A stretch of DNA of 64,000 nucleotides. Origin: Gammaproteobacteria bacterium (GTDB lineage Bacteria; Pseudomonadota; Gammaproteobacteria; Chromatiales; Chromatiaceae). This document shows positions 1-64,000 of the stretch, one piece after another. The stretch covers positions 1 to 64,000 of the forward strand of contig JAGRGQ010000010.1 of the NCBI GenBank assembly GCA_020445405.1, written 5' to 3'. The translations under genes were made by a program, and so were the position numbers. The notes below the pieces were generated by a model that was not told the DNA's origin, ran no database searches, and saw only the letters and a program-made list of their open reading frames with translations. Numbering within the stretch: the first letter of the stretch is position 1; every line of letters starts with the position of its first letter.

Positions 1-434
1 TTAATCTGGCACGGTTTCGGGCGCAACGCCACGATGCCGACCCCTTCGGCCGGCCGAATGTCATGATCGTTCCGGAAGCTCAGTCCTGGCGCAATGATAT
101 ACGCAGCCCGAAGCAGGTTTCCGTGGGCGGAGGAGAGGTCAAGGTTTTGCACGCCAAAACAGTCACGGTGATGCAGGGAGAGCGCTGGGGCGACCTGCTC
201 GTCTGGTACTGGTATCGTGTCGGTGACAGTTATGTCGCCAGCCCGTTTTATGCAAAATTACTGGATGCCTGGGCGCTGCTTACCGGCGGCAGACGGGAAA
301 TCGACCTGATCGCGCTGGCAACGCCCTATGACGGCGATCTGGAGGCGAGCGAAAGCGTTCTGCGATCCTTCGCCGGCAGTATGTCTGCGCATATCAACAC
401 GGTGCTGGACTGGTCAACAAAAGAAGAAGAGTAG
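1..434 (+). CDS. Exosortase-associated EpsI family protein, C-terminal part (5' end outside window)
   Basis: The reading frame is open from the window edge, so the start lies upstream; about 143 residues are visible. EpsI proteins accompany exosortase A (XrtA) and polysaccharide export/PEP-CTERM systems at the inner membrane; in many gammaproteobacteria EpsI is fused to the C-terminus of the exosortase. The recognisable part is VWYWYRVGD followed by a segment ending LIALATPYDGD and a helical tail, typical of the EpsI C-terminal domain. I cannot tell from this fragment whether it is a free EpsI or the end of an XrtA-EpsI fusion. No RBS-linked gene follows; the next gene starts about 260 bases downstream. 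Confidence 0.8.
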   Translation, partial: NLARFRAQRHDADPFGRPNVMIVPEAQSWRNDIRSPKQVSVGGGEVKVLHAKTVTVMQGERWGDLLVWYWYRVGDSYVASPFYAKLLDAWALLTGGRREIDLIALATPYDGDLEASESVLRSFAGSMSAHINTVLDWSTKEEE

Positions 435-696
435 GTGCCGGAAGCCTCCCGCTGCTTCACTGCCGGCGTCTCTACTGAATAACTGCGGTACACGCAGATG
501 CATCGCAACGAAACGCATATTGGGTTAACCTTCCGCAGGCTGTTTTAACATCGCAGCGGCGTTCAGAAGCGTGCTATAGCGAAACCCGAGATTACCGGTA
601 TTTTCGCCGCCATCCGCGATTCTCCAGCAACGCAGGCCAATGCCGAATAATGCAGGCGTTCGCCGCCGGTCGATCAGGGTAATGGGACGTAATAAG

Positions 697-1692
697 ATGA
701 AAGCCATACTATACGAAGAGTTCGGTGGACCGGCAGTGCTGTTTGTCGGCGAAGCCGATCGGCCGGTTCCGCAGCCCGGGCAGGTGTTGATCAGGGTTGC
801 GGCAACGTCCGTCAATCGGCCGGACCTGGTGCAGCGGGAAGGCCGGTATCCCGCCCCCAAGGGTGAGTCCGCCATTCTGGGTCTTGAGGTTTCCGGCCTC
901 GTCGAGGAGGTGGGCGAGGGCGCCGGACCCTGGCAACCAGGAGACCGGGTGATGGCACTGGTGGCAGGAGGCGGCTACGCCGAATACGCGATCGCATACG
1001 CTGGACATGTTATTCCGCTGCCGGACGTGATGACGTTCGAACAGGCCGCCTGTGTTTGCGAGACCTATATTACCGCCTACCTCAATCTGTTTATGATTGG
1101 TGGTTTGAGGGATGGAGACACGGCGCTGCTGCATGGCGGCGGCGGCGGCGTGAATACCGCTGCGCTGCATCTCTGTTCAAACCTGACACCGCAGGCGCGC
1201 ACCATCGTTACCGCATCGCCCGGAAAAATAGAACGGGTGGAAGCGCTGGGTGCCGACCTTGTGATCAATTATCGTGAACAGGATTTTGCCGAAGAGATTC
1301 GCTCCTACACGCAGCAGCGGGGAGTGGATGTAATCCTGGATCACATAGGCGGGCCCTACCTGGCATCGAACCTGAAAGCGCTTGCGGTTGGTGGCCGTTT
1401 GATCTGCATCGGCGTGACCGGTGGGCCGAAGGCTGAAATCAATCTCGCATTGATGATGGTGAAACGTCAGCAGCTGATTGGTTCGGTGCTGCGATCACGG
1501 TCGGTAGAGGAAAAAAGCGATATTATCGCTGCGTTCTCGCAATCGGTTATGCCATTTTTCGCGGACCGAACGATCGTTCCGCTGATTCATCAGGTGTATC
1601 CTCTGGCGGATGCCGCTGAAGCCCACCGGTCAATGCAGACAAGTTCCCATTTTGGCAAACTGGTGCTCAGTGTCGCGCCAAACCTGCGATAA
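697..1692 (+). CDS. Zinc-independent NAD(P)H:quinone oxidoreductase, PIG3/zeta-crystallin type
   Basis: A 331-residue medium-chain dehydrogenase/reductase of the quinone oxidoreductase branch, expected to be cytosolic and to reduce quinones or other enones with NADPH. The N-terminal GroES-like domain runs to about residue 120 (PVPQPGQVLIRVAATSVNRPD is the family signature region), followed by ETYITAYLNL and a Rossmann segment with the glycine-rich HGGGGGVNTAA in place of the usual GASGGVG motif. The zinc ligands of alcohol dehydrogenases are absent. The frame opens further upstream at 640, but the ATG at 697 gives the standard N-terminus MKAILYEEFGG, so that start is preferred. It stands alone between two intergenic regions. 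Confidence 0.85.
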   Translation: MKAILYEEFGGPAVLFVGEADRPVPQPGQVLIRVAATSVNRPDLVQREGRYPAPKGESAILGLEVSGLVEEVGEGAGPWQPGDRVMALVAGGGYAEYAIAYAGHVIPLPDVMTFEQAACVCETYITAYLNLFMIGGLRDGDTALLHGGGGGVNTAALHLCSNLTPQARTIVTASPGKIERVEALGADLVINYREQDFAEEIRSYTQQRGVDVILDHIGGPYLASNLKALAVGGRLICIGVTGGPKAEINLALMMVKRQQLIGSVLRSRSVEEKSDIIAAFSQSVMPFFADRTIVPLIHQVYPLADAAEAHRSMQTSSHFGKLVLSVAPNLR

Positions 1693-1994
1693 TCGGAGCC
1701 GGTAAAATAGCTGCATCGGTTGATAGACCGGTTGTCCATATACTGGTACGCGGGATGGAGCACGCAAAACCGGGCAAGCTCAGCAAGTAAATCTGTCTTC
1801 ATTGTCGCGGCGTTAAATATAATCGTCATGATAAAGAAGCATACTTGGAATATGCGCAGAAATTGCGCTCCTCTGTTGCCAAAAGCGGGTCCGTGACCGC
1901 CGGTGAATCCGGGGGAGATCGTCCAGGAAGCCGGTCCGTTTTATCAGCCAGGAGCAATGGCTGGAGTAAATTCCAATTAAATTAGAGGTGATCT
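1693..1994. other. Intergenic region upstream of phaB
   Basis: About 300 bases without a convincing gene. A 22-codon ORF begins at 1829 but has no clear ribosome binding site. The last bases hold the phaB ribosome binding site (AGAGGTGA, about 1983-1990). Confidence 0.5.
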
Positions 1995-2723
1995 ATGTCG
2001 AGAGTTGCTGTTGTTACCGGGGGAACCCGTGGGATTGGCGAGGGAATATCCATCGCGTTGAAAGAAGCCGGTCTTACCGTTGCAGCCAATTACGCGGGAA
2101 ACGATGAACGTGCAAATGCCTTCTCTGAAGAGCGTGACATCGCGGTATATAAGTGGGACGTCAGTGATGCCGACGCTTGTGCCGCCGGTCTTGCCAAGGT
2201 TGAAGCCGATCTTGGCCCGGTTGCCGTTGTGGTCAATAATGCCGGCATCACCAGAGATGCGATGCTGCACAAACTGACGGTGGAAAAATGGCTTGAGGTA
2301 ATCAACACCAATCTGAATTCCATGTTCTATATGACCCGGCCTGTGATTGACGGCATGCGCGAGCGTGGTTTTGGCCGGATTGTCAATATCTCCTCAATCA
2401 ATGGCCAGAAGGGCCAGATGGGGCAGACCAACTACTCAGCCGCCAAAGCCGGCATTATCGGTTTCTCCAAAGCGTTGGCTCAGGAAACCGCGCGCAAAGG
2501 CATCACCGTGAATACCATTTGTCCAGGCTATATCAATACCGAAATGGTGGCGGCGGTTCCGGAGAAAGTGCTGGAGGGCATCATTGCGACGATTCCCGTC
2601 GGCCGGCTTGGCAAGGCGGAAGAGATTGCCGCCATGGTTCGCTTCCTGGTCAGTGACGAGGCGGCCTTCATCACCGGCGCCGTGATGACTGTCAACGGCG
2701 GTCAGTATATTGCCAATGGATAG
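1995..2723 (+). CDS. phaB: Acetoacetyl-CoA reductase (PhaB)
   Basis: A 242-residue short-chain dehydrogenase that reduces acetoacetyl-CoA to (R)-3-hydroxybutyryl-CoA with NADPH, the second step of polyhydroxybutyrate synthesis. It shows the cofactor motif TGGTRGIG at residues 8-15, NNAG around residue 85, and the catalytic Ser...YSAAK set around residues 135-155. The segments NTNLNSMFYMTRPV, SSINGQKGQMGQTNYSAAKAG (read in parts) and IPVGRLGKAEEIA are characteristic of PhaB rather than FabG, and the length matches the family. An AGAGGTGA ribosome binding site precedes the ATG. The gene is monocistronic: a strong terminator follows and no phaA lies nearby. The synthase gene is 25 kb away. A FabG role cannot be excluded by sequence alone but is less likely. 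Confidence 0.9.
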   Translation: MSRVAVVTGGTRGIGEGISIALKEAGLTVAANYAGNDERANAFSEERDIAVYKWDVSDADACAAGLAKVEADLGPVAVVVNNAGITRDAMLHKLTVEKWLEVINTNLNSMFYMTRPVIDGMRERGFGRIVNISSINGQKGQMGQTNYSAAKAGIIGFSKALAQETARKGITVNTICPGYINTEMVAAVPEKVLEGIIATIPVGRLGKAEEIAAMVRFLVSDEAAFITGAVMTVNGGQYIANG

Positions 2724-2782
2724 GCGCTAAACCGAAGGGGCACCGATCAACCCGCCTTGCTGCAGATCCGAAACCGATCTGA

Positions 2783-2819
2783 CCTTGCCGTTTTATTTTC
2801 TCACGGCAAGGTTTTTTTT
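2783..2819 (+). terminator. Rho-independent terminator of phaB
   Basis: Perfect 8-bp stem CCTTGCCG (2783-2790) / CGGCAAGG (2804-2811) with a 13-base T-rich loop, followed by a run of eight T (2812-2819). Confidence 0.9.
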
Positions 2820-2948
2820 GCTTTCCGGATCCGACGCTGTCTGCGCCCAAAGGGTGGCCGCACGGAAGCCGTTATAAAATCGTTTTTGTCTGGATGGTGA
2901 CCCCGTGACCGGTAGTCGGCTGGAGCGGTTACCGGCGGTTCTAACCGA

Positions 2949-2977
2949 TTGACACGACTTATTAAAATCAATAGTAT
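2949..2977 (+). promoter_or_regulatory. Sigma-70 promoter for mgtE
   Basis: TTGACA (2949-2954), a 17-base spacer, then TAGTAT (2972-2977). It is the only strong match in the 390 bases before mgtE. It would start transcription near 2984 and give a leader of about 230 nucleotides. Confidence 0.65.
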
Positions 2978-2983
2978 TGGTGC

Positions 2984-3214
2984 GCTTTAGAACGCCCCGT
3001 TCGGTTTCTCAAGGAATTCGATCTCCTCAGTTTCCGTGCCGCTGTGATATCGCGAACCGGAGGCATCCGGCAGGCCTGACATCAAAGACTCAAGCCGGCC
3101 CGCCCAGGCTCTCCTTCGAATGCGCTCGAACTTACCTCGACCATACCTCAAGTAAGTTAAAGCCCGTATCCCCTCCAGATCTAAACGGTGCGAGAACACC
3201 TTGGGAGGACAGAG
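2984..3214 (+). promoter_or_regulatory. Long structured 5' leader of mgtE with an RBS-sequestering hairpin
   Basis: The leader contains two visible hairpins. The first pairs AACTTAC (3129-3135) with GTAAGTT (3152-3158). The second pairs CCTCC (3172-3176) with GGAGG (3204-3208), with an inner stem GGTG (3187-3190) / CACC (3197-3200). The right arm of the second hairpin is the Shine-Dalgarno sequence itself, so folding would hide it. I do not recognise the conserved M-box (ykoK) core, so any Mg2+ control would use a different leader. The structure is inferred from base complementarity only. Confidence 0.45.
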
Positions 3215-4621
3215 ATGTATATCGATACCAGTACAAGTCACTCGTCCCACCCTGCCGGGAACACCGGCGCCAAGCTGCGCAAGCTTGCGGAAACCGTTGA
3301 ACGGCTGCATGCGCGTAACGCCAGGCGCTCCCTGGAGAAGATTATCGCCAAGGTGTATCCGGCGGATATTGCCAGCGTGCTCTCGATCATCCCGGAAGAG
3401 CATGTTGCCGCCATTTTTCATGCTATCCCGGAAACGACTTTTGCCGCAGACGTAATCACCCAGGTCAACGACCGGGTACAGCGCCTGATACTGGCCGAGA
3501 CGCCTGACAGCCAGCTTATCACCGTGCTGGAAAAGCTGCCGCCTGACAAGCGCACCCTGCTGATCCGCGATCTCGAGCCGGAACGCGCCGAACTCCTTCT
3601 CTCCGAGCTGGAGAAGGGGAGTCAGAAAGAGGTCGAAGCCCTGCTCAAGCACGCACCCGACACCGCGGGCGGCATAATGACTACGGACTTCTTCGATCTT
3701 ACCGAAGAGACGACGGTGGATGAGGCGATCCGCGCGGTGAGGGAGCATGCCGAAGTCGAGATGGTCTACTACCTGTACGTCACCGGCGCCAACCATAGAT
3801 TGATGGGGGTCATCTCGATCCGGCAGTTGTTGCTTGCCAAGCCGAAGACTCTGCTGCGTGAGGTGATGAACAGCCGTATCATCTCCGTGACCACCGATGC
3901 GGATCGCGAGGTCGTGGCACAACTCGTGGACAAGTACCGCCTGCTTGCGATACCGGTCGTGGACGCATTCGGAAGCCTGGTTGGGATGGTAACCGTTGAC
4001 GATGTGTTCGACGTGCTGGAGAGCGAAACGACCGAGGACATGCTGCGCATGGCCGGCACCGACAAGTCGGAGATCCTCACCCATTCCGCGCTGAGGGTGG
4101 CCTGGATTCGTCTTCCCTGGCTGCTGGCGGCATTTGTCGGGGGGCTGGCGGCAACCGGTATCATTCGAATTTTCGAAGGGGTGCTGGTGCAGGTCATCGC
4201 CCTAGGTGCATTCCTTCCGGTGATTATGGGCATGGCCGGAAACGTGGGTGTGCAGACCGCAACGGTCACCGTTCGTGGACTGGCCACCGGATCGCTCGAT
4301 CTGCGCGATGTCTGGCATGTGCTGCAGAAAGAACTCCGGGTGGGGCTCCTGCTGGGGCTGTTTTACGGTGCCGGCCTTGGGATCTACGGCTGGTTTATGT
4401 TTGGCGAACTGACACTGGCGGGTGTGGTGAGCCTCACCATCTTCGGAAACATGACCGGGGCTGCTTTGCTGGCCGTGGCATTACCGATGCTTTTTCAACG
4501 TCTGGGTACTGACCCGGCTATTGCCACAGGCCCATTCGTGACCACCGCCATCGACGTTTTCGGCGTGCTCAATTACTTTCTGATCGCCTCTGCGCTATTG
4601 GATCTGTCCGGTGCGGTCTGA
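3215..4621 (+). CDS. mgtE: Magnesium transporter MgtE
   Basis: A 468-residue MgtE-family Mg2+ channel of the inner membrane. The cytoplasmic MgtE_N superhelical domain occupies roughly residues 30-130, the paired CBS domains 135-255, and five membrane helices the rest from about residue 285, including the family-typical PVIMGMAGNVGVQTATVTVR-like pore region. The ATG at 3215 is chosen over a GTG at 3188 because GGGAGGA lies at the right distance before it. The 3' end is followed by a small inverted repeat. A second mgtE paralogue lies at 31804-33168 on the other strand, so the cell carries at least two. Closed-state gating by Mg2+ binding at the N/CBS interface is known for the family. Confidence 0.93.
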   Translation: MYIDTSTSHSSHPAGNTGAKLRKLAETVERLHARNARRSLEKIIAKVYPADIASVLSIIPEEHVAAIFHAIPETTFAADVITQVNDRVQRLILAETPDSQLITVLEKLPPDKRTLLIRDLEPERAELLLSELEKGSQKEVEALLKHAPDTAGGIMTTDFFDLTEETTVDEAIRAVREHAEVEMVYYLYVTGANHRLMGVISIRQLLLAKPKTLLREVMNSRIISVTTDADREVVAQLVDKYRLLAIPVVDAFGSLVGMVTVDDVFDVLESETTEDMLRMAGTDKSEILTHSALRVAWIRLPWLLAAFVGGLAATGIIRIFEGVLVQVIALGAFLPVIMGMAGNVGVQTATVTVRGLATGSLDLRDVWHVLQKELRVGLLLGLFYGAGLGIYGWFMFGELTLAGVVSLTIFGNMTGAALLAVALPMLFQRLGTDPAIATGPFVTTAIDVFGVLNYFLIASALLDLSGAV

Positions 4622-4637
4622 CCCGGTTTAACCGGGT
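4621..4637 (+). terminator. Short inverted repeat after mgtE
   Basis: ACCCGGTT (4621-4628) and AACCGGGT (4630-4637) form a perfect inverted repeat directly after the mgtE stop codon. The T tract is short and the loop is tight, so this is a weak terminator candidate. Confidence 0.35.
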
Positions 4638-4673
4638 TTGTACTGAGTTCTGAATTAGTGGTAGCCTGCCGCC

Positions 4674-4835
4674 ATGGACCTGTTCAATCTGGCTTTTTAC
4701 GCTATCGTCTGCGGCATTCTCAGTGCCGCCTCCCCGTTGCTTGGCCGTACATTCTTACGCCTGGGCGTGGGAATGATTGTTGGCATAGCGGCTGCAGGTG
4801 CCCTGCCCACCGTTAAGCACGCATTGGGCTTCTGA
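4674..4835 (+). CDS. Small hydrophobic membrane protein (53 aa)
   Basis: A 53-codon ORF starting MDLFNLAFYAIVCGILS and ending TVKHALGF, with two hydrophobic stretches (about residues 4-20 and 30-46) separated by a short PLLGRTFLR polar turn, i.e. a likely two-helix inner-membrane protein. The sequence has the look of a conserved small protein (balanced start, arginine-bearing loop, defined end), and I believe similar proteins occur in other Proteobacteria, but no function is known to me. It lies about 50 bases after mgtE in the same direction, so it may be co-transcribed. There is no obvious strong ribosome binding site. The same frame stays open for 110 codons after its TGA (see findings). 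Confidence 0.55.
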   Translation: MDLFNLAFYAIVCGILSAASPLLGRTFLRLGVGMIVGIAAAGALPTVKHALGF

Positions 4836-5064
4836 CAAAGCCTCAAAGCTGACGCTGCGCAAGCTGCCAGTCTGCTGTTCCCGCGAGTCCAATGGATCCC
4901 TGCGCCATCTGCCGCGGGTCAGGGGCGCCGCGTAAAGACCGATCCGGGTCTCGAAACAGATGATGCGCGCGTTCGGAGGCAGGCCTCTGAAACCAGCGAA
5001 TCCGTCGAATCTTTGCGCGAACGCGAAGCGCAGTTTCGTAACAGATACCGGCTGCGCTTCCTGG

Positions 5065-6387
5065 CTACGCCCCTCGCGCATCCGTTCTCAGCAGCCGTCC
5101 AATCTCTTCGGCAGCGACCGGCCTGCCAAACAGCGGTCCCTGCGCACGGTTGCAGCCGAGAGATCTGAGCCATGCTGCCTGTTCGGGAGTTTGCACGCCG
5201 CTGGCGGTAACCCGCCGCTCCAGTTTTTGCGCGACTGCCATTGTGGTTTCCACCATCAGGCGGGCGCGGTCGTCCAGGAGTCCGCTGCGCACCAGTGCCG
5301 AGTCCAGCGTAAGGGTATCTATGGGATAAAGGATCAATCCGGCAAGCGAAGCGTGACCGGAGCCAAACCCGAAGAGCGAGAGCCCGATTCCCATCTCCGT
5401 GAACGCAGCGAGGACGCTGGCGGATTTCTCCGGACTTTGCAGGATGCTGGACTCGGACAAACCCAGCAGCAGCGTGTTTGGCGCAACCGGAGATTCGGCC
5501 AGAACTTCCCGCAGGATATTCACAAAACGCTGATTGATAAATCCCGGCGCCGGCAGATAGATAAGCAACTCCGGCGGGTGGTCGATGTCCCCACTCCATT
5601 CACGGTGGCAGGCAACCGCCTGTTTTAGTACGAACGTGCCTACTTTTATAGACAGCCCAAGATCCTCAGCGAGCGCAACCAGTGCACCGGGGGGGATCAT
5701 TCCCAACTCCGGGTGCTGCCAGAAGACCAGTGCCTCTATGCTCTCGACCCGCCGGTTGCCGGTCAATCCGTATTGCGGGCGATACCGGACCGTCAGTTCA
5801 CCGGTTTCGATAGCCAGCAGCAGACGATCCTCAAGTACCGTGTGCTGCACGATATTCTGTGAAATCTGGGGCGAGAAAAATTCAAAGTAGGTGTTGTTCA
5901 GCGTAGCCGTATTGCGGGCTTTGCGGGCGCTGAGGAGCAGAGAGTCGGCGTCGTTTCCATCTGCCGGATAGAGGCTGACACCGCCGGCAAGGCTCATCGC
6001 CCCGAACTCGAGGGCGGCCTGTCTGCGCAGCTCCCGCAACAGGCGGGCGACAACCCTGTTTGCATCTCCAGGGCTTAACAGACCGCCGACTGTGATGATA
6101 AACGTACCGTCTTCGCTGATCCCGCAAAAGTCGCTGTGGCGGATGGTGCGGTATAAGAGTGCCGGGACCACGGTAAGCAGCCGGGAGACCGCACCGGCCA
6201 GGGATTCCCGATCGGCAATAGTGCCAGCGAGCACCTTCAGATCAAGCACCGCGACTATCCGATCGTTGCGCTGCGCCAGGGTAATCCACCTGTTCAACAG
6301 CTCTCGGGTCAGCAGCGTATTGGGCAGGCCGGTAGTTTCGTCGTAAAGCGCCCGATGCCCGGGGCGTGTGTTTCCCGTTTGGTTCAT
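5065..6387 (-). CDS. Degenerate GGDEF-EAL protein, likely a non-enzymatic c-di-GMP effector
   Basis: A 440-residue soluble protein with a GGDEF-like fold (about 15-165) and an EAL domain (about 180-435). The cyclase signature is gone: the GG(D/E)EF position reads ISEDGTF. In the EAL domain the first glutamate (EAL in SIEALVFW) remains, but the other metal and catalytic positions are changed: the Asn of VNLS is Tyr (IYLP), the ELE glutamate is Gly (LGLSES), the DDFG pair is Phe-Gly (FGFGSG), the KxD lysine is Thr (LTLD) and the EGVE glutamate is Ser (SGVQ). Both domains therefore look inactive, and the protein may bind c-di-GMP or partners instead. Its ATG overlaps the stop of the upstream GNAT gene (TAATG), indicating translational coupling. 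Confidence 0.85.
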   Translation of the reverse strand: MNQTGNTRPGHRALYDETTGLPNTLLTRELLNRWITLAQRNDRIVAVLDLKVLAGTIADRESLAGAVSRLLTVVPALLYRTIRHSDFCGISEDGTFIITVGGLLSPGDANRVVARLLRELRRQAALEFGAMSLAGGVSLYPADGNDADSLLLSARKARNTATLNNTYFEFFSPQISQNIVQHTVLEDRLLLAIETGELTVRYRPQYGLTGNRRVESIEALVFWQHPELGMIPPGALVALAEDLGLSIKVGTFVLKQAVACHREWSGDIDHPPELLIYLPAPGFINQRFVNILREVLAESPVAPNTLLLGLSESSILQSPEKSASVLAAFTEMGIGLSLFGFGSGHASLAGLILYPIDTLTLDSALVRSGLLDDRARLMVETTMAVAQKLERRVTASGVQTPEQAAWLRSLGCNRAQGPLFGRPVAAEEIGRLLRTDARGA

Positions 6388-7046
6388 TACCGGAATCCTC
6401 CGCTGTCATCGCGCTTCTCCCGGCGCAGCCTGAGCCTGATTTCGACATAGCTGCCGTCTGCCTGGTAGAAAAATTGAAAATCCATTTTTCGCACCAATGC
6501 CAGCATAGGCAGATTCCGGGTCATGACTTCTGCGCGCAGCGTAGCGATACCGCGGTCCATACAGGCGCCGATCAGTTTTTCCATCAGCATGCGTCCCAGA
6601 CCACGGCCTTTTTGATCGGACCGGATCAGCAGTCCGAATTCGGCTGACGACTCTTCCGGAACAACGGTGGCGCCTACCACACCGAGCATCTCCCGTTCGT
6701 GTGACGCGGTAATTCCCAGCGCGATATAGTTTATATTGAGGTCGTAGTCGATTTTTTGAAAACGCAGCAGCTCGTTGCTGGGCAGCTGTTTGAGATAGGA
6801 GAAGAAGCGAAAGCGTACGTCATCCCGGGCTACCAGATGAAACATTGCCTCGTAGGCGGCTGAGTCGCCCGGGCGGATCGGCCGTAGCAGAACCCGCCGC
6901 CCGGCGGAGGTTTCGATATACTGTTCATCTTCGAGCGGATATCGGAAAGGCAGTGGGCGCAGGAGTTCGCGCCACTCCGCGGGGAGATGCAGCGGCGGGG
7001 GACAACGCAATGCCGAGAGACTGGTCAGCAGGTCGAAATTTCTCAT
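6387..7046 (-). CDS. GNAT family N-acetyltransferase, Pat-like C-terminal domain
   Basis: A 219-residue cytosolic protein whose region from about residue 48 to 195 is a GNAT acetyltransferase fold. The acetyl-CoA pyrophosphate loop is visible as QKGRGLG. The stretch VLLRPIRPGDSAAYEAMF followed by FRFFSYLKQLP resembles the acetyltransferase domain of Pat/YfiQ protein-lysine acetyltransferases, but the large acyl-CoA synthetase-like part of those proteins is missing. The first 45 residues are specific to this protein. It is the first gene of a two-gene unit and overlaps the degenerate GGDEF-EAL gene by one base. Substrate is unknown; a lysine acetyltransferase acting on protein is a reasonable guess. 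Confidence 0.8.
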   Translation of the reverse strand: MRNFDLLTSLSALRCPPPLHLPAEWRELLRPLPFRYPLEDEQYIETSAGRRVLLRPIRPGDSAAYEAMFHLVARDDVRFRFFSYLKQLPSNELLRFQKIDYDLNINYIALGITASHEREMLGVVGATVVPEESSAEFGLLIRSDQKGRGLGRMLMEKLIGACMDRGIATLRAEVMTRNLPMLALVRKMDFQFFYQADGSYVEIRLRLRREKRDDSGGFR

Positions 7047-7547
7047 GGCAGTATCAAGGGGTCAGATGACTTGATAAAGTGCGCTTTTACGCTAGCCTCC
7101 GTGGAAATAACGCGCCGGTCCATCACGGTCCCAATGCACCATGCGCCAAAAAGAGAGCGGACAAGCCGTCGCTTTAATCTCAATGCATCAATCCGGGCGG
7201 TAAATGATGCGTCATCCATGATGATTAAGCTGTCGCAGCATGCAACCGCAACTGATTGAAGTAAACCCGATCCTGCCTCCGAACGTCAAGACTGGAATGT
7301 GGTCTGTGTCCTTGGAAACTATCTGATAATCCCCCGCGAATCGCATTTCGGACGCAACCTTTTGGGGACCGCGCGATTTTGGCGCCTGGCGTTGTTGCGG
7401 CCCGCTGATGTAGCATCGGCTGCACTATGCCCGCCGCCGGCCGCGTCGCGCTATGAACCAGGACCGCCTCGGTCACGGCCGTGGGGGGAGTATCAGACAG
7501 GTTCTGATATAACCGGAAGAGTCAATAATCAAAGAAGGGATCTGTTT
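7047..7547. other. Intergenic region between divergent GNAT and EamA genes
   Basis: About 500 bases with no convincing gene on either strand; the frames that are open have no family features. It should hold the divergent promoters. It also contains a copy of a dispersed repeat at 7441-7484 (listed separately). Confidence 0.5.
7441..7484 (+). repeat. Dispersed intergenic repeat, copy A
   Basis: The 44-base stretch beginning CCGCGTCGCGCTATGAACC and ending CACGGCCGTGG aligns, with two or three one-base gaps, to stretches at 16075-16117 and 46312-46357. All three copies are intergenic. Confidence 0.5.
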
Positions 7548-7625
7548 ATGTCGGATAAATCCCTCCACTTTGTTGTCCCGGTATCTCTGCCGGACAGAGG
7601 GGGCAGAACGAGGATATCGCGCTAA
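7548..7625 (+). CDS. Putative 25-residue leader peptide coupled to the EamA gene
   Basis: MSDKSLHFVVPVSLPDRGG and six more residues. The ATG has a good ribosome binding site (AAGAAGGGA, 7532-7540) seven bases away, and its TAA overlaps the ATG of the following transporter gene (TAATG). The transporter itself has only a weak site, so translation of this small ORF may deliver ribosomes to it. No regulatory codon run is visible. The peptide could be a mere coupling device. Confidence 0.4.
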   Translation: MSDKSLHFVVPVSLPDRGGRTRISR

Positions 7626-8503
7626 TGTCAACTGTTGAAGGGAGATTCTTTTCAGTACAGGTCGGCGGCTGGCTCGCGGTTTTCTGTTCCGCGTTCTGTT
7701 TCTATCTTGCCACCGTGACGATACGCTGGGCGGAGGCGTATGTGGTGATAGAGACCCCCTTTTTCGTATTCTCGCGGTTTTTCATGGGGTTCTGTGTTGT
7801 GTGCGTGACCATGCTCCTCAGCAGACGCCGCCTGCGTCCCCGCAGATACGACCTGCTGCTGGTCCGCACCGTGACAAATACGATCGCTGTATTCTGCTTT
7901 TACAAGGCCGTGGAGGTTGGATCATTGGCCGAGGCCAATATATTGAATATGACGTATCCGCTGTTTGTCGCCCTGTTTGCCTGGTTCTTCATTAAGGAGC
8001 AGCGGGACGCCTTTGTCCTGCTGGTCGTTGCAATCGCATTTGTGGGTATCTGGTTGATACTCGCACCGGATGAGATTGGAATGAAATGGGAAAATATCTG
8101 GGGTCTCTGTTCCGGAATCTCAGCCTCCCTGGCGATGGTCTCGCTCAATCTGAGCCGGAAATACCATGATTCGCAGACCATTCTCTTTTACATGTTCGGG
8201 CTGGGATCACTGTTAATATTTGCAATTTTCAATGAGGCGATTTTCTGGCCGGACAGGTACGAACTGTTCTTCCTGTTTACCTGTTCCGCAGTCGGCGTTC
8301 TGGGTCAGTATCTGCTTACTTACGGTTTTCTGTTCGTAACCGCGGTCGAAGGTTCAATCATCTCTTCCAGCAGAATAATCATTGCCGCGCTGTCTGGTCC
8401 ACTGTTGGTGGGGGATCCGGCGTTAACGCTTTCGGGATGGTGCGGTGCGTTGCTTATATTCGCCGCCAATTCCATTCTGGCCTATCGCAAGTCCCTGGTT
8501 TAG
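7625..8503 (+). CDS. EamA/DMT family permease
   Basis: A 292-residue integral membrane protein with ten predicted hydrophobic helices in two repeats of five, typical of the EamA (drug/metabolite transporter) superfamily. The end of each repeat is characteristic: ANILNMTYPLFVALFAWF in the first and EGSIISSSRIIIAALSGPL in the second. These carriers export amino acids, nucleobases or other small metabolites at the inner membrane. The substrate cannot be read from the sequence. The gene appears translationally coupled to a 25-residue leader ORF. No neighbour suggests a pathway. Confidence 0.85.
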   Translation: MSTVEGRFFSVQVGGWLAVFCSAFCFYLATVTIRWAEAYVVIETPFFVFSRFFMGFCVVCVTMLLSRRRLRPRRYDLLLVRTVTNTIAVFCFYKAVEVGSLAEANILNMTYPLFVALFAWFFIKEQRDAFVLLVVAIAFVGIWLILAPDEIGMKWENIWGLCSGISASLAMVSLNLSRKYHDSQTILFYMFGLGSLLIFAIFNEAIFWPDRYELFFLFTCSAVGVLGQYLLTYGFLFVTAVEGSIISSSRIIIAALSGPLLVGDPALTLSGWCGALLIFAANSILAYRKSLV

Positions 8504-8708
8504 TCGCCCCTGCGAGCCGATTGTTGTGCCATTTGTATCTGTGCCGCGTGGGCGCGCCGCAGGAGCTGTCAGTTTATCCGCTGAAAGCCGGCTCCGATTT
8601 CAGACGGCCGATCTCCCCGGGAGCAGCTGCCCCGCCCGGTATCCAGCGACAATGGTTTCGGATCGAACCTCCTGACCCTGACGCAACAACGCTGCGAAGG
8701 GCGGATCA

Positions 8709-9299
8709 TCAGTGCGTCGCCCGTTCACCCCAGATCTCCTTCAGGCGGCTGTCCCGACCACAGTTCAGGCGATAGAATCTATACCGTATCGGGTTCTTCT
8801 TGTAGTAGTCCTGGTGATAACTCTCTTTCCCTTTTATGGGGTAGAAGGTGGAAGCATTTAAAATGGGAGTGACCACCTTTTTGTCCGGAAACTGCTCAAT
8901 AACTCTTTTTTTGGACTGTTCAGCCAGACTTCTCTCTTTTTCGTTTGCGACGAAAATGGCACTCAGATAACTGTGGCCCTTGTCGCAGAATTGTCCCCGG
9001 TCGTCGAATGGATCGATGTTCACCCAATAATAATCCAACAGGGATTCATAACTGATTTTGTCCGGATCGTAGGTGATCTCGACCGCTTCATAGTGGCCGG
9101 TATGGTCGCCGTTATAAGTTGGATTTTTCAGACTCCCACCGGTAAAACCGGAGACAACATCGGTAACGCCATCAAGTTTTTCGAAATCGGACTCCATACA
9201 CCAGAAACAACCCCCTGCCAAAATCGTTTTGTCTGCTGTGACGCTGCCGGCATAGGCAAACAAACCGGCCAGAACCAATAGGGTTAATCTGTTTTTCAC
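8709..9299 (-). CDS. msrA: Periplasmic peptide-methionine (S)-S-oxide reductase MsrA
   Basis: A 196-residue enzyme that repairs methionine-S-sulfoxide in proteins. The catalytic cysteine is in GGCFWC (C31), with candidate resolving cysteines in QFCDKG and near the C-terminus (RLNCGRD). HTGHYEAVEI and ESYHQDYYKKNP are further MsrA signatures. I chose the GTG at 9299, which follows CAGGAGAG and starts a clear Sec signal peptide (hydrophobic core LLVLAGLFAYAG, cleavage after VTA), so the enzyme is exported. A longer frame to 9464 exists but would bury the signal peptide. No msrB lies beside it. Reductant would have to come from a periplasmic thiol system. Confidence 0.88.
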   Translation of the reverse strand: MKNRLTLLVLAGLFAYAGSVTADKTILAGGCFWCMESDFEKLDGVTDVVSGFTGGSLKNPTYNGDHTGHYEAVEITYDPDKISYESLLDYYWVNIDPFDDRGQFCDKGHSYLSAIFVANEKERSLAEQSKKRVIEQFPDKKVVTPILNASTFYPIKGKESYHQDYYKKNPIRYRFYRLNCGRDSRLKEIWGERATH

Positions 9300-9672
9300 G
9301 ATTTCTCTCTCCTGGTGTATATCTTTCTGTTGTACGTCGGGGACCGCCGGGTAACGTCGTCGTTCCGGATAACAGTCAGGCATGCTCAGCGTACTGCAAT
9401 CACCGGTTGAGTGGGAAGCGTTACCCGGAGCGGATATAATAGCGCCTGGCGTTAAACGGATCATCCGGGTCTCCCGCGGCGCCCCTGCCTGGCCTCTGTC
9501 CGGCGTCCAGTAACCTGTTGAACTCCCTGGATCCGCACCCTTCGCCGGGATGACGGGGTATCGGAAAGCAGGCGTGCCTGGATGGATGTTACCGGCTTCC
9601 GTACAGATACAGTCTTTCTATGAGACGGACAAGTTGGAGTTTAGTTCATTGTAAAACGGGGATTAAGTTCGC
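9300..9672. other. Intergenic region between divergent msrA and ppk2
   Basis: About 370 bases without a gene. It contains one arm of a dispersed GTCAT/ATGAC repeat family (9545-9590) and should hold promoters for both genes. A weak GGGGA lies before the ppk2 start. Confidence 0.5.
9545..9590 (+). repeat. Partial copy of GTCAT-CCGG palindromic repeat family
   Basis: CGCCGGGATGACGGGGTATC followed by GGAAAGCAGGCGTGCCTGG aligns with the right half of the element at 49433-49480 (GGCCGGTATGACGGGCTTTC, GGAAAAGCC...). Only one arm of the palindrome is kept here. Confidence 0.5.
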
Positions 9673-10584
9673 ATGAGTGGCAAAGGAAATTCGGAATTCG
9701 TCAAGATCAAAGGCAGGCAGGTCGATCTGCCGTCCCTGTTAGCACGCATCGAAGGACTCGAGCGTGAGAACGCACTGCTGAAGAAGCAGCGCGGCAGGGC
9801 GCTCAGGCGCTACCGCAAACAGGAGGAGTTGAAGCCGTACGAGGCTGAACTGATCAAACTGCAGGAGCAGCTGGAAGCGGACAACCGGCGTATGATCATT
9901 CTTTTCGAAGGGCGCGACGCGGCCGGGAAGGGCGGTGCCATCCAGCGTATCACCTTTTACATGAATCCGCGCCACTACCGCGTCATTGCGCTGGGCAAAC
10001 CAACCCGGGAACAGCGCGGCCAATGGTACTTCCAAAAATATGTCACACAGTTTCCACGCGGCGGGGAGATCGCGATCTTCGACCGCAGTTGGTACAACCG
10101 TGCATTGGTGGAGCCGGTGTTCGAGTTCTGCAGTGAAAAGGAGCACCTGGATTTTATGCAGGGGGTCGCTGGATTCGAGCGGGATCTGGTGCGCCAGGGG
10201 ACCATCCTGGTCAAGTTGTACTTCAGCGTCAGTAAAAAGGTGCAGGCGCAACGCTTCGAAGTGCGCAAGACCAATCCACTGAAACAGTGGAAGCTCAGCG
10301 AAATCGACCTTCAGGTGCAGGAGCGTTGGGACGATTTCTCCCGGATGAAGTACGAAATGCTCAAACGTACCCACACCCAGGCGACACCCTGGACCATCAT
10401 CCGTGCCGACGACAAGCACCGGGCCAGGCTCAATGCCATCAAGGTGATCCTGAGTTGCGTCGATTACCAACAACGCAACAAAGGGCTGGATTACGCGCTG
10501 GATCCAAATGTGGTGTACTCCGGTTCTGAAGAGCTGGAAAAGATGACGGCAGATCTGCTCAGAAGCGGTAAATTCATAGAGTAG
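9673..10584 (+). CDS. ppk2: Polyphosphate kinase 2
   Basis: A 303-residue single-domain PPK2, which phosphorylates nucleoside diphosphates (or monophosphates in other subclasses) from inorganic polyphosphate. The Walker A motif GRDAAGKGG is at residues 80-88, the Walker B-like DRSWYNR around residue 137, and the PPK2 lid region GQWYFQKYV lies between them. A 70-residue N-terminal extension contains a charged coiled-coil segment. Length and single-domain form fit class I PPK2, suggesting ADP/GDP as acceptor, but class is inferred. The following hypothetical gene begins 30 bases after the stop. With phaC and glgP it adds to the storage functions in the window. Confidence 0.92.
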   Translation: MSGKGNSEFVKIKGRQVDLPSLLARIEGLERENALLKKQRGRALRRYRKQEELKPYEAELIKLQEQLEADNRRMIILFEGRDAAGKGGAIQRITFYMNPRHYRVIALGKPTREQRGQWYFQKYVTQFPRGGEIAIFDRSWYNRALVEPVFEFCSEKEHLDFMQGVAGFERDLVRQGTILVKLYFSVSKKVQAQRFEVRKTNPLKQWKLSEIDLQVQERWDDFSRMKYEMLKRTHTQATPWTIIRADDKHRARLNAIKVILSCVDYQQRNKGLDYALDPNVVYSGSEELEKMTADLLRSGKFIE

Positions 10585-10614
10585 GTGGATCAGGGTCAAG
10601 CCATTAAAGCTGTG

Positions 10615-11148
10615 ATGAATAGAGTTGTTCCAATCATCTTCTTGCTGATTGCGCTGTCTGTGTGCGGTGAAGAGCGACTGTCGGTTATCCGGCCGGGAAT
10701 CCCCTGTAAAAACATTCCGGATATCGAACGGCAACTCGGTTCTGTGGAACTGAACCGGGACAGCTCCGGCGTACTCATCGAATACAGCGGGATCCAGGGC
10801 GGGAAAGAAGCGAGGATTATTTATCGATGCGACGGTGGACGCCTGACTGAGCAGAGGGTTATGGTCATGCTTGCAGGTCGCGACGAAGCCTACCGTTATG
10901 CCGATGCTCAGAAAACAGCGCTTTCCGGGCGCTTGGGCGATCCGATTCACGATGGTTTGCAGCTGCCTGTCTGGCGCAGGCTGCTGTTCGGCTTTCTGGG
11001 TGCGGACCTGGACTACCTTACCGCAGTCGTTGTCTGGGGCAGGGAGAGTGAGGCTTTCATGTTGTCCGTCACACAAGCCGGTGAGAGTCTGTGGCAGGTC
11101 TCCATTTCCCAGGGGAGTTCAAAACTGGAGTACATCATCAACTCTTAG
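10615..11148 (+). CDS. Hypothetical exported protein
   Basis: A 177-residue protein of unknown function. It begins with a hydrophobic segment (MNRVVPIIFLLIALSVCG) that looks like a signal peptide, possibly of lipoprotein type with cysteine at residue 17, though the lipobox is not ideal. Two further cysteines (PCKNIP and YRCDGG) could form a disulfide in the periplasm. The rest is mixed alpha/beta with no motif I recognise. The frame also opens at GTG 10585, directly after the ppk2 stop; ATG 10615 is preferred because it puts the hydrophobic segment at the N-terminus. Close spacing suggests co-transcription with ppk2. Confidence 0.55.
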   Translation: MNRVVPIIFLLIALSVCGEERLSVIRPGIPCKNIPDIERQLGSVELNRDSSGVLIEYSGIQGGKEARIIYRCDGGRLTEQRVMVMLAGRDEAYRYADAQKTALSGRLGDPIHDGLQLPVWRRLLFGFLGADLDYLTAVVVWGRESEAFMLSVTQAGESLWQVSISQGSSKLEYIINS

Positions 11149-11252
11149 CCCACCATATCGCCGGGGTCCTGGAAGTGAGCGAGCCAAGCCGTTGCCGGCG
11201 GCCGGGAAAACAAGCTTTAATCAGACCCGGGCGGGAGAAAAAGGAGATAGAG

Positions 11253-12710
11253 GTGCCACTAGAACAGGCGGAAGTGGATAATTTGCAGAGATGGCTGTCG
11301 CACATTGGCGCCGGTCTGGATCAGTACCTGAAATTTGAGCATCCGGATGCGCTGCACCCCGACAGTCACTGGCGTGAATACCTTGATATACCTTTACCCC
11401 GGCAGGGAGTCGGCATTGCCCAGGTGACCCGGGAACTGCTCGATCAGGTTATTCCCAACGGTTCCCCTGTCCCCCGGCCGGGATTCAGCGCCTTTATCAC
11501 CACCGGCTCGACAACCGCTTCCACGCTGGCTTCCGCTGCTGCAAGCATCGCCTCGCCGCAGCGTTACCTGCATACCGCTTTCAACTTTCTGGAGGAGTTG
11601 TCTTTACAGTGGCTGGCGGAGATGTGCGGTATCGGGCGGCTGAAGGGGGTCTACAGCAGCGGCGGATCGGTGGCAAACCTGGTCGCATTGGGCGGGGCAC
11701 GGCAGTCCGCATTCGAAAAATACGGTCATGATCCCGCGGCCGAAGGCGTCAACAGGCCGGTAGCGGTATACGCCAGTGCGGAGTGCCACCATACCATTCA
11801 GCGTTCCGGTGGCGTGTTGGGGATTGGCCGGCGCGCGATCAGATCGATCGCCTGCGATGGTGACGGCCGGATGCGGGTCGATCTTTTGCAACAAGCCATA
11901 GGGAAGGATAAAAAGGCGGGCATTCTGCCGATGGCCATCGTTGGCAACGCGGGTACCACCAATACCGGCGCCATTGATCCGCTGCGGCAAATAGGTGAGA
12001 TCGCGGCGGAGCATTCGATCTGGTTCCACGTCGATGGCGCTTATGGGCTGCCCGGCATACTGGATGATCAGATCAGTCATCTTTATCAGGGCCTGGAGCT
12101 CGCGGATTCGGTCATAGTCGATCCGCACAAATGGCTTGGCGCCTCGGTTGGCGTGGCCGCCACCTTTGTCCGCGACAGAGCGTTGTTGTCTCGCGCATTT
12201 ACCCAGGAACCTGCCGACTATCTGGAGGGTGCCGTAGAACGGGAAGATGGCTCCGGCGCGGTAATCGAGCATTCGCTGGACGACTTCGGCATTCCCTATT
12301 TTGATTACGGCGTGGAACTGAGCTCGCCTTGCAGGGGTGTTGTCGTCTGGGCATTGATTCGGGAAATCGGGGTTGAAGGCATGCGCCAAAGAGTAAAGCG
12401 GCATAACGACATGGCGCGATACCTGGCGCGCTTTGCCGATGAACATCCCAATCTTGAAGTGCTGAGCAAGCCGACACTTTCCATCTGCTGCTTCCGCTAC
12501 ACCGCGCCGCATGTCACCGATCTGGATCTGCTCAACCAGCGACTGCACCGCCGACTGGTAAGAGAGAACGAATTTATGCCCAGTACCACGCGGGTGCAGG
12601 GAAAGCTGGCGCTGCGTCCCTGCTTCATCGGAGCGCGTGCCGATCGTTCGCAAATGGATGGCCTGCTGCAAGCGGTGCTGCGAATTGGCGGCGAACTGGC
12701 GGCTCGATAG
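11253..12710 (+). CDS. PLP-dependent group II decarboxylase family protein
   Basis: A 485-residue cytosolic enzyme of the group II decarboxylase (aromatic amino acid / glutamate / diaminobutyrate) fold. The PLP lysine is in VDPHKWLG, the conserved histidine in SAECHHTIQRS, and the aspartate in HVDGAYG. N-terminal FITTGSTTASTLASAAAS and HTAFNFLEELSLQW are family-like. I chose GTG at 11253, preceded by AAGGAG, over longer frames running into the upstream gene. The substrate cannot be deduced: aromatic L-amino acids, glutamate or 2,4-diaminobutyrate are all possible. The TRAP permease genes follow 57 bases later in the same direction, so uptake and decarboxylation of one compound may be linked. 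Confidence 0.82.
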   Translation: MPLEQAEVDNLQRWLSHIGAGLDQYLKFEHPDALHPDSHWREYLDIPLPRQGVGIAQVTRELLDQVIPNGSPVPRPGFSAFITTGSTTASTLASAAASIASPQRYLHTAFNFLEELSLQWLAEMCGIGRLKGVYSSGGSVANLVALGGARQSAFEKYGHDPAAEGVNRPVAVYASAECHHTIQRSGGVLGIGRRAIRSIACDGDGRMRVDLLQQAIGKDKKAGILPMAIVGNAGTTNTGAIDPLRQIGEIAAEHSIWFHVDGAYGLPGILDDQISHLYQGLELADSVIVDPHKWLGASVGVAATFVRDRALLSRAFTQEPADYLEGAVEREDGSGAVIEHSLDDFGIPYFDYGVELSSPCRGVVVWALIREIGVEGMRQRVKRHNDMARYLARFADEHPNLEVLSKPTLSICCFRYTAPHVTDLDLLNQRLHRRLVRENEFMPSTTRVQGKLALRPCFIGARADRSQMDGLLQAVLRIGGELAAR

Positions 12711-12767
12711 AAAAGGGCTTCTGATCGCTCTGTCGGAACTGGTTTTTTGTCGACATGGTGTGCGCGT

Positions 12768-13322
12768 ATGCAACAGTTGCTTAAATTGTCTCAAGCCATT
12801 GACCGTCTGAACAACCGGATCGGACTGCTGCTCTCCTGGCTGCTCCTGATAATGGTTCTGCTCGGTGTCTACAACGCCGTTACCCGCAAACTGAGTCAGT
12901 CCGCCGGCATCGACCTCAGTTCCAATATGTACATCGAGGCCCAGTGGTATCTGTTCAGCCTGGTGTTTCTCTGGGCCGGCGCGTATGCGCTGCGCCACGG
13001 GGTACATGTCAGAGTGGATATCCTGTATTCGCGCATGGCGCCCAGGTCCAGGGCCTGGGTCGATATCCTTGGTACGCTGTTTTTCCTGCTGCCGCTCTGC
13101 CTGCTGATTATCTGGGTGAGCACACCCTATGCACTGGATTCCTGGCGCATCCTGGAGGATTCTCCCGATCCGGGCGGTCTGCCCCGCTACCTGATCAAGA
13201 GCGCTATACCCGTCGGATTCATACTGCTGCTGCTGCAGGGGCTGTCTGAACTGGTGCGCAATATCGCTATTCTGCGTGGGCTGCCGACCGTTGAGGAGCG
13301 CGGCAAAGAGGAATCGCTGTGA
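12768..13322 (+). CDS. TRAP transporter small permease (DctQ family)
   Basis: A 184-residue protein with four hydrophobic helices, the small membrane subunit of a tripartite ATP-independent periplasmic transporter. LFSLVFLWAGAYALRHGVHVRVDI is the conserved region around helix 2 (quoted in family sense). The ATG at 12768 is preferred to an upstream TTG in the same frame. Its stop overlaps the start of the large permease (GTGA), a standard DctQ-DctM coupling. The matching binding protein is encoded just beyond, on the opposite strand. The expanded loop between helices 3 and 4 (residues about 115-140) resembles that in 2-oxo acid/mannitol TRAP systems. Confidence 0.85.
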   Translation: MQQLLKLSQAIDRLNNRIGLLLSWLLLIMVLLGVYNAVTRKLSQSAGIDLSSNMYIEAQWYLFSLVFLWAGAYALRHGVHVRVDILYSRMAPRSRAWVDILGTLFFLLPLCLLIIWVSTPYALDSWRILEDSPDPGGLPRYLIKSAIPVGFILLLLQGLSELVRNIAILRGLPTVEERGKEESL

Positions 13323-14698
13323 ATCCGGATCTGCTCGGACCCCTGATGTTCGGGGCAGCGCTGGTGTTGATCTTCAGCGGCTACCCGGTGGCATTCGCGC
13401 TTGGTGGAACCTCGCTGATCTTCGCTGTGATCGGCATGCAGATGGACCTGTTGAATTTCGCCATGCTGCAGGCGATCTCCCAGCGCATCTTCGGCGTGAT
13501 GCACAACTATACGCTGCTGGCGGTTCCCTTCTTCATCCTGATGGGCACGATTCTCGAGCGCACCGGTCTGGCAAGGGATCTGCTGAAGACCATGGGCAAC
13601 ATCTTCGGACCGCTGCGCGGCGGCCTTGGTTTTTCTGTCATTCTGGTAGGTACGCTGCTGGCCGCAGCCACCGGCGTGGTAGGCGCCACGGTAGTGGCAA
13701 TGGGCATGATTGCGCTGCCCGTCATGCTGAAGTACAACTACTCCAAAACATTGGCCAGTGGCATCGTCTCGGCTTCCGGGACACTGGGGCAGGTGATTCC
13801 ACCGAGTATCGTGTTGATTGTGCTTGCGGATCAGCTCGGCGTAGCGGTCGGCGACCTGTTCGTGGGATCTTTGCTCCCCGGGCTAATGCTCGCAGCGATG
13901 TACCTGATCTATGTCGCGGGGGTCGCCATTGCAGCGCCCAAGGCGGCGCCGGCCATGCCCGCCGCCGACCGGAGCATGCGCGGCCGGAAACTCCGGTGGG
14001 AGATTGTCCGGGTGATGATGCCTCCGCTGACGCTGATCGCGGTGGTGCTGGGCAGCATCTTTATCGGCTGGGCCACCCCCACCGAGGCGGGCGCCTTCGG
14101 TGCGCTCGGCGCCATCGTTCTGGCTGCGCTGAACCGCAGGCTGACCTTCGCGTCGGTCCGGGAGAGCATGGACACGACTGCCCGTCTCACCAGTATGGTG
14201 ATGTTTATTCTGGTCGGTTCCCAGACCTTCTCGCTGGTGTTCCGCGGGCTGTACGGGGATCTCTGGATAGAGGATCTGCTGACCAACCTGCCCGGCGGTG
14301 CCATCGGTTTCCTGCTGTTGGTCAACCTGGCCATTTTTCTACTGGGATTCTTCATCGATTTCTTTGAGATCGCCTTTATCATCGTGCCGCTGGTGGCGCC
14401 GGTGGCGGCGCGTATGCTCTCGCCCATGTTCGCCGAATTCGACGAGCCCGCGCGTATGGCGCTGGTCTGGTTTGGCGTGTTGATCGGGATGAATCTGCAG
14501 ACCTCGTTTTTGACGCCGCCCTTCGGTTTCTCGTTGTTCTATCTGCGCGGTGTGGCGCCCGTGGAGGTCAGCACCGGGCAGATCTATCGCGGGGCGGTGC
14601 CATTCATCGCCATTCAGCTTATCGGTCTGCTGCTGCTGTTCTATTATCCGCAGCTGGTTACCTGGCTGATCACCATCGGTTTCGGACAGCAGGCCTGA
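13319..14698 (+). CDS. TRAP transporter large permease (DctM family)
   Basis: A 459-residue membrane protein of the ion transporter superfamily with about twelve hydrophobic helices, which carries the Na+-coupled transport step of a TRAP system. Typical motifs include VPFFILMGTILERTGLA, ATGVVGATVVAMGMIALP, and IGWATPTEAGAFGALGA. It begins at a GTG overlapping the small permease stop. No P component follows downstream on the same strand; the DctP-like gene lies convergent at 14813-15886. Substrate is inferred only through that binding protein. Confidence 0.9.
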   Translation: MNPDLLGPLMFGAALVLIFSGYPVAFALGGTSLIFAVIGMQMDLLNFAMLQAISQRIFGVMHNYTLLAVPFFILMGTILERTGLARDLLKTMGNIFGPLRGGLGFSVILVGTLLAAATGVVGATVVAMGMIALPVMLKYNYSKTLASGIVSASGTLGQVIPPSIVLIVLADQLGVAVGDLFVGSLLPGLMLAAMYLIYVAGVAIAAPKAAPAMPAADRSMRGRKLRWEIVRVMMPPLTLIAVVLGSIFIGWATPTEAGAFGALGAIVLAALNRRLTFASVRESMDTTARLTSMVMFILVGSQTFSLVFRGLYGDLWIEDLLTNLPGGAIGFLLLVNLAIFLLGFFIDFFEIAFIIVPLVAPVAARMLSPMFAEFDEPARMALVWFGVLIGMNLQTSFLTPPFGFSLFYLRGVAPVEVSTGQIYRGAVPFIAIQLIGLLLLFYYPQLVTWLITIGFGQQA

Positions 14699-14812
14699 TG
14701 CCAATCCACCACCGCTGGCGCTTGCGCAGGTATGGAGAGTGACAGGAAGAGCCGGCCCTCCCTGGCCGAAGGCTTGAAGCAGTCGTGAGTCCGATGGCGG
14801 GAGAGTACTCCT

Positions 14813-15886
14813 TCACCCGCTGAAAACGAAGCTGGCATAGGTGGATTCGGCCGTGCTGAACCATTTATCGGACTCTGCCTTGAATTTACTCCAGTCCTGA
14901 TAAATCTTCTTGTACACCGGATCGGCCGCGGCCAGCTCGTCGTACAGAGCGAACGCCTCCTTCCGCGCTACCTGCATAATCTCGTCGGAATAGCGGCGCA
15001 GCTGAACGCCTTTTTCGAGCAGGCTCCTCAGGGCGGCGGGATTCTTTGCGTCGAAATCCGCCACCATCTGTTGATTGGTCTGGGCGGAGGCTGTGATGAG
15101 CATCTCCTGATATGCCCTGGGCAGGCCATCCCAGGCCGCTTTATTGACATAGATGCTGAGGCTCGGCGCGGGCTCCCACCAGCCCGGATAGTAGTAGTAC
15201 TTGGCTACCTTGTAAAAGCCCGCCTTCTCGTCATCGTATGGGCCGACCCACTCAGTGGCATCGATCACGCCACGCTCCAGAGCGGGGAAGATGTCTCCCC
15301 CGGCCAATACCTGTACCGTGACTCCCAATCGGCTCATCACTTTGCCGCCGAGACCCGGAATGCGCATTTTGAGCCCCTTCAGGTCTTCAGCGGTGTTCAC
15401 CTCCTTGCGAAACCAGCCCCCCATCTGACAGCCGGTATTGCCCGCGGGGATATTGACGATATTGAAGTCTGAATAGATTTTCCGCATTCGCTCGATGCCA
15501 CCGCCGCTATAGAGCCAGGCGTTCTGCTGTCTGAAGTTCAGACCGAAGGGGAGTCCGGTATCGAATCCAAAAGCCGGGCTCTTGCCGACGTAGTAGTAGG
15601 ATGCGGTGTGTCCTATCGGAAAGGTGCCCTGCGAGACCGCATCGAACACCTCCAGGCCCCCGACGAGTTCGCCGCCGGCATACGGGAGGATCTCGAAATC
15701 TCCGTCGCTCATTGCCTTGACTCTATCGGCTATGTTGACCGCGCCTCCGTAAATGACGTCGAAGGCTTTCGGCCAGCTGGTGGGCATTCTCCAACGGATC
15801 TTTTTGGGAGCTGCGATAATCGCGGGAGCTGTCACCGCAGCTGCGGTTCCGACGGCTGCCCGCTGGATAAAATCACGGCGTTTCAT
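14813..15886 (-). CDS. TRAP transporter substrate-binding protein (DctP/TakP-like)
   Basis: A 357-residue periplasmic solute receptor. The N-terminus MKRRDFIQRAAVGTAAAV is a twin-arginine signal, so the protein is probably exported folded by Tat. The mature start IRWRMPTSWPK and the later QMGGWFRKEV, LKMRIPGLGGKV and ATEWVGPYDDEKAGF match the TakP group, whose studied Rhodobacter member binds 2-oxo acids with a cation; the conserved arginine in KMRIPG is the usual carboxylate clamp. This suggests a 2-oxo acid or related carboxylate as ligand. It is transcribed toward the permease genes 12768-14698 and probably forms one transporter with them. Confidence 0.88.
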   Translation of the reverse strand: MKRRDFIQRAAVGTAAAVTAPAIIAAPKKIRWRMPTSWPKAFDVIYGGAVNIADRVKAMSDGDFEILPYAGGELVGGLEVFDAVSQGTFPIGHTASYYYVGKSPAFGFDTGLPFGLNFRQQNAWLYSGGGIERMRKIYSDFNIVNIPAGNTGCQMGGWFRKEVNTAEDLKGLKMRIPGLGGKVMSRLGVTVQVLAGGDIFPALERGVIDATEWVGPYDDEKAGFYKVAKYYYYPGWWEPAPSLSIYVNKAAWDGLPRAYQEMLITASAQTNQQMVADFDAKNPAALRSLLEKGVQLRRYSDEIMQVARKEAFALYDELAAADPVYKKIYQDWSKFKAESDKWFSTAESTYASFVFSG

Positions 15887-16074
15887 CTGACTCTCCTTTG
15901 GTTGTAAATTATTATCTGCCGGTGATCTGACCGGGGTCGCCTGACTTTATAAGGGAAAGCGAAGCCAAGCGCAAACAGGCCCGCCCGATCAGGGGATTTG
16001 CCCGGATACGGCGGTGACGGTTTTTACAGACGGTTGGAACATTAGACTCGCTGCTGTTGTCAGTCATCTGCCCG

Positions 16075-16117
16075 CTGCGTCGCGTCATGAACCGGAATCG
16101 CCACGGTGCGGCCGCGG
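16075..16117 (+). repeat. Dispersed intergenic repeat, copy B
   Basis: CTGCGTCGCGTCATGAACCG followed by GAATCGCCACGGTGCGGCC aligns with copy A (7441-7484) and copy C (46312-46357). It lies just downstream of the GH17-GT2 gene. Confidence 0.5.
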
Positions 16118-16135
16118 GATGTGATGGGACAGGTT

Positions 16136-18724
16136 TTAGTTCATAGCACCGACCAGCCTGGCCGGCAGCTTCGGCAGACCGCCGATCAATGCCACCACTA
16201 CCGCAGCCAGATAGGGGATGCCCTGTATCCCCAGCACCAGTGCCCAGACGCGGATATCCATCATGTCGCTATCGTTGCGCACCATGAACATGCCGGCGAT
16301 GCCCAGCGAAAGCACCAGCAGGAACAGCAGTTCCTCGCGGGCGTCCATCAGTGAACGGAGCAGCGCGTTGCTGCTGGCGTACTTCGGTGTGCGGAAAAAA
16401 CCGATGCGCCGGGTTATAAAGCCGGTCAGCATGGCTCTGGCGATAGTGTGCGATACGGCCAGGCCGGCGAGTCCCGCCGCCAGGCTCTGACGCAGCGTGG
16501 CCGCCACTCGGCGGCGGTACAGGAACAACATCTTAAGCAGTTTGAATACGAACAGCACGAGCGGCAGCAGTGCGAACAGTATGTTCGGCGGCGCAACCAG
16601 ATCCGGCCACAGCAGCATGCTGACCGACCAGGCTATTGCCCCGAGGTTGAAGAGAAGATTGAAGCCATCGGCCAGCCAGGGCAGCCAACCGGCGATAAAA
16701 TGGTAGCGCTGTCCCCAGGTCAACCGGCTGGGTTCGATTCCAAGCAGCGGCGCCAGGTGGTGCCGGAGGATCAGTACCGCCCCATAGGCCCAGCGGAAAC
16801 GCTGCTTCTTGAAGTCCGCGAAATTATCGGGCATCAATCCTTTTCCGTAGCTCTCGGGAATGTAGGTCGCCTTATATCCCTGCTCGAAGATGCGCAGACC
16901 CAGCTCGGCATCTTCGGTGATGCACCATTCGCCCCATCCCCCCACCTCTTCCAGCACCCGGCGCCGTACCAGCGTCATAGTGCCATGTTGGATAATGGCG
17001 TTGCGCTCGTTGCGGGTTACCATGCCGATGTGGAAAAAGCCCCGATACTCGGCCATGCACATCGCCTTGAACGCATTTTGGCCGCCGTCCCGATAATCCT
17101 GCGGGCCCTGGACTATACCCATTTCGGGATCGTTGAACTGAGGCACCATATCGCGCAGCCAATCGGGTTTCACCATGTAGTCACTGTCGATGACGGCGAC
17201 TATCTCCGCCGTGGGATCGGTCTGCCGCAGTGCATAGTTCAGTGCGCCGGCCTTGAAACCGGCGAGGGGGTCGACGTGAAAGAAACGGAAGCGTGCGCCC
17301 AGGCGTTTGCAGTGAGCCTCGACCGGCTGCCACACGGCGGAATCCTTGGTATTGTTGTCTATGACCAGAACCTCGAACCGCGGATAGCGCAGCGCTGCCA
17401 ATGCATCCAGCGTTTGTATCATCATCTCCGGGGGTTCGTTGTAGGCAGGCACGTGCACCGAAACCATGGGGAGCTGCTCATCCGGAACACCTGAAGGGCG
17501 CTGCACATTGCGCCAGGGACGCATCCATGCGGCCTCCGCCAGCTCATGCGCTTCGGCCAGCAGCACTACGATGACGCCCAGTGCTGCGATGAACAGCATG
17601 ATCCCCACCGCCAGCGTGGCGGGGGTCAGATACTGACGCGAATACTCATAGACCATCCATACCGCAAAGGTGGTAATGAGATAGGCTATCAAAGCCAGAA
17701 ATCCCCGGCCGCGAGCCATCAGACCGCGGCTGTCGCGGAACAGTACTGCCAGCAGCAGTACCGTCAGTCCGATACTGATTGCGACCAGCCCATGCCATCC
17801 CGGCATCCTGACGACCGGTGCGGAAAAATCGAATTTGGGCTCGCGGTTGATGTTATACACCCCCCAGTTGGTTCCCGCCTCCCCTTCCAGCTTCCGTTTC
17901 CACAATTGATCGAATGCTTCCATTACGTAGTAGGTGTAGCCTTCGCGTTCCGCGACTGAGAGAAAGCGCCGCAGAAATTTGGCCTGATTCGCCAGCGTCG
18001 CTTTGGCGTCCTTGCGGGTGCGCCCGTTGCTGGGCCAGCCGACTTCGGCAATCACGATGCGCTTGTCGGGATAGGCCTCCTGGAGTTGCCGGTAGCGGAA
18101 AACAACGTAGTCGACGGCCTGCTCCACATCGATGCCTTCCCAGTACGGCAAGATATGGACCGCGATGAAATCGACGTGTTTGACCAGCTCAGGGTATTTG
18201 AGCCAGATGTGCCAGGGTTCCGCCAGGCTGACAGGTGCCCAGACTTTTTTGCGAACCCTATCGAGATGCCCGATCATCTGTTCGACCGTCTGGTCTCCGC
18301 GCAGCAGCGCTTCATTGCCGACGATCACCCGGACGATGTGCTCATGGTTTTCGCGGTAGATGCGGATGAGCTTTTCGATCTCGGTGTTGTTGGCTTCCGC
18401 GTCCTGATTAATCCATGCGCCGAGCATCACATTGAGCTGATGCGCGCCGGCTAGAGGGGCCACTTCGGCCAGAGTGGACGCCACCGTGTAGGTGCGCACC
18501 GCATACGCCTCCCCGGCCAGCAGGGCAAGATCCTCGTCGATCTCCGCAGTGGATGGGAAGTGTCCCTGCATCGGCGTCTGTGCCCCCCGCATCGGGGAGA
18601 AGCAGAAACCCTGAATCGTAGTGGGCCAGGGTGGCTCCGCGACAGGCTGGTTGATGACCGCCCACAACAGAAACGTCAGGCCGCCCATCAGAAGCGTTAT
18701 CAGAAGGCCGGCGCGATTAATCAA
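16136..18724 (-). CDS. GH17-GT2 membrane beta-glucan synthase (NdvB-like)
   Basis: An 862-residue inner-membrane protein. After one N-terminal helix comes a periplasmic GH17-like domain (about 35-300) with both expected glutamates (VGNEALLRG, acid/base; IAEVGWPS, nucleophile). Three or so helices follow, then a cytosolic processive family 2 glycosyltransferase (about 420-650) with the aspartate motif VIDSDY, the TED motif (CITEDAELG) and KKQRFRW, then C-terminal helices. This architecture is that of NdvB-type proteins of rhizobia and Pseudomonas that make cyclic or linear beta-1,3(1,6)-glucans; the GH17 part acts as a transglycosylase there. It is monocistronic. Product linkage is inferred from the family. 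Confidence 0.88.
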   Translation of the reverse strand: MINRAGLLITLLMGGLTFLLWAVINQPVAEPPWPTTIQGFCFSPMRGAQTPMQGHFPSTAEIDEDLALLAGEAYAVRTYTVASTLAEVAPLAGAHQLNVMLGAWINQDAEANNTEIEKLIRIYRENHEHIVRVIVGNEALLRGDQTVEQMIGHLDRVRKKVWAPVSLAEPWHIWLKYPELVKHVDFIAVHILPYWEGIDVEQAVDYVVFRYRQLQEAYPDKRIVIAEVGWPSNGRTRKDAKATLANQAKFLRRFLSVAEREGYTYYVMEAFDQLWKRKLEGEAGTNWGVYNINREPKFDFSAPVVRMPGWHGLVAISIGLTVLLLAVLFRDSRGLMARGRGFLALIAYLITTFAVWMVYEYSRQYLTPATLAVGIMLFIAALGVIVVLLAEAHELAEAAWMRPWRNVQRPSGVPDEQLPMVSVHVPAYNEPPEMMIQTLDALAALRYPRFEVLVIDNNTKDSAVWQPVEAHCKRLGARFRFFHVDPLAGFKAGALNYALRQTDPTAEIVAVIDSDYMVKPDWLRDMVPQFNDPEMGIVQGPQDYRDGGQNAFKAMCMAEYRGFFHIGMVTRNERNAIIQHGTMTLVRRRVLEEVGGWGEWCITEDAELGLRIFEQGYKATYIPESYGKGLMPDNFADFKKQRFRWAYGAVLILRHHLAPLLGIEPSRLTWGQRYHFIAGWLPWLADGFNLLFNLGAIAWSVSMLLWPDLVAPPNILFALLPLVLFVFKLLKMLFLYRRRVAATLRQSLAAGLAGLAVSHTIARAMLTGFITRRIGFFRTPKYASSNALLRSLMDAREELLFLLVLSLGIAGMFMVRNDSDMMDIRVWALVLGIQGIPYLAAVVVALIGGLPKLPARLVGAMN

Positions 18725-18995
18725 CTGCTGTCATTCCTGCTGGTATCAAGGGGGATACATTGTATGCTCTTGCCGGAGAATATCCAGATGCACTGATGAT
18801 CTCTCACCCAAAGAGCGCCCGCTGAAATCGGCTTCCCGGACAATGTGCACTGCGGCAGGAAAGGCGTGCGCTGCCAGTTGAGTGTTAAACAACCGTTCCA
18901 GGCCCGAGAGAGGACTTCAAAGGCACTTGCCGATGGTCTAAAGTGTGCGTTGTTGCCCGTTCTCACCCCTGTCGTTGCTATCCAAGGAACAATTT

Positions 18996-19769
18996 ATGTC
19001 AGGCAAGCTGCAAGTTGAGTATATCGATCACATCGCGGTAATAACGATTGACAACCCACCGGCGAACACCTGGGACCGGAATAGCCTGACTGCGTTGACA
19101 AGTCTGATTGATGAGCTGAACGGGAAGCGTGATATATACAGTTTGATCGTTACCGGATCCGGGGACAAATACTTCTCAGCGGGAGCGGATCTGAAAATGT
19201 TTGTCGATGGCGACAAAGGCAGTGCCTGGGCCATCTCCAGTTTGTTTGGCCAGGCGTTCGGTGCTTTAAGCCGCTTTCGCGGGGTTTCCATAGCCGCGCT
19301 AAACGGATATGCGGTGGGCGGCGGTCTGGAATGTGCGCTGGCCTGCGATATCCGTATCGCCGAAGAACAGGTCCTGGTTGCGCTGCCGGAGGCGAAGGTG
19401 GGACTACTGCCTTGTGGAGGCGGCACACAACGCCTGCTTAATTTGGCCGGAGAGGGCTGGACTAAACGCCTGATTTTGTGCGGCGAACAGCTCAGCGCAA
19501 GCCAGGCTCATGCTGTAGGTATCATCGAAGAGGTGGTGGGGCGCCACGAAGCGATGCCGAAGGCATTGGAGATGGCACGGAACGTGGCAAAACAGAGCCC
19601 GTCAAGCGTCGCTGCATGTAAATCGTTGATTCAGGAATCGCGGGTTCTGCTTGAAAAGGGGTTGCTGCTTGAGCGGGAGCGGTTCGTCGAGCTGTTTGAT
19701 ACCGAAGATCAGACCGAGGGTGTAAATGCGTTTCTGGAGAAGCGCGCACCGCATTGGAAAAATGCCTGA
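18996..19769 (+). CDS. Enoyl-CoA hydratase/isomerase family protein
   Basis: A 257-residue crotonase-fold enzyme. The oxyanion-hole segments are visible as SAGADLKMF (about residue 65) and NGYAVGGGLECALACDIRIA (about 105-125), with the catalytic glutamate candidates at ECALACD and ALPEAKVGLLPCGGG. The upstream frame extends to 18945, but the ATG at 18996 follows AAGGAACA at a good distance and gives the normal N-terminus. It should hydrate 2-enoyl-CoA in beta-oxidation or a related route, possibly supplying 3-hydroxyacyl-CoA. It sits alone, with no thiolase or dehydrogenase nearby, so the pathway is open. Confidence 0.85.
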   Translation: MSGKLQVEYIDHIAVITIDNPPANTWDRNSLTALTSLIDELNGKRDIYSLIVTGSGDKYFSAGADLKMFVDGDKGSAWAISSLFGQAFGALSRFRGVSIAALNGYAVGGGLECALACDIRIAEEQVLVALPEAKVGLLPCGGGTQRLLNLAGEGWTKRLILCGEQLSASQAHAVGIIEEVVGRHEAMPKALEMARNVAKQSPSSVAACKSLIQESRVLLEKGLLLERERFVELFDTEDQTEGVNAFLEKRAPHWKNA

Positions 19770-19877
19770 TCATCAGCAACGGTATGAAAAGGGTGGCATT
19801 GCGTCTTCACTGCCGTGCAGGTGGTTTTAAGCCTGTTGATTCTGCCGGTACACGGATCGGTTTCGCATTCCGGCTGC

Positions 19878-20468
19878 TCAGGGAGTGTTTAGCAGGGGAG
19901 CCACGTATTCATCGAACATCTCCTGGTCGACCAGCCCCAGGTGGGTGTAGTTGATCCGGCCGTCCCGGCCGATAACCACATTGTAAGGGACGATCTGGCC
20001 GCTGTTACCCCAATATTCGAGCATTTTAGGTCCGCGAGTGTCGTCCGCGACCAGTACCGGATAGTTGATCCCGAGCGAGCGGCTGACATTCCGCAGCGGT
20101 ATCTCTTTATCCACACCGATACCGATAATCTGCAGTCCAGCGGCTTCGTGCTTGCGCTGCAATTCGATCAGCTCGGGGATCTCGTACTGGCAGGGGGCGC
20201 ACCAGCTGGCCCAGAAGTTGAGCAGGATTACCTTGCCTTTCCAGTGATCGAGGGCGTACTTTTCCCCGTCCAGGGCGGGCAGCGGAATGGTGTGACTCTG
20301 CCAGACATTGTCACCCACCCCGAAGGACGGATTTTTCGTTTGAAGATCCGGGATCGCCGGCTGCTGATCTGCGACGGTCCGCTGGCTCAACTGATAACCG
20401 GCGAATGCGGAGACGCCACCCGAGACCAGGATGGCGATGATCAGGAACGCGGTCAGGGGTTGCTCCAT
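19878..20468 (-). CDS. Membrane-anchored TlpA-like thiol-disulfide protein
   Basis: A 196-residue redoxin. An N-terminal helix (about residues 5-25) anchors the thioredoxin domain in the periplasm; the active site is WASWCAPC with cysteines at 90 and 93, and the cis-proline region is near VPYNVVIGRDG. TlpA/ResA/CcmG relatives reduce apocytochrome cysteines before heme attachment or serve other exported thiol proteins. It is the last gene of a same-strand set, 16 bases after the peptidyl-prolyl isomerase gene and downstream of a seven-heme cytochrome, so a role in maturing that cytochrome is a natural inference. It is distinct from a full CcmG, which would sit in a ccm operon. Confidence 0.85.
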   Translation of the reverse strand: MEQPLTAFLIIAILVSGGVSAFAGYQLSQRTVADQQPAIPDLQTKNPSFGVGDNVWQSHTIPLPALDGEKYALDHWKGKVILLNFWASWCAPCQYEIPELIELQRKHEAAGLQIIGIGVDKEIPLRNVSRSLGINYPVLVADDTRGPKMLEYWGNSGQIVPYNVVIGRDGRINYTHLGLVDQEMFDEYVAPLLNTP

Positions 20469-20484
20469 GGAATGATTTCCGGTC

Positions 20485-21756
20485 TCAATTCTGCTTTTGG
20501 GATTGATCGCTGATCTGCCACACCACGTTGAATTTCTGCGCCAGGTCCTGGGCGTACGTAGTCAGCTTTTCGGACAGATACATCTGGCGTACCTTGTCTT
20601 TAATCAGGGGGTAGGGGCGGGTTTCACCCGGTTTGCGTTCCAGGATGGTGATCAGGTGAAATCCCAACGGGGTCTCGATCACCTCGCTGACCTCTCCGTC
20701 TTTCAATTCAGAGATGGCGGCATTGATCACCGGGCTTCCCCGGTCTTCCTTGATCCAGCCCATGTCACCGTTGTTTTTACGTCCGAAAGGATCGATGCTG
20801 TATTTGCCTGCCAGTGCAAACAGGCTCTCCCCGGCAAGGATGCGCCTGCGCATCTCCTCCGCTTCCTCCCGGGTGGCCAGAACCAACTGGCCGATATGAC
20901 GGCGCTCGACGATCTGTCCAAGTTTGGGATGGCTGTCGAAGTATGCCTTCAATGGCGCTTCGTCCGGCAGCCACTCATGTTCAAGATTCTCCACCAACAG
21001 GGCAGGGAGGTGCTCTGTGCGGAAGGCATCGAGGGCGTCGGAGATATCTATACCCATGTCGACTGCTGCGCGCGCGGTCAGCAGCAGTTCACCGCGGACG
21101 TATAATTGTTCCTCGATCTGCTCTTTCGTCACTTGCTTTTCACGCTGGACCGGGAGGTCGGAATAGAGAATCCGGATTCCCTCGCCTTCCATCAACACGG
21201 TCTCCGGTGCGGCGCCAGGTAGTGCGCGCTCGCTGTACACCTGGACATGGTATCTGTTGCGCAGGCGTCTGATCTCATCGATTCTGGAGCGCTTGTATTG
21301 GTCCGCGATATAGGCGGACTGAGCTGCTTTGTATGCGTCGTGGTTACCTTTGAATTGCGCCTTCATCTGCTGATTGGTTTCATCGGGAATTTTGATTTCG
21401 TCCCGTATTTTGTCCATGTATCTCCGATGCAGTATACCGGTGCGGAAGCGATCCAGTTCATCGAGGTATTGAGCACTTTTGTCTAAATTTTGCGCCTGCG
21501 CCTCGATCAACAGCAGGCGGGAAAGCACCAGACGTTGCAGCATACTGCCGCGCACCGCCGCCTGCTGGTCCTCCTCAAGCGTATTGAACTGGGTGATAAA
21601 AGGGGAGCTGCGAAGTGCCCGTTCAAGGTCGGAAGCTGTGATCTGCAGGCTGCCGATAGTGGCGAGAACCTCGCTGGAACCTGTCGCCTGAGGGCAACTC
21701 CATGACAGGGTGAGCGCTATGAACAGGGCACGTATCGAACGGTGGTTCGGTTTCAT
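20485..21756 (-). CDS. SurA/PpiC-like periplasmic peptidyl-prolyl isomerase
   Basis: A 423-residue exported protein with a signal peptide (ALFIALTLSWSCPQATGS), a helical N-terminal chaperone-like region, and a parvulin domain at about residues 265-360 (ERRHIGQLVLATREEAEEM, YSIDPFGRKNNGDMGW, ELKDGEVSEVIETPLGFHLI). This is the architecture of foldases such as SurA and PrsA. Its place between a multiheme cytochrome c and a TlpA-like thioredoxin suggests a dedicated folding helper; in the sulfite reductase (mcc) gene cluster of Wolinella an isomerase gene likewise neighbours the multiheme cytochrome. A strong hairpin separates it from the cytochrome gene upstream, which would lower its expression relative to the cytochrome. 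Confidence 0.87.
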   Translation of the reverse strand: MKPNHRSIRALFIALTLSWSCPQATGSSEVLATIGSLQITASDLERALRSSPFITQFNTLEEDQQAAVRGSMLQRLVLSRLLLIEAQAQNLDKSAQYLDELDRFRTGILHRRYMDKIRDEIKIPDETNQQMKAQFKGNHDAYKAAQSAYIADQYKRSRIDEIRRLRNRYHVQVYSERALPGAAPETVLMEGEGIRILYSDLPVQREKQVTKEQIEEQLYVRGELLLTARAAVDMGIDISDALDAFRTEHLPALLVENLEHEWLPDEAPLKAYFDSHPKLGQIVERRHIGQLVLATREEAEEMRRRILAGESLFALAGKYSIDPFGRKNNGDMGWIKEDRGSPVINAAISELKDGEVSEVIETPLGFHLITILERKPGETRPYPLIKDKVRQMYLSEKLTTYAQDLAQKFNVVWQISDQSQKQN

Positions 21757-21779
21757 CAGGTTGACTTCCGTATGCAGGC

Positions 21780-21809
21780 AAAAAAGAAAGTGGCCGCAAA
21801 TGCGGCCAC
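21780..21809 (-). terminator. Terminator/attenuator between cytochrome and isomerase genes
   Basis: On the minus strand the 9-bp stem GTGGCCGCA / TGCGGCCAC (21801-21809 with 21790-21798) and two-base loop are followed by a T-rich run (TTTCTTTTTT). It looks like an intrinsic terminator that allows partial read-through into the isomerase gene. Confidence 0.8.
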
Positions 21810-21835
21810 TATGTTACCGCAATGAGCGGGTTGAT

Positions 21836-24289
21836 TTACTCCTCCGGAATCTTACCACCGAGATCGGGTGCACTGGCGTGCATCCAGGATACGGCTGCTG
21901 AGTAATCTTCCAGGATAGGTTTGCCCTTCCATACATGTTCATCGTCGTCCGCGATCCACGGCACACCGTTTTCATTGGTCTCGTGGCAGGCGGCGCATTT
22001 GAACGGGCCGTGGGAACCATCCGGGTTGTACTGCGTGGCCTGGCGGTAGGTGGTCAGATCGGTTCGCTGCGTCACCGGGTACAGACCGTGAATAGACTGA
22101 TGGCAGGCCTGGCAGGCGAGGCCGGCATGTCCCTTGGTATAGCGATTCAGACTGTATTTGCCGGGCTGGTTGATGGGGAAGGCAACGCCGCCCTGACCTT
22201 CAACATAAGGTGCCGCATGGCAATCGGCGCAGTGCGGTGCACCGGCGGAGAGCCAGTAGTCGCGACCGTGGGTGGCAGCTTCGTACGGCACGGCTGCCGC
22301 CCCGGTTGCGCCGGCCGGAAGTTTCAGGGATGCGATGTCCACCGCGGGATTGGCCGACAGCGGCACTACATTGATATCGCCGTCCTCATCCTTGGTTACC
22401 ATCGGACCGTTGCCCTGCAGTGCGATGACCGCAATGTCAGGCACGGTGCGTTTCTTGGCCCAGGTGGCCAGGATTTGGGATTTCCCGGGAGTGTCGTGGC
22501 CCTTGGCATCCAGCACAACCTTCGGGTCCATCATGGACTCCAGGGTCTTCATGTCCACGCCGATACCCTTGGCGATCTCCTTCAGGGACTTGTTGCGCAG
22601 GGTCGTGCCCTCCTGTTTGAAGGCCTGGGAGATGTTGTCGCGCTGGTACAACTCGCGGGACAGCTGGTTGTGGCAGTTGGTGCACCACAAGCCCTTGCCA
22701 TTCTTGCCGTTGCCGATTTGGGAGACGTTGGCCTGGAGCCATTTGCCGATGGCATTCAGGTGCTCTTCGGTTTCCACGCCGTCCTTGTCCTTGTTGGGAT
22801 TGGCATGTACGTCACGACCGACGTAGCAGCCACCGGCAGCGTCGCGGTTGTCACGGGTGGCGTAAGCGTTTTTGCCGTCCGGGGTGATCGGATAGCCTTC
22901 CATGCTGCCGTCCTGACGGTGCGCCGGGTGACAGCCCTGACAGGCGGCACTGCGTTGTTCAGCGTCGGGCATGGGCGCATGGGTCTGGTGCACCGTGTGC
23001 ATGGCCTGGGTCAGCGGCGGAATCCGCTCTTCCTTACCCTCCTTATTCTTGAAGGTGCTGGAGTTGAGTACGCCGATGACGTTGTCCGCGTGGCATTTCT
23101 GGCACAGGATCGGGTCGCGGCCGATGCGATTATCCTTGGAACGGCCGTTGGGGTCGTAGTTCTTCAGGAAGTCGGTGCCGTTATGGTCGTCATGCATCTC
23201 CAGGATTGAGATCGCGGTGCCCTTCAGGTCTGCAAACCAGTCTGAAGCCCCCAAGCCTTTCCAGAACGCTCTCTCCTGCTTGTACAGCTGGAACTTATCG
23301 CCGTTGGCGCGTTCGTTGCCGTGGCAGTTCGGGCAGTTCGGTATGTCGATCGGGTTGGTCCCGACGAATGTGATCGGCTTGCCGTTGTGACTGTCGAGTA
23401 CCGGCGCGCCGCTATCCGCATCCACCAGGCTCACCCAAGCCTCCTGGAACGGCTGGATATCGATCTCCACCAGCGACAGCACATCCTTGGCCGCCACTGA
23501 ATCGTAGAACGGTGTCAGCGGCAGACCCAGGGCGTCCCAGATACCGGGATTGGTCAGCACGATGGGTACATTGTCCAGCACGGGCGATTTGGTGTAGACA
23601 ATCGTGCCCTTCTCGCCGGTGTAATGCAGATGCCCGCCTTTCATCGGACTGGGAGCGGCGGCGCCGGCCGGGCCGTTGTCCTTCGGAACCGGAACATTGA
23701 GACCAACCACCAGTTTTTCGCTGTCTTTGCTGGTGCCTTTGGGGTTGGTGCCCTTGAGGTCCTTGTAAACGTACAGGTGAGTCCAGTAGGCATTCGCGAC
23801 GTTTTCGTTGTCGGTGTACTTGCCGTCACCGTTCACGTCGTAGCGCACGTCCCAATAGACCATTTTGCTCCCTTCGGAGTAAGTGTTGTCGATATGGCCG
23901 TAGGCGAGCTTCATGCGCTTATTGCCGTCCACCACGACAGTGGGATCGTTGGCGTCGGCCTCGAGCAGTTCGGGGTACCGCTTCCTGCCGGTTGAGGTTT
24001 TGATTACCTGGCTCTGCACCGAATTATAGGGTGGAAGCACGCAACAGTAGCTGAAATCGAAGCCGGTGCAGTGCATGCCCAGTTCGTAATTTATCGTGAT
24101 GTTGTAATCATTTTTAGGCTTGGCGACATCGGCAGCCACCAGAGCCCCTTCGTAGCGCTTTGGCGCGTCCACAGCAGCATGCATGGCCTCGGCCTTCATA
24201 GGCTCCGCTTCGGTTGCTGTTTGTGGTGTGGTACACCCACCGGCGAATGCGACCGTGAAAGCCGCTAGAGCAAAGACAGGTCCGCGCAT
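21836..24289 (-). CDS. Seven-heme c-type cytochrome, putative lipoprotein
   Basis: An 817-residue exported cytochrome. The signal peptide ends in FAGGC (C19), a plausible lipoprotein site. Residues 60-300 are heme-free, with ELGMHC (C74), SYCCVLPPYNSV (C82, C83) and an EF-hand-like calcium loop DVNGDGKYTDNE. The C-terminal part carries seven CXXCH sites: CPNCH, CQKCH, CQGCH, CTNCH, CADCH, CQACH and CAACH. Another cysteine is in GGCYVG. I recognise the GMHCTGFDFSYCC/PPYNS domain as recurring in uncharacterised multiheme cytochromes, not as an enzyme of known activity. It may pass electrons at the outer membrane or act as a reductase. The ATG follows AAGGGGGG. It leads a set with a peptidyl-prolyl isomerase and a TlpA-like protein. 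Confidence 0.85.
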   Translation of the reverse strand: MRGPVFALAAFTVAFAGGCTTPQTATEAEPMKAEAMHAAVDAPKRYEGALVAADVAKPKNDYNITINYELGMHCTGFDFSYCCVLPPYNSVQSQVIKTSTGRKRYPELLEADANDPTVVVDGNKRMKLAYGHIDNTYSEGSKMVYWDVRYDVNGDGKYTDNENVANAYWTHLYVYKDLKGTNPKGTSKDSEKLVVGLNVPVPKDNGPAGAAAPSPMKGGHLHYTGEKGTIVYTKSPVLDNVPIVLTNPGIWDALGLPLTPFYDSVAAKDVLSLVEIDIQPFQEAWVSLVDADSGAPVLDSHNGKPITFVGTNPIDIPNCPNCHGNERANGDKFQLYKQERAFWKGLGASDWFADLKGTAISILEMHDDHNGTDFLKNYDPNGRSKDNRIGRDPILCQKCHADNVIGVLNSSTFKNKEGKEERIPPLTQAMHTVHQTHAPMPDAEQRSAACQGCHPAHRQDGSMEGYPITPDGKNAYATRDNRDAAGGCYVGRDVHANPNKDKDGVETEEHLNAIGKWLQANVSQIGNGKNGKGLWCTNCHNQLSRELYQRDNISQAFKQEGTTLRNKSLKEIAKGIGVDMKTLESMMDPKVVLDAKGHDTPGKSQILATWAKKRTVPDIAVIALQGNGPMVTKDEDGDINVVPLSANPAVDIASLKLPAGATGAAAVPYEAATHGRDYWLSAGAPHCADCHAAPYVEGQGGVAFPINQPGKYSLNRYTKGHAGLACQACHQSIHGLYPVTQRTDLTTYRQATQYNPDGSHGPFKCAACHETNENGVPWIADDDEHVWKGKPILEDYSAAVSWMHASAPDLGGKIPEE

Positions 24290-24645
24290 GCTTTAATTCC
24301 CCCCTTGAAGTATTGCTTGATGTTGTGATACCGGCGAACGAACTCAGCGCACGAAAAATTCTGGAGTGTGGTGATTTGTGGCATCGTGCCTGCCTTTCAG
24401 ATCTGCCGGTTTTTTCCCTGCAATGATTGGCTGATGGATCAGAATCGTTCTTTAAATCTAAATATACTTATAATATTGAGCCTACGATTTGTAGGACTTT
24501 GCACTTTATTAACACATTGCTCCGGGTAAATCAATCGATTAAGAAGTGACAACCAGGATGATGCGGAAACCGTCGGCGTCCCTTTCACTGTCGGGTTCAT
24601 CTCAAGACCGGGCGGCTCAGCGGAAGTCGGCACCCTGCACCGCCA
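24290..24645. other. Upstream region of the multiheme cytochrome gene
   Basis: About 355 bases with no gene, AT-rich between 24455 and 24515. It holds an inverted repeat at 24481-24495 (listed separately) and AT-rich -10-like sequence next to it; the long 5' leader toward 24289 has no feature I can name. Confidence 0.45.
24481..24495. promoter_or_regulatory. Inverted repeat CCTAC-N5-GTAGG, candidate operator
   Basis: CCTACGATTTGTAGG is a perfect 5-bp inverted repeat with a 5-base spacer next to AT-rich -10-like sequence (TATAAG, TATATT on the minus strand), about 190 bases before the cytochrome gene. The binding protein is unknown. Confidence 0.35.
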
Positions 24646-27153
24646 TCATTTCGGTGTCAGTGGGGGTGTGGGCGTGAGTCCCCAGATGTCTCTATTGTAG
24701 GCGCGGATGGTGCGATCAGAGGAGAAATAGCCGCAATTTGCCGTGTTGGCTATACTCAAACGGGCCCACTGGTCCGGATCCCGGTAGGCGGCTGCCGCGC
24801 TGTTTTGCGTATCGATGTAGCTGCGAAAATCGGCCACCACCATCCAGGGGTCTCCGGGGCTTTTGATGCTGTTGATGATGGGGTCGAAGTGTCCCGGCTC
24901 GAACTGGTTGAAATGACCGCTCTCCAACAGCCTGAAAACCCGCTGTAAATCCCCGTCGTCTGCGATCATTTGCATGGGATTATAGCTGTTGCGCAATGCA
25001 CCAAGTTGTTCCGCGTCGTGCCCAAACAGGAAAAAGTGATCCTCGCCCACCTCTTTGCGAATCTCGATGTTGGCACCATCCAGCGTACCGATGGTAACTG
25101 CGCCATTGAACATGAATTTCATGTTGCCGGTACCCGAAGCTTCGGTGCCTGCGGTCGAGATCTGCTCCGATAAATCGGTGCCCGGGGCGATCACCTCCAT
25201 CTCCGATACGCTGTAGTCGGGCAGAAAGGCGACTCTGAGCAGACCGGCCGTATCCGGATCGACGTTGACGACGTTGGCTACATTGTTGATAAATTTGATT
25301 ATCCTCTTGGCCATCCAGTAGCCCGGCGCGGCCTTACCGGCAAACAGCACGCAACGGGGTGTCCAGTCGTCTGTGTCGTGCCGCTTGATGCGATCGTAAA
25401 GATGGATCACGTGCAGGAGATTCAGCGTCTGCCGTTTGTATTCGTGAATGCGCTTAACCTGTACATCGAACAGAGCATTGGCATGGAAGCGTACTCCGCA
25501 AAGCGACTCAACCATGGCCGCCAATCGCTCCTTGTTGTTCTTTTTCACCGCCAGCCAGCGCTGGCGAAAACGCGGATCGTCGGCGCGCTCCTGGAGCGCC
25601 CGCAGTCGTTTCAGATCCGTGACCCATCCGGCTCCGAGCTCCCCGGTGATCAGGTCGTTCAGGCCCATGTTGCACTGTACCAGGAAGCGGCGCGGTGTTA
25701 CGCCATTGGTCTTGTTGTTGAATCGCTCGGGCCAGAGCTCGTAAAAATCGCGGAATATTCCCTCCTTGAGCAGCCTGGTGTGCAGTTTGGCGACGCCATT
25801 GACGGAGAAGGAACCTACGATTGCCAGGTGGGCCATCCGGATCTGCGGCTGCACCCCCTCTTCAACAATAGACATCCGTGCCTGCCGGTGGGTATCGCCG
25901 GGCCAGTGCCGCGCGACAATCGAAAGGAAGCGGGCATTGATCTCGTAAATGATATCGAGGAGCCGGGGCAGCATTTCACGGAACACCCAGACCGGCCATT
26001 TCTCCAGTGCCTCCGGCAGCAATGTATGGTTCGTATAGGCCATGCACCTGGAGGTGATCGCCCAGGCGTCGTCCCATCCCATCGCATGCCGGTCCATCAG
26101 CAGGCGCATCAGTTCGGCAACGGCGATCGACGGATGGGTGTCGTTGAGCTGAAAACAGCTGTAGTCGGCAAACTCGCCGAACACCTCGCCGTGATCCCGC
26201 ACCCAGCGCCGCAACACGTCCTGCAGCGCCGCCGAGGTGAGGAAATACTGTTGTCGCAGGCGCAGCACCTTGCCCTGCTCCGTGGCGTCATCCGGATAGA
26301 GGACCTTGGTAATGTTTTCGGCATTGGTCTTCTCGGCCACTGCCTCGGGGTAGAGTCCGGCACTGAACTTTCCCAGGTCGAACTCCTCGGTTGGCACGGC
26401 CTTCCACAGGCGCACCGTGTTCACGGTACCGTTTTCGTAGCCGGGCACCGGCAGGTCGTAGGGGATCGCGAGTACATCTTCGGTCTCAACCCAGCGCACC
26501 TGCAGTCCATTCTCCTGATGCCGGGTGTACTCCACGCGGCCGCCGAACTTCACGCGCTGCCTGAATTCCGGCCGTTCCAGCTCCCAGGGGTTGCCGTGCA
26601 CCAGCCAGTGATCGGGCTCCTCCACCTGATATCCTCTTTTGATGAGCTGCCGAAAGATCCCATACTCATAGCGGATGCCGTGCCCCATTACCGGAAGCTG
26701 CAGTGTGGCGCAGCTGTCCACGAAGCACGCCGCCAGCCGGCCCAGGCCGCCATTGCCGAGCCCTGCGTCACGTTCGAAATCGATGATCTCTTCCAGATTC
26801 AGGTCCAGCCTTCGCAGCGCTTCGGCGGTGGCTTCGGTCACCCCGAGATTCAGCATGGCATTGGGCAGGCTGCGACCCATCAGCCACTCCATCGAGAGAT
26901 AGTAGGCGCGTTTGCAGCGGCTCTCCTGATAGGAGTAGTGCGTGTTCTTCCATCGCTCCATCAGCCGGTCGCGCAGGGTAATAACCACCGCATGGTAAAC
27001 ATGATGGGCCGAGATCGAATGCTTGTCGCAGCCCAGGGTATGATTGAAGTGGCGGCGGATGTCGGCCGCGATACTGGCCGCATCCATCCCCAGGTCTGCG
27101 GTGTCGACCAGCAAAGGTTGCGGCAGATGAGTTCTGATTTCCTTGGGTGGCAT
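24646..27153 (-). CDS. glgP: Glycogen/maltodextrin phosphorylase
   Basis: An 835-residue GT35 phosphorylase, which releases glucose-1-phosphate from alpha-1,4-glucans. Length matches GlgP/MalP. The N-terminal ERDAGLGNGGLGRLAACF region, the GTLDGANIEI loop and the PLP-binding segment ISTAGTEASGTGNMKFMFNG (the Schiff-base lysine is in NMKF) are all intact. It is cytosolic. It is transcribed alone, in the same direction as phaC upstream, with about 120 bases between. No other glycogen gene (glgA, glgB, glgC) is in the window. Glucose-1-phosphate from this enzyme would be the co-substrate if the GH13_18 phosphorylase at 34-36 kb runs in the synthetic direction. Confidence 0.94.
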   Translation of the reverse strand: MPPKEIRTHLPQPLLVDTADLGMDAASIAADIRRHFNHTLGCDKHSISAHHVYHAVVITLRDRLMERWKNTHYSYQESRCKRAYYLSMEWLMGRSLPNAMLNLGVTEATAEALRRLDLNLEEIIDFERDAGLGNGGLGRLAACFVDSCATLQLPVMGHGIRYEYGIFRQLIKRGYQVEEPDHWLVHGNPWELERPEFRQRVKFGGRVEYTRHQENGLQVRWVETEDVLAIPYDLPVPGYENGTVNTVRLWKAVPTEEFDLGKFSAGLYPEAVAEKTNAENITKVLYPDDATEQGKVLRLRQQYFLTSAALQDVLRRWVRDHGEVFGEFADYSCFQLNDTHPSIAVAELMRLLMDRHAMGWDDAWAITSRCMAYTNHTLLPEALEKWPVWVFREMLPRLLDIIYEINARFLSIVARHWPGDTHRQARMSIVEEGVQPQIRMAHLAIVGSFSVNGVAKLHTRLLKEGIFRDFYELWPERFNNKTNGVTPRRFLVQCNMGLNDLITGELGAGWVTDLKRLRALQERADDPRFRQRWLAVKKNNKERLAAMVESLCGVRFHANALFDVQVKRIHEYKRQTLNLLHVIHLYDRIKRHDTDDWTPRCVLFAGKAAPGYWMAKRIIKFINNVANVVNVDPDTAGLLRVAFLPDYSVSEMEVIAPGTDLSEQISTAGTEASGTGNMKFMFNGAVTIGTLDGANIEIRKEVGEDHFFLFGHDAEQLGALRNSYNPMQMIADDGDLQRVFRLLESGHFNQFEPGHFDPIINSIKSPGDPWMVVADFRSYIDTQNSAAAAYRDPDQWARLSIANTANCGYFSSDRTIRAYNRDIWGLTPTPPLTPK

Positions 27154-27277
27154 GACGCTGTCTCGCTATGCATGAGCAACCCTGTGACGCCGATATGTGG
27201 GTCGCCAACTGTTTTGTGTGCGTTATTTTTTATGAATGAATAATGACAGTTTATTCTTACAAAAATATGGCTGCACG

Positions 27278-29134
27278 CTATTTTTGAAATATATAGGTGC
27301 CGGGTGCGTCGCAAATGGGCGGGAAACCCGCGTTCCGGGCGCCCAGATCGGGCGGAGTGATCGGTTCCCCCGAATTCGCCGCCAGCCACTGCTGCCAGGC
27401 GGGCCACCAGGAACCTTCTTGGTAAGGGGTCTTCTGCTGCCAGGTATCCGGATCCATATAGATACCGTGCTCAGGTCTCGTTGCCATCTGATAGTGGCGG
27501 TGCGGATGGCCCGGTTCGCTGATGATGCCGGCGTTGTGCCCGCCGGCGGTGAGCAGGAAGGTCACCCGCGGTGAGTTGGCCAGTAGATTGATCTTGTAAA
27601 CCGATTTCCATGGCGCCACGTGATCCGTTTCGGTTCCAACGGCGAAGATGGGTGTCTGGATATCGCTGATCGCCACCGGTTTGCCCTGCACCTGGTAACG
27701 GCCGGCGGCAAGGTCGTTGTTGAGAAACAGCTTGCGAAGATATTCGGAATGCATACGGTACGGCATGCGGGTCTGATCCTCGTTCCAGGCCATCATGTCG
27801 TTTGGCGGCTGCCTGTTGCCCAGCAGGTAGTCCCGCACCATGCGCGACCAGATCAGATCGTTGGAACGAAGCAGCTGAAACGCTCCTGACATGTGGCGGC
27901 TATCGAGTACGCCGCGGTCCCACATCATGCTTTCGAGAAAATTCACCTGCGTTTCGTTGACGAACAGCATCAGCTCGCCCGCTTCGCTGAAGTCGGTCTG
28001 TGCCGCGAGCAGCGTGACCGACTTGAGCCTTTGGTCGGACGCACGCCCCATCGCGGCGGCCGCGATTGTCAGCAGGGTGCCACCCAGGCAGTATCCGACC
28101 GCATGCATCGGTTGTCCCTGCCGGATTTGGGTGACCGCTTCAATGGACGCCATGATGCCTTCGTTCAGATAGTCGTCCATTCCCAGGTGCCGGTCCTCGC
28201 TTGTCGGATTGCGCCACGACATTATGAACACTGTGTGGCCCTGCTGCACCAGGTAGCGGACCAGCGAATTGTGCGGCGAGAGATCCAGTATGTAGTACTT
28301 CATAATCCATGCCGGCACGATCAGCACGGGTTCCGGGAATACTTCACCGGTTGCCGGGGCATATTGAATCAGTTCGATCAGGTGATTGCGGAACACCACC
28401 TTGCCGGGTGTGGTGGCGACCTCTTCGCCGGGTCGGAACTGTTCGCTTTCCGGGGATGTCTGACCCCGGGAGAGACGTACCCAGTCTTCCCACAGGTTGC
28501 GTTGGCCGCGCAGCAGGTTCATCCCGCCCTCTTTCAGGGTCGCTTCGATGACTTCCGGATTGGTATGCGGAAAATTGGACGGCGAAAACAGATCGAGCAG
28601 CTGACGCGTGACGAAAGTGACCACCTCCTTCTGATTCTTTGTAAGGGCCGGTACGCCGGTAGTGGCATTGGCCCACCACTGCTGGGTAAGCAGGAACGAC
28701 TGGCTCATGAGATTAAAGGGCCAGTGCTGCCAGCCGGTATGCCGGAATCGGTGATCCTGGGGCAGCGGTTCGACAGCTGGTGGCGCATTCCCGGGATCGA
28801 TCATCGATTGAATCGCATACAGGGAAAACCGCATCATCTTGCGTACGGCTTTTTCCGACAGCCGTGCATGGGTGCCTGGAGACCATGCCAGCTTCACCCA
28901 CCAATCAAGAAGTGCCAACGGAACCACTTTGGGATCGGTGCCCCCGGTCAAGCCCGCCACGTACGCATTGAACATACGGTCCAGCGTGATCGCGACCTGA
29001 GGGCTGAAATTGGACGGGGGAAGCGCATAAAACGGTCGGCAGGAGTTAGGTTCCTGCTGCTGGACCGGACTTGGCGATCGTTTATCAACCATCGCTGTTA
29101 CAGAGGCTTTTTTGGTCCCGGGTTTGACAGACAT
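27278..29134 (-). CDS. phaC: Class I polyhydroxyalkanoate synthase
   Basis: A 618-residue PHA synthase that polymerises (R)-3-hydroxyacyl-CoA, mainly 3-hydroxybutyryl-CoA, on granules. The PhaC N-terminal domain covers about residues 90-260 and the alpha/beta-hydrolase part the rest. The lipase-like box is GYCLGG with the catalytic cysteine at C349; the other members are D504 (TETDHVAPW) and H533 (GGHNAG). Length and the lack of a phaE partner indicate class I. An unusual, polar N-terminal extension of about 35 residues precedes the domain. The ATG at 29134 is preferred to the adjacent GTG at 29137 because CTGGAG then has normal spacing. It is not in an operon with phaA/phaB, which is unusual but known. 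Confidence 0.92.
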   Translation of the reverse strand: MSVKPGTKKASVTAMVDKRSPSPVQQQEPNSCRPFYALPPSNFSPQVAITLDRMFNAYVAGLTGGTDPKVVPLALLDWWVKLAWSPGTHARLSEKAVRKMMRFSLYAIQSMIDPGNAPPAVEPLPQDHRFRHTGWQHWPFNLMSQSFLLTQQWWANATTGVPALTKNQKEVVTFVTRQLLDLFSPSNFPHTNPEVIEATLKEGGMNLLRGQRNLWEDWVRLSRGQTSPESEQFRPGEEVATTPGKVVFRNHLIELIQYAPATGEVFPEPVLIVPAWIMKYYILDLSPHNSLVRYLVQQGHTVFIMSWRNPTSEDRHLGMDDYLNEGIMASIEAVTQIRQGQPMHAVGYCLGGTLLTIAAAAMGRASDQRLKSVTLLAAQTDFSEAGELMLFVNETQVNFLESMMWDRGVLDSRHMSGAFQLLRSNDLIWSRMVRDYLLGNRQPPNDMMAWNEDQTRMPYRMHSEYLRKLFLNNDLAAGRYQVQGKPVAISDIQTPIFAVGTETDHVAPWKSVYKINLLANSPRVTFLLTAGGHNAGIISEPGHPHRHYQMATRPEHGIYMDPDTWQQKTPYQEGSWWPAWQQWLAANSGEPITPPDLGARNAGFPPICDAPGTYIFQK

Positions 29135-29474
29135 CACGCCACTCCAGCGCTGCTAATCATCGTAACTGTCAGTGAAGAGCATAGTCGCCGGATCAGCCTG
29201 AGTAAATGATCCACGCCAGTCTGAAGTCAAGTAGTGTTGACACGCCTTCGCCTCCCACGGCGCATGTCGTCCATAGATGTTTTTTATGGCCACTTAATGA
29301 CAGAAATATTATACTTTTCGAGTTTGGCTTGTGTAATTTTGAATCTGCCCTTCAGTGAGTCTCTTGCTGCGCCGAACCTCGGGCACGTTGTACCTCCATC
29401 CTGGAGTGATTTCCGCTATGAATTGCACGGAAATGGCGGACTAAAAATATAAAATCTAAGGGGGATTATGACCT
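29135..29474. other. Divergent promoter region between phaC and the CNNM/CorC gene
   Basis: About 340 bases, AT-rich around 29280-29330, with no gene. A TATACT -10-like sequence lies near 29314 for the plus-strand gene, without a good -35. AAGGGGGA (29459-29466) is the ribosome binding site of the following gene. Confidence 0.4.
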
Positions 29475-30911
29475 GTGGATACAGAACTGTTTCTTCAATT
29501 GGGCCTGATAGTTTTACTGGTGGCGGGGAATGCATTTTTCGTCGGATCGGAAATTGCACTTACCTCGGCCAGACGCAGCCGAATCAAACAACTGGCCGAC
29601 ACCGGCAACAAAGCCGCGAAGACGGTTCAGTTGCTGCACAAAGAGCCTGAGCGCTTCTATTCCGTGACTCAGATAGGTATCACGCTGGTATCCCTGGCAC
29701 TGGGTGCCATCGGTATGATTACGATCAGCCAGTTGCTTGATCCGGTGTTCGAGAATCTGTTCGACATGTTCGGCGACCGGTCGCTGCACAAGGGATTGAT
29801 CGCGATGGCCCACACCGCCTCCTATGCAGTGGCGTTCGTCATAATTTCATTCCTGCACGTGGTTGCGGGCGAGCTGGCTCCGAAAGTACTCGCATTCCAT
29901 AAGGCGGAGGCGCTGAGTCTCGGGGTGGCAGGTATCATCAACGGCCTGTACAAGATGTTCAAGTGGTTGATCTGGATCATGAACAAGTCGTCCAACGGGC
30001 TGCTCTGGATGTTTGGTCAACGCAATCTGAGCGGTCATGGTGAAGGCCATTTCGCGATGTCGGAAGAGGAGATCCGGACCATCCTTTCGGCCAGCGAACA
30101 GGACGGTGTGCTCAACGCGGATGAAACCATGATGATTCGTGGGGTGTTCGACCTTGACGAGCACAATGTGCGCGAGGCGATGATACCCCGCACCGACCTT
30201 CTGGCGATATCATCTGACGCCAATGTTTCCGACGTGCTGAAGATGTTCAAACAAACCCATCACGCCCGTTATCCGGTCTACGACGGCAATCTGGACAACA
30301 TGGTGGGAATAGTGGCGATGAAGGAGCTGCTCACGGCGGTTGCCGAGCAGGAAGGCGGAGAGGTATCCCTGGAGCAGAACGTATCCGATATCATGCAGCC
30401 CCCCTTTCTGGTGCCCGAAACCAAGGCGCTTTCCGAACTTCTGAAGACCTTCAAAACCAACCGCCAGCACATGGCCATCGTCATCGATGAATTCGGCGGT
30501 ACCGCCGGTATCATCACGCTGGAGGATATTCTGGAGGAGATCGTCGGTGAGTACGACGACGAATTTACCGGCCGTCACCGTCAGATAAAGAAGCTGGAGG
30601 GGAGCGAGTACCTGGTTAACGGCTCAATTCGTGTTTCCGAGCTGGAACCGGTGGTCAATTTTCCTTTCCCCGAGGGAGATGACTATGTCACGCTGGCGGG
30701 CCTTGTCTACAAGCACCTGGGCAATATCCCGAAACTTGGAGATAAAGTGGAGCTGGACGGCGGGCGTCTGGAGGTGATTGAGATGGAGGGTCATCGTATC
30801 ACCAAAATCAAATTTCAGGATCTTGCCCTGAACGACGAGGGCAACCTGGATCTGGTGGAAAAGGGAAACAACGTTGATGACATGGTTGCGGTTGAACACT
30901 CTTCCGGCTGA
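29475..30911 (+). CDS. Hemolysin family protein, CNNM-CBS-CorC transporter
   Basis: A 478-residue inner-membrane protein of the UPF0053/CNNM family. It has a DUF21 membrane domain (about 1-200), a pair of CBS domains (about 210-335, with MIPRTDLLAISSDA and MQPPFLVPETKAL) and a C-terminal CorC_HlyC domain (about 350-430). Relatives move Mg2+ or other divalent ions, or affect their efflux; the historic hemolysin name is misleading. The start is a GTG with AAGGGGGA ten bases upstream. Together with two mgtE genes and a ybeX-type corC it makes four magnesium-related genes in the window. Monocistronic. Confidence 0.88.
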   Translation: MDTELFLQLGLIVLLVAGNAFFVGSEIALTSARRSRIKQLADTGNKAAKTVQLLHKEPERFYSVTQIGITLVSLALGAIGMITISQLLDPVFENLFDMFGDRSLHKGLIAMAHTASYAVAFVIISFLHVVAGELAPKVLAFHKAEALSLGVAGIINGLYKMFKWLIWIMNKSSNGLLWMFGQRNLSGHGEGHFAMSEEEIRTILSASEQDGVLNADETMMIRGVFDLDEHNVREAMIPRTDLLAISSDANVSDVLKMFKQTHHARYPVYDGNLDNMVGIVAMKELLTAVAEQEGGEVSLEQNVSDIMQPPFLVPETKALSELLKTFKTNRQHMAIVIDEFGGTAGIITLEDILEEIVGEYDDEFTGRHRQIKKLEGSEYLVNGSIRVSELEPVVNFPFPEGDDYVTLAGLVYKHLGNIPKLGDKVELDGGRLEVIEMEGHRITKIKFQDLALNDEGNLDLVEKGNNVDDMVAVEHSSG

Positions 30912-31212
30912 TTCGGGAGACCGAAACAGAATGCCAGTCCGTTAGCTGCATTGCGGGGAGCGCAGTTGCCAGACCGGCAGTCGGGCTTGTGCCGCGCTAT
31001 CCGGAATCAGGGATGCGCTACTCGATGCCGAATCCTGCGGCTGAAGCCGATGAACTTTTCGCATGCTGTTGAAGTCGTCGTTGCCTGCTTCACGTGTGAT
31101 TACGATTTTACAGGCGACAGGAATTTGCGTGAGTCAATACAGCAGGGCAGCGCGGCGTCCAAAACGCGCTGTATCAATGGCACCGCGAAGCAGTTTACTC
31201 CAGCACAGACGT
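30912..31212. other. Intergenic region after the CNNM gene
   Basis: About 300 bases between convergent genes. I see no gene, terminator or repeat in it. Confidence 0.4.
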
Positions 31213-31635
31213 TCAGCGCACCGCATAGAGCGTGCCGTTGACCTGGAATGGCTGATCGCCATCGTTTGAAATCTGGATGAAAATATTTTTCGGTCCGAAA
31301 ATATCGAAACTGGCACGGTAGTTCAGAACCCCCAAGGGCCCGATCCGCCCACTGCCAATGGTGAAACTCATCTGGTCGACTGAGCCCGCGGGACCGAACA
31401 TCTCCTGAATACTGAATGGGGCGCCCTGAGCGCCGACAAAATGCAAAGTCAGGCGATAGTCGCTGTAACCGGTCAGATCAAGTCCGCCCAAAGGCCCCAG
31501 CGCGCTGTGATTGGGTGAGATCTCACGCGCATCGAAGAGCGTTACCAGATAGGGTTTTGCGATCACTCCAACATCCAGAGGAACGTTGACAACCTTGACC
31601 GGAATGATCTTGGTTTTGCGCTTTTTCGCTTTCAT
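31213..31635 (-). CDS. Hypothetical protein, beta-rich (140 aa)
   Basis: I do not recognise this protein. It begins with a very basic stretch (MKAKKRKTKIIPVKVV) and then alternates hydrophobic and polar residues in a way that suggests a beta-sandwich, ending DGDQPFQVNGTLYAVR. There is no signal peptide, membrane helix or cysteine. A GGAAAAGAGA sequence lies before the ATG. It is flanked by intergenic DNA on one side and a second mgtE gene, same strand and about 170 bases upstream, on the other. The coding character (clean start, no internal oddities) makes it a likely real gene. Confidence 0.55.
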   Translation of the reverse strand: MKAKKRKTKIIPVKVVNVPLDVGVIAKPYLVTLFDAREISPNHSALGPLGGLDLTGYSDYRLTLHFVGAQGAPFSIQEMFGPAGSVDQMSFTIGSGRIGPLGVLNYRASFDIFGPKNIFIQISNDGDQPFQVNGTLYAVR

Positions 31636-31803
31636 GGTCTCTTTTCCTTAACGGTTTGCACGCTTTTAGGGCAGAGGGAACCGCTTACGCCCCTCAATGT
31701 GACTCAACTGCCTGTAAAGCGCACCAATTACGGTAATGTGTAGATCCTTAAGCACGATGCGGGCCAGAATGATGCCGTGGTTAACTTCGGGAACAGTGGA
31801 TAC

Positions 31804-33168
31804 CTATATCCCCGTAAGTTGCGGCAGAAAAAACGTGGCGACGCTCAGGACCAGGAAGAAACCGCACATGTCGGTGACCGTTGTGAGTATCGGTCCCGAG
31901 GCGACAGCCGGATCGACTTTCATACGCTTGAGCAGAAGCGGAATGGTGCCGCCGAGGGAGACCGCCACGAGGGTGTTGCACATCAGCGCTATGCCGACGA
32001 CCATACCCAGGTAGGGATTGCCTTTCCATATATAGGCAGCGAGTGCAATCAGGCTGCCGAGCGCAATGCCGTTGATCAGACCTACTTTCACCTCCTGCAG
32101 CCAGACCCGGACGGCTTCGTAGGGTTTTACGATTCCAAGCGAGAGTTCCCGCATGCTGACCGCGACTGCCTGATTTCCGGAACAACCGCTCATATCGGAT
32201 ACGATGGGCAGAAATACCGCAAGCGCGATTACTGCACTCAGCGTCTCCTCATACAGGGCAATGACACTGGCGGCTATTATGTTCAGCAGAATGTTCAGGC
32301 TGAGCCAGGAGAGCCGTCGACGGGTACGGGTAAGCACCGGCATGGAGCGGATTTCGTCGCCGCCGACGATACCCTGTGACTTCAGGTGATCGGCGTCGGC
32401 TCTCTCCTGCAAGGCACGGGTGAGATCGCTCCGGCGCAATATCCCCAGCAGTTTCTGGTGATCATCAACCACCGCCACCGCCGGAAGTTGATGACATTCG
32501 AACATGCTGTCGAGCTCCTCGAGCGCGAAGTTGACGGAAACGAACCTGGCCGACTTGATGATGGCGCTCAGGGGTGACGTTCGCCGGGAGAGCACCAGGC
32601 TCTGCAGATCTATTCCGCCAATCAGTGTGCCCGCGGGCGAGACGACATAGACATGCGCGTCCTGTTCCGGGCGCTTCTCCACCCATTCACTCAGTCCGTC
32701 CAGCGCATCGCGCACCGTTGCGGTTTCCGGGAATGAAAGATATTCGGTGACCATGAGTCCACCGGCCACATCATCGGAGTAGCGAATCAGTTCGCGCGCC
32801 TCCGCGGCGCTTTCGGGTGCCATCTCGGCCAGAATGGCTTCGGCGCCCTGATTCTCCATATCGGCCAGCACATCGGCCTGCTCGGCGCTCTCCATTTCGC
32901 TCACGATTGACGCGGCGCTGCTTGCGGAGAGCTGCTCCATGAAATTGGCGGCATGCTCAGGGGGAATCTCCTCCATGAAGTCCGCGGCTTCCGTTGGGGA
33001 TAGTGTTGTCAGGACGAGCTCCCGCTCGCCCGGGCTGAGCCGCAGCAGAGAACGAAATGCCTCGCTGGGACCAATCGCCTCGACGAATGCCTCCAGCTCT
33101 TGTTGCTCTCCGGCTTCAGCATAGGTGCGAAGCATCACCCAGGGTTCAAACCTGGTGCTGTCTGTCAT
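31804..33168 (-). CDS. mgtE: Magnesium transporter MgtE, second paralogue
   Basis: A 454-residue MgtE. The order is MgtE_N (about 20-125, MEEIPPEHAANFMEQLS), two CBS domains (about 130-250) and five helices (about 270-454) including FLPIVSDMSGCSGNQAVAVS, where the family usually has PxxxGxxGNxGxQ. It differs a lot from the copy at 3215-4621: the glycine-rich pore segment has SDMSGCSGNQ in place of MGMAGNVGVQ, as in the other major MgtE subgroup. GGAGAG precedes the ATG. Selectivity for Mg2+ over Co2+ or other ions cannot be judged. It is monocistronic or leads into the orphan gene downstream. Confidence 0.9.
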   Translation of the reverse strand: MTDSTRFEPWVMLRTYAEAGEQQELEAFVEAIGPSEAFRSLLRLSPGERELVLTTLSPTEAADFMEEIPPEHAANFMEQLSASSAASIVSEMESAEQADVLADMENQGAEAILAEMAPESAAEARELIRYSDDVAGGLMVTEYLSFPETATVRDALDGLSEWVEKRPEQDAHVYVVSPAGTLIGGIDLQSLVLSRRTSPLSAIIKSARFVSVNFALEELDSMFECHQLPAVAVVDDHQKLLGILRRSDLTRALQERADADHLKSQGIVGGDEIRSMPVLTRTRRRLSWLSLNILLNIIAASVIALYEETLSAVIALAVFLPIVSDMSGCSGNQAVAVSMRELSLGIVKPYEAVRVWLQEVKVGLINGIALGSLIALAAYIWKGNPYLGMVVGIALMCNTLVAVSLGGTIPLLLKRMKVDPAVASGPILTTVTDMCGFFLVLSVATFFLPQLTGI

Positions 33169-33532
33169 GTCGATCTCTCCGGGATATGGTTTGTGCCTGC
33201 CGAAAGAAATTGCAGTCTGGTTGTTGGAAGAGGAGATTGCGGGTCGAACCGGAACTTAACCAGACGCAGTAAACAATATAGTAGCTGTTACGATATTTGC
33301 GAGAAAAACCGACGAACCTGCAAACCTGAAAAACAGTCCTCCTTTCTGTCCACAGACCCTTTCTCTGCGTTCAGGCAAGGGTGGTGCCCTGCTTGCAGTC
33401 AGTCAGCGTCAATCTGCCGGAAGCGGGGTGCTGACGAACCTGTATTCATCAGGTCCGGCGACAGCGCGGTTCCGGTTGTAGCGGCAAAGCAGGGGTACCG
33501 GCTGGCGGCCGGAGGTTGCGTGCGGACATGGA
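33169..33532. other. Intergenic region between mgtE and the HAD phosphatase
   Basis: About 360 bases with no convincing gene. It includes an AT-rich patch near 33270-33300 that could hold the mgtE promoter on the minus strand. It does not share the leader hairpins of the first mgtE. Confidence 0.4.
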
Positions 33533-34348
33533 TCAGGATGCGCCATCAAAAACCCGATAATGATAGGCGCCTTCGATCACGCCGCTGGTATAGTATCCGT
33601 TCAGTCCCTTGAAATTTCCCTTAGCGAAATAGACCTTCAGATCGGGGTCCGATTTCATCGCCTTTCTGACATTTTCCACCAGCTGATCATCGGCATTTCT
33701 GACCAGCACACCGCAGAATCCTGCTGTCAGCGGAAAAATATCGTTCCCGCTGTCACCACAGAAAACAACATCCTCCTTGGCTGATCCAAACTCCTCCGCC
33801 ACATACTCCAGCGCCGTCTGTTTGGTTGCACTTGCCGGTAGAAAGTCGAGCAGTCCCTTCCCGTCCAGTGAGTCGAAGCTGTATATGATCACCTCATCGA
33901 ACTTCCCCTTCACCAGTTCATCGATCTCTTTCAATATCCGCTCATGATTGGCATGCTCGACATAATAACTCTGCTTGAACTGGTTCAGGTGTTCGCTCTC
34001 CTGCTCCCGAATACCATCCACCCCGCTGATAGCAGCTCTTATCGCTGAGGCGTTCCACCTCGGACTCGCATGTTTGACGTGGTCGACCCAGCCATCATCG
34101 AACATCCACTCACCGTTCTTGTATTTTCTGATTGAAGTGCCTACGTCACCGCACAATACATCCGGGAACCTGACTCCGTATTCTTTGATTGCCTGCTCCG
34201 TCAGGGTCAGGTTTCTCCCGGTTACGTAAACGACCAGCACATTCTCCGACGCCGTCAACTCATTGAACAGGTCAATTGCCTCATTATCGCTTTCCCATTC
34301 GCCGTTCGGAAGCAGCGTCCTGTCCAGATCAGTCGCCAGAATTTTCAT
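33533..34348 (-). CDS. HAD-superfamily sugar-phosphate phosphatase, SPP-like
   Basis: A 271-residue cytosolic HAD hydrolase of the C2b (Cof/sucrose-6F-phosphate phosphatase) type. Motif I is DLDRTLLPNG (nucleophile D7, acid D9), motif II the threonine in VYVTGRN, motif III the lysine region ASATKQTALEYV, and motif IV CGDSGNDIFPL. This group includes sucrose-phosphate phosphatase, mannosylfructose-phosphate phosphatase and the phosphatase domain of bacterial glucosylglycerol-phosphate synthase. It lies 95 bases downstream of a GH13_18 phosphorylase gene on the same strand, with a strong ribosome binding site (GGAGG), so both probably act on one glucoside or its phosphate. The exact substrate is unknown. 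Confidence 0.83.
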   Translation of the reverse strand: MKILATDLDRTLLPNGEWESDNEAIDLFNELTASENVLVVYVTGRNLTLTEQAIKEYGVRFPDVLCGDVGTSIRKYKNGEWMFDDGWVDHVKHASPRWNASAIRAAISGVDGIREQESEHLNQFKQSYYVEHANHERILKEIDELVKGKFDEVIIYSFDSLDGKGLLDFLPASATKQTALEYVAEEFGSAKEDVVFCGDSGNDIFPLTAGFCGVLVRNADDQLVENVRKAMKSDPDLKVYFAKGNFKGLNGYYTSGVIEGAYHYRVFDGAS

Positions 34349-34443
34349 CGGAGTCCTCCGTAAATTTTCAAGATAACAGTTTCAGGGACGGTTGCTGCCC
34401 GGTTTTTGCATTTGTCCCGGATCGCGCTGAATTGCATTTTCCA

Positions 34444-36195
34444 TCAGCTGTAGGAGACTGAGCTGGAAGCACCGGCGGCATCGCTTTGGTCGATCTTGAA
34501 GTTCAGATCGCGCAGATTCGCCGTCAGTGTTGCCGTGCAGTTGTTGTTGCTCCACTTCAATTGCAGCATGTGTTCTTCGGTATCCGCGATCTCGAGCTCG
34601 CCGTCGAATGCAGGTGAGGTATTGCGTAGCCGCATCAGTTCGAGCTGATCCAGTACGACGGTTTGTTTGAGTCCCTGATCGATATCCTGCATGGTGAGTG
34701 TTGTGCGGTTTATCTCCTTATGCCCCGCGGTGGCGCCGCTGTCCGCCGCTGCGTAATTGTTTTTTCCCGCAAACAGGTCGAGGTACCACACTTGCGGAAT
34801 GCCCGGCGTGAACATCTGGATTGCGCGCGCAAGCCTTAATTTATTTTCGTCCTCACCCAGTGCACTGAAATATGTTGCGTTGACCTGATAGTAGGATATC
34901 TTCTTGCCGTCCGGTCCATACAGGTTCTTAACCCTGCCGCCCCGGTCCAATATTTTCTCAATGGCGGCGTCGATCTGAACGTCGGTCAGCAGCCCCGCCT
35001 TTGAAATCCCAAGTACCTCTTTCCCCCTTAAGTCGAGCACCGGGATACCGTCATGACACCCAAGCATGTTAACCGTGTTGATGCCCTTTTCGTAAACTTC
35101 ACTGATCCAGCCCAGAAGAGCCTTCGAATTGCCGCGGTCCAGTGCATCGATAACCAGGCCGGGCAGGAAAAAATCGTAGATCGGAAATCCCCTGTTCGCC
35201 ACCTCTTCATGCAGTCCGTAGCCGTATTCGGAATGTATTTCAGGTAGCAGGATCAGGTCATATTTTTCAGCCATCCCCTTCAGTCGCTCCAGATACTCCC
35301 AGGTACCGGGCTTGTTGAAGAAGTTTGTCATGCCGGGCTGTTTGTGAAGATAGGCAAAAGCATCGAGTCTGACCAGCCTGGTGCCGTAGCGGCGCAGCTT
35401 TTTCAGCGTCTGATCGTAAAACTCCCATACGCCTTCGGATCTGGCGTTCAGATCCATTTGCCCCAGATAATTTCGTTTACCTTCGACAACGGCCACGACA
35501 TCATCTCTAAAGCGCGCATCGCCACCCAAATCCACCTCTTTGAAATCCCGCTTCGCCCGGATTGCCTCATTCACCATCCCGGCGATAGCTTCTGTCTGCT
35601 CGGAAGTGATACCTTCGATTCCTGCCAGATCCGCGGGCTTGATCTCCTTATAGATCACTTCCTGATAGAAGGTATTCCAATAAGGTCTGTCGGAGCCATC
35701 CGGAAAACGCACTTTCAATATCGGGAGGCCCGGTTTCCTCATAAAAAGCTGCTGCAGGTAATCTTCCCGGGGTATGACATACCCGTCATCGCCCATCTCT
35801 CCGTGCTCGCCCCAGAACTCATTCCAGTCAATGAAAAAGTTTTTAAATTGGGATTTATCGCCGCTTATCAGCATATCCTGAAACTGGGGCGAGCCCACCG
35901 AAAGATGATTCAAAACCAGATCAAACTTCAGCATCACGTTCAGTTTTTCCAGTTCCTCCAGGTCATTTTCGGAGACAAGCTCTTCATTGAGATCGTAGTC
36001 GATAACTGAAAAGCCACGATCCAGATCACTGTTGAAAAACGTGGGAAGGATATAGAACAGAGAAAAGACATCCCTGAGTTCCGCCCTCTGGAGCATCCCA
36101 ACCGTATCGGCCAGACTCTCGCCGATGCTGTCCGGATAAGCGTTCAACATGACGCCGCCTGGCATTCTCTTGTCAGTCGATACCGCAGTGCCCAT
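34444..36195 (-). CDS. GH13_18 glucoside phosphorylase (sucrose/glucosylglycerol phosphorylase-like)
   Basis: A 583-residue cytosolic enzyme of GH13 subfamily 18, which reversibly splits an alpha-glucoside with phosphate to give glucose-1-phosphate. GGVMLNAYPDSIGESL and LPTFFNSDLDRGFSVIDY are the subfamily N-terminus; DLVLNHLS is region I, RLDAFAYLHK holds the nucleophile Asp, LLPEIHSEYG the acid/base Glu, and MLGCHDGIPVLDLRG the third acid. Characterised members act on sucrose, sucrose-6F-phosphate, glucosylglycerate or 2-O-glucosylglycerol (the last known from Marinobacter). The motif loops here do not let me choose, though a marine setting and a linked HAD phosphatase favour an osmolyte glucoside. 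AAGGGG precedes the ATG. Confidence 0.85.
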   Translation of the reverse strand: MGTAVSTDKRMPGGVMLNAYPDSIGESLADTVGMLQRAELRDVFSLFYILPTFFNSDLDRGFSVIDYDLNEELVSENDLEELEKLNVMLKFDLVLNHLSVGSPQFQDMLISGDKSQFKNFFIDWNEFWGEHGEMGDDGYVIPREDYLQQLFMRKPGLPILKVRFPDGSDRPYWNTFYQEVIYKEIKPADLAGIEGITSEQTEAIAGMVNEAIRAKRDFKEVDLGGDARFRDDVVAVVEGKRNYLGQMDLNARSEGVWEFYDQTLKKLRRYGTRLVRLDAFAYLHKQPGMTNFFNKPGTWEYLERLKGMAEKYDLILLPEIHSEYGYGLHEEVANRGFPIYDFFLPGLVIDALDRGNSKALLGWISEVYEKGINTVNMLGCHDGIPVLDLRGKEVLGISKAGLLTDVQIDAAIEKILDRGGRVKNLYGPDGKKISYYQVNATYFSALGEDENKLRLARAIQMFTPGIPQVWYLDLFAGKNNYAAADSGATAGHKEINRTTLTMQDIDQGLKQTVVLDQLELMRLRNTSPAFDGELEIADTEEHMLQLKWSNNNCTATLTANLRDLNFKIDQSDAAGASSSVSYS

Positions 36196-36930
36196 AGTAA
36201 CCCCTTGTGATAGTTAGCAGTTTATTTTTCACGGCCTCTTTAGAGGTCAGGTTATCGATGCCGCCCGCCCGACAGGGGGTGACCGGATATCAAGAACAAT
36301 CGAACAATTAGGAGACTACTCCGTTACAGTCATGTTGCTGCATAACCACATCGGGGAGAGTGGGTTGTCGGCTTGATGGACAGGCGCGGGTCTGACATTG
36401 TGCCGCCGCTGAACTTCGGTTTGGCCATATCCCGCCTTTCTCCCGATTTCCGGTATTAACCGTAACCGATCAACAATCCGCTCGGAGGCGATCCTGAGGA
36501 TGATCGGTTTGACGTGTTTTCGATAGCGCAGCATGGTCAATTTCGGCTTCCTGTCGGTACAGTCGAAAGACTCCCTGATGTTCCCTTATCCATCAGAACT
36601 GGAGCATTAACGGTTGTCAGCCTATACTTGTTGCTACTCTATCGGAGACGAAATACTTATGTGGAATCGTTTTGCCTGCCAGTGCCGCATCCACCTTGAA
36701 TCGAAATTCCACCGTTGCATAGCGTGAAGAAGGCTGCTGTTCTGGTTTTCTTGTGCTTTACAATCAAAAGGTTACGGCAAAAGTTTCCCTCTGTTTAACC
36801 GTCATTTAGCCCCAATCAGGGGACAAATGTCAACCCCGTTTAAAGGCAGTAATATTACTGTTTTCAAAAGGGTTTAGTTACTGTGGCGCAGTGGTATTCT
36901 TCGAGACCAAAATTTTCAGGGACCTTGGCT
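36196..36930. other. Long intergenic region between the phosphorylase and the DUF2934 gene
   Basis: About 735 bases between divergent genes. A 74-codon minus-strand frame (36316-36540) lacks a recognisable domain and a good start, so I do not call it. The part near the plus-strand gene is AT-rich and contains the palindrome at 36847-36860. Confidence 0.45.
36847..36860. promoter_or_regulatory. 14-bp perfect palindrome CAGTAATATTACTG
   Basis: A perfect self-complementary 14-mer, 70 bases before the start codon at 36931, suitable for a dimeric repressor or activator. Which protein binds is unknown. Confidence 0.4.
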
Positions 36931-37545
36931 ATGACTATGAATAGAGAAAATCCAGGCGTTGATAAGTATTCTCAGGAACGGATGTCAATCTCATCTGCAG
37001 CCGGCAGGAAAACAATCTCTTCCGCTGAACGTTGGTTGTTGATCACGGAAAAGGCATATAGCCGGATCCAGCGGCGCGGCTTCGTTGGCGGCGACCCCAT
37101 CGATGACTGGCTGGAGGCGGAGCGGGAGGTTGACACCATCTACGATACCGACGCCCGGCGCGCATTGATGCCGGCCGACGCACAAGTGCTGGTCGAAGCG
37201 GTAAAGGACGTTTTTGGCGGTTACAATCTGGGCCATCTGAACCTGGATGCCATTCTGGAAAAGCACCGCGATGCGCTGATAAGACTGGCCGAGCACAACA
37301 GCAGGCTGATTGAATTTACGTCTGAACTCGCGACCCGACAGGCGGCGGTGGTTCAGGATGCACTGAACCAGGCCATGGAGACGCTGCAAGCCTTCAGTCA
37401 GGGCAAGGTGAGTGTCGACGGTTTTGCCAGGCAGGCGGAACTGACAACGCGCGCGATGGAAAATCTAATGTCTTACTTCCAGGATTTGACAGAGTCGGCA
37501 ACCGGATCCCAGCCATCGCGAAAAAGTGACGTGGGCAACAGGTAA
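36931..37545 (+). CDS. DUF2934 domain protein with phasin-like helical C-terminus
   Basis: A 204-residue protein. Residues about 31-70 (ITEKAYSRIQRRGFVGGDPI, DDWLEAEREVD) match DUF2934, a short motif found in stress-related and PHA-associated proteins. The rest, about 90-190, is an uninterrupted amphipathic helical region rich in Ala, Gln and Leu (LATRQAAVVQDALNQAMETL) resembling phasins, the granule surface proteins. The frame also opens at GTG 36883; the ATG at 36931 has AGGGA upstream and is preferred. The fusion suggests a PHA-granule or stress-linked structural role, but that is inference. The small heat-shock genes follow about 470 bases later. Confidence 0.65.
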   Translation: MTMNRENPGVDKYSQERMSISSAAGRKTISSAERWLLITEKAYSRIQRRGFVGGDPIDDWLEAEREVDTIYDTDARRALMPADAQVLVEAVKDVFGGYNLGHLNLDAILEKHRDALIRLAEHNSRLIEFTSELATRQAAVVQDALNQAMETLQAFSQGKVSVDGFARQAELTTRAMENLMSYFQDLTESATGSQPSRKSDVGNR

Positions 37546-38013
37546 TTCAATTCATCGCACAGTCAGCGCAGGGGGGCGCTTAACGCCGGATCGTGTTTCC
37601 GTCAGCACCCCGGCGGGATAAAGCGCTTTTGATCATCTGCCAGCCGTTCCTGAGGCAAATGATTGTTTCGGTGCTGAGAAGCATACCGGAACAGCACGGA
37701 CAAAACGGCCACGGCCGCACAGGATCCTCCCCTCGCACAATTTCCCGCCCGCCGGCGATGAAGCCGGCGGCAGACTCGCCGCTTACAGAACCCCGACCCA
37801 ATCTTGAATTCGCCATCGTGCGCCGCCCGAAGCCAGCAAAGAGAACCGCGCTCCGGCAGCCTTCCGGGCAGGATCGTGCCCGCTTGGAACGGGGATGAAA
37901 TAGCGGGAGTCGCCGCACCGGGTTTTGACTCCACTTGAAAAGAAAAAATGGATCCATATATAAAAAACCAGAGTTTTTGGTCAGGTCAATGGACATCAAT
38001 AGGAGGTTCTGAA
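37546..38013. other. Intergenic region upstream of the heat-shock genes
   Basis: About 470 bases. It contains a GC-rich hairpin (CCGCCGGC / GCCGGCGG, about 37750-37771) and the RpoH-type promoter at 37934-37959. Open minus-strand frames here show no known domain and are not called. Confidence 0.5.
37934..37959 (+). promoter_or_regulatory. RpoH (sigma-32) type heat-shock promoter
   Basis: CTTGAAA (37934-37940), 13-base spacer, CCATAT (37954-37959), a close match to the sigma-32 consensus CTTGAAA-N11-16-CCCATnT. It lies 55 bases before the first Hsp20 gene, as expected for small heat-shock genes. Confidence 0.75.
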
Positions 38014-38457
38014 ATGTTCAGAAGTTTGAGTAATTTCGATGGTGGCCTGTTCGATGAGTTCAGGCGCCTGGAAAGGGATATGGAGCAGTTGTTCGGTTCC
38101 GGCCCCTGGCCCAATGGCATAAGGTCGGTGGCGCGCGGGACATATCCGCCCATCAATATAGGCAGCACGCCGGAACAGGTGGATGTTTACCTGTTCGCTG
38201 CGGGTCTGAATACAGAGAGCCTGGATATATCAATTCAGAAAAACCTGCTTACGATAGATGGTGAACGCCGATTGATCACCGAAGAGGGCGCCACCTACTT
38301 CCGCAGAGAGCGTTTCGACGACGCGTTTCACAGGATCGTCTCTCTGCCCGACGATGTCGATCCGGAAAAAGTGGATGCCAGCTACAGGGACGGTGTGTTG
38401 CGCATTACCATCCAGCGCCGCGAAGCAGCCAGGCCGCGCCAGATTGAAGTTAAGTGA
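38014..38457 (+). CDS. Small heat-shock protein, Hsp20/alpha-crystallin family
   Basis: A 147-residue ATP-independent holdase. The alpha-crystallin domain spans about residues 45-140, starting at PPINIGSTPEQVDVYLFAAG and closing with DGVLRITIQRREA, the usual beta-strand ending before a short C-terminal tail (no clear IXI motif, but RQIEVK at the end). The ATG is fixed by AGGAGG seven bases upstream. The gene is first of a tandem pair; the second follows 20 bases after the stop. A sigma-32-like promoter lies just upstream. The N-terminal arm is short and aromatic (FRSLSNFDGGLFDEF). Confidence 0.92.
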   Translation: MFRSLSNFDGGLFDEFRRLERDMEQLFGSGPWPNGIRSVARGTYPPINIGSTPEQVDVYLFAAGLNTESLDISIQKNLLTIDGERRLITEEGATYFRRERFDDAFHRIVSLPDDVDPEKVDASYRDGVLRITIQRREAARPRQIEVK

Positions 38458-38477
38458 TTCACGGGAGGGAAATTCAA

Positions 38478-38873
38478 ATGACCGAGAAAAAAGATGTGAA
38501 GGCGCAGGGTTCAAGTGCGTTATCGGAGGGAGGCGCGGGTGAACGGCCGATACGGATGCCGGTTGATATTTTTGAGGACGAGGGCGGAATCACCGTGCTT
38601 GCCGATATGCCGGGAGTGTCCCGGGAACGGCTCGATGTGCAGATCGACAACAATACGCTTTCGATTCAGGGAAGAACGGAGGTTACAATGCCGGCCGGGA
38701 TGGAAGCGCTCTACGCAGATGTACGCTCCACCCTTTATCAGCGCAGTTTCGCTTTGAGCAGCGAACTGGATGGCGGCAAAGCCGATGCAAGCCTCAAAGA
38801 CGGTGTATTGGCGCTGCGAATCCCCAAACGGGAGGAGCACAAGGCGCGCAAGATTGAAGTACGGACAGCGTGA
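38478..38873 (+). CDS. Small heat-shock protein, Hsp20/alpha-crystallin family, second copy
   Basis: A 131-residue Hsp20 with its alpha-crystallin domain at about residues 30-125 (RMPVDIFEDEGGITVLADMP, DVQIDNNTLSIQGR, DGVLALRIPKREE). It differs from the first copy and has an N-terminal arm of low complexity, so the two may form mixed oligomers. The ATG at 38478 has GGGAGGG upstream. It shares the operon and RpoH-type promoter with the preceding gene; a palindromic repeat follows its stop. Confidence 0.92.
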   Translation: MTEKKDVKAQGSSALSEGGAGERPIRMPVDIFEDEGGITVLADMPGVSRERLDVQIDNNTLSIQGRTEVTMPAGMEALYADVRSTLYQRSFALSSELDGGKADASLKDGVLALRIPKREEHKARKIEVRTA

Positions 38874-38904
38874 TTTTTCGCCGCTCCACCTGCGGAGAGG
38901 TATT

Positions 38905-38936
38905 GACGTCATCCCGGTGTTTACCGGGATGACGTC
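38905..38936 (+). repeat. Palindromic repeat GTCAT-CCGG family, full copy
   Basis: GACGTCATCCCGGT (38905-38918), loop GTTT, ACCGGGATGACGTC (38923-38936): a perfect 14-bp inverted repeat after the Hsp20 operon. It has no T tract, so it is better seen as a REP-like element than as a standard terminator, although it may still end or protect the transcript. Confidence 0.7.
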
Positions 38937-39141
38937 TGTTTGAATGAATATACACTTGCGTATGCGCTTTGTATGGGGTGGTGTTTATATTTTCTGCGAT
39001 GCTGCCGGTCCCGAAACGCACGTTTCAAATGAACTGAAGCAGTGCTAACGCAGATCGGTGCACGCGGATGAGCAGAGGTGGACGACCGGGAGTTTCCGAA
39101 AAAACTTCGGGCGGACGCGCACCCTGCCAGCGGCGCGTGGA

Positions 39142-39333
39142 TTACCGGGATTCTTGAAAGATCGCCTCAGCGCGGTTTTCGCGATAGCTTATTTCACTGT
39201 TTGCCTTTTGACTCGCGCCTTCCGCTTCACTGATATAGTGACTGAAGGCAGGAATGGCGATGCCGGCAAGCGAGGCAACTATCGCAACCGCGATCATCAA
39301 TTCTACCAGCGTGTAACCTTTTGCTTTTCTCAT
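39142..39333 (-). CDS. Very short type IV pilin-like protein (63 aa)
   Basis: The N-terminus is a classical class III prepilin: a six-residue leader MRKAKG, then YTLVELMIAVAIVASLAGIA with Glu5 and a Pro at mature position 22. Only 57 mature residues are left, with no globular pilin domain. It may be a truncated pilin gene or a genuinely minimal pilin; Geobacter PilA (61 mature residues) is similarly short and shares aromatic residues at 24 and 27. GGTGAAGAAA precedes the ATG at 39333; a longer frame starts at 39360. No other pilus gene adjoins it. Confidence 0.65.
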   Translation of the reverse strand: MRKAKGYTLVELMIAVAIVASLAGIAIPAFSHYISEAEGASQKANSEISYRENRAEAIFQESR

Positions 39334-39953
39334 TTTCTTCACCGTTAAGGGGTACGTCAAACTAACTGTCGGTTTCTTGACAGAGGTTACTGCAGAAACT
39401 GTGCCATGATTTTAAGTAATTGATTTATAAAGTGTATATTCTGATTCTTATAGAAGATTGTAAAATTTACAATTTATTTATGGGAATGCCGGCGGGCACT
39501 CCACCGGCAGTCCGGGGATCCAGCGCCAACAAATAAAGGGGATGATGTGCTGCCGGTTCCGGATCCGCCAGCGCACGGCGCAGGCGCAGGTTCCGCGGTT
39601 ACAGCGAGGAGAGATATCGCGGTGACGGTTTCGGCGGCGGTGGTCGCTGGTCTGCCGGTGAGCGCTTCGCGCACAACCGGTTCGGTTGGGCTGCTCGGAG
39701 GGAGTACCTCGGGAAACCTCACACTTTCGGATAGCGCCGTTCCGGTAAGGTTGCTGCTGCGGGCAGCGGCGTGTGTTGTTTACCCGCCGGGCGCGAAGTC
39801 GGTGGGTGGAAGCAACTGCTGGATGAACCGGTATAGAGAGAGCGTCAACAGTGGGTCGACAAATGATCAGCTTGCCTGGCGGGTTTGTAGGTACCGGCGG
39901 GGGTCGGTTGTCGGGAGTGCCGGAGGGGCGGCGTTTTCAGGACACAGCGGCGT
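39334..39953. other. Intergenic region without a clear gene
   Basis: About 620 bases. Bases 39400-39480 are AT-rich (likely pilin promoter on the minus strand). The part from 39480 to 39950 is GC-rich with open frames on both strands but no domain, no conserved start and Ala/Ser/Arg-biased translations; I call nothing there. It begins with an imperfect hairpin near 39482-39520. Confidence 0.4.
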
Positions 39954-42809
39954 TCAGGCGACGCAGAATTGCTCGCGTTTGCGCGCGAAGGCGACAAATT
40001 CAGATTCCGGCAATGGCCTGCTGAAGTGATAACCCTGCACACTGCGTACGCCGCAGGTTTGCAGAAACGCCGCCTGTTCCCGGGTTTCGACGCCTTCGGC
40101 GAGCAGCGAGATCCGCAACTGCAGCGCCAGCGTGCATACCGATTTGACAATCGCGACATCCCGCTCGTTGCCCGGTAGTTCGCTCACGAACAGACGGTCT
40201 ATCTTTAATTTATCCGCCGGCAGTGTTTTCAGGTATTTGAGTGACGCGTACCCGGTGCCGAAGTCGTCCACCGCGATGCGAACTCCCAATTCCCGCAATG
40301 CCGTCAACTTCTCCAGACTGGCATTAAAATCCTCGATCAGCGCGGTCTCGGTTACCTCCAGTTCCAGTTGCCGGGGCTGTATCCCGGTCTCGGCAATGAT
40401 CTCCGCGACGCCGGCGACAAAGTTCGGATCCTGCAGCTGCAGTCCGGAGACGTTTACCGCGACATACTCCAGATTCAGATTCTGCGCCTGCCAGCGCTTG
40501 AAATCGCGGCAAGCCCGCTTCAGGGTCCAGCTGCCGATGGCATCGATCTGTCCGGTCTGTTCCGCGATTTCGATGAAGTGGTTGGGCATGATCATGCCTT
40601 TTTCCGGGTGCGCCCAGCGGATCAGCGCTTCGCATCCGATGACGCTTCTGCTTTCCAGTTTAATGGAGGGCTGGTAGTAAAGCACGAACTCCTCTCTGGC
40701 GATGGCCTGCTTGAGTTCCTGTTCCGTATTCACTCTTGCGTTCAGTGCCTGTTGCAGTTCGTGGGAGTAGAAGGCACTGTTTCCGGAGCGGCCTGTTTTG
40801 GCCTGGTACATCGCCGCGTCGGCGTTTTTCAGCAGTGTGACGTAGTCGCTGCCGTCTTGCGGGAACAGACTGATGCCGGTGCTCGCGCTGATGCTGATGC
40901 GCCTTTCGCCGATGGAGAAAGGTTGCTGAAAAGTATCGTTGATACGGCCGACGACGCTCTCGACTATGCACTTGTCTGCCACCCCGGGGATGATCAGCAC
41001 AAATTCATCGCCCGCGAACCGGCTGAGAATCTCGTCCGGATGCAGGCAGCGTTTCAACCGTTCCGCCACCAGCCGCAGCAGCTCATCGCCCGCGACATGT
41101 CCCAACGAATCGTTAATCGTTTTGAAACGGTTCAGATCGAGGATGATCACGGCCAACGAACCGTTCTGCTCCTTTTGGGTCTCCACCAGCTCCTGCAGGC
41201 GTTGACTCATCATCAGGCGGTTCGGCAGGTCGGTGAGCGTATCGAAAAACGCCTGGTGCCGCAGGCGCTGCTGCAACAGGGCGTTGTCCAGTGCAATGGC
41301 CAGGATTTCACCCAACTGCCGCAGCAGCGTGAGCCGCTCGTCTTCCGGCTTTTTTATAAGCGGCAGACCGGAGAAAACGAGCAGCGCGAGGTGGGTTTCA
41401 TTGCGCCTCACAGGCAGCAACGTGGTCGGTGTCTCAGCGTCGGGTGTCAGTTGCGCGATAACCGGATAGCGCCGCAGCAATTCCGCACTTTCCGCCTGCT
41501 GGATCTCAGTCGGCAGGGCGTTGTTCAGATTCAACAGCTCAACCGCCGCGGGCGCCGGATGGCCGAACGTGGTGACCGGCCAGGCGATGCCCTGCCGCGC
41601 CCCGCCTGCGCCGGTCCAGAAAACCGCACCCATTTGCACCATCTCGACCAATCCGTCCAAATGAGTGAAGAGCACGCCCATAATGCGTTCCACCGTTTCG
41701 GCCTGCTGCAGCGCCTGGCTGATCCGGGTCAGCGTCTGCTGTTGCTGAAAATGGCGGCCCAGACGGGAGGCCATGTCGTTGAAGGAGTTCCCCAGCTCCT
41801 GGAATTCGTCGCTGCCGGTGAAAGCAACCCGGGTCATGAAAACACCGCTGGAGAGCGAGCGTGTCGCTTCCAGCAGCCGGCCCAGCGGATGGAGTGTCGC
41901 CCGAATCGAACGGATGCTGAGAAAAGTGATGAAAACCAGCGACAGCAGCATCACCAGAATCAGATTTTTACCGAAGCTCTGGGCCGGTGCCAACGCGCTG
42001 TCCGCGGGGATTCCGACCGCAATCGTCCACTGATTTACCTGATAGTGTGGTGCCAGGAAGAGCGACCAGGAGGCGGACAGGAACCCCTCGAGCAGCGTCT
42101 TCTCAACATCCGCCTGCATGTCGCCGGCGCGCTGATATTCCCGCTGATAGAGTTTGCCGATCCAGTACGCCGGGGGCTCGCGGTTGCAATAGAGGGGCGC
42201 GCCATACTCGCCGAGAATACAGATCAACTCCGGGCGCGATTCGAGCTGCTCCCTGTCCCACAGGCTCTCCGGATCGAGGCGCAGACCGAGCAGGGTGCCG
42301 TTGGGTTTCTCGGCGGACAGCGGAGAGAAGAGGTAGATTTCCAGCGCCTGCCGCTCACCCTTTGCCGGCGTGATCAACAGCGAAACCTTACCCGGTATGC
42401 GCTGGTGATAAATCTTATCCAGCAGCATCTTCCCCGTGGTGTCCAGGGTTCCGAAATAGTTTGTCACGCCGCCCTGTGGATCGATGCTGAACAGCGCCTC
42501 GACGTGCCGGCCGTGCAGCACCTCACTGGTCACCGGACCGCGGGAGAGGACGGTGCCGGGTTCATTGTTGACGACTCTGGCGTAGAGCTGCAGATTGTCG
42601 GTGAGGGACTGCAGCCGTTCGAACACATCCATACCGATACTCTTCGCGGTCTCCCTGGCCTGGTGGCTGCCCTGCTGCTGCAGTTCATCCTCGACCTGGT
42701 TGAGCGTGAGCAGCGCCAGCAGGATCAGCGGCAGCAGTGCGGCGGCTACGAACAGCGCTACGATACGGCTCGCAATACGGTTGTTGAAGGCGCGTCGGAA
42801 GATGCGCAT
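39954..42809 (-). CDS. Membrane sensor GGDEF-EAL protein, c-di-GMP turnover
   Basis: A 951-residue inner-membrane protein. Two helices (about 10-35 and 275-300) bound a periplasmic sensor region; then come HAMP (about 300-355), a GAF-like segment (about 360-510), GGDEF (about 530-690) and EAL (about 700-945). The cyclase motif is AGDEF (RFAGDEFVLI), an accepted active variant. The EAL site is intact: GCEALIRW, VNVSGLQL, ELEVTETALIE, VDDFGTGYASL, KIDRLF and AEGVETRE, so phosphodiesterase activity is expected. The start is ATG 42809, seven bases after the stop of a pseudopilin gene, so both are translated together. A longer frame into the pilin gene is rejected. Confidence 0.9.
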   Translation of the reverse strand: MRIFRRAFNNRIASRIVALFVAAALLPLILLALLTLNQVEDELQQQGSHQARETAKSIGMDVFERLQSLTDNLQLYARVVNNEPGTVLSRGPVTSEVLHGRHVEALFSIDPQGGVTNYFGTLDTTGKMLLDKIYHQRIPGKVSLLITPAKGERQALEIYLFSPLSAEKPNGTLLGLRLDPESLWDREQLESRPELICILGEYGAPLYCNREPPAYWIGKLYQREYQRAGDMQADVEKTLLEGFLSASWSLFLAPHYQVNQWTIAVGIPADSALAPAQSFGKNLILVMLLSLVFITFLSIRSIRATLHPLGRLLEATRSLSSGVFMTRVAFTGSDEFQELGNSFNDMASRLGRHFQQQQTLTRISQALQQAETVERIMGVLFTHLDGLVEMVQMGAVFWTGAGGARQGIAWPVTTFGHPAPAAVELLNLNNALPTEIQQAESAELLRRYPVIAQLTPDAETPTTLLPVRRNETHLALLVFSGLPLIKKPEDERLTLLRQLGEILAIALDNALLQQRLRHQAFFDTLTDLPNRLMMSQRLQELVETQKEQNGSLAVIILDLNRFKTINDSLGHVAGDELLRLVAERLKRCLHPDEILSRFAGDEFVLIIPGVADKCIVESVVGRINDTFQQPFSIGERRISISASTGISLFPQDGSDYVTLLKNADAAMYQAKTGRSGNSAFYSHELQQALNARVNTEQELKQAIAREEFVLYYQPSIKLESRSVIGCEALIRWAHPEKGMIMPNHFIEIAEQTGQIDAIGSWTLKRACRDFKRWQAQNLNLEYVAVNVSGLQLQDPNFVAGVAEIIAETGIQPRQLELEVTETALIEDFNASLEKLTALRELGVRIAVDDFGTGYASLKYLKTLPADKLKIDRLFVSELPGNERDVAIVKSVCTLALQLRISLLAEGVETREQAAFLQTCGVRSVQGYHFSRPLPESEFVAFARKREQFCVA

Positions 42810-42816
42810 GCCGCTC

Positions 42817-43338
42817 TCAGTAGTCCTTGCCGTATCCGTAGAAGCTGCCGTTGTTGGCGCGGATGATATCGTCCTTGCTGGCGCCGGCGGTGAGGGGTTT
42901 GCTGCTTTTTCCGTCCGCGCCCGAACTGTAGAGATCGAAATCCGAATTGATCGGGTGCAGATTGTGATCCTTGCGGGCGTTGTTCTGCGCCTCCGATCCA
43001 CCCCCTTCGATCGCCAGATACTGGTAGGGGTTTCCCCAGCTGTCGTTGAGATCGCCGCCGACCTCGGCCAGGCTGTTGGGATAGCGGTCATTGTCCGTAT
43101 AGAAGTTCTTCACCAGCAGCTCGATCCCCTGCATCTCGCGGACAATCTTGTGCATTTCGCCCTCTGCGATGTAACCGTTGTAGGTGGGGATTGCGATCGC
43201 GGTCAGCAGGCCCAGAATCGCGATGGCGATGACCAGTTCGAGCAGCGAGAATCCTGCGGCGCGGATTGGCAGGCCATAAGCGGGTTGGCCCGGTTGTCGC
43301 CGGTTGCGGCAGGTGTGGTTTTTCAGTTCAGTTATCAT
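42817..43338 (-). CDS. Type II pseudopilin/GspG-like protein
   Basis: A 173-residue prepilin with a long leader of about 30 residues ending AAG before FSLLELVIAIAILGLLTAIA (Glu5 present). The C-terminal part, NDRYPNSLAEVGG, NDSWGNPYQYLA and FDLYSSGADGK, matches the GspG major-pseudopilin fold including the calcium-site region. The ATG at 43338 is chosen because it gives a plausible leader; the frame is open much further upstream. No other type II secretion or pilus gene is near. Its only partner is the GGDEF-EAL gene directly downstream, a combination that may tie pilus or secretion function to c-di-GMP. Confidence 0.8.
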   Translation of the reverse strand: MITELKNHTCRNRRQPGQPAYGLPIRAAGFSLLELVIAIAILGLLTAIAIPTYNGYIAEGEMHKIVREMQGIELLVKNFYTDNDRYPNSLAEVGGDLNDSWGNPYQYLAIEGGGSEAQNNARKDHNLHPINSDFDLYSSGADGKSSKPLTAGASKDDIIRANNGSFYGYGKDY

Positions 43339-43682
43339 CACGTCGTGTCGGATCAGTTTTGTTAAAATGAGACGAAGTTTTCCACCCAAGGGGGATGCTG
43401 CGCGCTCCGCTGCGAAAACCACTCCTACACGGGACGATAATTGCCCGATTACCCCTGACCGGCGCGTTGCCGCGCGGTTGTCCCTTCGACCATAGCTGTC
43501 GGCACATACAGCAGAAGCTTGAACGGGTCGCATGCCCGGTATCCGTCGGAGACGGGGTCAGGAATCGGCCGCAATCGGCTGGAGGGGATGCGGTGCGGCA
43601 GCGGAAAAGAGAAGACAGGAGCCCCGGCCGAATATTAGTATCCGGTTTATTCAGGGGAATGTGCAGCTGGCGGGAAGGGGTG
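43339..43682. other. Divergent promoter region between pseudopilin and carboxyspermidine dehydrogenase
   Basis: About 345 bases with no convincing gene, although a plus-strand frame is open through it. GGAAGGGG (43675-43682) is the ribosome binding site for the downstream gene. Confidence 0.4.
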
Positions 43683-44900
43683 ATGAGCAGAATCTTGATA
43701 ATCGGCGCCGGCGGGGTCGGCAGGGTGGTGGCGCACAAATGCGCCCGGCTGCCCGCGGTATTCAGCGACGTCTGGCTGGCCAGCAGAACGCTCTCCAAGT
43801 GCGACCGGATCGCAGCGGAAATTGACGCACGGCAAATTTCGACCGCGCAGGTCGATGCCGACAATGTGCCGGAGCTGGTGGCGCTTATCCGCAGGGTCGA
43901 TCCGCGCATCGTCATTAACGTGGCGCTGCCGTACCAGGATCTCAGCATCATGGATGCCTGTCTGGAGACGGGTGTCGACTACCTGGATACCGCCAACTAC
44001 GAACCCCCGGAGCTGGCCAAATTCGAATATAAATGGCAGTGGGCCTATCGGGAGCGGTTCGCCGCGGCGGGTATCATGGCGCTGCTCGGCTCGGGCTTCG
44101 ATCCGGGTGTGACCAACGTCTTCACCGCCTATGCGTTGAAGCATCACTGCGACCGCATCGATACCGTGGATATCCTCGACTGCAACGCCGGGGATCACGG
44201 TTATCCGTTCGCGACGAATTTCAACCCGGAGATCAATATCCGGGAAGTGACCGCAAACGGACGTTATTTTCAGGACGGCACCTGGATAGAGACGCGGCCG
44301 CTGGAGATTTCGCGGGTATTCGACTTTCCTCAGATCGGACCGCGCAAAATCTACCTGCTCTACCACGAGGAGCTGGAGTCGCTGACCCGGCATATACCGG
44401 GCATCAAACGCATGCGCTTCTGGATGACCTTCGGTGACAGTTACCTGAAACACCTGGAGGTGATACGCAATCTTGGCTTGGACGGTATCGAGCCGATCGA
44501 GTTTCAGGGGCAGAAGGTCGTGCCGCTGCAGTTTCTCAAGGCGCTGCTGCCGGATCCCGCCTCTCTGGGAGCGCGCACCAAAGGCAAGACCAACATCGGC
44601 TGCCTGATCAAGGGTGAAAAACGGGGCAGGCCGGTTTCACGCTACATCTACAATGTCTGCGACCATCAGGCCTGTTACCACGAGACCAACGCCCAGGCGG
44701 TCTCCTACACCACCGGCGTTCCCGCGATGATCGGGGCCAAGCTGATGCTGGAGGGTAAATGGAGGCGCGCCGGCGTCTGGAACATGGAGCAGTTCGATCC
44801 GGATCCGTTTATGCAGGATTTGAACCGCTACGGCCTGCCCTGGCAGGATCTGGCGTACGCCATCGATATCGACGCGCCGTCCAAAGGAGTACCGGATTGA
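43683..44900 (+). CDS. Carboxynorspermidine/carboxyspermidine dehydrogenase
   Basis: A 405-residue saccharopine-dehydrogenase-family enzyme that condenses a diamine (putrescine or diaminopropane) with L-aspartate semialdehyde and reduces the imine with NADPH. The Rossmann motif is GAGGVG at residues 8-13; LLGSGFDPGVTNVFTAYAL and DILDCNAGDHGYPFATNFNP are typical of this subgroup rather than lysine enzymes. The ATG has GGAAGGGG upstream. It overlaps the decarboxylase gene by three bases. With arginine decarboxylase and agmatinase next door the substrate is probably putrescine and the product carboxyspermidine. Confidence 0.9.
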   Translation: MSRILIIGAGGVGRVVAHKCARLPAVFSDVWLASRTLSKCDRIAAEIDARQISTAQVDADNVPELVALIRRVDPRIVINVALPYQDLSIMDACLETGVDYLDTANYEPPELAKFEYKWQWAYRERFAAAGIMALLGSGFDPGVTNVFTAYALKHHCDRIDTVDILDCNAGDHGYPFATNFNPEINIREVTANGRYFQDGTWIETRPLEISRVFDFPQIGPRKIYLLYHEELESLTRHIPGIKRMRFWMTFGDSYLKHLEVIRNLGLDGIEPIEFQGQKVVPLQFLKALLPDPASLGARTKGKTNIGCLIKGEKRGRPVSRYIYNVCDHQACYHETNAQAVSYTTGVPAMIGAKLMLEGKWRRAGVWNMEQFDPDPFMQDLNRYGLPWQDLAYAIDIDAPSKGVPD

Positions 44901-46033
44901 CGGCGCAACCGCCGGCGCTGCCGTCGCCCTGTTATCTGCTGGAGGAGGCGAAGCTGAGGCGCAATCTGGAGCTGATCGGGCGGGTGTCGAAGGAGACCGG
45001 TTGCCACTTCATCCTGGCGCTGAAGAGTTTTGCCATGTGGTCGGTCTTTCCGCTGGTAACGCGTTATCTGGAAGGCTGTGCCGCCAGTTCGCTCAACGAA
45101 GCGACGCTGGCGCGAACCCGCTTTGGCGGCCATCTGCATGTTTATGCACCCGCGTACAGCGAAGACGAGTTCCCGCAACTGCTGGCGCTGTCCGACCGAA
45201 TCTCCTTCAACTCGCTAAGTCAGTGGCGCCGGTTTTCCGGACGCGCGCTGGCCGCCGGGGTCTCGGCCGGGCTGCGGGTGAACCCGGAGATCAATGAGGT
45301 CGGGACGGCGCTCTACAACCCCTGCGGAGAGCAGTCGCGTCTGGGGATCCGGTCACAGGAGCTGCACGATGCACTGCCGGATGGCGTGGCGGGGCTGCAC
45401 GTGCATGCGCTGTGTGAGAGCGGCGCGGATTCGACCGAACGTCTGATCGAGGCGGTGGAGCGGCGCTTCGGCCATCTGCTGGGATCGCTGCGCTGGCTGA
45501 ATCTGGGCGGTGGCCATCTGCTGACCCGGGCGGGATACGACGTGCCGCGCCTGATTCGCGCGCTTCGCAGATTAGGACAGCGGTATCCGCGACTGGAGCT
45601 GGTGCTGGAGCCGGGTTCGGCCGTCGCCTGGGATACCGGTCCGCTGGTGTCCAGCGTGCTGGATCTGATCGAACGCGGTGGTGTTCAGATCGCAATCCTG
45701 GATATATCGGCCAGCGCCCATATGCCGGATGTGCTGGAGATGCCCTACCGGCCGCAGGTGCGCGGTGCCGGCGGACCGGGAGAGAAAGCGCACAGCTACC
45801 GGCTGGGGGGGCTCACCTGCCTGGCTGGCGACGTGATCGGCGACTACGCGTTCGACCGGCCACTGCGGATCGGCGACCGCGTGATTTTCGAGGATATGAT
45901 GCACTACACGATGGTGAAGACGACCCTGTTCAACGGCGTGCGCCATCCGGCCATTGCGATACAGCATGCAACCGGTGAGGTCGAAGTGGTCCGGCGATTC
46001 GATTACCACGATTACGAGGCGCGCCTCTCCTGA
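44897..46033 (+). CDS. nspC: Carboxynorspermidine/carboxyspermidine decarboxylase
   Basis: A 378-residue PLP enzyme of the alanine-racemase fold that decarboxylates carboxy(nor)spermidine to (nor)spermidine. The PLP lysine is K43 in ILALKSF; further cofactor and active-site motifs are HVHALCES, NLGGGHLL, EPGSAVAWDTG, SAHMPDVLEMPYRP and CLAGDVIGDY (with the active-site cysteine). The start is a TTG at 44897 that overlaps the preceding stop (TTGA) and has AAAGGAG at ideal spacing inside the upstream gene; the longer frame is rejected. Together the two genes give an S-adenosylmethionine-independent last step of spermidine synthesis. Confidence 0.92.
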   Translation: MTAQPPALPSPCYLLEEAKLRRNLELIGRVSKETGCHFILALKSFAMWSVFPLVTRYLEGCAASSLNEATLARTRFGGHLHVYAPAYSEDEFPQLLALSDRISFNSLSQWRRFSGRALAAGVSAGLRVNPEINEVGTALYNPCGEQSRLGIRSQELHDALPDGVAGLHVHALCESGADSTERLIEAVERRFGHLLGSLRWLNLGGGHLLTRAGYDVPRLIRALRRLGQRYPRLELVLEPGSAVAWDTGPLVSSVLDLIERGGVQIAILDISASAHMPDVLEMPYRPQVRGAGGPGEKAHSYRLGGLTCLAGDVIGDYAFDRPLRIGDRVIFEDMMHYTMVKTTLFNGVRHPAIAIQHATGEVEVVRRFDYHDYEARLS

Positions 46034-46460
46034 TCCGCCCCCTCACCAGTCAGTCGCCGAATGCAGGCATGGTATCCTTGGATCAATCACTTAGCGGTAC
46101 GCAGAGTATGCCGCCTGAATGACACGCCCTCGTATCCTGTTTTGGTTCAATCCCGTTGTGCATCCCGAGCGATTCTGCTTGAATCTTGGCTGCTGCTTGG
46201 CTTTTTCGGATGATCGATCAAACTGCGATCCTCAGGGTTGCCGGGAGTGCCGAATCGCCCCAAAGCTCCGGGTCCCGGAGACGGCTGCGGGCTACACCAA
46301 CACCATGCTTGCCGCGTCGCGCCATAAAGCCTCATCGCCATGGTCGCAGCCGCTTGGGATTATGTGATGGATTCAAGAGACTGCGCAGGGTTTTCCGCTC
46401 AATGTTGTCGCATTCAGACCGTCCGGGAGTTCAGCGCGAATATCCTCCAGCGGCCGGTAT
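46034..46460. other. Intergenic region between convergent polyamine genes
   Basis: About 430 bases between convergent nspC and speA. No gene is visible. It holds repeat copy C, flanked by an 8-bp inverted repeat. Confidence 0.5.
46282..46357 (+). repeat. Dispersed intergenic repeat, copy C, inside an inverted repeat
   Basis: The core 46312-46357 (CCGCGTCGCGCCATAAAGCC then TCATCGCCATGGTCGCAGCC) aligns with copies A and B. Here CGGCTGCG (46282-46289) pairs with CGCAGCCG (46345-46352), so the element could fold as a large hairpin. Confidence 0.5.
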
Positions 46461-48374
46461 TCACGTCAAATGCGGGCTCTCTTCCTCCTCGAGATAGGTA
46501 TAGCCTTTCAATCCCTGCTGATAAAAATTGAGGAAGGCTTCGGACTCCTCGGTGCTGAGCCTGCCGGCGTTGCGGGCGGACCGGACCTGGCGCTGCATTC
46601 GACCGATCAGGAAGGATTCGTGGAACTGAACGTGGTCGAGCACACCGGCGACGGACTCGCCCTCCATGATCTGCTCCATTTCATAATTCGCGCCATCCAT
46701 CCGGATGTGTACCGCATGGGTATCCCCGAACAGATTGTGCAGGTCGCCGAGTATCTCCTGGTAGGCGCCGATAAGAAAAATTCCAAGCAGGTATTGTTCC
46801 CCCGGTCGCTTCGCATGCAGCGGCAGCGTCTGTGAGATCCCGTGCTTCAGCGGAAAACGCTGAATGTTTCCGTCTGAGTCGCAGGTAATGTCGACCAGAA
46901 TGCCCTGCCTGGCCGGCTTTTCATTCAGCCGGTGGATCGGCATCACCGGAAAGATCTGCCCGATGGCCCAGGCATCCGGCAGTGATTGAAAGACGGAGAA
47001 GTTGCAGAAATAGCGGTCGGCGGCCTGCAGATTCAGCTCCGGCATAATCTGGCTGATCTCCTTCCCATCCAGCCGGTGCATAATCAGCGTAACCAGATGC
47101 CAGTAGATGTCATCCGCCAGTGCGCGCTCTACCAGACTCGCGTGGCCCAGACTGAACAGCCGGTTGACGTCCTGCCTGAGCGAGACCGCGTCGTGCAGCG
47201 CCTCCCGAGGGGGAATCTGGTCCAGTTCGGACAGCGTCTCCCACAGACGGCGCAGCTGCACCGGGCTCGCCGCATCGGGTTCCGCGGGTGGCTGCTCGCT
47301 GGTCCGGCTGGCGACGCCGAGGGTATCGACGATCAGCACCGAATGATGCGCCACCAGTGCCCGTCCGGATTCGGAAATGATATGCGGTTCGCTCAACCTC
47401 TGCTCGTCGCATACCTCCTTCATGGTCCAGACAATACAGTTGGCGTACTCCTGCAGGCTGTAGTCGACCGAGGAGATGCTGTTGGAGATGCTGCCGTCGT
47501 AATTGACGCCAAGCCCGCCGCCCACATCCATGAACTCAATCGGGGCGCCGAGGCGCCGCGCTTCGACATAGTAGTGTGCAGCCTCCTGCATCGCCTCTTT
47601 TATGCGGCGGACTTCGGGCACCTGGCTGCCGATGTGAAAATGGAGCAGCTTCAGCGCTGCCAGCATGCCCGCAGCCGAAAGCTTGTTTATGGCTTCGAGC
47701 AGTTCTGATGCTGAAAGTCCGAATTTGGACATGTCGCCGCCGGAACCGTCCCAGAATCCGTTGCTGGTCGTTGCCAGTCCACAGCGCAATCCGATCAGCG
47801 GATCGACGCCGATCCGTTTGGCCGTGCTGAGAATCAGGTCGAGTTCGTTGGGTTTCTCCACCACGATGAACACCCGTTTTCCCAGTTTCAGGCCCACCAG
47901 CGCCAGCTCGATGAAACCCTGATCCTTGTAACCGTTACATACGATAATCCCTTCGACGTCATCCAGCATCGCGAGCGTCGCGTACAGCTCGGGCTTCGAG
48001 CCTGCCTCCAGGCCCCAGTGAAGCCCGGCGCCAAACTCGACGATCTCCTCGACCACCTGGTATTGCTGGTTTACCTTGATTGGATACACACCGTAATAAT
48101 TGCCGCCATACTCAGCTTCTTCGATCGCCCTGGAAAAGCGCCTGTGTATCTGCTGCATGCGCCGTTTCAGTATGTCCGAGAAACGCAGCAGCAGCGGCGG
48201 GTGAAGTCCCCTGTCCGCCAGTTTGTCGCAGAGCAGCTTCAGGTCGATGGGGCTTTCAGCGTCGCTGACGGCTTCCACATTGCCACTCCCGTTGACGCTG
48301 AAGTAACCTCCGCCCCAGCCATCGACCTGATAGAGTTTGGCTGCATCGGTGTATTTCCATACCGATCTATTCAT
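46461..48374 (-). CDS. speA: Biosynthetic arginine decarboxylase
   Basis: A 637-residue PLP enzyme converting arginine to agmatine. It shows the SpeA N-terminus (WKYTDAAKLYQVDGWGGGYF), the PLP lysine region YGVYPIKVNQQYQVVEEI, the glycine-rich LHFHIGSQVPEV and DVGGGLGVNYDG motifs, and VLIVDTLGV / SESGRAL near the middle. Length fits the family. The start ATG at 48374 lies inside the 3' end of speB, an 8-base overlap, so the two are translated as a unit with speB first. A longer frame upstream is rejected. It supplies the putrescine route facing the carboxyspermidine genes. Confidence 0.95.
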   Translation of the reverse strand: MNRSVWKYTDAAKLYQVDGWGGGYFSVNGSGNVEAVSDAESPIDLKLLCDKLADRGLHPPLLLRFSDILKRRMQQIHRRFSRAIEEAEYGGNYYGVYPIKVNQQYQVVEEIVEFGAGLHWGLEAGSKPELYATLAMLDDVEGIIVCNGYKDQGFIELALVGLKLGKRVFIVVEKPNELDLILSTAKRIGVDPLIGLRCGLATTSNGFWDGSGGDMSKFGLSASELLEAINKLSAAGMLAALKLLHFHIGSQVPEVRRIKEAMQEAAHYYVEARRLGAPIEFMDVGGGLGVNYDGSISNSISSVDYSLQEYANCIVWTMKEVCDEQRLSEPHIISESGRALVAHHSVLIVDTLGVASRTSEQPPAEPDAASPVQLRRLWETLSELDQIPPREALHDAVSLRQDVNRLFSLGHASLVERALADDIYWHLVTLIMHRLDGKEISQIMPELNLQAADRYFCNFSVFQSLPDAWAIGQIFPVMPIHRLNEKPARQGILVDITCDSDGNIQRFPLKHGISQTLPLHAKRPGEQYLLGIFLIGAYQEILGDLHNLFGDTHAVHIRMDGANYEMEQIMEGESVAGVLDHVQFHESFLIGRMQRQVRSARNAGRLSTEESEAFLNFYQQGLKGYTYLEEEESPHLT

Positions 48375-49278
48375 CTGTCGCTCCGATCTGTGAACCCTGT
48401 GCCGGTCTCTTGTCGTAGCCGCGCGCCTTTCCCCAATAAGAGATGCATTTTTGCAAAAGCTTCGCCGCCACCATTTCCGAGACATGCGAAGGTTCCGGTA
48501 CCAGCTCGACGATGTCCACGCCGCGCAGGTCGATATTTTCATTGCGCATCAGGATTTGGATGATATCCAGCCCCTGGTACCAGGAGAGGCCGCCGGGTTG
48601 AGGCGTACCGACTCCAGCGACCAATGCCGGATCGAAGCCGTCCATGTCGATGGTCAGCCAGACCGGACCGATCAGTGAAGCCAGGTGGCGCTGCAGTTTC
48701 CGCTGCGCCTCCGGCCGCTGCAGCAGCCGGTCCAGATAAGTGGTAATGCCGCGATCTCCGGCAATGGCCGCGGCCTCATTGGCGTGCAGCGAACGAATAC
48801 CGATCTGCACCAGCTTATAGCCTTTGTCCCGGATGCGGCGCATAGGGCAGGCGTGATTATAGACCGAGCCATGATAGGAGGTGCGAAGATCCGCATGGGC
48901 ATCAATCTGTACGACAGTGCCCCCTTTCGGCATTCTTGCAAAGACCAGCTCAGGTGTAATCGAGTGCTCGCCACCCAGCGCCAGGAACAGCGGCTCACGC
49001 CTGATTTGTGCCACGTTTTCGAGCAGTCTTTGGTGAAAAGCCTCGTCGCTCTCTCCGGCGACAGGCGACAACGGGGAGAGAACGGAGATCTTCATGTGCT
49101 TTGTGGGGCACCAGCCGGCGTCCTCTTCGTAGAACTCGAGCTGACTGCTGGCTGCGAGGATCGCCTCGGGTCCGGCAGCGGTGCCGGTTTTGTAAGTCAC
49201 GGTCCGCTCGTGAGGAACCGGCTGGATCGTGACGTCCGCCTCTTCCGGCGAAGCATTGGGCAATGAAAGGAAAAGCAT
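48367..49278 (-). CDS. speB: Agmatinase (agmatine ureohydrolase)
   Basis: A 303-residue arginase-fold, binuclear manganese enzyme that hydrolyses agmatine to putrescine and urea. Metal ligands are visible in GGEHS (H105), DAHADLR (D126, H128, D130) and DMDGFDP (D211, D213). The ATG at 49278 gives the standard N-terminus; a longer frame to 49371 runs into non-coding DNA. It overlaps speA by 8 bases. Guanidinobutyrase or formimidoylglutamase activity is possible for the fold, but coupling to speA makes agmatinase very likely. Confidence 0.93.
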   Translation of the reverse strand: MLFLSLPNASPEEADVTIQPVPHERTVTYKTGTAAGPEAILAASSQLEFYEEDAGWCPTKHMKISVLSPLSPVAGESDEAFHQRLLENVAQIRREPLFLALGGEHSITPELVFARMPKGGTVVQIDAHADLRTSYHGSVYNHACPMRRIRDKGYKLVQIGIRSLHANEAAAIAGDRGITTYLDRLLQRPEAQRKLQRHLASLIGPVWLTIDMDGFDPALVAGVGTPQPGGLSWYQGLDIIQILMRNENIDLRGVDIVELVPEPSHVSEMVAAKLLQKCISYWGKARGYDKRPAQGSQIGATDE

Positions 49279-49606
49279 TTTATCCGGACAGGTCGCAGGA
49301 CACTGATTATCCGCAGATGCACCAGGGAGAGAGGATTCTAAAACCTGACCGGTGCCAGCGCCAGAACTCAATTGGGTTGCCGGGTGGATCGCCTGCCGCC
49401 AATGTGGGTATCCGTACTGAAACAGTCACATGCCGTCATTCCGGCGATGGCCGGTATGACGGGCTTTCGGAAAAGCCAGTGCATCCCGATGGGCAGCAGT
49501 CCGCATTTCCCGCCGGCGAAAGCTGATTTTCGCCGCCCGCCGGACAGACGGCAGGGAGTCTCTGCAACGGTTTACAGGCGCTTCAGGCGCAGTTCGTGCG
49601 ACCGGG
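49279..49606. other. Intergenic region upstream of speB
   Basis: About 330 bases without a gene; the minus-strand promoter of speB should lie here. It contains a full palindromic repeat at 49433-49461. Confidence 0.5.
49433..49461 (+). repeat. Palindromic repeat GTCAT-CCGG family, full copy
   Basis: CCGTCATTCCGGC and GCCGGTATGACGG form an inverted repeat with one mismatch and a three-base loop. It shares the core GTCATnCCGG / CCGGnATGAC with the element at 38905-38936, and its right flank aligns with 9545-9590. Confidence 0.65.
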
Positions 49607-50476
49607 TCAGCGTTGCTCCTCAACACCCTCTGTGCCCTCTTCGACTTCCTCCTGATCGGCCGGGCTCTCGCCATCCGCCATCTCCCCGTTCTCGTCGCTG
49701 TCGCCCAGGCTCAGAATTTTCTCCCGCTTGCGATTGTCGCGCAGCTCGCTGAATACCGAGTATTCACCTGCAGTCACCGTCTTGGAAGTGGTTTCCAGCT
49801 CGTTGGCGAGTTCCTGCACGCTGCGCACCACGCTCATCAGCCTGTCACCCGATTTGGACATCGAAAAGGTATTGTTTTTCCGGTCCTCTTTTATTTTCTC
49901 TTCCAGTTGTGTGATCGAATCCTGCAGCTTCGACTGCTCCTGTTTGAGCGCGGAAATCGTGGTATCGGCCTCCGCTTGCACCCTGCGGATCTCATTCGCA
50001 TGATCTCGCTTCAGCGTTTCCACCGCCTGCATGTTGTCCTGATTGAGTTTATTCACGCGCTCTTCGTAATTCCGCTGCAGCTCCCTGGTATTGTTCAGGT
50101 TGGCGTCGTTCAGCTGCGTAATCAGATTTCCGTGCTGCAGGTTTGTCTGCTCGGTGTCCCGCAGATGTCCCTCCTTCAGGGAATCCACCAGTTTCTGCTG
50201 CGCTTCGGTCAGTTGCCGCGTCTCATCTTTGTGCGATTGCTCCAGTTTTTCGATTTCGTTGCCATTGGCTTTGTTCAGGACCCGCACTTTTTCCTCGTGC
50301 TGCGACGCCAGTTGCGCGAGCGCCTCCGCTTTTTTCTGATCGGCCTCCTCAAGTGCCTGCTCCTTTTTCTCAGACTCCCGCTTCGTTCCGAGGAGATAGC
50401 CGGCCAGGGCGCCGGTCAGAAAAAGAATCAGGATGACAAAAATTACAGGAGCCGTTGAAAGTGCAGAGAAATCCAT
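49607..50476 (-). CDS. Membrane-anchored long coiled-coil protein of unknown function
   Basis: A 289-residue protein with one N-terminal membrane helix (about residues 10-29, VIFVILILFLTGALAGYLLG), then about 180 residues of nearly continuous charged coiled coil (Glu, Lys, Gln, Asn and Leu heptads; for example LEQSHKDETRQLTEAQQKL), a short conserved-looking segment with MSVVRSVQELANELETTSKT, and an acidic tail. The topology suggests a cytoplasmic rod tethered to the inner membrane. I do not recognise a family; it could take part in cell envelope or granule organisation. It is transcribed away from the phasin genes, 447 bases distant. Confidence 0.65.
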   Translation of the reverse strand: MDFSALSTAPVIFVILILFLTGALAGYLLGTKRESEKKEQALEEADQKKAEALAQLASQHEEKVRVLNKANGNEIEKLEQSHKDETRQLTEAQQKLVDSLKEGHLRDTEQTNLQHGNLITQLNDANLNNTRELQRNYEERVNKLNQDNMQAVETLKRDHANEIRRVQAEADTTISALKQEQSKLQDSITQLEEKIKEDRKNNTFSMSKSGDRLMSVVRSVQELANELETTSKTVTAGEYSVFSELRDNRKREKILSLGDSDENGEMADGESPADQEEVEEGTEGVEEQR

Positions 50477-50923
50477 GTTTTTTACTCCAATTTTAAAGTC
50501 GCTTGTTTTTGGTCTGGGAGTTTGTTTTCAGGAATCCCGATAAATGGCATTAAGGAATCTTTCAGTAGCATGACTGAGAGATGCCTGAGTTGAAGCCTAA
50601 CATAAAGCGGAAAGGCGTGGCACCGGGGTGCTGCATTCACCTTTTTGTGCGCTCCGCCGCTCTCCCGCGGAAGGGGAACCCAAGCCGATATCCGCTGCGT
50701 TGATACGATGCCGTTCCGCCGTTTTCCCCAACTGCCAACGGCTGTCCGCCGCATTGATCCGACCGCAGAAATCGTTTTAAAAACAGGATAATAAGTTTTG
50801 TTTATATGTTACGGGCTTTTCGCAGATTAAGCAGACTGAAAAATGTTGCACTGCACAATATTGTCTGCTATGCTGCAATGCAACATAGAAAGTTTAATGT
50901 AGGGCTAAACAGGAGTCATCATC
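50477..50923. other. Divergent region with the phasin promoter
   Basis: About 450 bases without a gene. The part near 50844-50885 contains the phasin promoter and palindrome listed separately. CAGGAG (50910-50915) is the phasin ribosome binding site. Confidence 0.5.
50844..50885 (+). promoter_or_regulatory. Phasin promoter embedded in a TGCA-rich palindrome (candidate PhaR operator)
   Basis: Left arm TGTTGCACTGCA (50844-50855) and right arm TGCAATGCAACA (50874-50885) are inverted copies with one mismatch. TTGCAC (50846-50851), 17-base spacer and TATGCT (50869-50874) form a sigma-70 promoter whose -35 lies in the left arm and whose -10 touches the right. TGCA-rich sites are typical of PhaR-type repressors of phasin genes, so binding here would block transcription until granules titrate the repressor. 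Confidence 0.6.
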
Positions 50924-51277
50924 ATGTACCAGGAATTTATCGAGATTTACACCGCCGAGGCCGAGAAACTGTTGGCACCGGCGCAGCAATTTGCCAGGCT
51001 CTCCCTGAGCAATGCTGAAAAGCTGTATGCATTGCAGTTGGAAATCGCACAGAGTTACGTCAATCTTGGCGTTGACCAGATGAAAGCACTGATCGCGGTC
51101 AAGGATCGCACCTCTCTGCAGGCGTTTATGAGCAGCCAGGTCGAAGTTGCCAGAAATGTCGGCGAGAAGATGATAGCTGACACTCAGGCGGTTGCCGAAC
51201 TCGGCAGCAGCTTCAACACCGAAACTCAGCAGCTGGCACGGGAGAGTTTGAATGCCGTGTTATCACGGGCGGCTTGA
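50924..51277 (+). CDS. Phasin family protein
   Basis: A 117-residue amphipathic helical protein of the phasin_2 type that coats polyhydroxyalkanoate granules. AQQFARLSLSNAEKLYALQL and QAFMSSQVEVARNVGEKM are typical phasin stretches, and there is no signal peptide or membrane helix. CAGGAG precedes the ATG at normal distance. Its promoter lies in a large TGCA-rich palindrome, which fits the usual PhaR control. A terminator follows and a second phasin-like gene begins 125 bases later. Confidence 0.9.
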   Translation: MYQEFIEIYTAEAEKLLAPAQQFARLSLSNAEKLYALQLEIAQSYVNLGVDQMKALIAVKDRTSLQAFMSSQVEVARNVGEKMIADTQAVAELGSSFNTETQQLARESLNAVLSRAA

Positions 51278-51306
51278 TTGTTGGAACAGTGCTTTGCGGC
51301 ACGTGT

Positions 51307-51337
51307 GAGCCCTCATTTTTCAGGGTGAGGGCTCTTT
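51307..51337 (+). terminator. Terminator of the phasin gene
   Basis: GAGCCCTCA (51307-51315) and TGAGGGCTC (51326-51334) form a perfect 9-bp stem, followed by TTT. The T tract is short, so some read-through into the next gene is likely. Confidence 0.7.
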
Positions 51338-51402
51338 GACTATCTGGCATTTCCGGTTGTTGTTCTCCGGTTTTTATACAGAATTTTTTCGAAGGTGAAC
51401 AC

Positions 51403-51975
51403 ATGAACTCTTTATATACGCTACATTTTCCGGGTCCGCCTGATACATTTTTCGGTGATTTGGTAATTGCAGATACGATCCAGCAGCATTGGCTGGAGGC
51501 CAATGCTCAACTACAACAAAACTGGTTGGATGGTATCCGCGGTGTTTTCAGCTACTATCAGACGCTGGCTCAGGATACACAGAAACTGCAGAATGAGCTG
51601 TTCGGCCAGTATATAGACTGGTTCAAGCGTTGGACCGGTGGCCTGGCGGCATCCGATGCGGCGCTGCGGAAAGGCGCGGTGCCTGAATCGCCGACAACAT
51701 CCCCCAAAGCAGTGGAACAGAAACAAGCGGTAACGGAAACGCCGCTGCTGCTGGGTTGGGTGGTGGATGATTTCACCAGGATTCGGGGCATCGGCAAGGT
51801 GCTGCAGCAACGCCTCTATGAAGAGGGGGTCGTCAGCTATCTGCAGATCGCCTCCTGGGATGAGGGCGAAATTTCCCGCATCGAAAACGACGTATTGGGC
51901 AGCCGGTATGCCGGACGTATTGTCCGCGACCAGTGGCAGGCGCAGGCCAGGGCTTTGATGGAAAACGGAAAATAG
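51403..51975 (+). CDS. Phasin-like protein fused to a helix-hairpin-helix domain
   Basis: A 190-residue protein with two parts. Residues about 25-80 are helical and rich in Gln, Trp and Leu, similar to short phasin or PhaE-like helices (QLQQNWLDGIRGVFSYYQTL). After a Ser/Thr/Pro linker, residues about 120-185 (DDFTRIRGIGKVLQQRLYEE, then SYLQIASWDEGEISRIENDV) match the HhH domain seen at the end of NuoE- and L21-type fusion proteins, where RIxGIG is the hairpin. HhH domains bind DNA without sequence preference or mediate protein contacts, so this protein might link granules to the nucleoid. AAGGTG lies before the ATG. It follows the phasin gene. Confidence 0.7.
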   Translation: MNSLYTLHFPGPPDTFFGDLVIADTIQQHWLEANAQLQQNWLDGIRGVFSYYQTLAQDTQKLQNELFGQYIDWFKRWTGGLAASDAALRKGAVPESPTTSPKAVEQKQAVTETPLLLGWVVDDFTRIRGIGKVLQQRLYEEGVVSYLQIASWDEGEISRIENDVLGSRYAGRIVRDQWQAQARALMENGK

Positions 51976-52418
51976 CCTGAAGATGCCGGGGTGAGCGTGA
52001 GGGAAACCGAGCCCCTCGCCTCGGTATTGTTCAGGCGCCAATGATACTTTGCGTAGTCTGTTCGGGGCAGAATCGTCAACCGCAGCGACGCCAGCGGTGC
52101 CGCTTGTCGTTCCCTGTTTCCGTTCCTGTCTGACCTGATCGGAATCACGCGCTTCCCAAACCTGGCCCTGTGCGGTTCAGCGCTGTAATCTTTGTCGGGA
52201 ATCGGCACAGAGCCGCTCTTCATTTATTCCCCCGCAGTTTTTTTGCCGGCGGTACACGGCCGGCGCCGCCTGTCACCGGGCAGAAATAAACTGCTTTTAT
52301 GATCCCGGTCGTATTTCGGTTTCAATGGAGAGGCGCTTCGCGCGGCCGCCAGTGCTGGATATCTCCCGAGTTTGGCGGTAAGCTACTGCGCCTTTTCGCA
52401 ATTTCATGTCGGCATTCC
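51976..52418. other. Intergenic region upstream of miaB
   Basis: About 440 bases with no convincing gene or named structure. The miaB frame is open to 52299, but the standard start is at 52419. Confidence 0.4.
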
Positions 52419-53774
52419 ATGTCTGGGAAACTTTTTATCAAGACCTTCGGTTGTCAGATGAACGAGTACGATACTGCCAAGATGGCAGATCTGCTGCGGG
52501 AGTCCCATGGTCTGGAGCTGACTGACCAACCGGAACAGGCGGACGTTTTGCTGCTCAATACCTGCTCTATCCGCGAGAAAGCGCAGGAGAAAGTGTTTTC
52601 CCAGCTGGGCAGATGGCGCCCCTGGAAGGTACGGCATCCTGAGTTGGTGATCGGTGTGGGCGGCTGCGTCGCCAGCCAGGAGGGCGAGGCTATTCGTGAG
52701 CGCGCCCCTTACGTCGATCTGGTGTTCGGCCCGCAGACATTGCATCGGCTGCCGCAAATGCTCGATGACAGTCGCCAGCGGCGTGTGCCTGTGGTCGACG
52801 TCTCATTTCCCGAAATCGAGAAGTTCGACTGTCTGCCGGAACCCAGGGCGGATGGTCCCACCGCTTTCGTCTCGGTTATGGAGGGCTGCTCCAAGTACTG
52901 CACCTATTGCGTAGTTCCCTATACGCGGGGTGAGGAGATCAGCCGCCCGTTCGACGACGTGATCGCCGAGGTCGCCAAACTGGCGGCGCAGGGCGTGCGT
53001 GAAGTCAATCTGCTGGGGCAGAACGTCAACGCTTACAGGGGCGTGCTTCATGATGGCGGAGTTGCCGATCTGGCACTGTTGATACGCTATGTCGCGGCGA
53101 TTGACGGCATCGATCGGATTCGGTTTACCACCTCCCATCCGGTTGAGTTCGACGACAGCCTGATCGATGTCTATGCCGATGTGCCGGAACTTGTCAGCCA
53201 TCTGCACCTGCCGGTTCAGAGCGGTTCCGACCGTGTTCTTGCTTTGATGAAACGCGGGCACACTGCATTCGACTACAAATCCAGGATTCGCCGCCTCCGT
53301 CAACGTCGCCCCGGAATCAGTCTGTCGTCTGATTTTATCGTGGGTTTCCCCGGCGAAACCGATGAGGATTTTGAACATACGATGCGCCTGATAGAGGAGG
53401 TGGGCTTCGATCACTCATTCAGTTTCATCTACAGCGCGCGTCCCGGAACCCCCGCCGCTGAAATGGCGGATGGAATTCCACTGGAAGTGAAACAGCGGCG
53501 CCTGGAAAGGCTTCAACGTCGCATTGGCGAGATGGCGCAGGGCGTCAGCCGGGGTATGGTGGGGCGAACCGAACGGGTTTTGGTCGAACGCACAGCGCGC
53601 AAGGATGCCAGACAACTGGCCGGACGAACCGAAAACAACCGGGTAGTCAATTTTGACGGATCCGCCGCGTTGATCGGCCGGTTCGTGGATCTGGAAATTA
53701 CCGAAGCCCTGCCCAATTCACTACGCGGTCGGCTGACGGCGGAAGTGGGATTGGGAAGCGGTGTCTCCAGCTGA
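52419..53774 (+). CDS. miaB: tRNA-2-methylthio-N6-dimethylallyladenosine synthase MiaB
   Basis: A 451-residue radical SAM methylthiotransferase that converts i6A37 to ms2i6A37 in tRNAs reading codons that start with U. The N-terminal UPF0004 domain has [11 protein letters not shown] (C12) and [14 protein letters not shown] plus GGCVAS, which bind the auxiliary cluster; the radical SAM motif is [13 protein letters not shown]; a TRAM domain ends the protein. The ATG at 52419 gives the standard N-terminus [10 protein letters not shown]. It leads a same-strand block with phoH, ybeY, corC and lnt, the conserved gammaproteobacterial order. Confidence 0.96.
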
Positions 53775-53890
53775 ATATGCGGGGTCAGCTGTGCAGCTGA
53801 ATGGATTTACCCTCCGGCAATGGCAGATCTATCAACCATCCGAACCGCATCTCCCATCTCTACTTTTGAAAACCACGTTGAAACCGAATC

Positions 53891-54874
53891 GTGTCTGATC
53901 ATCCCCAGTCAATCGACTTGACGCTATTACCCGAAGACAACGCACGGTTGGCCAATTTGTGTGGTCAACTGGATGAGCATCTACGCCAGATTGAGCGCAG
54001 ACTGGGTATCGAGATCAATAATCGCGGCAATCATTTTCGCCTGATAGGCGAAGGCGCTGCGATCCGTGCCGGTGAAGAGGTTGTCCGGGGGCTGTATGCA
54101 GCAACCGAAAGCCAGCCAATAACGCCCGAGCAGGTGCACCTTTTTCTGCAGGAGTCGGGTATCGAGTTGATGTTGCGCCAGGAAGCGCTTAAGGAACTGC
54201 CGGAAGTGGTGATCAAGACCCGTCGTTGCCTGATCCGTCCGCGCGGGAAGAACCAGCAGGAGTATCTGCATAAGATTCTTACCCACGACATAAATTTTGG
54301 GATTGGCCCGGCCGGTACTGGCAAGACCTATCTCGCGGTTGCCAGTGCGGTAGATGCGCTGGAGCGCGACCAGGTCAGGCGTATTCTGCTGGTACGGCCG
54401 GCGGTGGAGGCGGGAGAGCGCCTCGGCTTTCTGCCGGGGGATCTGGCCCAGAAAATAGATCCTTATCTTCGGCCGCTGTACGACGCGCTGTATGAAATGC
54501 TTGGATTCGAACGGGTGGGAAAACTGATAGAGCGCAATGTTATCGAGGTCGCGCCGCTCGCCTACATGCGCGGGCGTACATTGAATGAGTCCTACATTAT
54601 TCTGGACGAGGCCCAGAATACCACGCCGGAACAGATGAAGATGTTCCTGACCAGAATCGGCTTCGGTTCCACCGCTGTTGTCAATGGCGATGTGACCCAG
54701 ATCGATCTGCCGCGCGGTCAGAGCTCCGGACTGCGCCAGGCAGCGGAAATTCTCGCCAAAGTGGAGGGTATCAGCTTTACCTTTTTCAATGCCAGCGATG
54801 TGGTACGGCACCTGCTGGTGCAGCGTATCGTCAACGCCTATGATCGATTTTCCGAGTCCCAGGATTCCGAGTGA
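53891..54874 (+). CDS. ybeZ: PhoH-like ATPase (YbeZ)
   Basis: A 327-residue PhoH family ATPase, thought to work with YbeY in rRNA maturation. The Walker A motif is [11 protein letters not shown] (about residue 138), the Walker [22 protein letters not shown]-like segment about residue 235, with [20 protein letters not shown] between them. An N-terminal KH-like region precedes. The start is a GTG at 53891 without a strong ribosome binding site. Its stop overlaps the start of ybeY (GTGA). Confidence 0.93.
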
Positions 54875-55335
54875 GAGTCGAAATCGATCTTCAGAGAGCC
54901 ACCGGTGTCGCCGACCTCCCCGAAGAGGATGATTTTCGGCGCTGGGCAGAGATGGTTCTGAAGGGGCGCAGAAAGCGGACCGAATTGACCATCCGGGTGG
55001 TGGATGAGATCGAGAGCCGAAATCTGAACCGGACGTATCGTGGACAGGACAAAGCGACAAATGTACTCTCGTTTCCGTTCGATGCGCCTGCCGTTGCCGG
55101 CTCGGATCTGCTCGGAGACCTGGTGATCTGCGCGCCGCTGGTGCAGCGCGAAGCCGAGCTCCAGGGAAAGCATGCCAGCGCGCACTGGGCGCACCTGGTG
55201 GTGCACGGATTGCTGCATCTGCTGGGGCTGGATCATCGCACCGATCAGGAGGCGGCGGAGATGGAGTCTGTGGAGGTGACGATTCTTTCGAGATTGGGAT
55301 TTTCAGATCCATACAGTGACGATCAGCGATTATGA
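54871..55335 (+). CDS. ybeY: Endoribonuclease YbeY
   Basis: A 154-residue zinc endoribonuclease that takes part in 16S rRNA 3' end maturation and ribosome quality control. The metal motif [11 protein letters not shown] (H-x3-H-x5-H) is intact, and [19 protein letters not shown] is the conserved region before it. It begins at GTG inside the ybeZ stop and ends four bases into the corC start (ATGA). Coupled expression with ybeZ supports the known partnership. Confidence 0.95.
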
Positions 55336-56195
55336 GCAAGAAAGGAACCGGAGGCGGCTCGGTGTTCCGTCGCTGGGCGAGAGAGGTGTCGGACCGATTC
55401 AGCGGTGGACCCGAGAACAGGACGCAATTGATACAGCTGCTGCGGGAGGCTAAAAAACACAATCTGCTGGATGCCGAAGCGCTCTCCATGATCGAAGGGG
55501 TACTGCAGGTTTCGGAGCTCAGGGTGCGGGATATCATGATTCCCCGTGCCAATATGGTGGTCATCGACCGGGACGATCCCATCGAAAAATTTTTACCGAT
55601 CGTGATCGAATCGGCTCACTCCAGATTTCCGGTCATCGGAGATGATCGGAGCGAGGTGGTCGGCATAATCCTGGCAAAGGATCTGCTGGCATATTCCGGT
55701 AAAAAGAGCCGCCGGCATTTCGACATCCGGGACGTCCTGCGTTCCGCTGTGTTCGTGCCGGAGAGCAAGCGGCTCAACGTGCTGCTCAATGAGTTCCGGA
55801 GCAGCCGCAATCACATGGCCATAGTGGTCGACGAATATGGTGCCTCCGCCGGTCTGGTGACAATCGAGGATGTCCTGGAGCAGATTGTCGGCGAGATCGA
55901 GGATGAGCACGACTTTGAGGAAGAGGCGACCATACTCAAGCGCGGGGAGCGCGAATATACGGCCAAGGCGCACACCACTATCGACGAATTTAACCACTTT
56001 TTCGGCACCCACTTTCCGAATGCCGACTTCGATACGCTTTCCGGACTGGTTACCAGTGCGCTGGGACACCTGCCGCAAAGAGGCGAGAGCGTAGAGATCG
56101 GAAAGTTCAGATTCAAGGTATTGCGGGCCGACAGTCGGCGTATACATCTGTTGAGTATTCGCCTCCGGAAAGAGGATTCCGGTGGCGGTATCTGA
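55332..56195 (+). CDS. corC: CorC/YbeX family transporter-associated protein
   Basis: A 287-residue cytosolic protein with paired CBS domains (about 60-185, [16 protein letters not shown] and [17 protein letters not shown]) and a C-terminal CorC_HlyC domain (about 200-280, [16 protein letters not shown]). It lacks the membrane domain of the CNNM homologue at 29475. Family members affect Mg2+ and Co2+ efflux together with CorA and are linked to ribosome metabolism through neighbours such as ybeY. Starts at ATGA overlap with ybeY; lnt begins inside its last codons. Confidence 0.93.
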
Positions 56196-57726
56196 AGCAG
56201 GCACGAGTATTTTGCGCTTAGCCGCACCGCAATCCATGCTTCCGCGATCGTTGCTCGCGTTCGCTGCCGGATCCCTCACAGTACTCGCGTTCGCCCCTTT
56301 CACGCTCCATTTTCTCGCTGTTGCGGGGACCTTTGTGCTGTTTCTGCTGTGGCTGGATGCCTCTCCCGCGCAGGCATTCCGGGAGGGTTGGCTGTATGGC
56401 GCCGGTCTGATGGGGTTCGGTGTATTCTGGATGCACATCAGCATCGATCAGTTCGGCAATGTCGGGACCCTGCTGGCAGTGGTTATTACGCTGCTGTTTG
56501 CAGCTTTGATGGCGCTCTACTACGGTGCGGTCGGTTGGCTGGCGGTAAAAATCCCTCAGGCGCAGGCTGGACCGGCCTTAAAGCTGGTTTCGGTCTGCCT
56601 GCTGTGGACGCTGTTTGAATGGTTGCGCGGCTGGCTGTTGAGCGGTTTTCCGTGGCTGGCGCTGGGTTATTCGCAGATTGATTCGATACTGGCAGGCTGG
56701 GCGCCGCTGCTGGGCGTATACGGTGTCACGCTGGCGGTGGCCCTGACCGCGGCATCTTTGCTCGGGCTCCTGCTGGCCACCGGTTATTCCCGGTTGCTGT
56801 TTGTTGCCCTGCTCACGATGAGCTGGGGCGGGGGGTTCCTGTTGACGGGGCAGGCGTGGACCCGGGCCGCCGGCAAACCCATTTCGGTCAGTATTGTCCA
56901 GGGTAATGTTGCTCAGCAGGAGAAATGGAGACAGGAGAATCTACAGCCGACTCTGGATCTCTACACCGCGCTGACCCGGAAGAGCTGGCACAGTGACCTG
57001 ATCATCTGGCCGGAAACCGCGGTTCCCTCGTTCGCGGCGCAGGTCGAGGAAAGTTTCCTGAGACCCATGGAGATGGAGGCGAAAGCGAACCGCAGCACAC
57101 TGCTGGTTGGCATTGCCGACTGGAAACCGGGTAACAAATACTACAATGCCATGCTGGCGCTGGGGAACGAACGCGCTGCCTACCACAAACGTCATCTGGT
57201 CCCATTCGGCGAATTCCTGCCTTTGAAACCATTGCTGCAGCCGCTGATCAATTGGCTGCAGATACCGATGTCCGATTTTTCTCCGGGGAGGGAGGGAAGC
57301 CCCCTGCTTACGCTGGCCGGTTGGTCCGCGGGCATATCCATCTGCTATGAAGATGCGTTTGGCGCGGAAGTGATCGCTGCGCTGCCGCAAGCGGCATTTC
57401 TTGTGAACGCCAGCAATGATGCCTGGTTCGGTGACTCGCTCGCGCTGCCGCAGCATCTTGAAATCGCCCGTATGCGGGCGCTGGAGAGCGGCCGCTATCT
57501 GCTGCGCTCGACCAACACGGGTATCTCCGCGATCATCGCGCCGGATGGACGGGTCGCAGCCGCCTCCCCTGCGTTCGAGCGGGATGTGCTGACCGGTCTG
57601 GTTACGCCACTCCAGGGCATGACGCCATACGCCCGCTGGGGCAACTGGGCGATTGTCTCGTTCGCGGCTGGCGGCTTGTTGATACCGGTGGCCATGCGAT
57701 GGCGGCAGGATAAACCGGTGGTTTGA
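56182..57726 (+). CDS. lnt: Apolipoprotein N-acyltransferase Lnt
   Basis: A 514-residue inner-membrane enzyme adding the third acyl chain to lipoproteins. About seven helices come first (to about residue 215), followed by the periplasmic carbon-nitrogen hydrolase domain with the catalytic Glu in IIWPETAVPS, the Lys near YHKRHLVPFGEFLP and the Cys in GISICYEDAFG. A C-terminal helix closes the protein. The GTG at 56182 overlaps corC by 14 bases; an ATG at 56236 is an alternative start that removes 18 residues. It would process lipoproteins such as the candidate cytochrome at 24 kb. Confidence 0.94.
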   Translation: MAVSEAGTSILRLAAPQSMLPRSLLAFAAGSLTVLAFAPFTLHFLAVAGTFVLFLLWLDASPAQAFREGWLYGAGLMGFGVFWMHISIDQFGNVGTLLAVVITLLFAALMALYYGAVGWLAVKIPQAQAGPALKLVSVCLLWTLFEWLRGWLLSGFPWLALGYSQIDSILAGWAPLLGVYGVTLAVALTAASLLGLLLATGYSRLLFVALLTMSWGGGFLLTGQAWTRAAGKPISVSIVQGNVAQQEKWRQENLQPTLDLYTALTRKSWHSDLIIWPETAVPSFAAQVEESFLRPMEMEAKANRSTLLVGIADWKPGNKYYNAMLALGNERAAYHKRHLVPFGEFLPLKPLLQPLINWLQIPMSDFSPGREGSPLLTLAGWSAGISICYEDAFGAEVIAALPQAAFLVNASNDAWFGDSLALPQHLEIARMRALESGRYLLRSTNTGISAIIAPDGRVAAASPAFERDVLTGLVTPLQGMTPYARWGNWAIVSFAAGGLLIPVAMRWRQDKPVV

Positions 57727-57750
57727 GGTGTGCTGAAAACCGGGTCCGCG

Positions 57751-58917
57751 TCATCTGTTCCGGACGGGGACGTCCGACAGCACGAGGCGTCCCTGCAGCA
57801 GCCGCGGCATGAGTCGGCCAGCGAGAACCTCAAGCAGGCTCTCTCCAGCCAGCATTCGGCGCCAGCCGTGCAGGAGCTCCAGCTCTCTCTCCCCGGCGAC
57901 CAGCTGTTCCAGCGTGCTCCGGCTGGCCAATACGGCCGGGCTGACCTGATTCTGATCCGCCAGCAGACGCAGGCTGCACATCAGTAGGTCCGTCACTGCC
58001 TCCTGATTCGGATTCAGTCGAGCGGGCGGTTGTCCATCTCTCGGCCAGCTACTCCTGGGCAGCGCGCAGGACTCTTCGATCAGCGCCAGCAGCTGCCCGC
58101 CGTGGCGCTGCACGCTGCTTTGATCCACTCCTCTGATCCGGGCCAGATCGTCGAGATTTTTCGGTAATCTTCTGGCCAGATCAACCAGTATCTCGTCTTT
58201 TACTATCCAACGTCTGGGACGGTCGGACTCGATGGCCTGGTTTTCCCGCCAGGCTGTCAATCGCTGAAGCACCGCCAACTGGACACCCTTCAGTCGTTGC
58301 CGGCCCTTGATTTTCTGCCAGGCGCTGTCAGGATCGATCCGGTAGGTATCCGGGTCAGCAAGCAGTGTGAACTCCTCCTGCAGCCAATTCTCCCTCCCCA
58401 GCTTTCTCAGCCTGTTATCGAGATCGTTATAGATTTCGCCCAGGTAAATTACATCGTCCAGGGCATATCGCAGCTGCCCTGGCTGCAGCGGCCTGCGGGA
58501 CCAGTCGGTTCGGGTGTGCCCTTTGTCGAGTTCGATTCCCAGCAGCTTCTGCACCAGACTGGCATAGCCGAGCTGTTCTCCCAATCCCAGCAGCGTGGCG
58601 GCAAGCTGGGTATCGAACAGCGGAGCCGGCAGTTTTTGCCACAGGAAGTTGAATATCTCCAGATCCTGCCGACCCGCATGAAACACCTTGACAATGGAGG
58701 GGTCCATAATAATCTCAATCAACGGATCGAGCCTGTTCAGGCTAAGCGGATCTACGCAGGCAGCGGTTTTCCCATTGCACACCTGCAGCAGACAGAGCTT
58801 TGGATAGTAGGTTTTCTCCCGCATGAATTCGGTGTCCAGCGCCAGCCATTCACTCTGCCTTATTGCTTCGCATAGCTGTTCCAGTTGCTCGGGTTTATCG
58901 ATATAACTTTCCTGCAT
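57751..58917 (-). CDS. rnd: Ribonuclease D
   Basis: A 388-residue 3'-5' exoribonuclease acting in tRNA 3' maturation. The DEDD catalytic motifs are LALDTEFMREKTYY (Exo I), VFHAGRQDLEIF (Exo II) and LRYALDDVIYLGEI (Exo III, DEDDy type with Tyr), and two HRDC domains follow (about 205-290 and 305-380). It is convergent with lnt, with only 24 bases between the ends, and is monocistronic. Confidence 0.95.
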   Translation of the reverse strand: MQESYIDKPEQLEQLCEAIRQSEWLALDTEFMREKTYYPKLCLLQVCNGKTAACVDPLSLNRLDPLIEIIMDPSIVKVFHAGRQDLEIFNFLWQKLPAPLFDTQLAATLLGLGEQLGYASLVQKLLGIELDKGHTRTDWSRRPLQPGQLRYALDDVIYLGEIYNDLDNRLRKLGRENWLQEEFTLLADPDTYRIDPDSAWQKIKGRQRLKGVQLAVLQRLTAWRENQAIESDRPRRWIVKDEILVDLARRLPKNLDDLARIRGVDQSSVQRHGGQLLALIEESCALPRSSWPRDGQPPARLNPNQEAVTDLLMCSLRLLADQNQVSPAVLASRSTLEQLVAGERELELLHGWRRMLAGESLLEVLAGRLMPRLLQGRLVLSDVPVRNR

Positions 58918-59141
58918 TGCTCTCTCATGTCATCAAGTATCGGGTGGCAGAGGATAACACTCTTGTGCAAGGTTTTTCCTGGCTGCATCAGGATGTATCA
59001 TGCTCCTGGCGCCAGCGCGGTCAAGTGCTGGTCCGGTAACGGTCAGACGCCACTATCGACGGAAGCTGTTCCGCGGCGTTAATGGCTGTTGTAACGTTCG
59101 TCGTGGATGGCGTTGATTGACCTGAATTTGAGGATCCTCTA

Positions 59142-59657
59142 TTGGGCAGACTGCTCAACGTGTTTGTCGACATCTGTCTGCTGCGGGCCGGTCCCCAGGA
59201 TCTGCCCGGATCGCATTTTCTGGTTTTGCTGACGGCGTCTCTCTCGCTGTTGACCGGTACGCTGGTTATCGTGGGAACCTTTGGCAGTCTGGATACTGCC
59301 CTGGCTGCCCAGCTGCTGGACATCCTGTTGCTGCTGGGACTGCTGAGGCTGGTGCTGCAGCTAACCGGCAAGTCGGCCAGGTTTCCGCAAACGGCATCCG
59401 CACTGTTTGGGTCCGGTGTTCTGATCAATCTTGTAACCATGCCGCTGCAGCTGCTCGGTTCGGCTGATTCCCCGGCATCCAGCGGCGGTGGATTGAGCGG
59501 GTTGTTCTACCTGGCGCTGGTTATCTGGGCACTGGTGATAGTCGGGCACATTATCAGGCATACCCTGGAGATAAGGATAGCGGCGGGTATCGCGATCGCG
59601 CTGGGTTATTTTCTGATCGTCAATTACATCGTTCAAAGCCTGTTTACGGTGGCTTGA
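59142..59657 (+). CDS. Membrane protein of unknown function, upstream of mpl
   Basis: A 171-residue protein with four or five hydrophobic helices (for example LVLLTASLSLLTGTLVIVGT and LFYLALVIWALVIVGHII) and few charged residues. I do not know its function; the layout resembles YIP1-like membrane proteins. It starts at a TTG with GAGGA seven bases upstream, and ends one base before the mpl ATG, so the two are translationally linked. Small membrane proteins of this kind are found next to mpl in other gammaproteobacteria to my knowledge, but that is recollection. Confidence 0.75.
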   Translation: MGRLLNVFVDICLLRAGPQDLPGSHFLVLLTASLSLLTGTLVIVGTFGSLDTALAAQLLDILLLLGLLRLVLQLTGKSARFPQTASALFGSGVLINLVTMPLQLLGSADSPASSGGGLSGLFYLALVIWALVIVGHIIRHTLEIRIAAGIAIALGYFLIVNYIVQSLFTVA

Positions 59658-59658
59658 C

Positions 59659-61044
59659 ATGCACATACATATTCTCGGGATCTGCGGTACTTTCATGGGA
59701 GGGCTTGCCTTGCTCGCGCGGGCGCTGGGCCATCGGGTCAGCGGGTCGGATGCCGATGTCTATCCACCGATGAGTACGCAACTGGAAGCGGCGGGTATTC
59801 ATCTGATGACGGGCTATTCTCCGCATCACCTGCAACCGGCGCCGGATTGCGTCGTCGTGGGGAACGCCATGTCCCGCGGCAATCCGGCGGTGGAGTATAT
59901 GCTGGATCAGGGTTTGGCGTACTCATCGGGGCCGCAGTGGCTGGCGGAGCAGGTGCTGCAGGGACGCTGGGTGTTGGCGGTGGCGGGTACTCACGGAAAA
60001 ACCAGCAGCGCCAGCCTGTTGGCCTGGATACTGGAGGAAGCCGGACTGTCACCGGGTTTTCTGATCGGCGGCGTGCCTGAGAACTTCGGCATATCGGCCA
60101 GGCTGGGAGGGTCTCCGTTTTTTATCGTTGAGGCGGACGAGTACGATACCGCCTTCTTCGACAAGCGGTCCAAATTTGTTCACTACCGGCCGCGTACCCT
60201 GATTCTGAACAATCTGGAGTTTGACCATGCGGACATATTTGAAAATCTGCCTATGATACAGCGCCAATTCCACCACCTGGTGCGTACCGTTCCGGCGTCC
60301 GGTTTGATCATCGCACCTGCCGGAGAGCAGGCCATGGAAGAGGTGCTGTCGATGGGTTGTTGGACGCCAGTGGAGAGGTTCTCCGTTGTCGATGCCACCG
60401 CCCAGTGGCGCGCTGAACACGCCACCCCGGACGGCGGGGCGTTTGATGTGCTGTTCGAGGGGCAGCACCAGGGGCGCGTCGAGTGGCGATTGTCCGGCCG
60501 CCACAGCATCGCCAATGCGCTGGCCGCAATTGCGGCCGCCCGTCACGTTGGCGTTCCGCCCAAACTGGCGATTCAAGCCATGACCGGTTTTCGTAATGTG
60601 AAGCGGCGCATGGAGCTGCGCGGGGAGGTGGCGGGTGTTAGTGTCTATGATGATTTCGCCCACCATCCCACCGCCATCGAAACAACTCTGCAGGGACTGC
60701 GCGCCCGGGTCGGCCCCGACACCCGAATTATCGCTATCCTGGAGCTGAGGTCGAACACCATGCGCATGGGCGTACATGCGTCCCGTCTGCCGGCTGCGCT
60801 CGATTTGGCGGACCAGGTGCTGGTCTACTCCCCGGAAAACCTGGATTGGGACGCTGCCGCCGTCTTCGCCGCTATGGGCGGCAGAGCGGTAGTGCTGGAT
60901 AATGTGGAGGCGATAGTCTCTCTGGTGGCAGCCACAGCCCATGCCGGTGATCAGGTGCTGGTGATGAGCAATGGCGGTTTTGAACGGATACACCAACGTC
61001 TGCTGGATAGGCTGAAAGAGAGTGGAGCGGTCGTCAATGAGTGA
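59659..61044 (+). CDS. mpl: UDP-N-acetylmuramate:L-Ala-gamma-D-Glu-meso-DAP ligase (Mpl)
   Basis: A 461-residue Mur ligase family enzyme that reattaches the recycled tripeptide to UDP-MurNAc. The N-terminal [20 protein letters not shown] region is the Mpl form of the Mur UDP site; the ATP loop is [14 protein letters not shown] (about residue 112-125), followed by [19 protein letters not shown] and [14 protein letters not shown], both typical of Mpl rather than MurC. Cytosolic, peptidoglycan recycling. It overlaps ubiX by 8 bases. Confidence 0.95.
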
Positions 61045-61663
61045 AGCCGGTCAGACTATCGCCCTGGCGATTACCGGCGCATCCGGCGCCGACTACGGAT
61101 TGAGGCTGCTGGAGTGCCTGTTGCACGCGCAGTGCCGGGTCTACCTGATGATTTCAAAGGCCGCGCAGGTGGTGATCTCCCTCGAAAGCGAACTCTCCAT
61201 ACCGGCGCAGCCTGCGGCAGCGCAGGCAATGCTGAGCGAACGCTTCGGTGCTGCGCCGGAGCAATTGCGGGTATTCGGGCGTGAGCAGTGGACCGCGCCA
61301 GTGGCGAGCGGCTCCAGTGCGCCGAAGGCGATGGTCATTGCCCCCTGTTCCACCGGCACCCTGTCGGCTATTGCCTGCGGTGCCAGCAATAATCTGATCG
61401 AGCGAGCCGCAGATGTGATGTTGAAGGAGCGGCGAAAATTGATTCTGATGATCAGGGAGACGCCGCTATCCACGATTCATCTGGAGAACATGCTCAAGCT
61501 TTCCCGTCTTGGCGTAACGATCATGCCAGCCAGTCCGGGCTTTTACCAATGCCCGCGCACAGTTGAGGAGTTGGTCGATTTCATGGTGGCGCGGGTTTTG
61601 GATCATCTGTCGATTGAGCATCGGTTGCTGCGGCGCTGGGGTGAAACCTCCGGGGATTCCTGA
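61037..61663 (+). CDS. ubiX: Flavin prenyltransferase UbiX
   Basis: A 208-residue enzyme making prenylated FMN, the cofactor of UbiD decarboxylases in ubiquinone synthesis. The N-terminal [18 protein letters not shown] is the FMN-binding loop, [20 protein letters not shown] the central family motif, and [20 protein letters not shown] with MPASPGFY the C-terminal one. The ATG at 61037 lies inside mpl; a GTG at 61022 is possible but extends the N-terminus abnormally. No ubiD gene is in the window. Confidence 0.94.
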
Positions 61664-61673
61664 TTGACCCGCT

Positions 61674-63668
61674 TCAATCGGGTTTCGCCCCGGCACTTCG
61701 CAGCAGTACAACGTCTGTTCCGGTCCTGCGCTGGCGCAGCGCCCCGGCTGAGTCGAGTAGAAACTGATCGAGGGCGCCCTGGTCTGATTCAGTGCCGGCG
61801 GCAAATGTGATTGTGTTGAGGATGACCAGTTTCCGCTGCTCGCTCACCAAACCTATCCATAACTGTTTCCCGGTGGGTGTCAGCCTGATATAAGCAGGCC
61901 AGAGGCGCAGAACCAGCCGGCGATCTTGCGGCAAAGTCTTTATCATCCTGAGCGATTCGTGACTGCCGTCGTGGACCTGGGGAAAGACCGGGAGCTGATG
62001 AAGCGCGAGGCTTGGGGAGAGCAGCCTGATCAATTTCTCCCAGTTCAGCGGCTGCGCCCTTTGCCAGCCGGTGACCGCCATCGCAGATTCCAGTTTTTCG
62101 GGAGTGCCGGCGTATTGCAGGGTGAGTTTTTGTTCCTTCCGCCTGCGGATGTCCAGCCGCTCCTGCGGCAGCTCCCGCCAGCCGTCGCGCCACCACCGAT
62201 CTTCGGGCATCTCGGTGAAGGATCTGACCGGCGTATAGTAGGCGAATTTACGATCATGCGAATAGAGCGCCTGAATTGTCAGGGTCAGCAGGATGGCGCA
62301 CAATCCGATCACCACCAAAGCGTTCTTTTCCACAGCGGCGGACGCATGTCGACTGTAAGCAATTCCCAGCGCGGAGATCCATGCCAGACCCAACGCGATG
62401 CCGCCGAGGACGTCTGACAGCCAGTGCATGCCGAGGTAAAGTCTTGATATGGCAATACTGGTGATGAGCAGACCCGCCAGGCTGTAGGGGATCCAGCGCC
62501 AACGTGGCGTGACCGTGCGCGCTGTGAGCACCGAAAGAAAACCGAACATCACCGTGGCCCAAAGGGTGTGTCCGCTGGGAAACGCGTAGCTTGCACCTGC
62601 CTGTGCGACGATGTCAGGGCGCGGAATCCGGAACCCGTATTTCAGCAGCGGACCGGCAATCAACGCGAATCCTGCCGCCGCCAGCCAGTAGAGCGCGGCT
62701 CGTCGGTAGCTTTTCCAAAGGAGGTAAGCCAGCACCAATACAAATAGCAGCGCTATCGATTCCAGGTCGCCCAACCCGGTGATGAAAACCATCAGGTGAT
62801 CAGCCCAAGGCGTGCGCAGACTCTGCAGTACCTCCAGAACCGTGTAATTGATGCCCGAGTGCGCCCCATCCGCCAGACTCCAGCCGGTGATCAGCGGAAA
62901 CAGGGCCGCCGCGACCAGCAGCAGTGTCGCCAGAATCGATAACCCTCGCGCCTCGGGATGTTCGGGATCGGCCAGCGCGCCCGCGATACCCTCCAACATG
63001 GGATGGCGATGACCCCAGCTCAGAAACGACTGAAGCAGGCGCGAGGCCCTGGGATGGAGAAACAGAAAAATGCGGTGGACCAGCCAGACGATGAACCAGA
63101 CGACGAATACCAGCAGCAGGATGATGGCAACCAGTCTGAAGGCGACTTCCGAAGCCAGCATCAGAGAAGTGCCGAACACCATGCCGGGCAGCAGATAAGC
63201 TGGCGCCCAGGCCAGCGCGGAGAGAATATTTGCCAGCGCAAATCGCCAGGGCCTCATTCCCATCATACCCGCGACCAGTGGGATCACCGCCCTGACGGGA
63301 CCGAAGAAGCGGCCGATAGCGACGCTTTTGCCACCGTACTTCTCGAAAAATGCAACCCCCCGGGTTAGGCTCCCGGGATAGCGGGTGAAAGGCCATACCT
63401 CTTTCAGGCGCTCTTTGTAGCGGCGTCCCAGCCAGAAGCTCAGTCCGTCGCCGACTATCGCACCGGTCACCGCCCAGCCCATCGCGGCGCCGAACTCTAT
63501 AGACCCTGCCCCGATCATCGCGCCGATCCCGAACATTATCGCCACTCCGGGTACGACCAGACCGACGATCGCCAGGGATTCGGCCATGGAGACGAGGAAT
63601 ACCAGCGCGCCAGACCAGTACGGGTGCAGCGCCACCCAGTCGAGCAGGTGTTGGAAGAGTTCGGTCAC
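61674..63668 (-). CDS. DedA-PAP2-LssY fusion membrane protein
   Basis: A 664-residue protein with three parts. Residues about 1-205 form a DedA/SNARE-assoc domain (IVPGVAIMFGIGAMIGAG-like segment; GRFFGPVRAVIPLVAGMMGM). Residues about 250-450 are a PAP2 phosphatase with all motifs: KYGFRIPRP, PSGH and SRLYLGMHWLSD. The C-terminal part (about 480-660) is an LssY-C type domain outside the membrane. DedA proteins move lipids such as undecaprenyl phosphate across the inner membrane and PAP2 enzymes dephosphorylate lipid pyrophosphates, so the fusion could recycle a carrier lipid or act on phospholipids. It is on the same strand as hemL, 64 bases from its stop codon. Confidence 0.88.
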   Translation of the reverse strand: MTELFQHLLDWVALHPYWSGALVFLVSMAESLAIVGLVVPGVAIMFGIGAMIGAGSIEFGAAMGWAVTGAIVGDGLSFWLGRRYKERLKEVWPFTRYPGSLTRGVAFFEKYGGKSVAIGRFFGPVRAVIPLVAGMMGMRPWRFALANILSALAWAPAYLLPGMVFGTSLMLASEVAFRLVAIILLLVFVVWFIVWLVHRIFLFLHPRASRLLQSFLSWGHRHPMLEGIAGALADPEHPEARGLSILATLLLVAAALFPLITGWSLADGAHSGINYTVLEVLQSLRTPWADHLMVFITGLGDLESIALLFVLVLAYLLWKSYRRAALYWLAAAGFALIAGPLLKYGFRIPRPDIVAQAGASYAFPSGHTLWATVMFGFLSVLTARTVTPRWRWIPYSLAGLLITSIAISRLYLGMHWLSDVLGGIALGLAWISALGIAYSRHASAAVEKNALVVIGLCAILLTLTIQALYSHDRKFAYYTPVRSFTEMPEDRWWRDGWRELPQERLDIRRRKEQKLTLQYAGTPEKLESAMAVTGWQRAQPLNWEKLIRLLSPSLALHQLPVFPQVHDGSHESLRMIKTLPQDRRLVLRLWPAYIRLTPTGKQLWIGLVSEQRKLVILNTITFAAGTESDQGALDQFLLDSAGALRQRRTGTDVVLLRSAGAKPD

Positions 63669-63732
63669 CCGCTCAGCCGAGAACCCGATGCCGGATCATG
63701 CGGTGGCGCAGAACTGCCGGCAAACGCGTTCA

Positions 63733-64000
63733 TCAGCCTATTTCGGCGAACGCTTCGCCGGCGGCTGCCAGGGTCGCATCGATCTCTGCGTCGCTGTGTG
63801 CGGCTGAGACGAATCCAGCTTCGAACGCCGAGGGAGCCAGATAGATGCCACGCTTCAGCATGGCGTGAAAAAACCGCTTGAACCGCTGCTGATCGCATGC
63901 GGTCGCTTGAGCGAAGTTGGTGACGCGATCCGCATCGGTGAAGAAGATGCCGAACATCGCCCCCACCTGGTTGCTGGTTAACGCGATGCCGGCCGTCTCC
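63733..64000 (-). CDS. hemL: Glutamate-1-semialdehyde 2,1-aminomutase, C-terminal part
   Basis: About 88 residues are visible; the start lies beyond the right edge. The segment [20 protein letters not shown], the later [20 protein letters not shown] and the end [16 protein letters not shown] are the typical C-terminus of HemL, a PLP enzyme making 5-aminolevulinate for heme through the C5 pathway. The PLP lysine is outside the window. Heme supply fits an organism with multiheme cytochromes. Confidence 0.9.

Follow-up and report, generated by a model that had tools for sequence, protein, structure and literature searches.

The window, the whole stretch of 64,000 nucleotides that was analyzed, encodes a seven-heme c-type cytochrome that is a member of an undescribed multiheme family with a recognizable type of assembly cassette, in this case a peptidyl-prolyl isomerase and a TlpA-like thioredoxin. 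The cassette recurs among relatives of the cytochrome, it comes with invariant residues and with a hairpin after the cytochrome gene, and its two helpers are extra to the housekeeping ones. We read it as a redox module of respiration, located in the periplasm or bound to the outer membrane, whose cytochrome has a thiol site and is matured by factors of its own; to this reading we assign a probability of roughly 0.5.

The cassette, its cytochrome, and their distribution

All three open reading frames were read from the minus strand of the window, separated by intergenic gaps of 79 and 16 bases (Table 1). An earlier note on this DNA had claimed such a same-strand set, and the domain matches of the isomerase and the thioredoxin agree with it. 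Upstream, the cassette is next to a glycogen phosphorylase gene of the same strand, and the opposite flank is occupied by an enoyl-CoA hydratase gene; the unit therefore consists of three genes only. A terminator-like hairpin and T tract comparable to that found 3' of the cytochrome gene is present in 52 of 62 relatives, compared to 66 of 300 length-matched random stretches. This element may let the cytochrome exceed its helpers in amount. Elsewhere in the window, positions 16136-18724 encode an 862-aa protein in which a glycosyl hydrolase family 17 match is fused to a family 2 glycosyltransferase, and an open frame of 140 aa at 31213-31635 has no Pfam match.

Table 1. Features of the cassette, in positions of the window
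Feature	Position	Strand	Basis or remark
Seven-heme c-type cytochrome, 817 aa, candidate lipoprotein	21836..24289	-	seven CXXCH; Pfam Cytochrome_C7 and MtrC/MtrF domain II/IV
PpiC/SurA-like peptidyl-prolyl isomerase, 423 aa	20485..21756	-	Pfam Rotamase PF00639, 4.9e-14
TlpA/ResA-like thioredoxin, 196 aa, WASWCAPC, N-terminal hydrophobic anchor	19878..20468	-	Pfam Redoxin and AhpC-TSA
Terminator-like hairpin and T tract 3' of cytochrome gene	21779..21810	-	9-pair stem, then TTCTTTTTTG
Lipobox-like AGGC, residues 16-19	24233..24244	-	sequence, near-consensus only
Heme-free N-terminal domain, residues 59-315	23345..24115	-	no Pfam/NCBIfam match; AlphaFold2; no significant PDB fold match
GMHC...CC...PPYN motif, residues 67-95, with H73, C74, C82, C83	24005..24091	-	alignment
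EF-hand-like loop, residues 151-162	23804..23839	-	D151 and G156 invariant
Heme motif 1, CPNCH, residues 319-323	23321..23335	-	sequence
Heme motif 2, CQKCH, residues 396-400	23090..23104	-	sequence
Heme motif 3, CQGCH, residues 450-454	22928..22942	-	sequence
C488, fourth invariant non-heme cysteine	22826..22828	-	79/79 in family, 22/22 in wider set
Heme motif 4, CTNCH, residues 536-540	22670..22684	-	sequence
Second Ca-loop-like stretch, DEDGD, residues 634-642	22364..22390	-	D634, D636, and G637 invariant
Heme motif 5, CADCH, residues 687-691, restricted to CC type	22217..22231	-	alignment
Heme motif 6, CQACH, residues 726-730	22100..22114	-	sequence
Heme motif 7, CAACH, residues 765-769	21983..21997	-	sequence

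The cytochrome contains exactly seven heme motifs, all of the ordinary CXXCH type, as had been claimed earlier for this 817-residue protein, and the EF-hand-like loop described at the same time is likewise in place. The hemes are invariant across 79 aligned family sequences, with the last heme gapped in one row. Ten further histidines are conserved in the same alignment (residues 366, 431, 434, 457, 495, 686, 721, 734, 760 [75/79], and 804). These could act as distal ligands and would be enough for bis-His coordination of all seven hemes, which weakens the case for an open catalytic heme. Pfam Cytochrome_C7 matches residues 685 to 769 above its cut-off, and MtrC/MtrF domain II/IV (PF22113) matches residues 301 to 458 with 33.4 bits against a cut-off of 30, a partial match that covers profile positions 13 to 131 of 176. 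What stands of the proposed lipid anchor is a lipobox-like site that is not quite consensus; by a loose pattern, fewer than half of the relatives have one, and the rest have ordinary signal peptides or insufficient sequence.

The N-terminal domain had been described as being of unknown function, and we found no characterized family or structure for it in Pfam, NCBIfam, or solved structures. Foldseek searches with models of the whole protein and of the domain gave no match at an E value of 0.001, while a PDB profile search with the cytochrome returned nothing beyond weak hits to c7 cytochromes and a single putative lipoprotein. AlphaFold2 modeled the whole cytochrome with a pLDDT of 76.6 and a pTM of 0.81 and the N-terminal domain, which is beta-rich, with a pLDDT of 81.1 and a pTM of 0.78. 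Confidence falls near the GMHC loop, as might be expected if a cofactor-packing loop is modeled without its heme. H73, C74, C82, and C83 are invariant in 79/79 aligned family sequences; the three cysteines had been listed in the earlier note, which had omitted C488, and all four proved to be equally conserved. We infer that H73 of the GMHC loop packs against or ligates a heme and that C74 and C488 constitute a thiol site, either a disulfide or a metal site, that joins both halves of the protein. In the CC-type subfamily, this site would be extended by C82-C83.

A scan of one genome per species identified relatives at 80 loci, with 36 to 82% identity. The hosts are Sedimenticola-like and other Gammaproteobacteria, methanotrophs, Sulfuricella, Nitrospinota, Saprospiraceae (Bacteroidota), and one Acidobacteria bin; Thiodiazotropha has a 9-heme branch of the family. 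This set of homologues leans to close kin because it was seeded from peptide patterns of the window cytochrome, and many of its records are metagenome bins, some names of which may be wrong. Full-length matches were found in 25 of 146 genomes of the same family, the Chromatiaceae, and in none of the 397 further genomes drawn from across the phylum, so the cytochrome gene is rare and patchy. A PHROGs search and a tblastn search of plasmids gave no match. In the literature on methanotrophs, Sedimenticola, and Thiodiazotropha, we found no description of this family, and a paper on a Methylobacter bioanode does not mention an isomerase. A possible kinship with the c553o surface cytochromes of Methylococcus capsulatus was also considered.

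Isomerase, thioredoxin, and the CC-type cysteines

An isomerase gene lies directly downstream on the same strand in 60 of the 72 CC-type genes for which at least 1.5 kb of downstream sequence was available. The 12 loci that lack it in that position include five Bacteroidota loci and L057; at L039, the isomerase gene precedes that of the cytochrome. Among the 51 loci with enough flank, 34 have a TlpA-like gene no more than 3 kb from the cytochrome. Its side and strand differ by lineage while its proximity is kept, which argues for a functional tie to the cytochrome. The earlier note had named two outcomes that would refute its proposal, homologues that do not keep these neighbors and a characterized enzyme that matches the N-terminal domain. 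Neither was observed; the isomerase linkage is kept and the thioredoxin is frequent. In the tree, all TlpA-linked members are Pseudomonadota, in both the 9-heme and the 7-heme branches, and a branch of 15 rows (Bacteroidota, Nitrospinota, and one Acidobacteria row) has none. The Nitrospinota and Bacteroidota relatives keep the extra cysteines, and no TlpA gene was found near them. The divergence of cytochrome and isomerase matches (Mantel r = 0.84), a correlation that we set aside as linkage evidence because shared species descent gives an equal result.

Some bins have at least two CC-type copies (L078 with L082, L029 with L065, L027 with L033, and L077). In such bins, one copy often lies beside oxidase or Cu-ATPase genes and has no isomerase. 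In the Saprospiraceae loci L055 and L056, the cytochrome gene adjoins a divergent [NiFe] hydrogenase-like cluster, also with no isomerase.

The genome that contains the window (G000) also encodes a canonical CcmG/DsbE (C36, 167.2 bits), separate from the cassette, and a SurA-type protein with two rotamase domains (C77). The cassette thioredoxin scored 58.9 to 59.1 bits against NCBIfam dsbE, under the cut-off of 123.15, and the cassette isomerase, which has one rotamase domain, scored 46 bits versus a cut-off of 394 for the SurA equivalog. Therefore, both cassette helpers are extra. As dedicated assembly factors, the isomerase would help the apoprotein to fold, and the thioredoxin would keep cysteines of the cytochrome, either those of the N-terminal domain or the CXXCH pairs, reduced.

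The cytochrome profile also identified a sister group of 8- to 9-heme proteins of ∼600 to 1100 aa, two of them in the same genome as the window. As in the CC type, a GMHC loop and the four core hemes are present, along with most of the c7-like end, and H73, C74, and C488 are common to both (H73 and C74 in 11/11). In contrast, C82-C83 is found in 0/11, with F, S, A, or V in its place, heme 687 and its histidine are missing, and 0/11 have an isomerase or TlpA neighbor; this comparison covers 11 proteins of the Chromatiaceae only. The absence of both helpers is consistent with C82-C83 and the thioredoxin belonging together, although this co-occurrence is not independent evidence because the CC type is a single clade. 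Genomes that have relatives of both the CC type and the CC-less type provide a built-in comparison for testing how an isomerase and a thioredoxin of its own serve a multiheme cytochrome. The two 9-heme paralogues of this genome that lack C82-C83 are L087:7633-10149 (contig C282) and L088:6799-9393 (contig C66). At L088, genes for a response regulator and a histidine-kinase-like protein lie ahead of the paralogue, and two-component genes also flank paralogues at L089, L094, L095, L100, and L102. Some paralogues contain PKD or DUF5666 modules.

Redox neighbors and alternative readings

Redox genes within 6 kb of the cytochrome were counted at the 46 loci with enough flank. The most frequent were c4-type diheme genes (16/46) and NapC/NirT-type tetraheme genes (14/46), followed by COX I (7/46), Cu-ATPase (4/46), DsrO with DsrP (3/46, in Nitrospinota), and NapA (1/46). 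The neighbors differ by lineage, with combinations of NapC/NirT and diheme c, oxidase and c4, DsrOP, or Nap; in the window, there is no NapC or c4 gene beside the cassette. NapA is present in 24/25 carrier genomes versus 57/121 others (Fisher test, 2.8e-6) and cd1-type proteins are present in 22/25 versus 53/121 (4.5e-5), relatedness not being removed from either comparison. This enrichment is a lead only, and non-carriers in the genera g1 and g29 also have NapA. Together, the redox neighbors and the enrichment place the cytochrome in respiration. The genome of the window has NapA and a cd1-type protein and has no dsrA over the cut-off (best E value, 3.4e-27), compared to its presence in 120 of 146 family genomes.

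As a respiratory module, the cytochrome would carry electrons between the quinone or c-type pool and whatever substrate or partner its N-terminal domain binds. Contact with the pool may be made via NapC/NirT-type or diheme c4-type partners, or via DsrOP in Nitrospinota. A bolder version places the protein in a class of envelope oxidoreductases not recognized before, heme-thiol or possibly heme-copper enzymes with a previously undescribed N-terminal domain, in which H73, the three N-domain cysteines, and C488 form the site, its own isomerase and thioredoxin mature it, and an unrecognized respiratory substrate is turned over in sulfur oxidizers, methanotrophs, and Nitrospinota. We consider this version doubtful.

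A tentative alternative is that the protein is an extracellular electron conduit or surface cytochrome with an MtrC/OmcA-like role, anchored by lipid, that passes electrons to or from minerals, cells, or other cytochromes and lacks any specific site for a small molecule. The lipobox-like site, the MtrC/MtrF domain match above the Pfam cut-off, histidines enough for bis-His ligation throughout, the PKD and DUF5666 modules of the paralogues, and the pairing of an isomerase with a surface cytochrome in Uet and the omcZ operon all fit such a conduit. However, no MtrB/PioB porin was found in the genome, the surroundings of the cassette showed no porin gene, a lipobox is missing from many relatives by the loose pattern, and the neighbors that do occur are quinol or c-type redox proteins.

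It is unlikely that the cytochrome is a SirA/MccA-like reductase, with cysteine-bound copper by an active heme and a thioredoxin that readies the copper cysteines in the manner of TlpA acting on CoxB. TlpA reduces the copper-site cysteines of CoxB, subunit II of cytochrome oxidase (PMC7558416), two cysteines are invariant in the wider family, a Cu-ATPase gene is near 4/46 loci, and the gene set, together with the Nitrospinota order of FeS, NrfD-type, cytochrome, and isomerase genes, recalls sir/mcc. Yet the hemes are all CXXCH, neither sequence nor fold searches matched the protein to a multiheme reductase, a search of the cassette for a copper chaperone found none, and the Cu-ATPases mostly go with oxidase genes. 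Least probable, and in our judgment very unlikely, is that the isomerase and thioredoxin serve the envelope in general and lie beside the cytochrome by chance: both kinds of protein are common and the co-divergence of cytochrome and isomerase is also expected from shared descent, but their adjacency persists across phyla, separate CcmG and SurA-type genes exist, and the CC-less paralogues have neither neighbor.

Comparison with named systems

In the mcc sulfite reductase cluster, an isomerase is linked to the cytochrome, and the complete Nitrospinota gene order (FeS, NrfD-type, unknown gene, cytochrome, isomerase) recalls that of mcc. The Nitrospinota FeS partner scores as DsrO (297 bits against a cut-off of 200), and the other partner is NrfD-type; such FeS and NrfD-type partners of Sir/Mcc are absent beside the window cassette and were found at the 3 Nitrospinota loci only. 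At these loci (L043, L046, and L047), the genes ahead of the cytochrome are those of the DsrO/DsrP type together with a conserved gene of ∼315 aa, to which neither Pfam nor NCBIfam gave a match. The SirA/MccA clusters of Shewanella and Wolinella resemble the cassette in combining a multiheme cytochrome with a TlpA-family thioredoxin, SirH there and the product of 19878-20468 here, and deletion of Shewanella sirH delays SirA maturation (PMC6976685). However, the atypical heme motif of MccA/SirA, CX12NKGCH or CX15CH (PMC6976685), is absent from the window cytochrome, its N-terminal domain is unrelated, the cassette includes no dedicated heme lyase, and PDB profile and Foldseek searches gave no sequence or fold match to solved multiheme reductases.

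The MtrC/MtrF cytochromes have ten hemes versus seven and a different N-terminal domain. The NCBIfam OmcA/MtrC model does not match the window cytochrome, and no MtrB/PioB porin was matched in the genome, which is 98% complete. Searches of the PDB by sequence and by fold brought up no OmcS, OmcE, or OmcZ nanowire entry. On the features tested, the protein fails to qualify as a member of Mcc/Sir, of MtrC/OmcA, or of the nanowires.

The Geobacter omcZ operon and the Uet cluster also encode a peptidyl-prolyl isomerase with a multiheme cytochrome, GSU2074 (PMC5585712) and UetB (PMC10734462), respectively. Their cytochromes are unrelated to the present one by our searches, and their porin or NHL-repeat genes were not seen here. 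The earlier statement that no named system has this set needs qualifying, as an isomerase next to a multiheme cytochrome is known from omcZ and Uet and a TlpA-family thioredoxin from Shewanella sir. The cassette marks an uncharacterized electron-transfer protein of sulfur-oxidizing bacteria and symbionts, methanotrophs, and Nitrospinota, and the question of what its helpers do extends to the OmcZ, Uet, and Sir systems.
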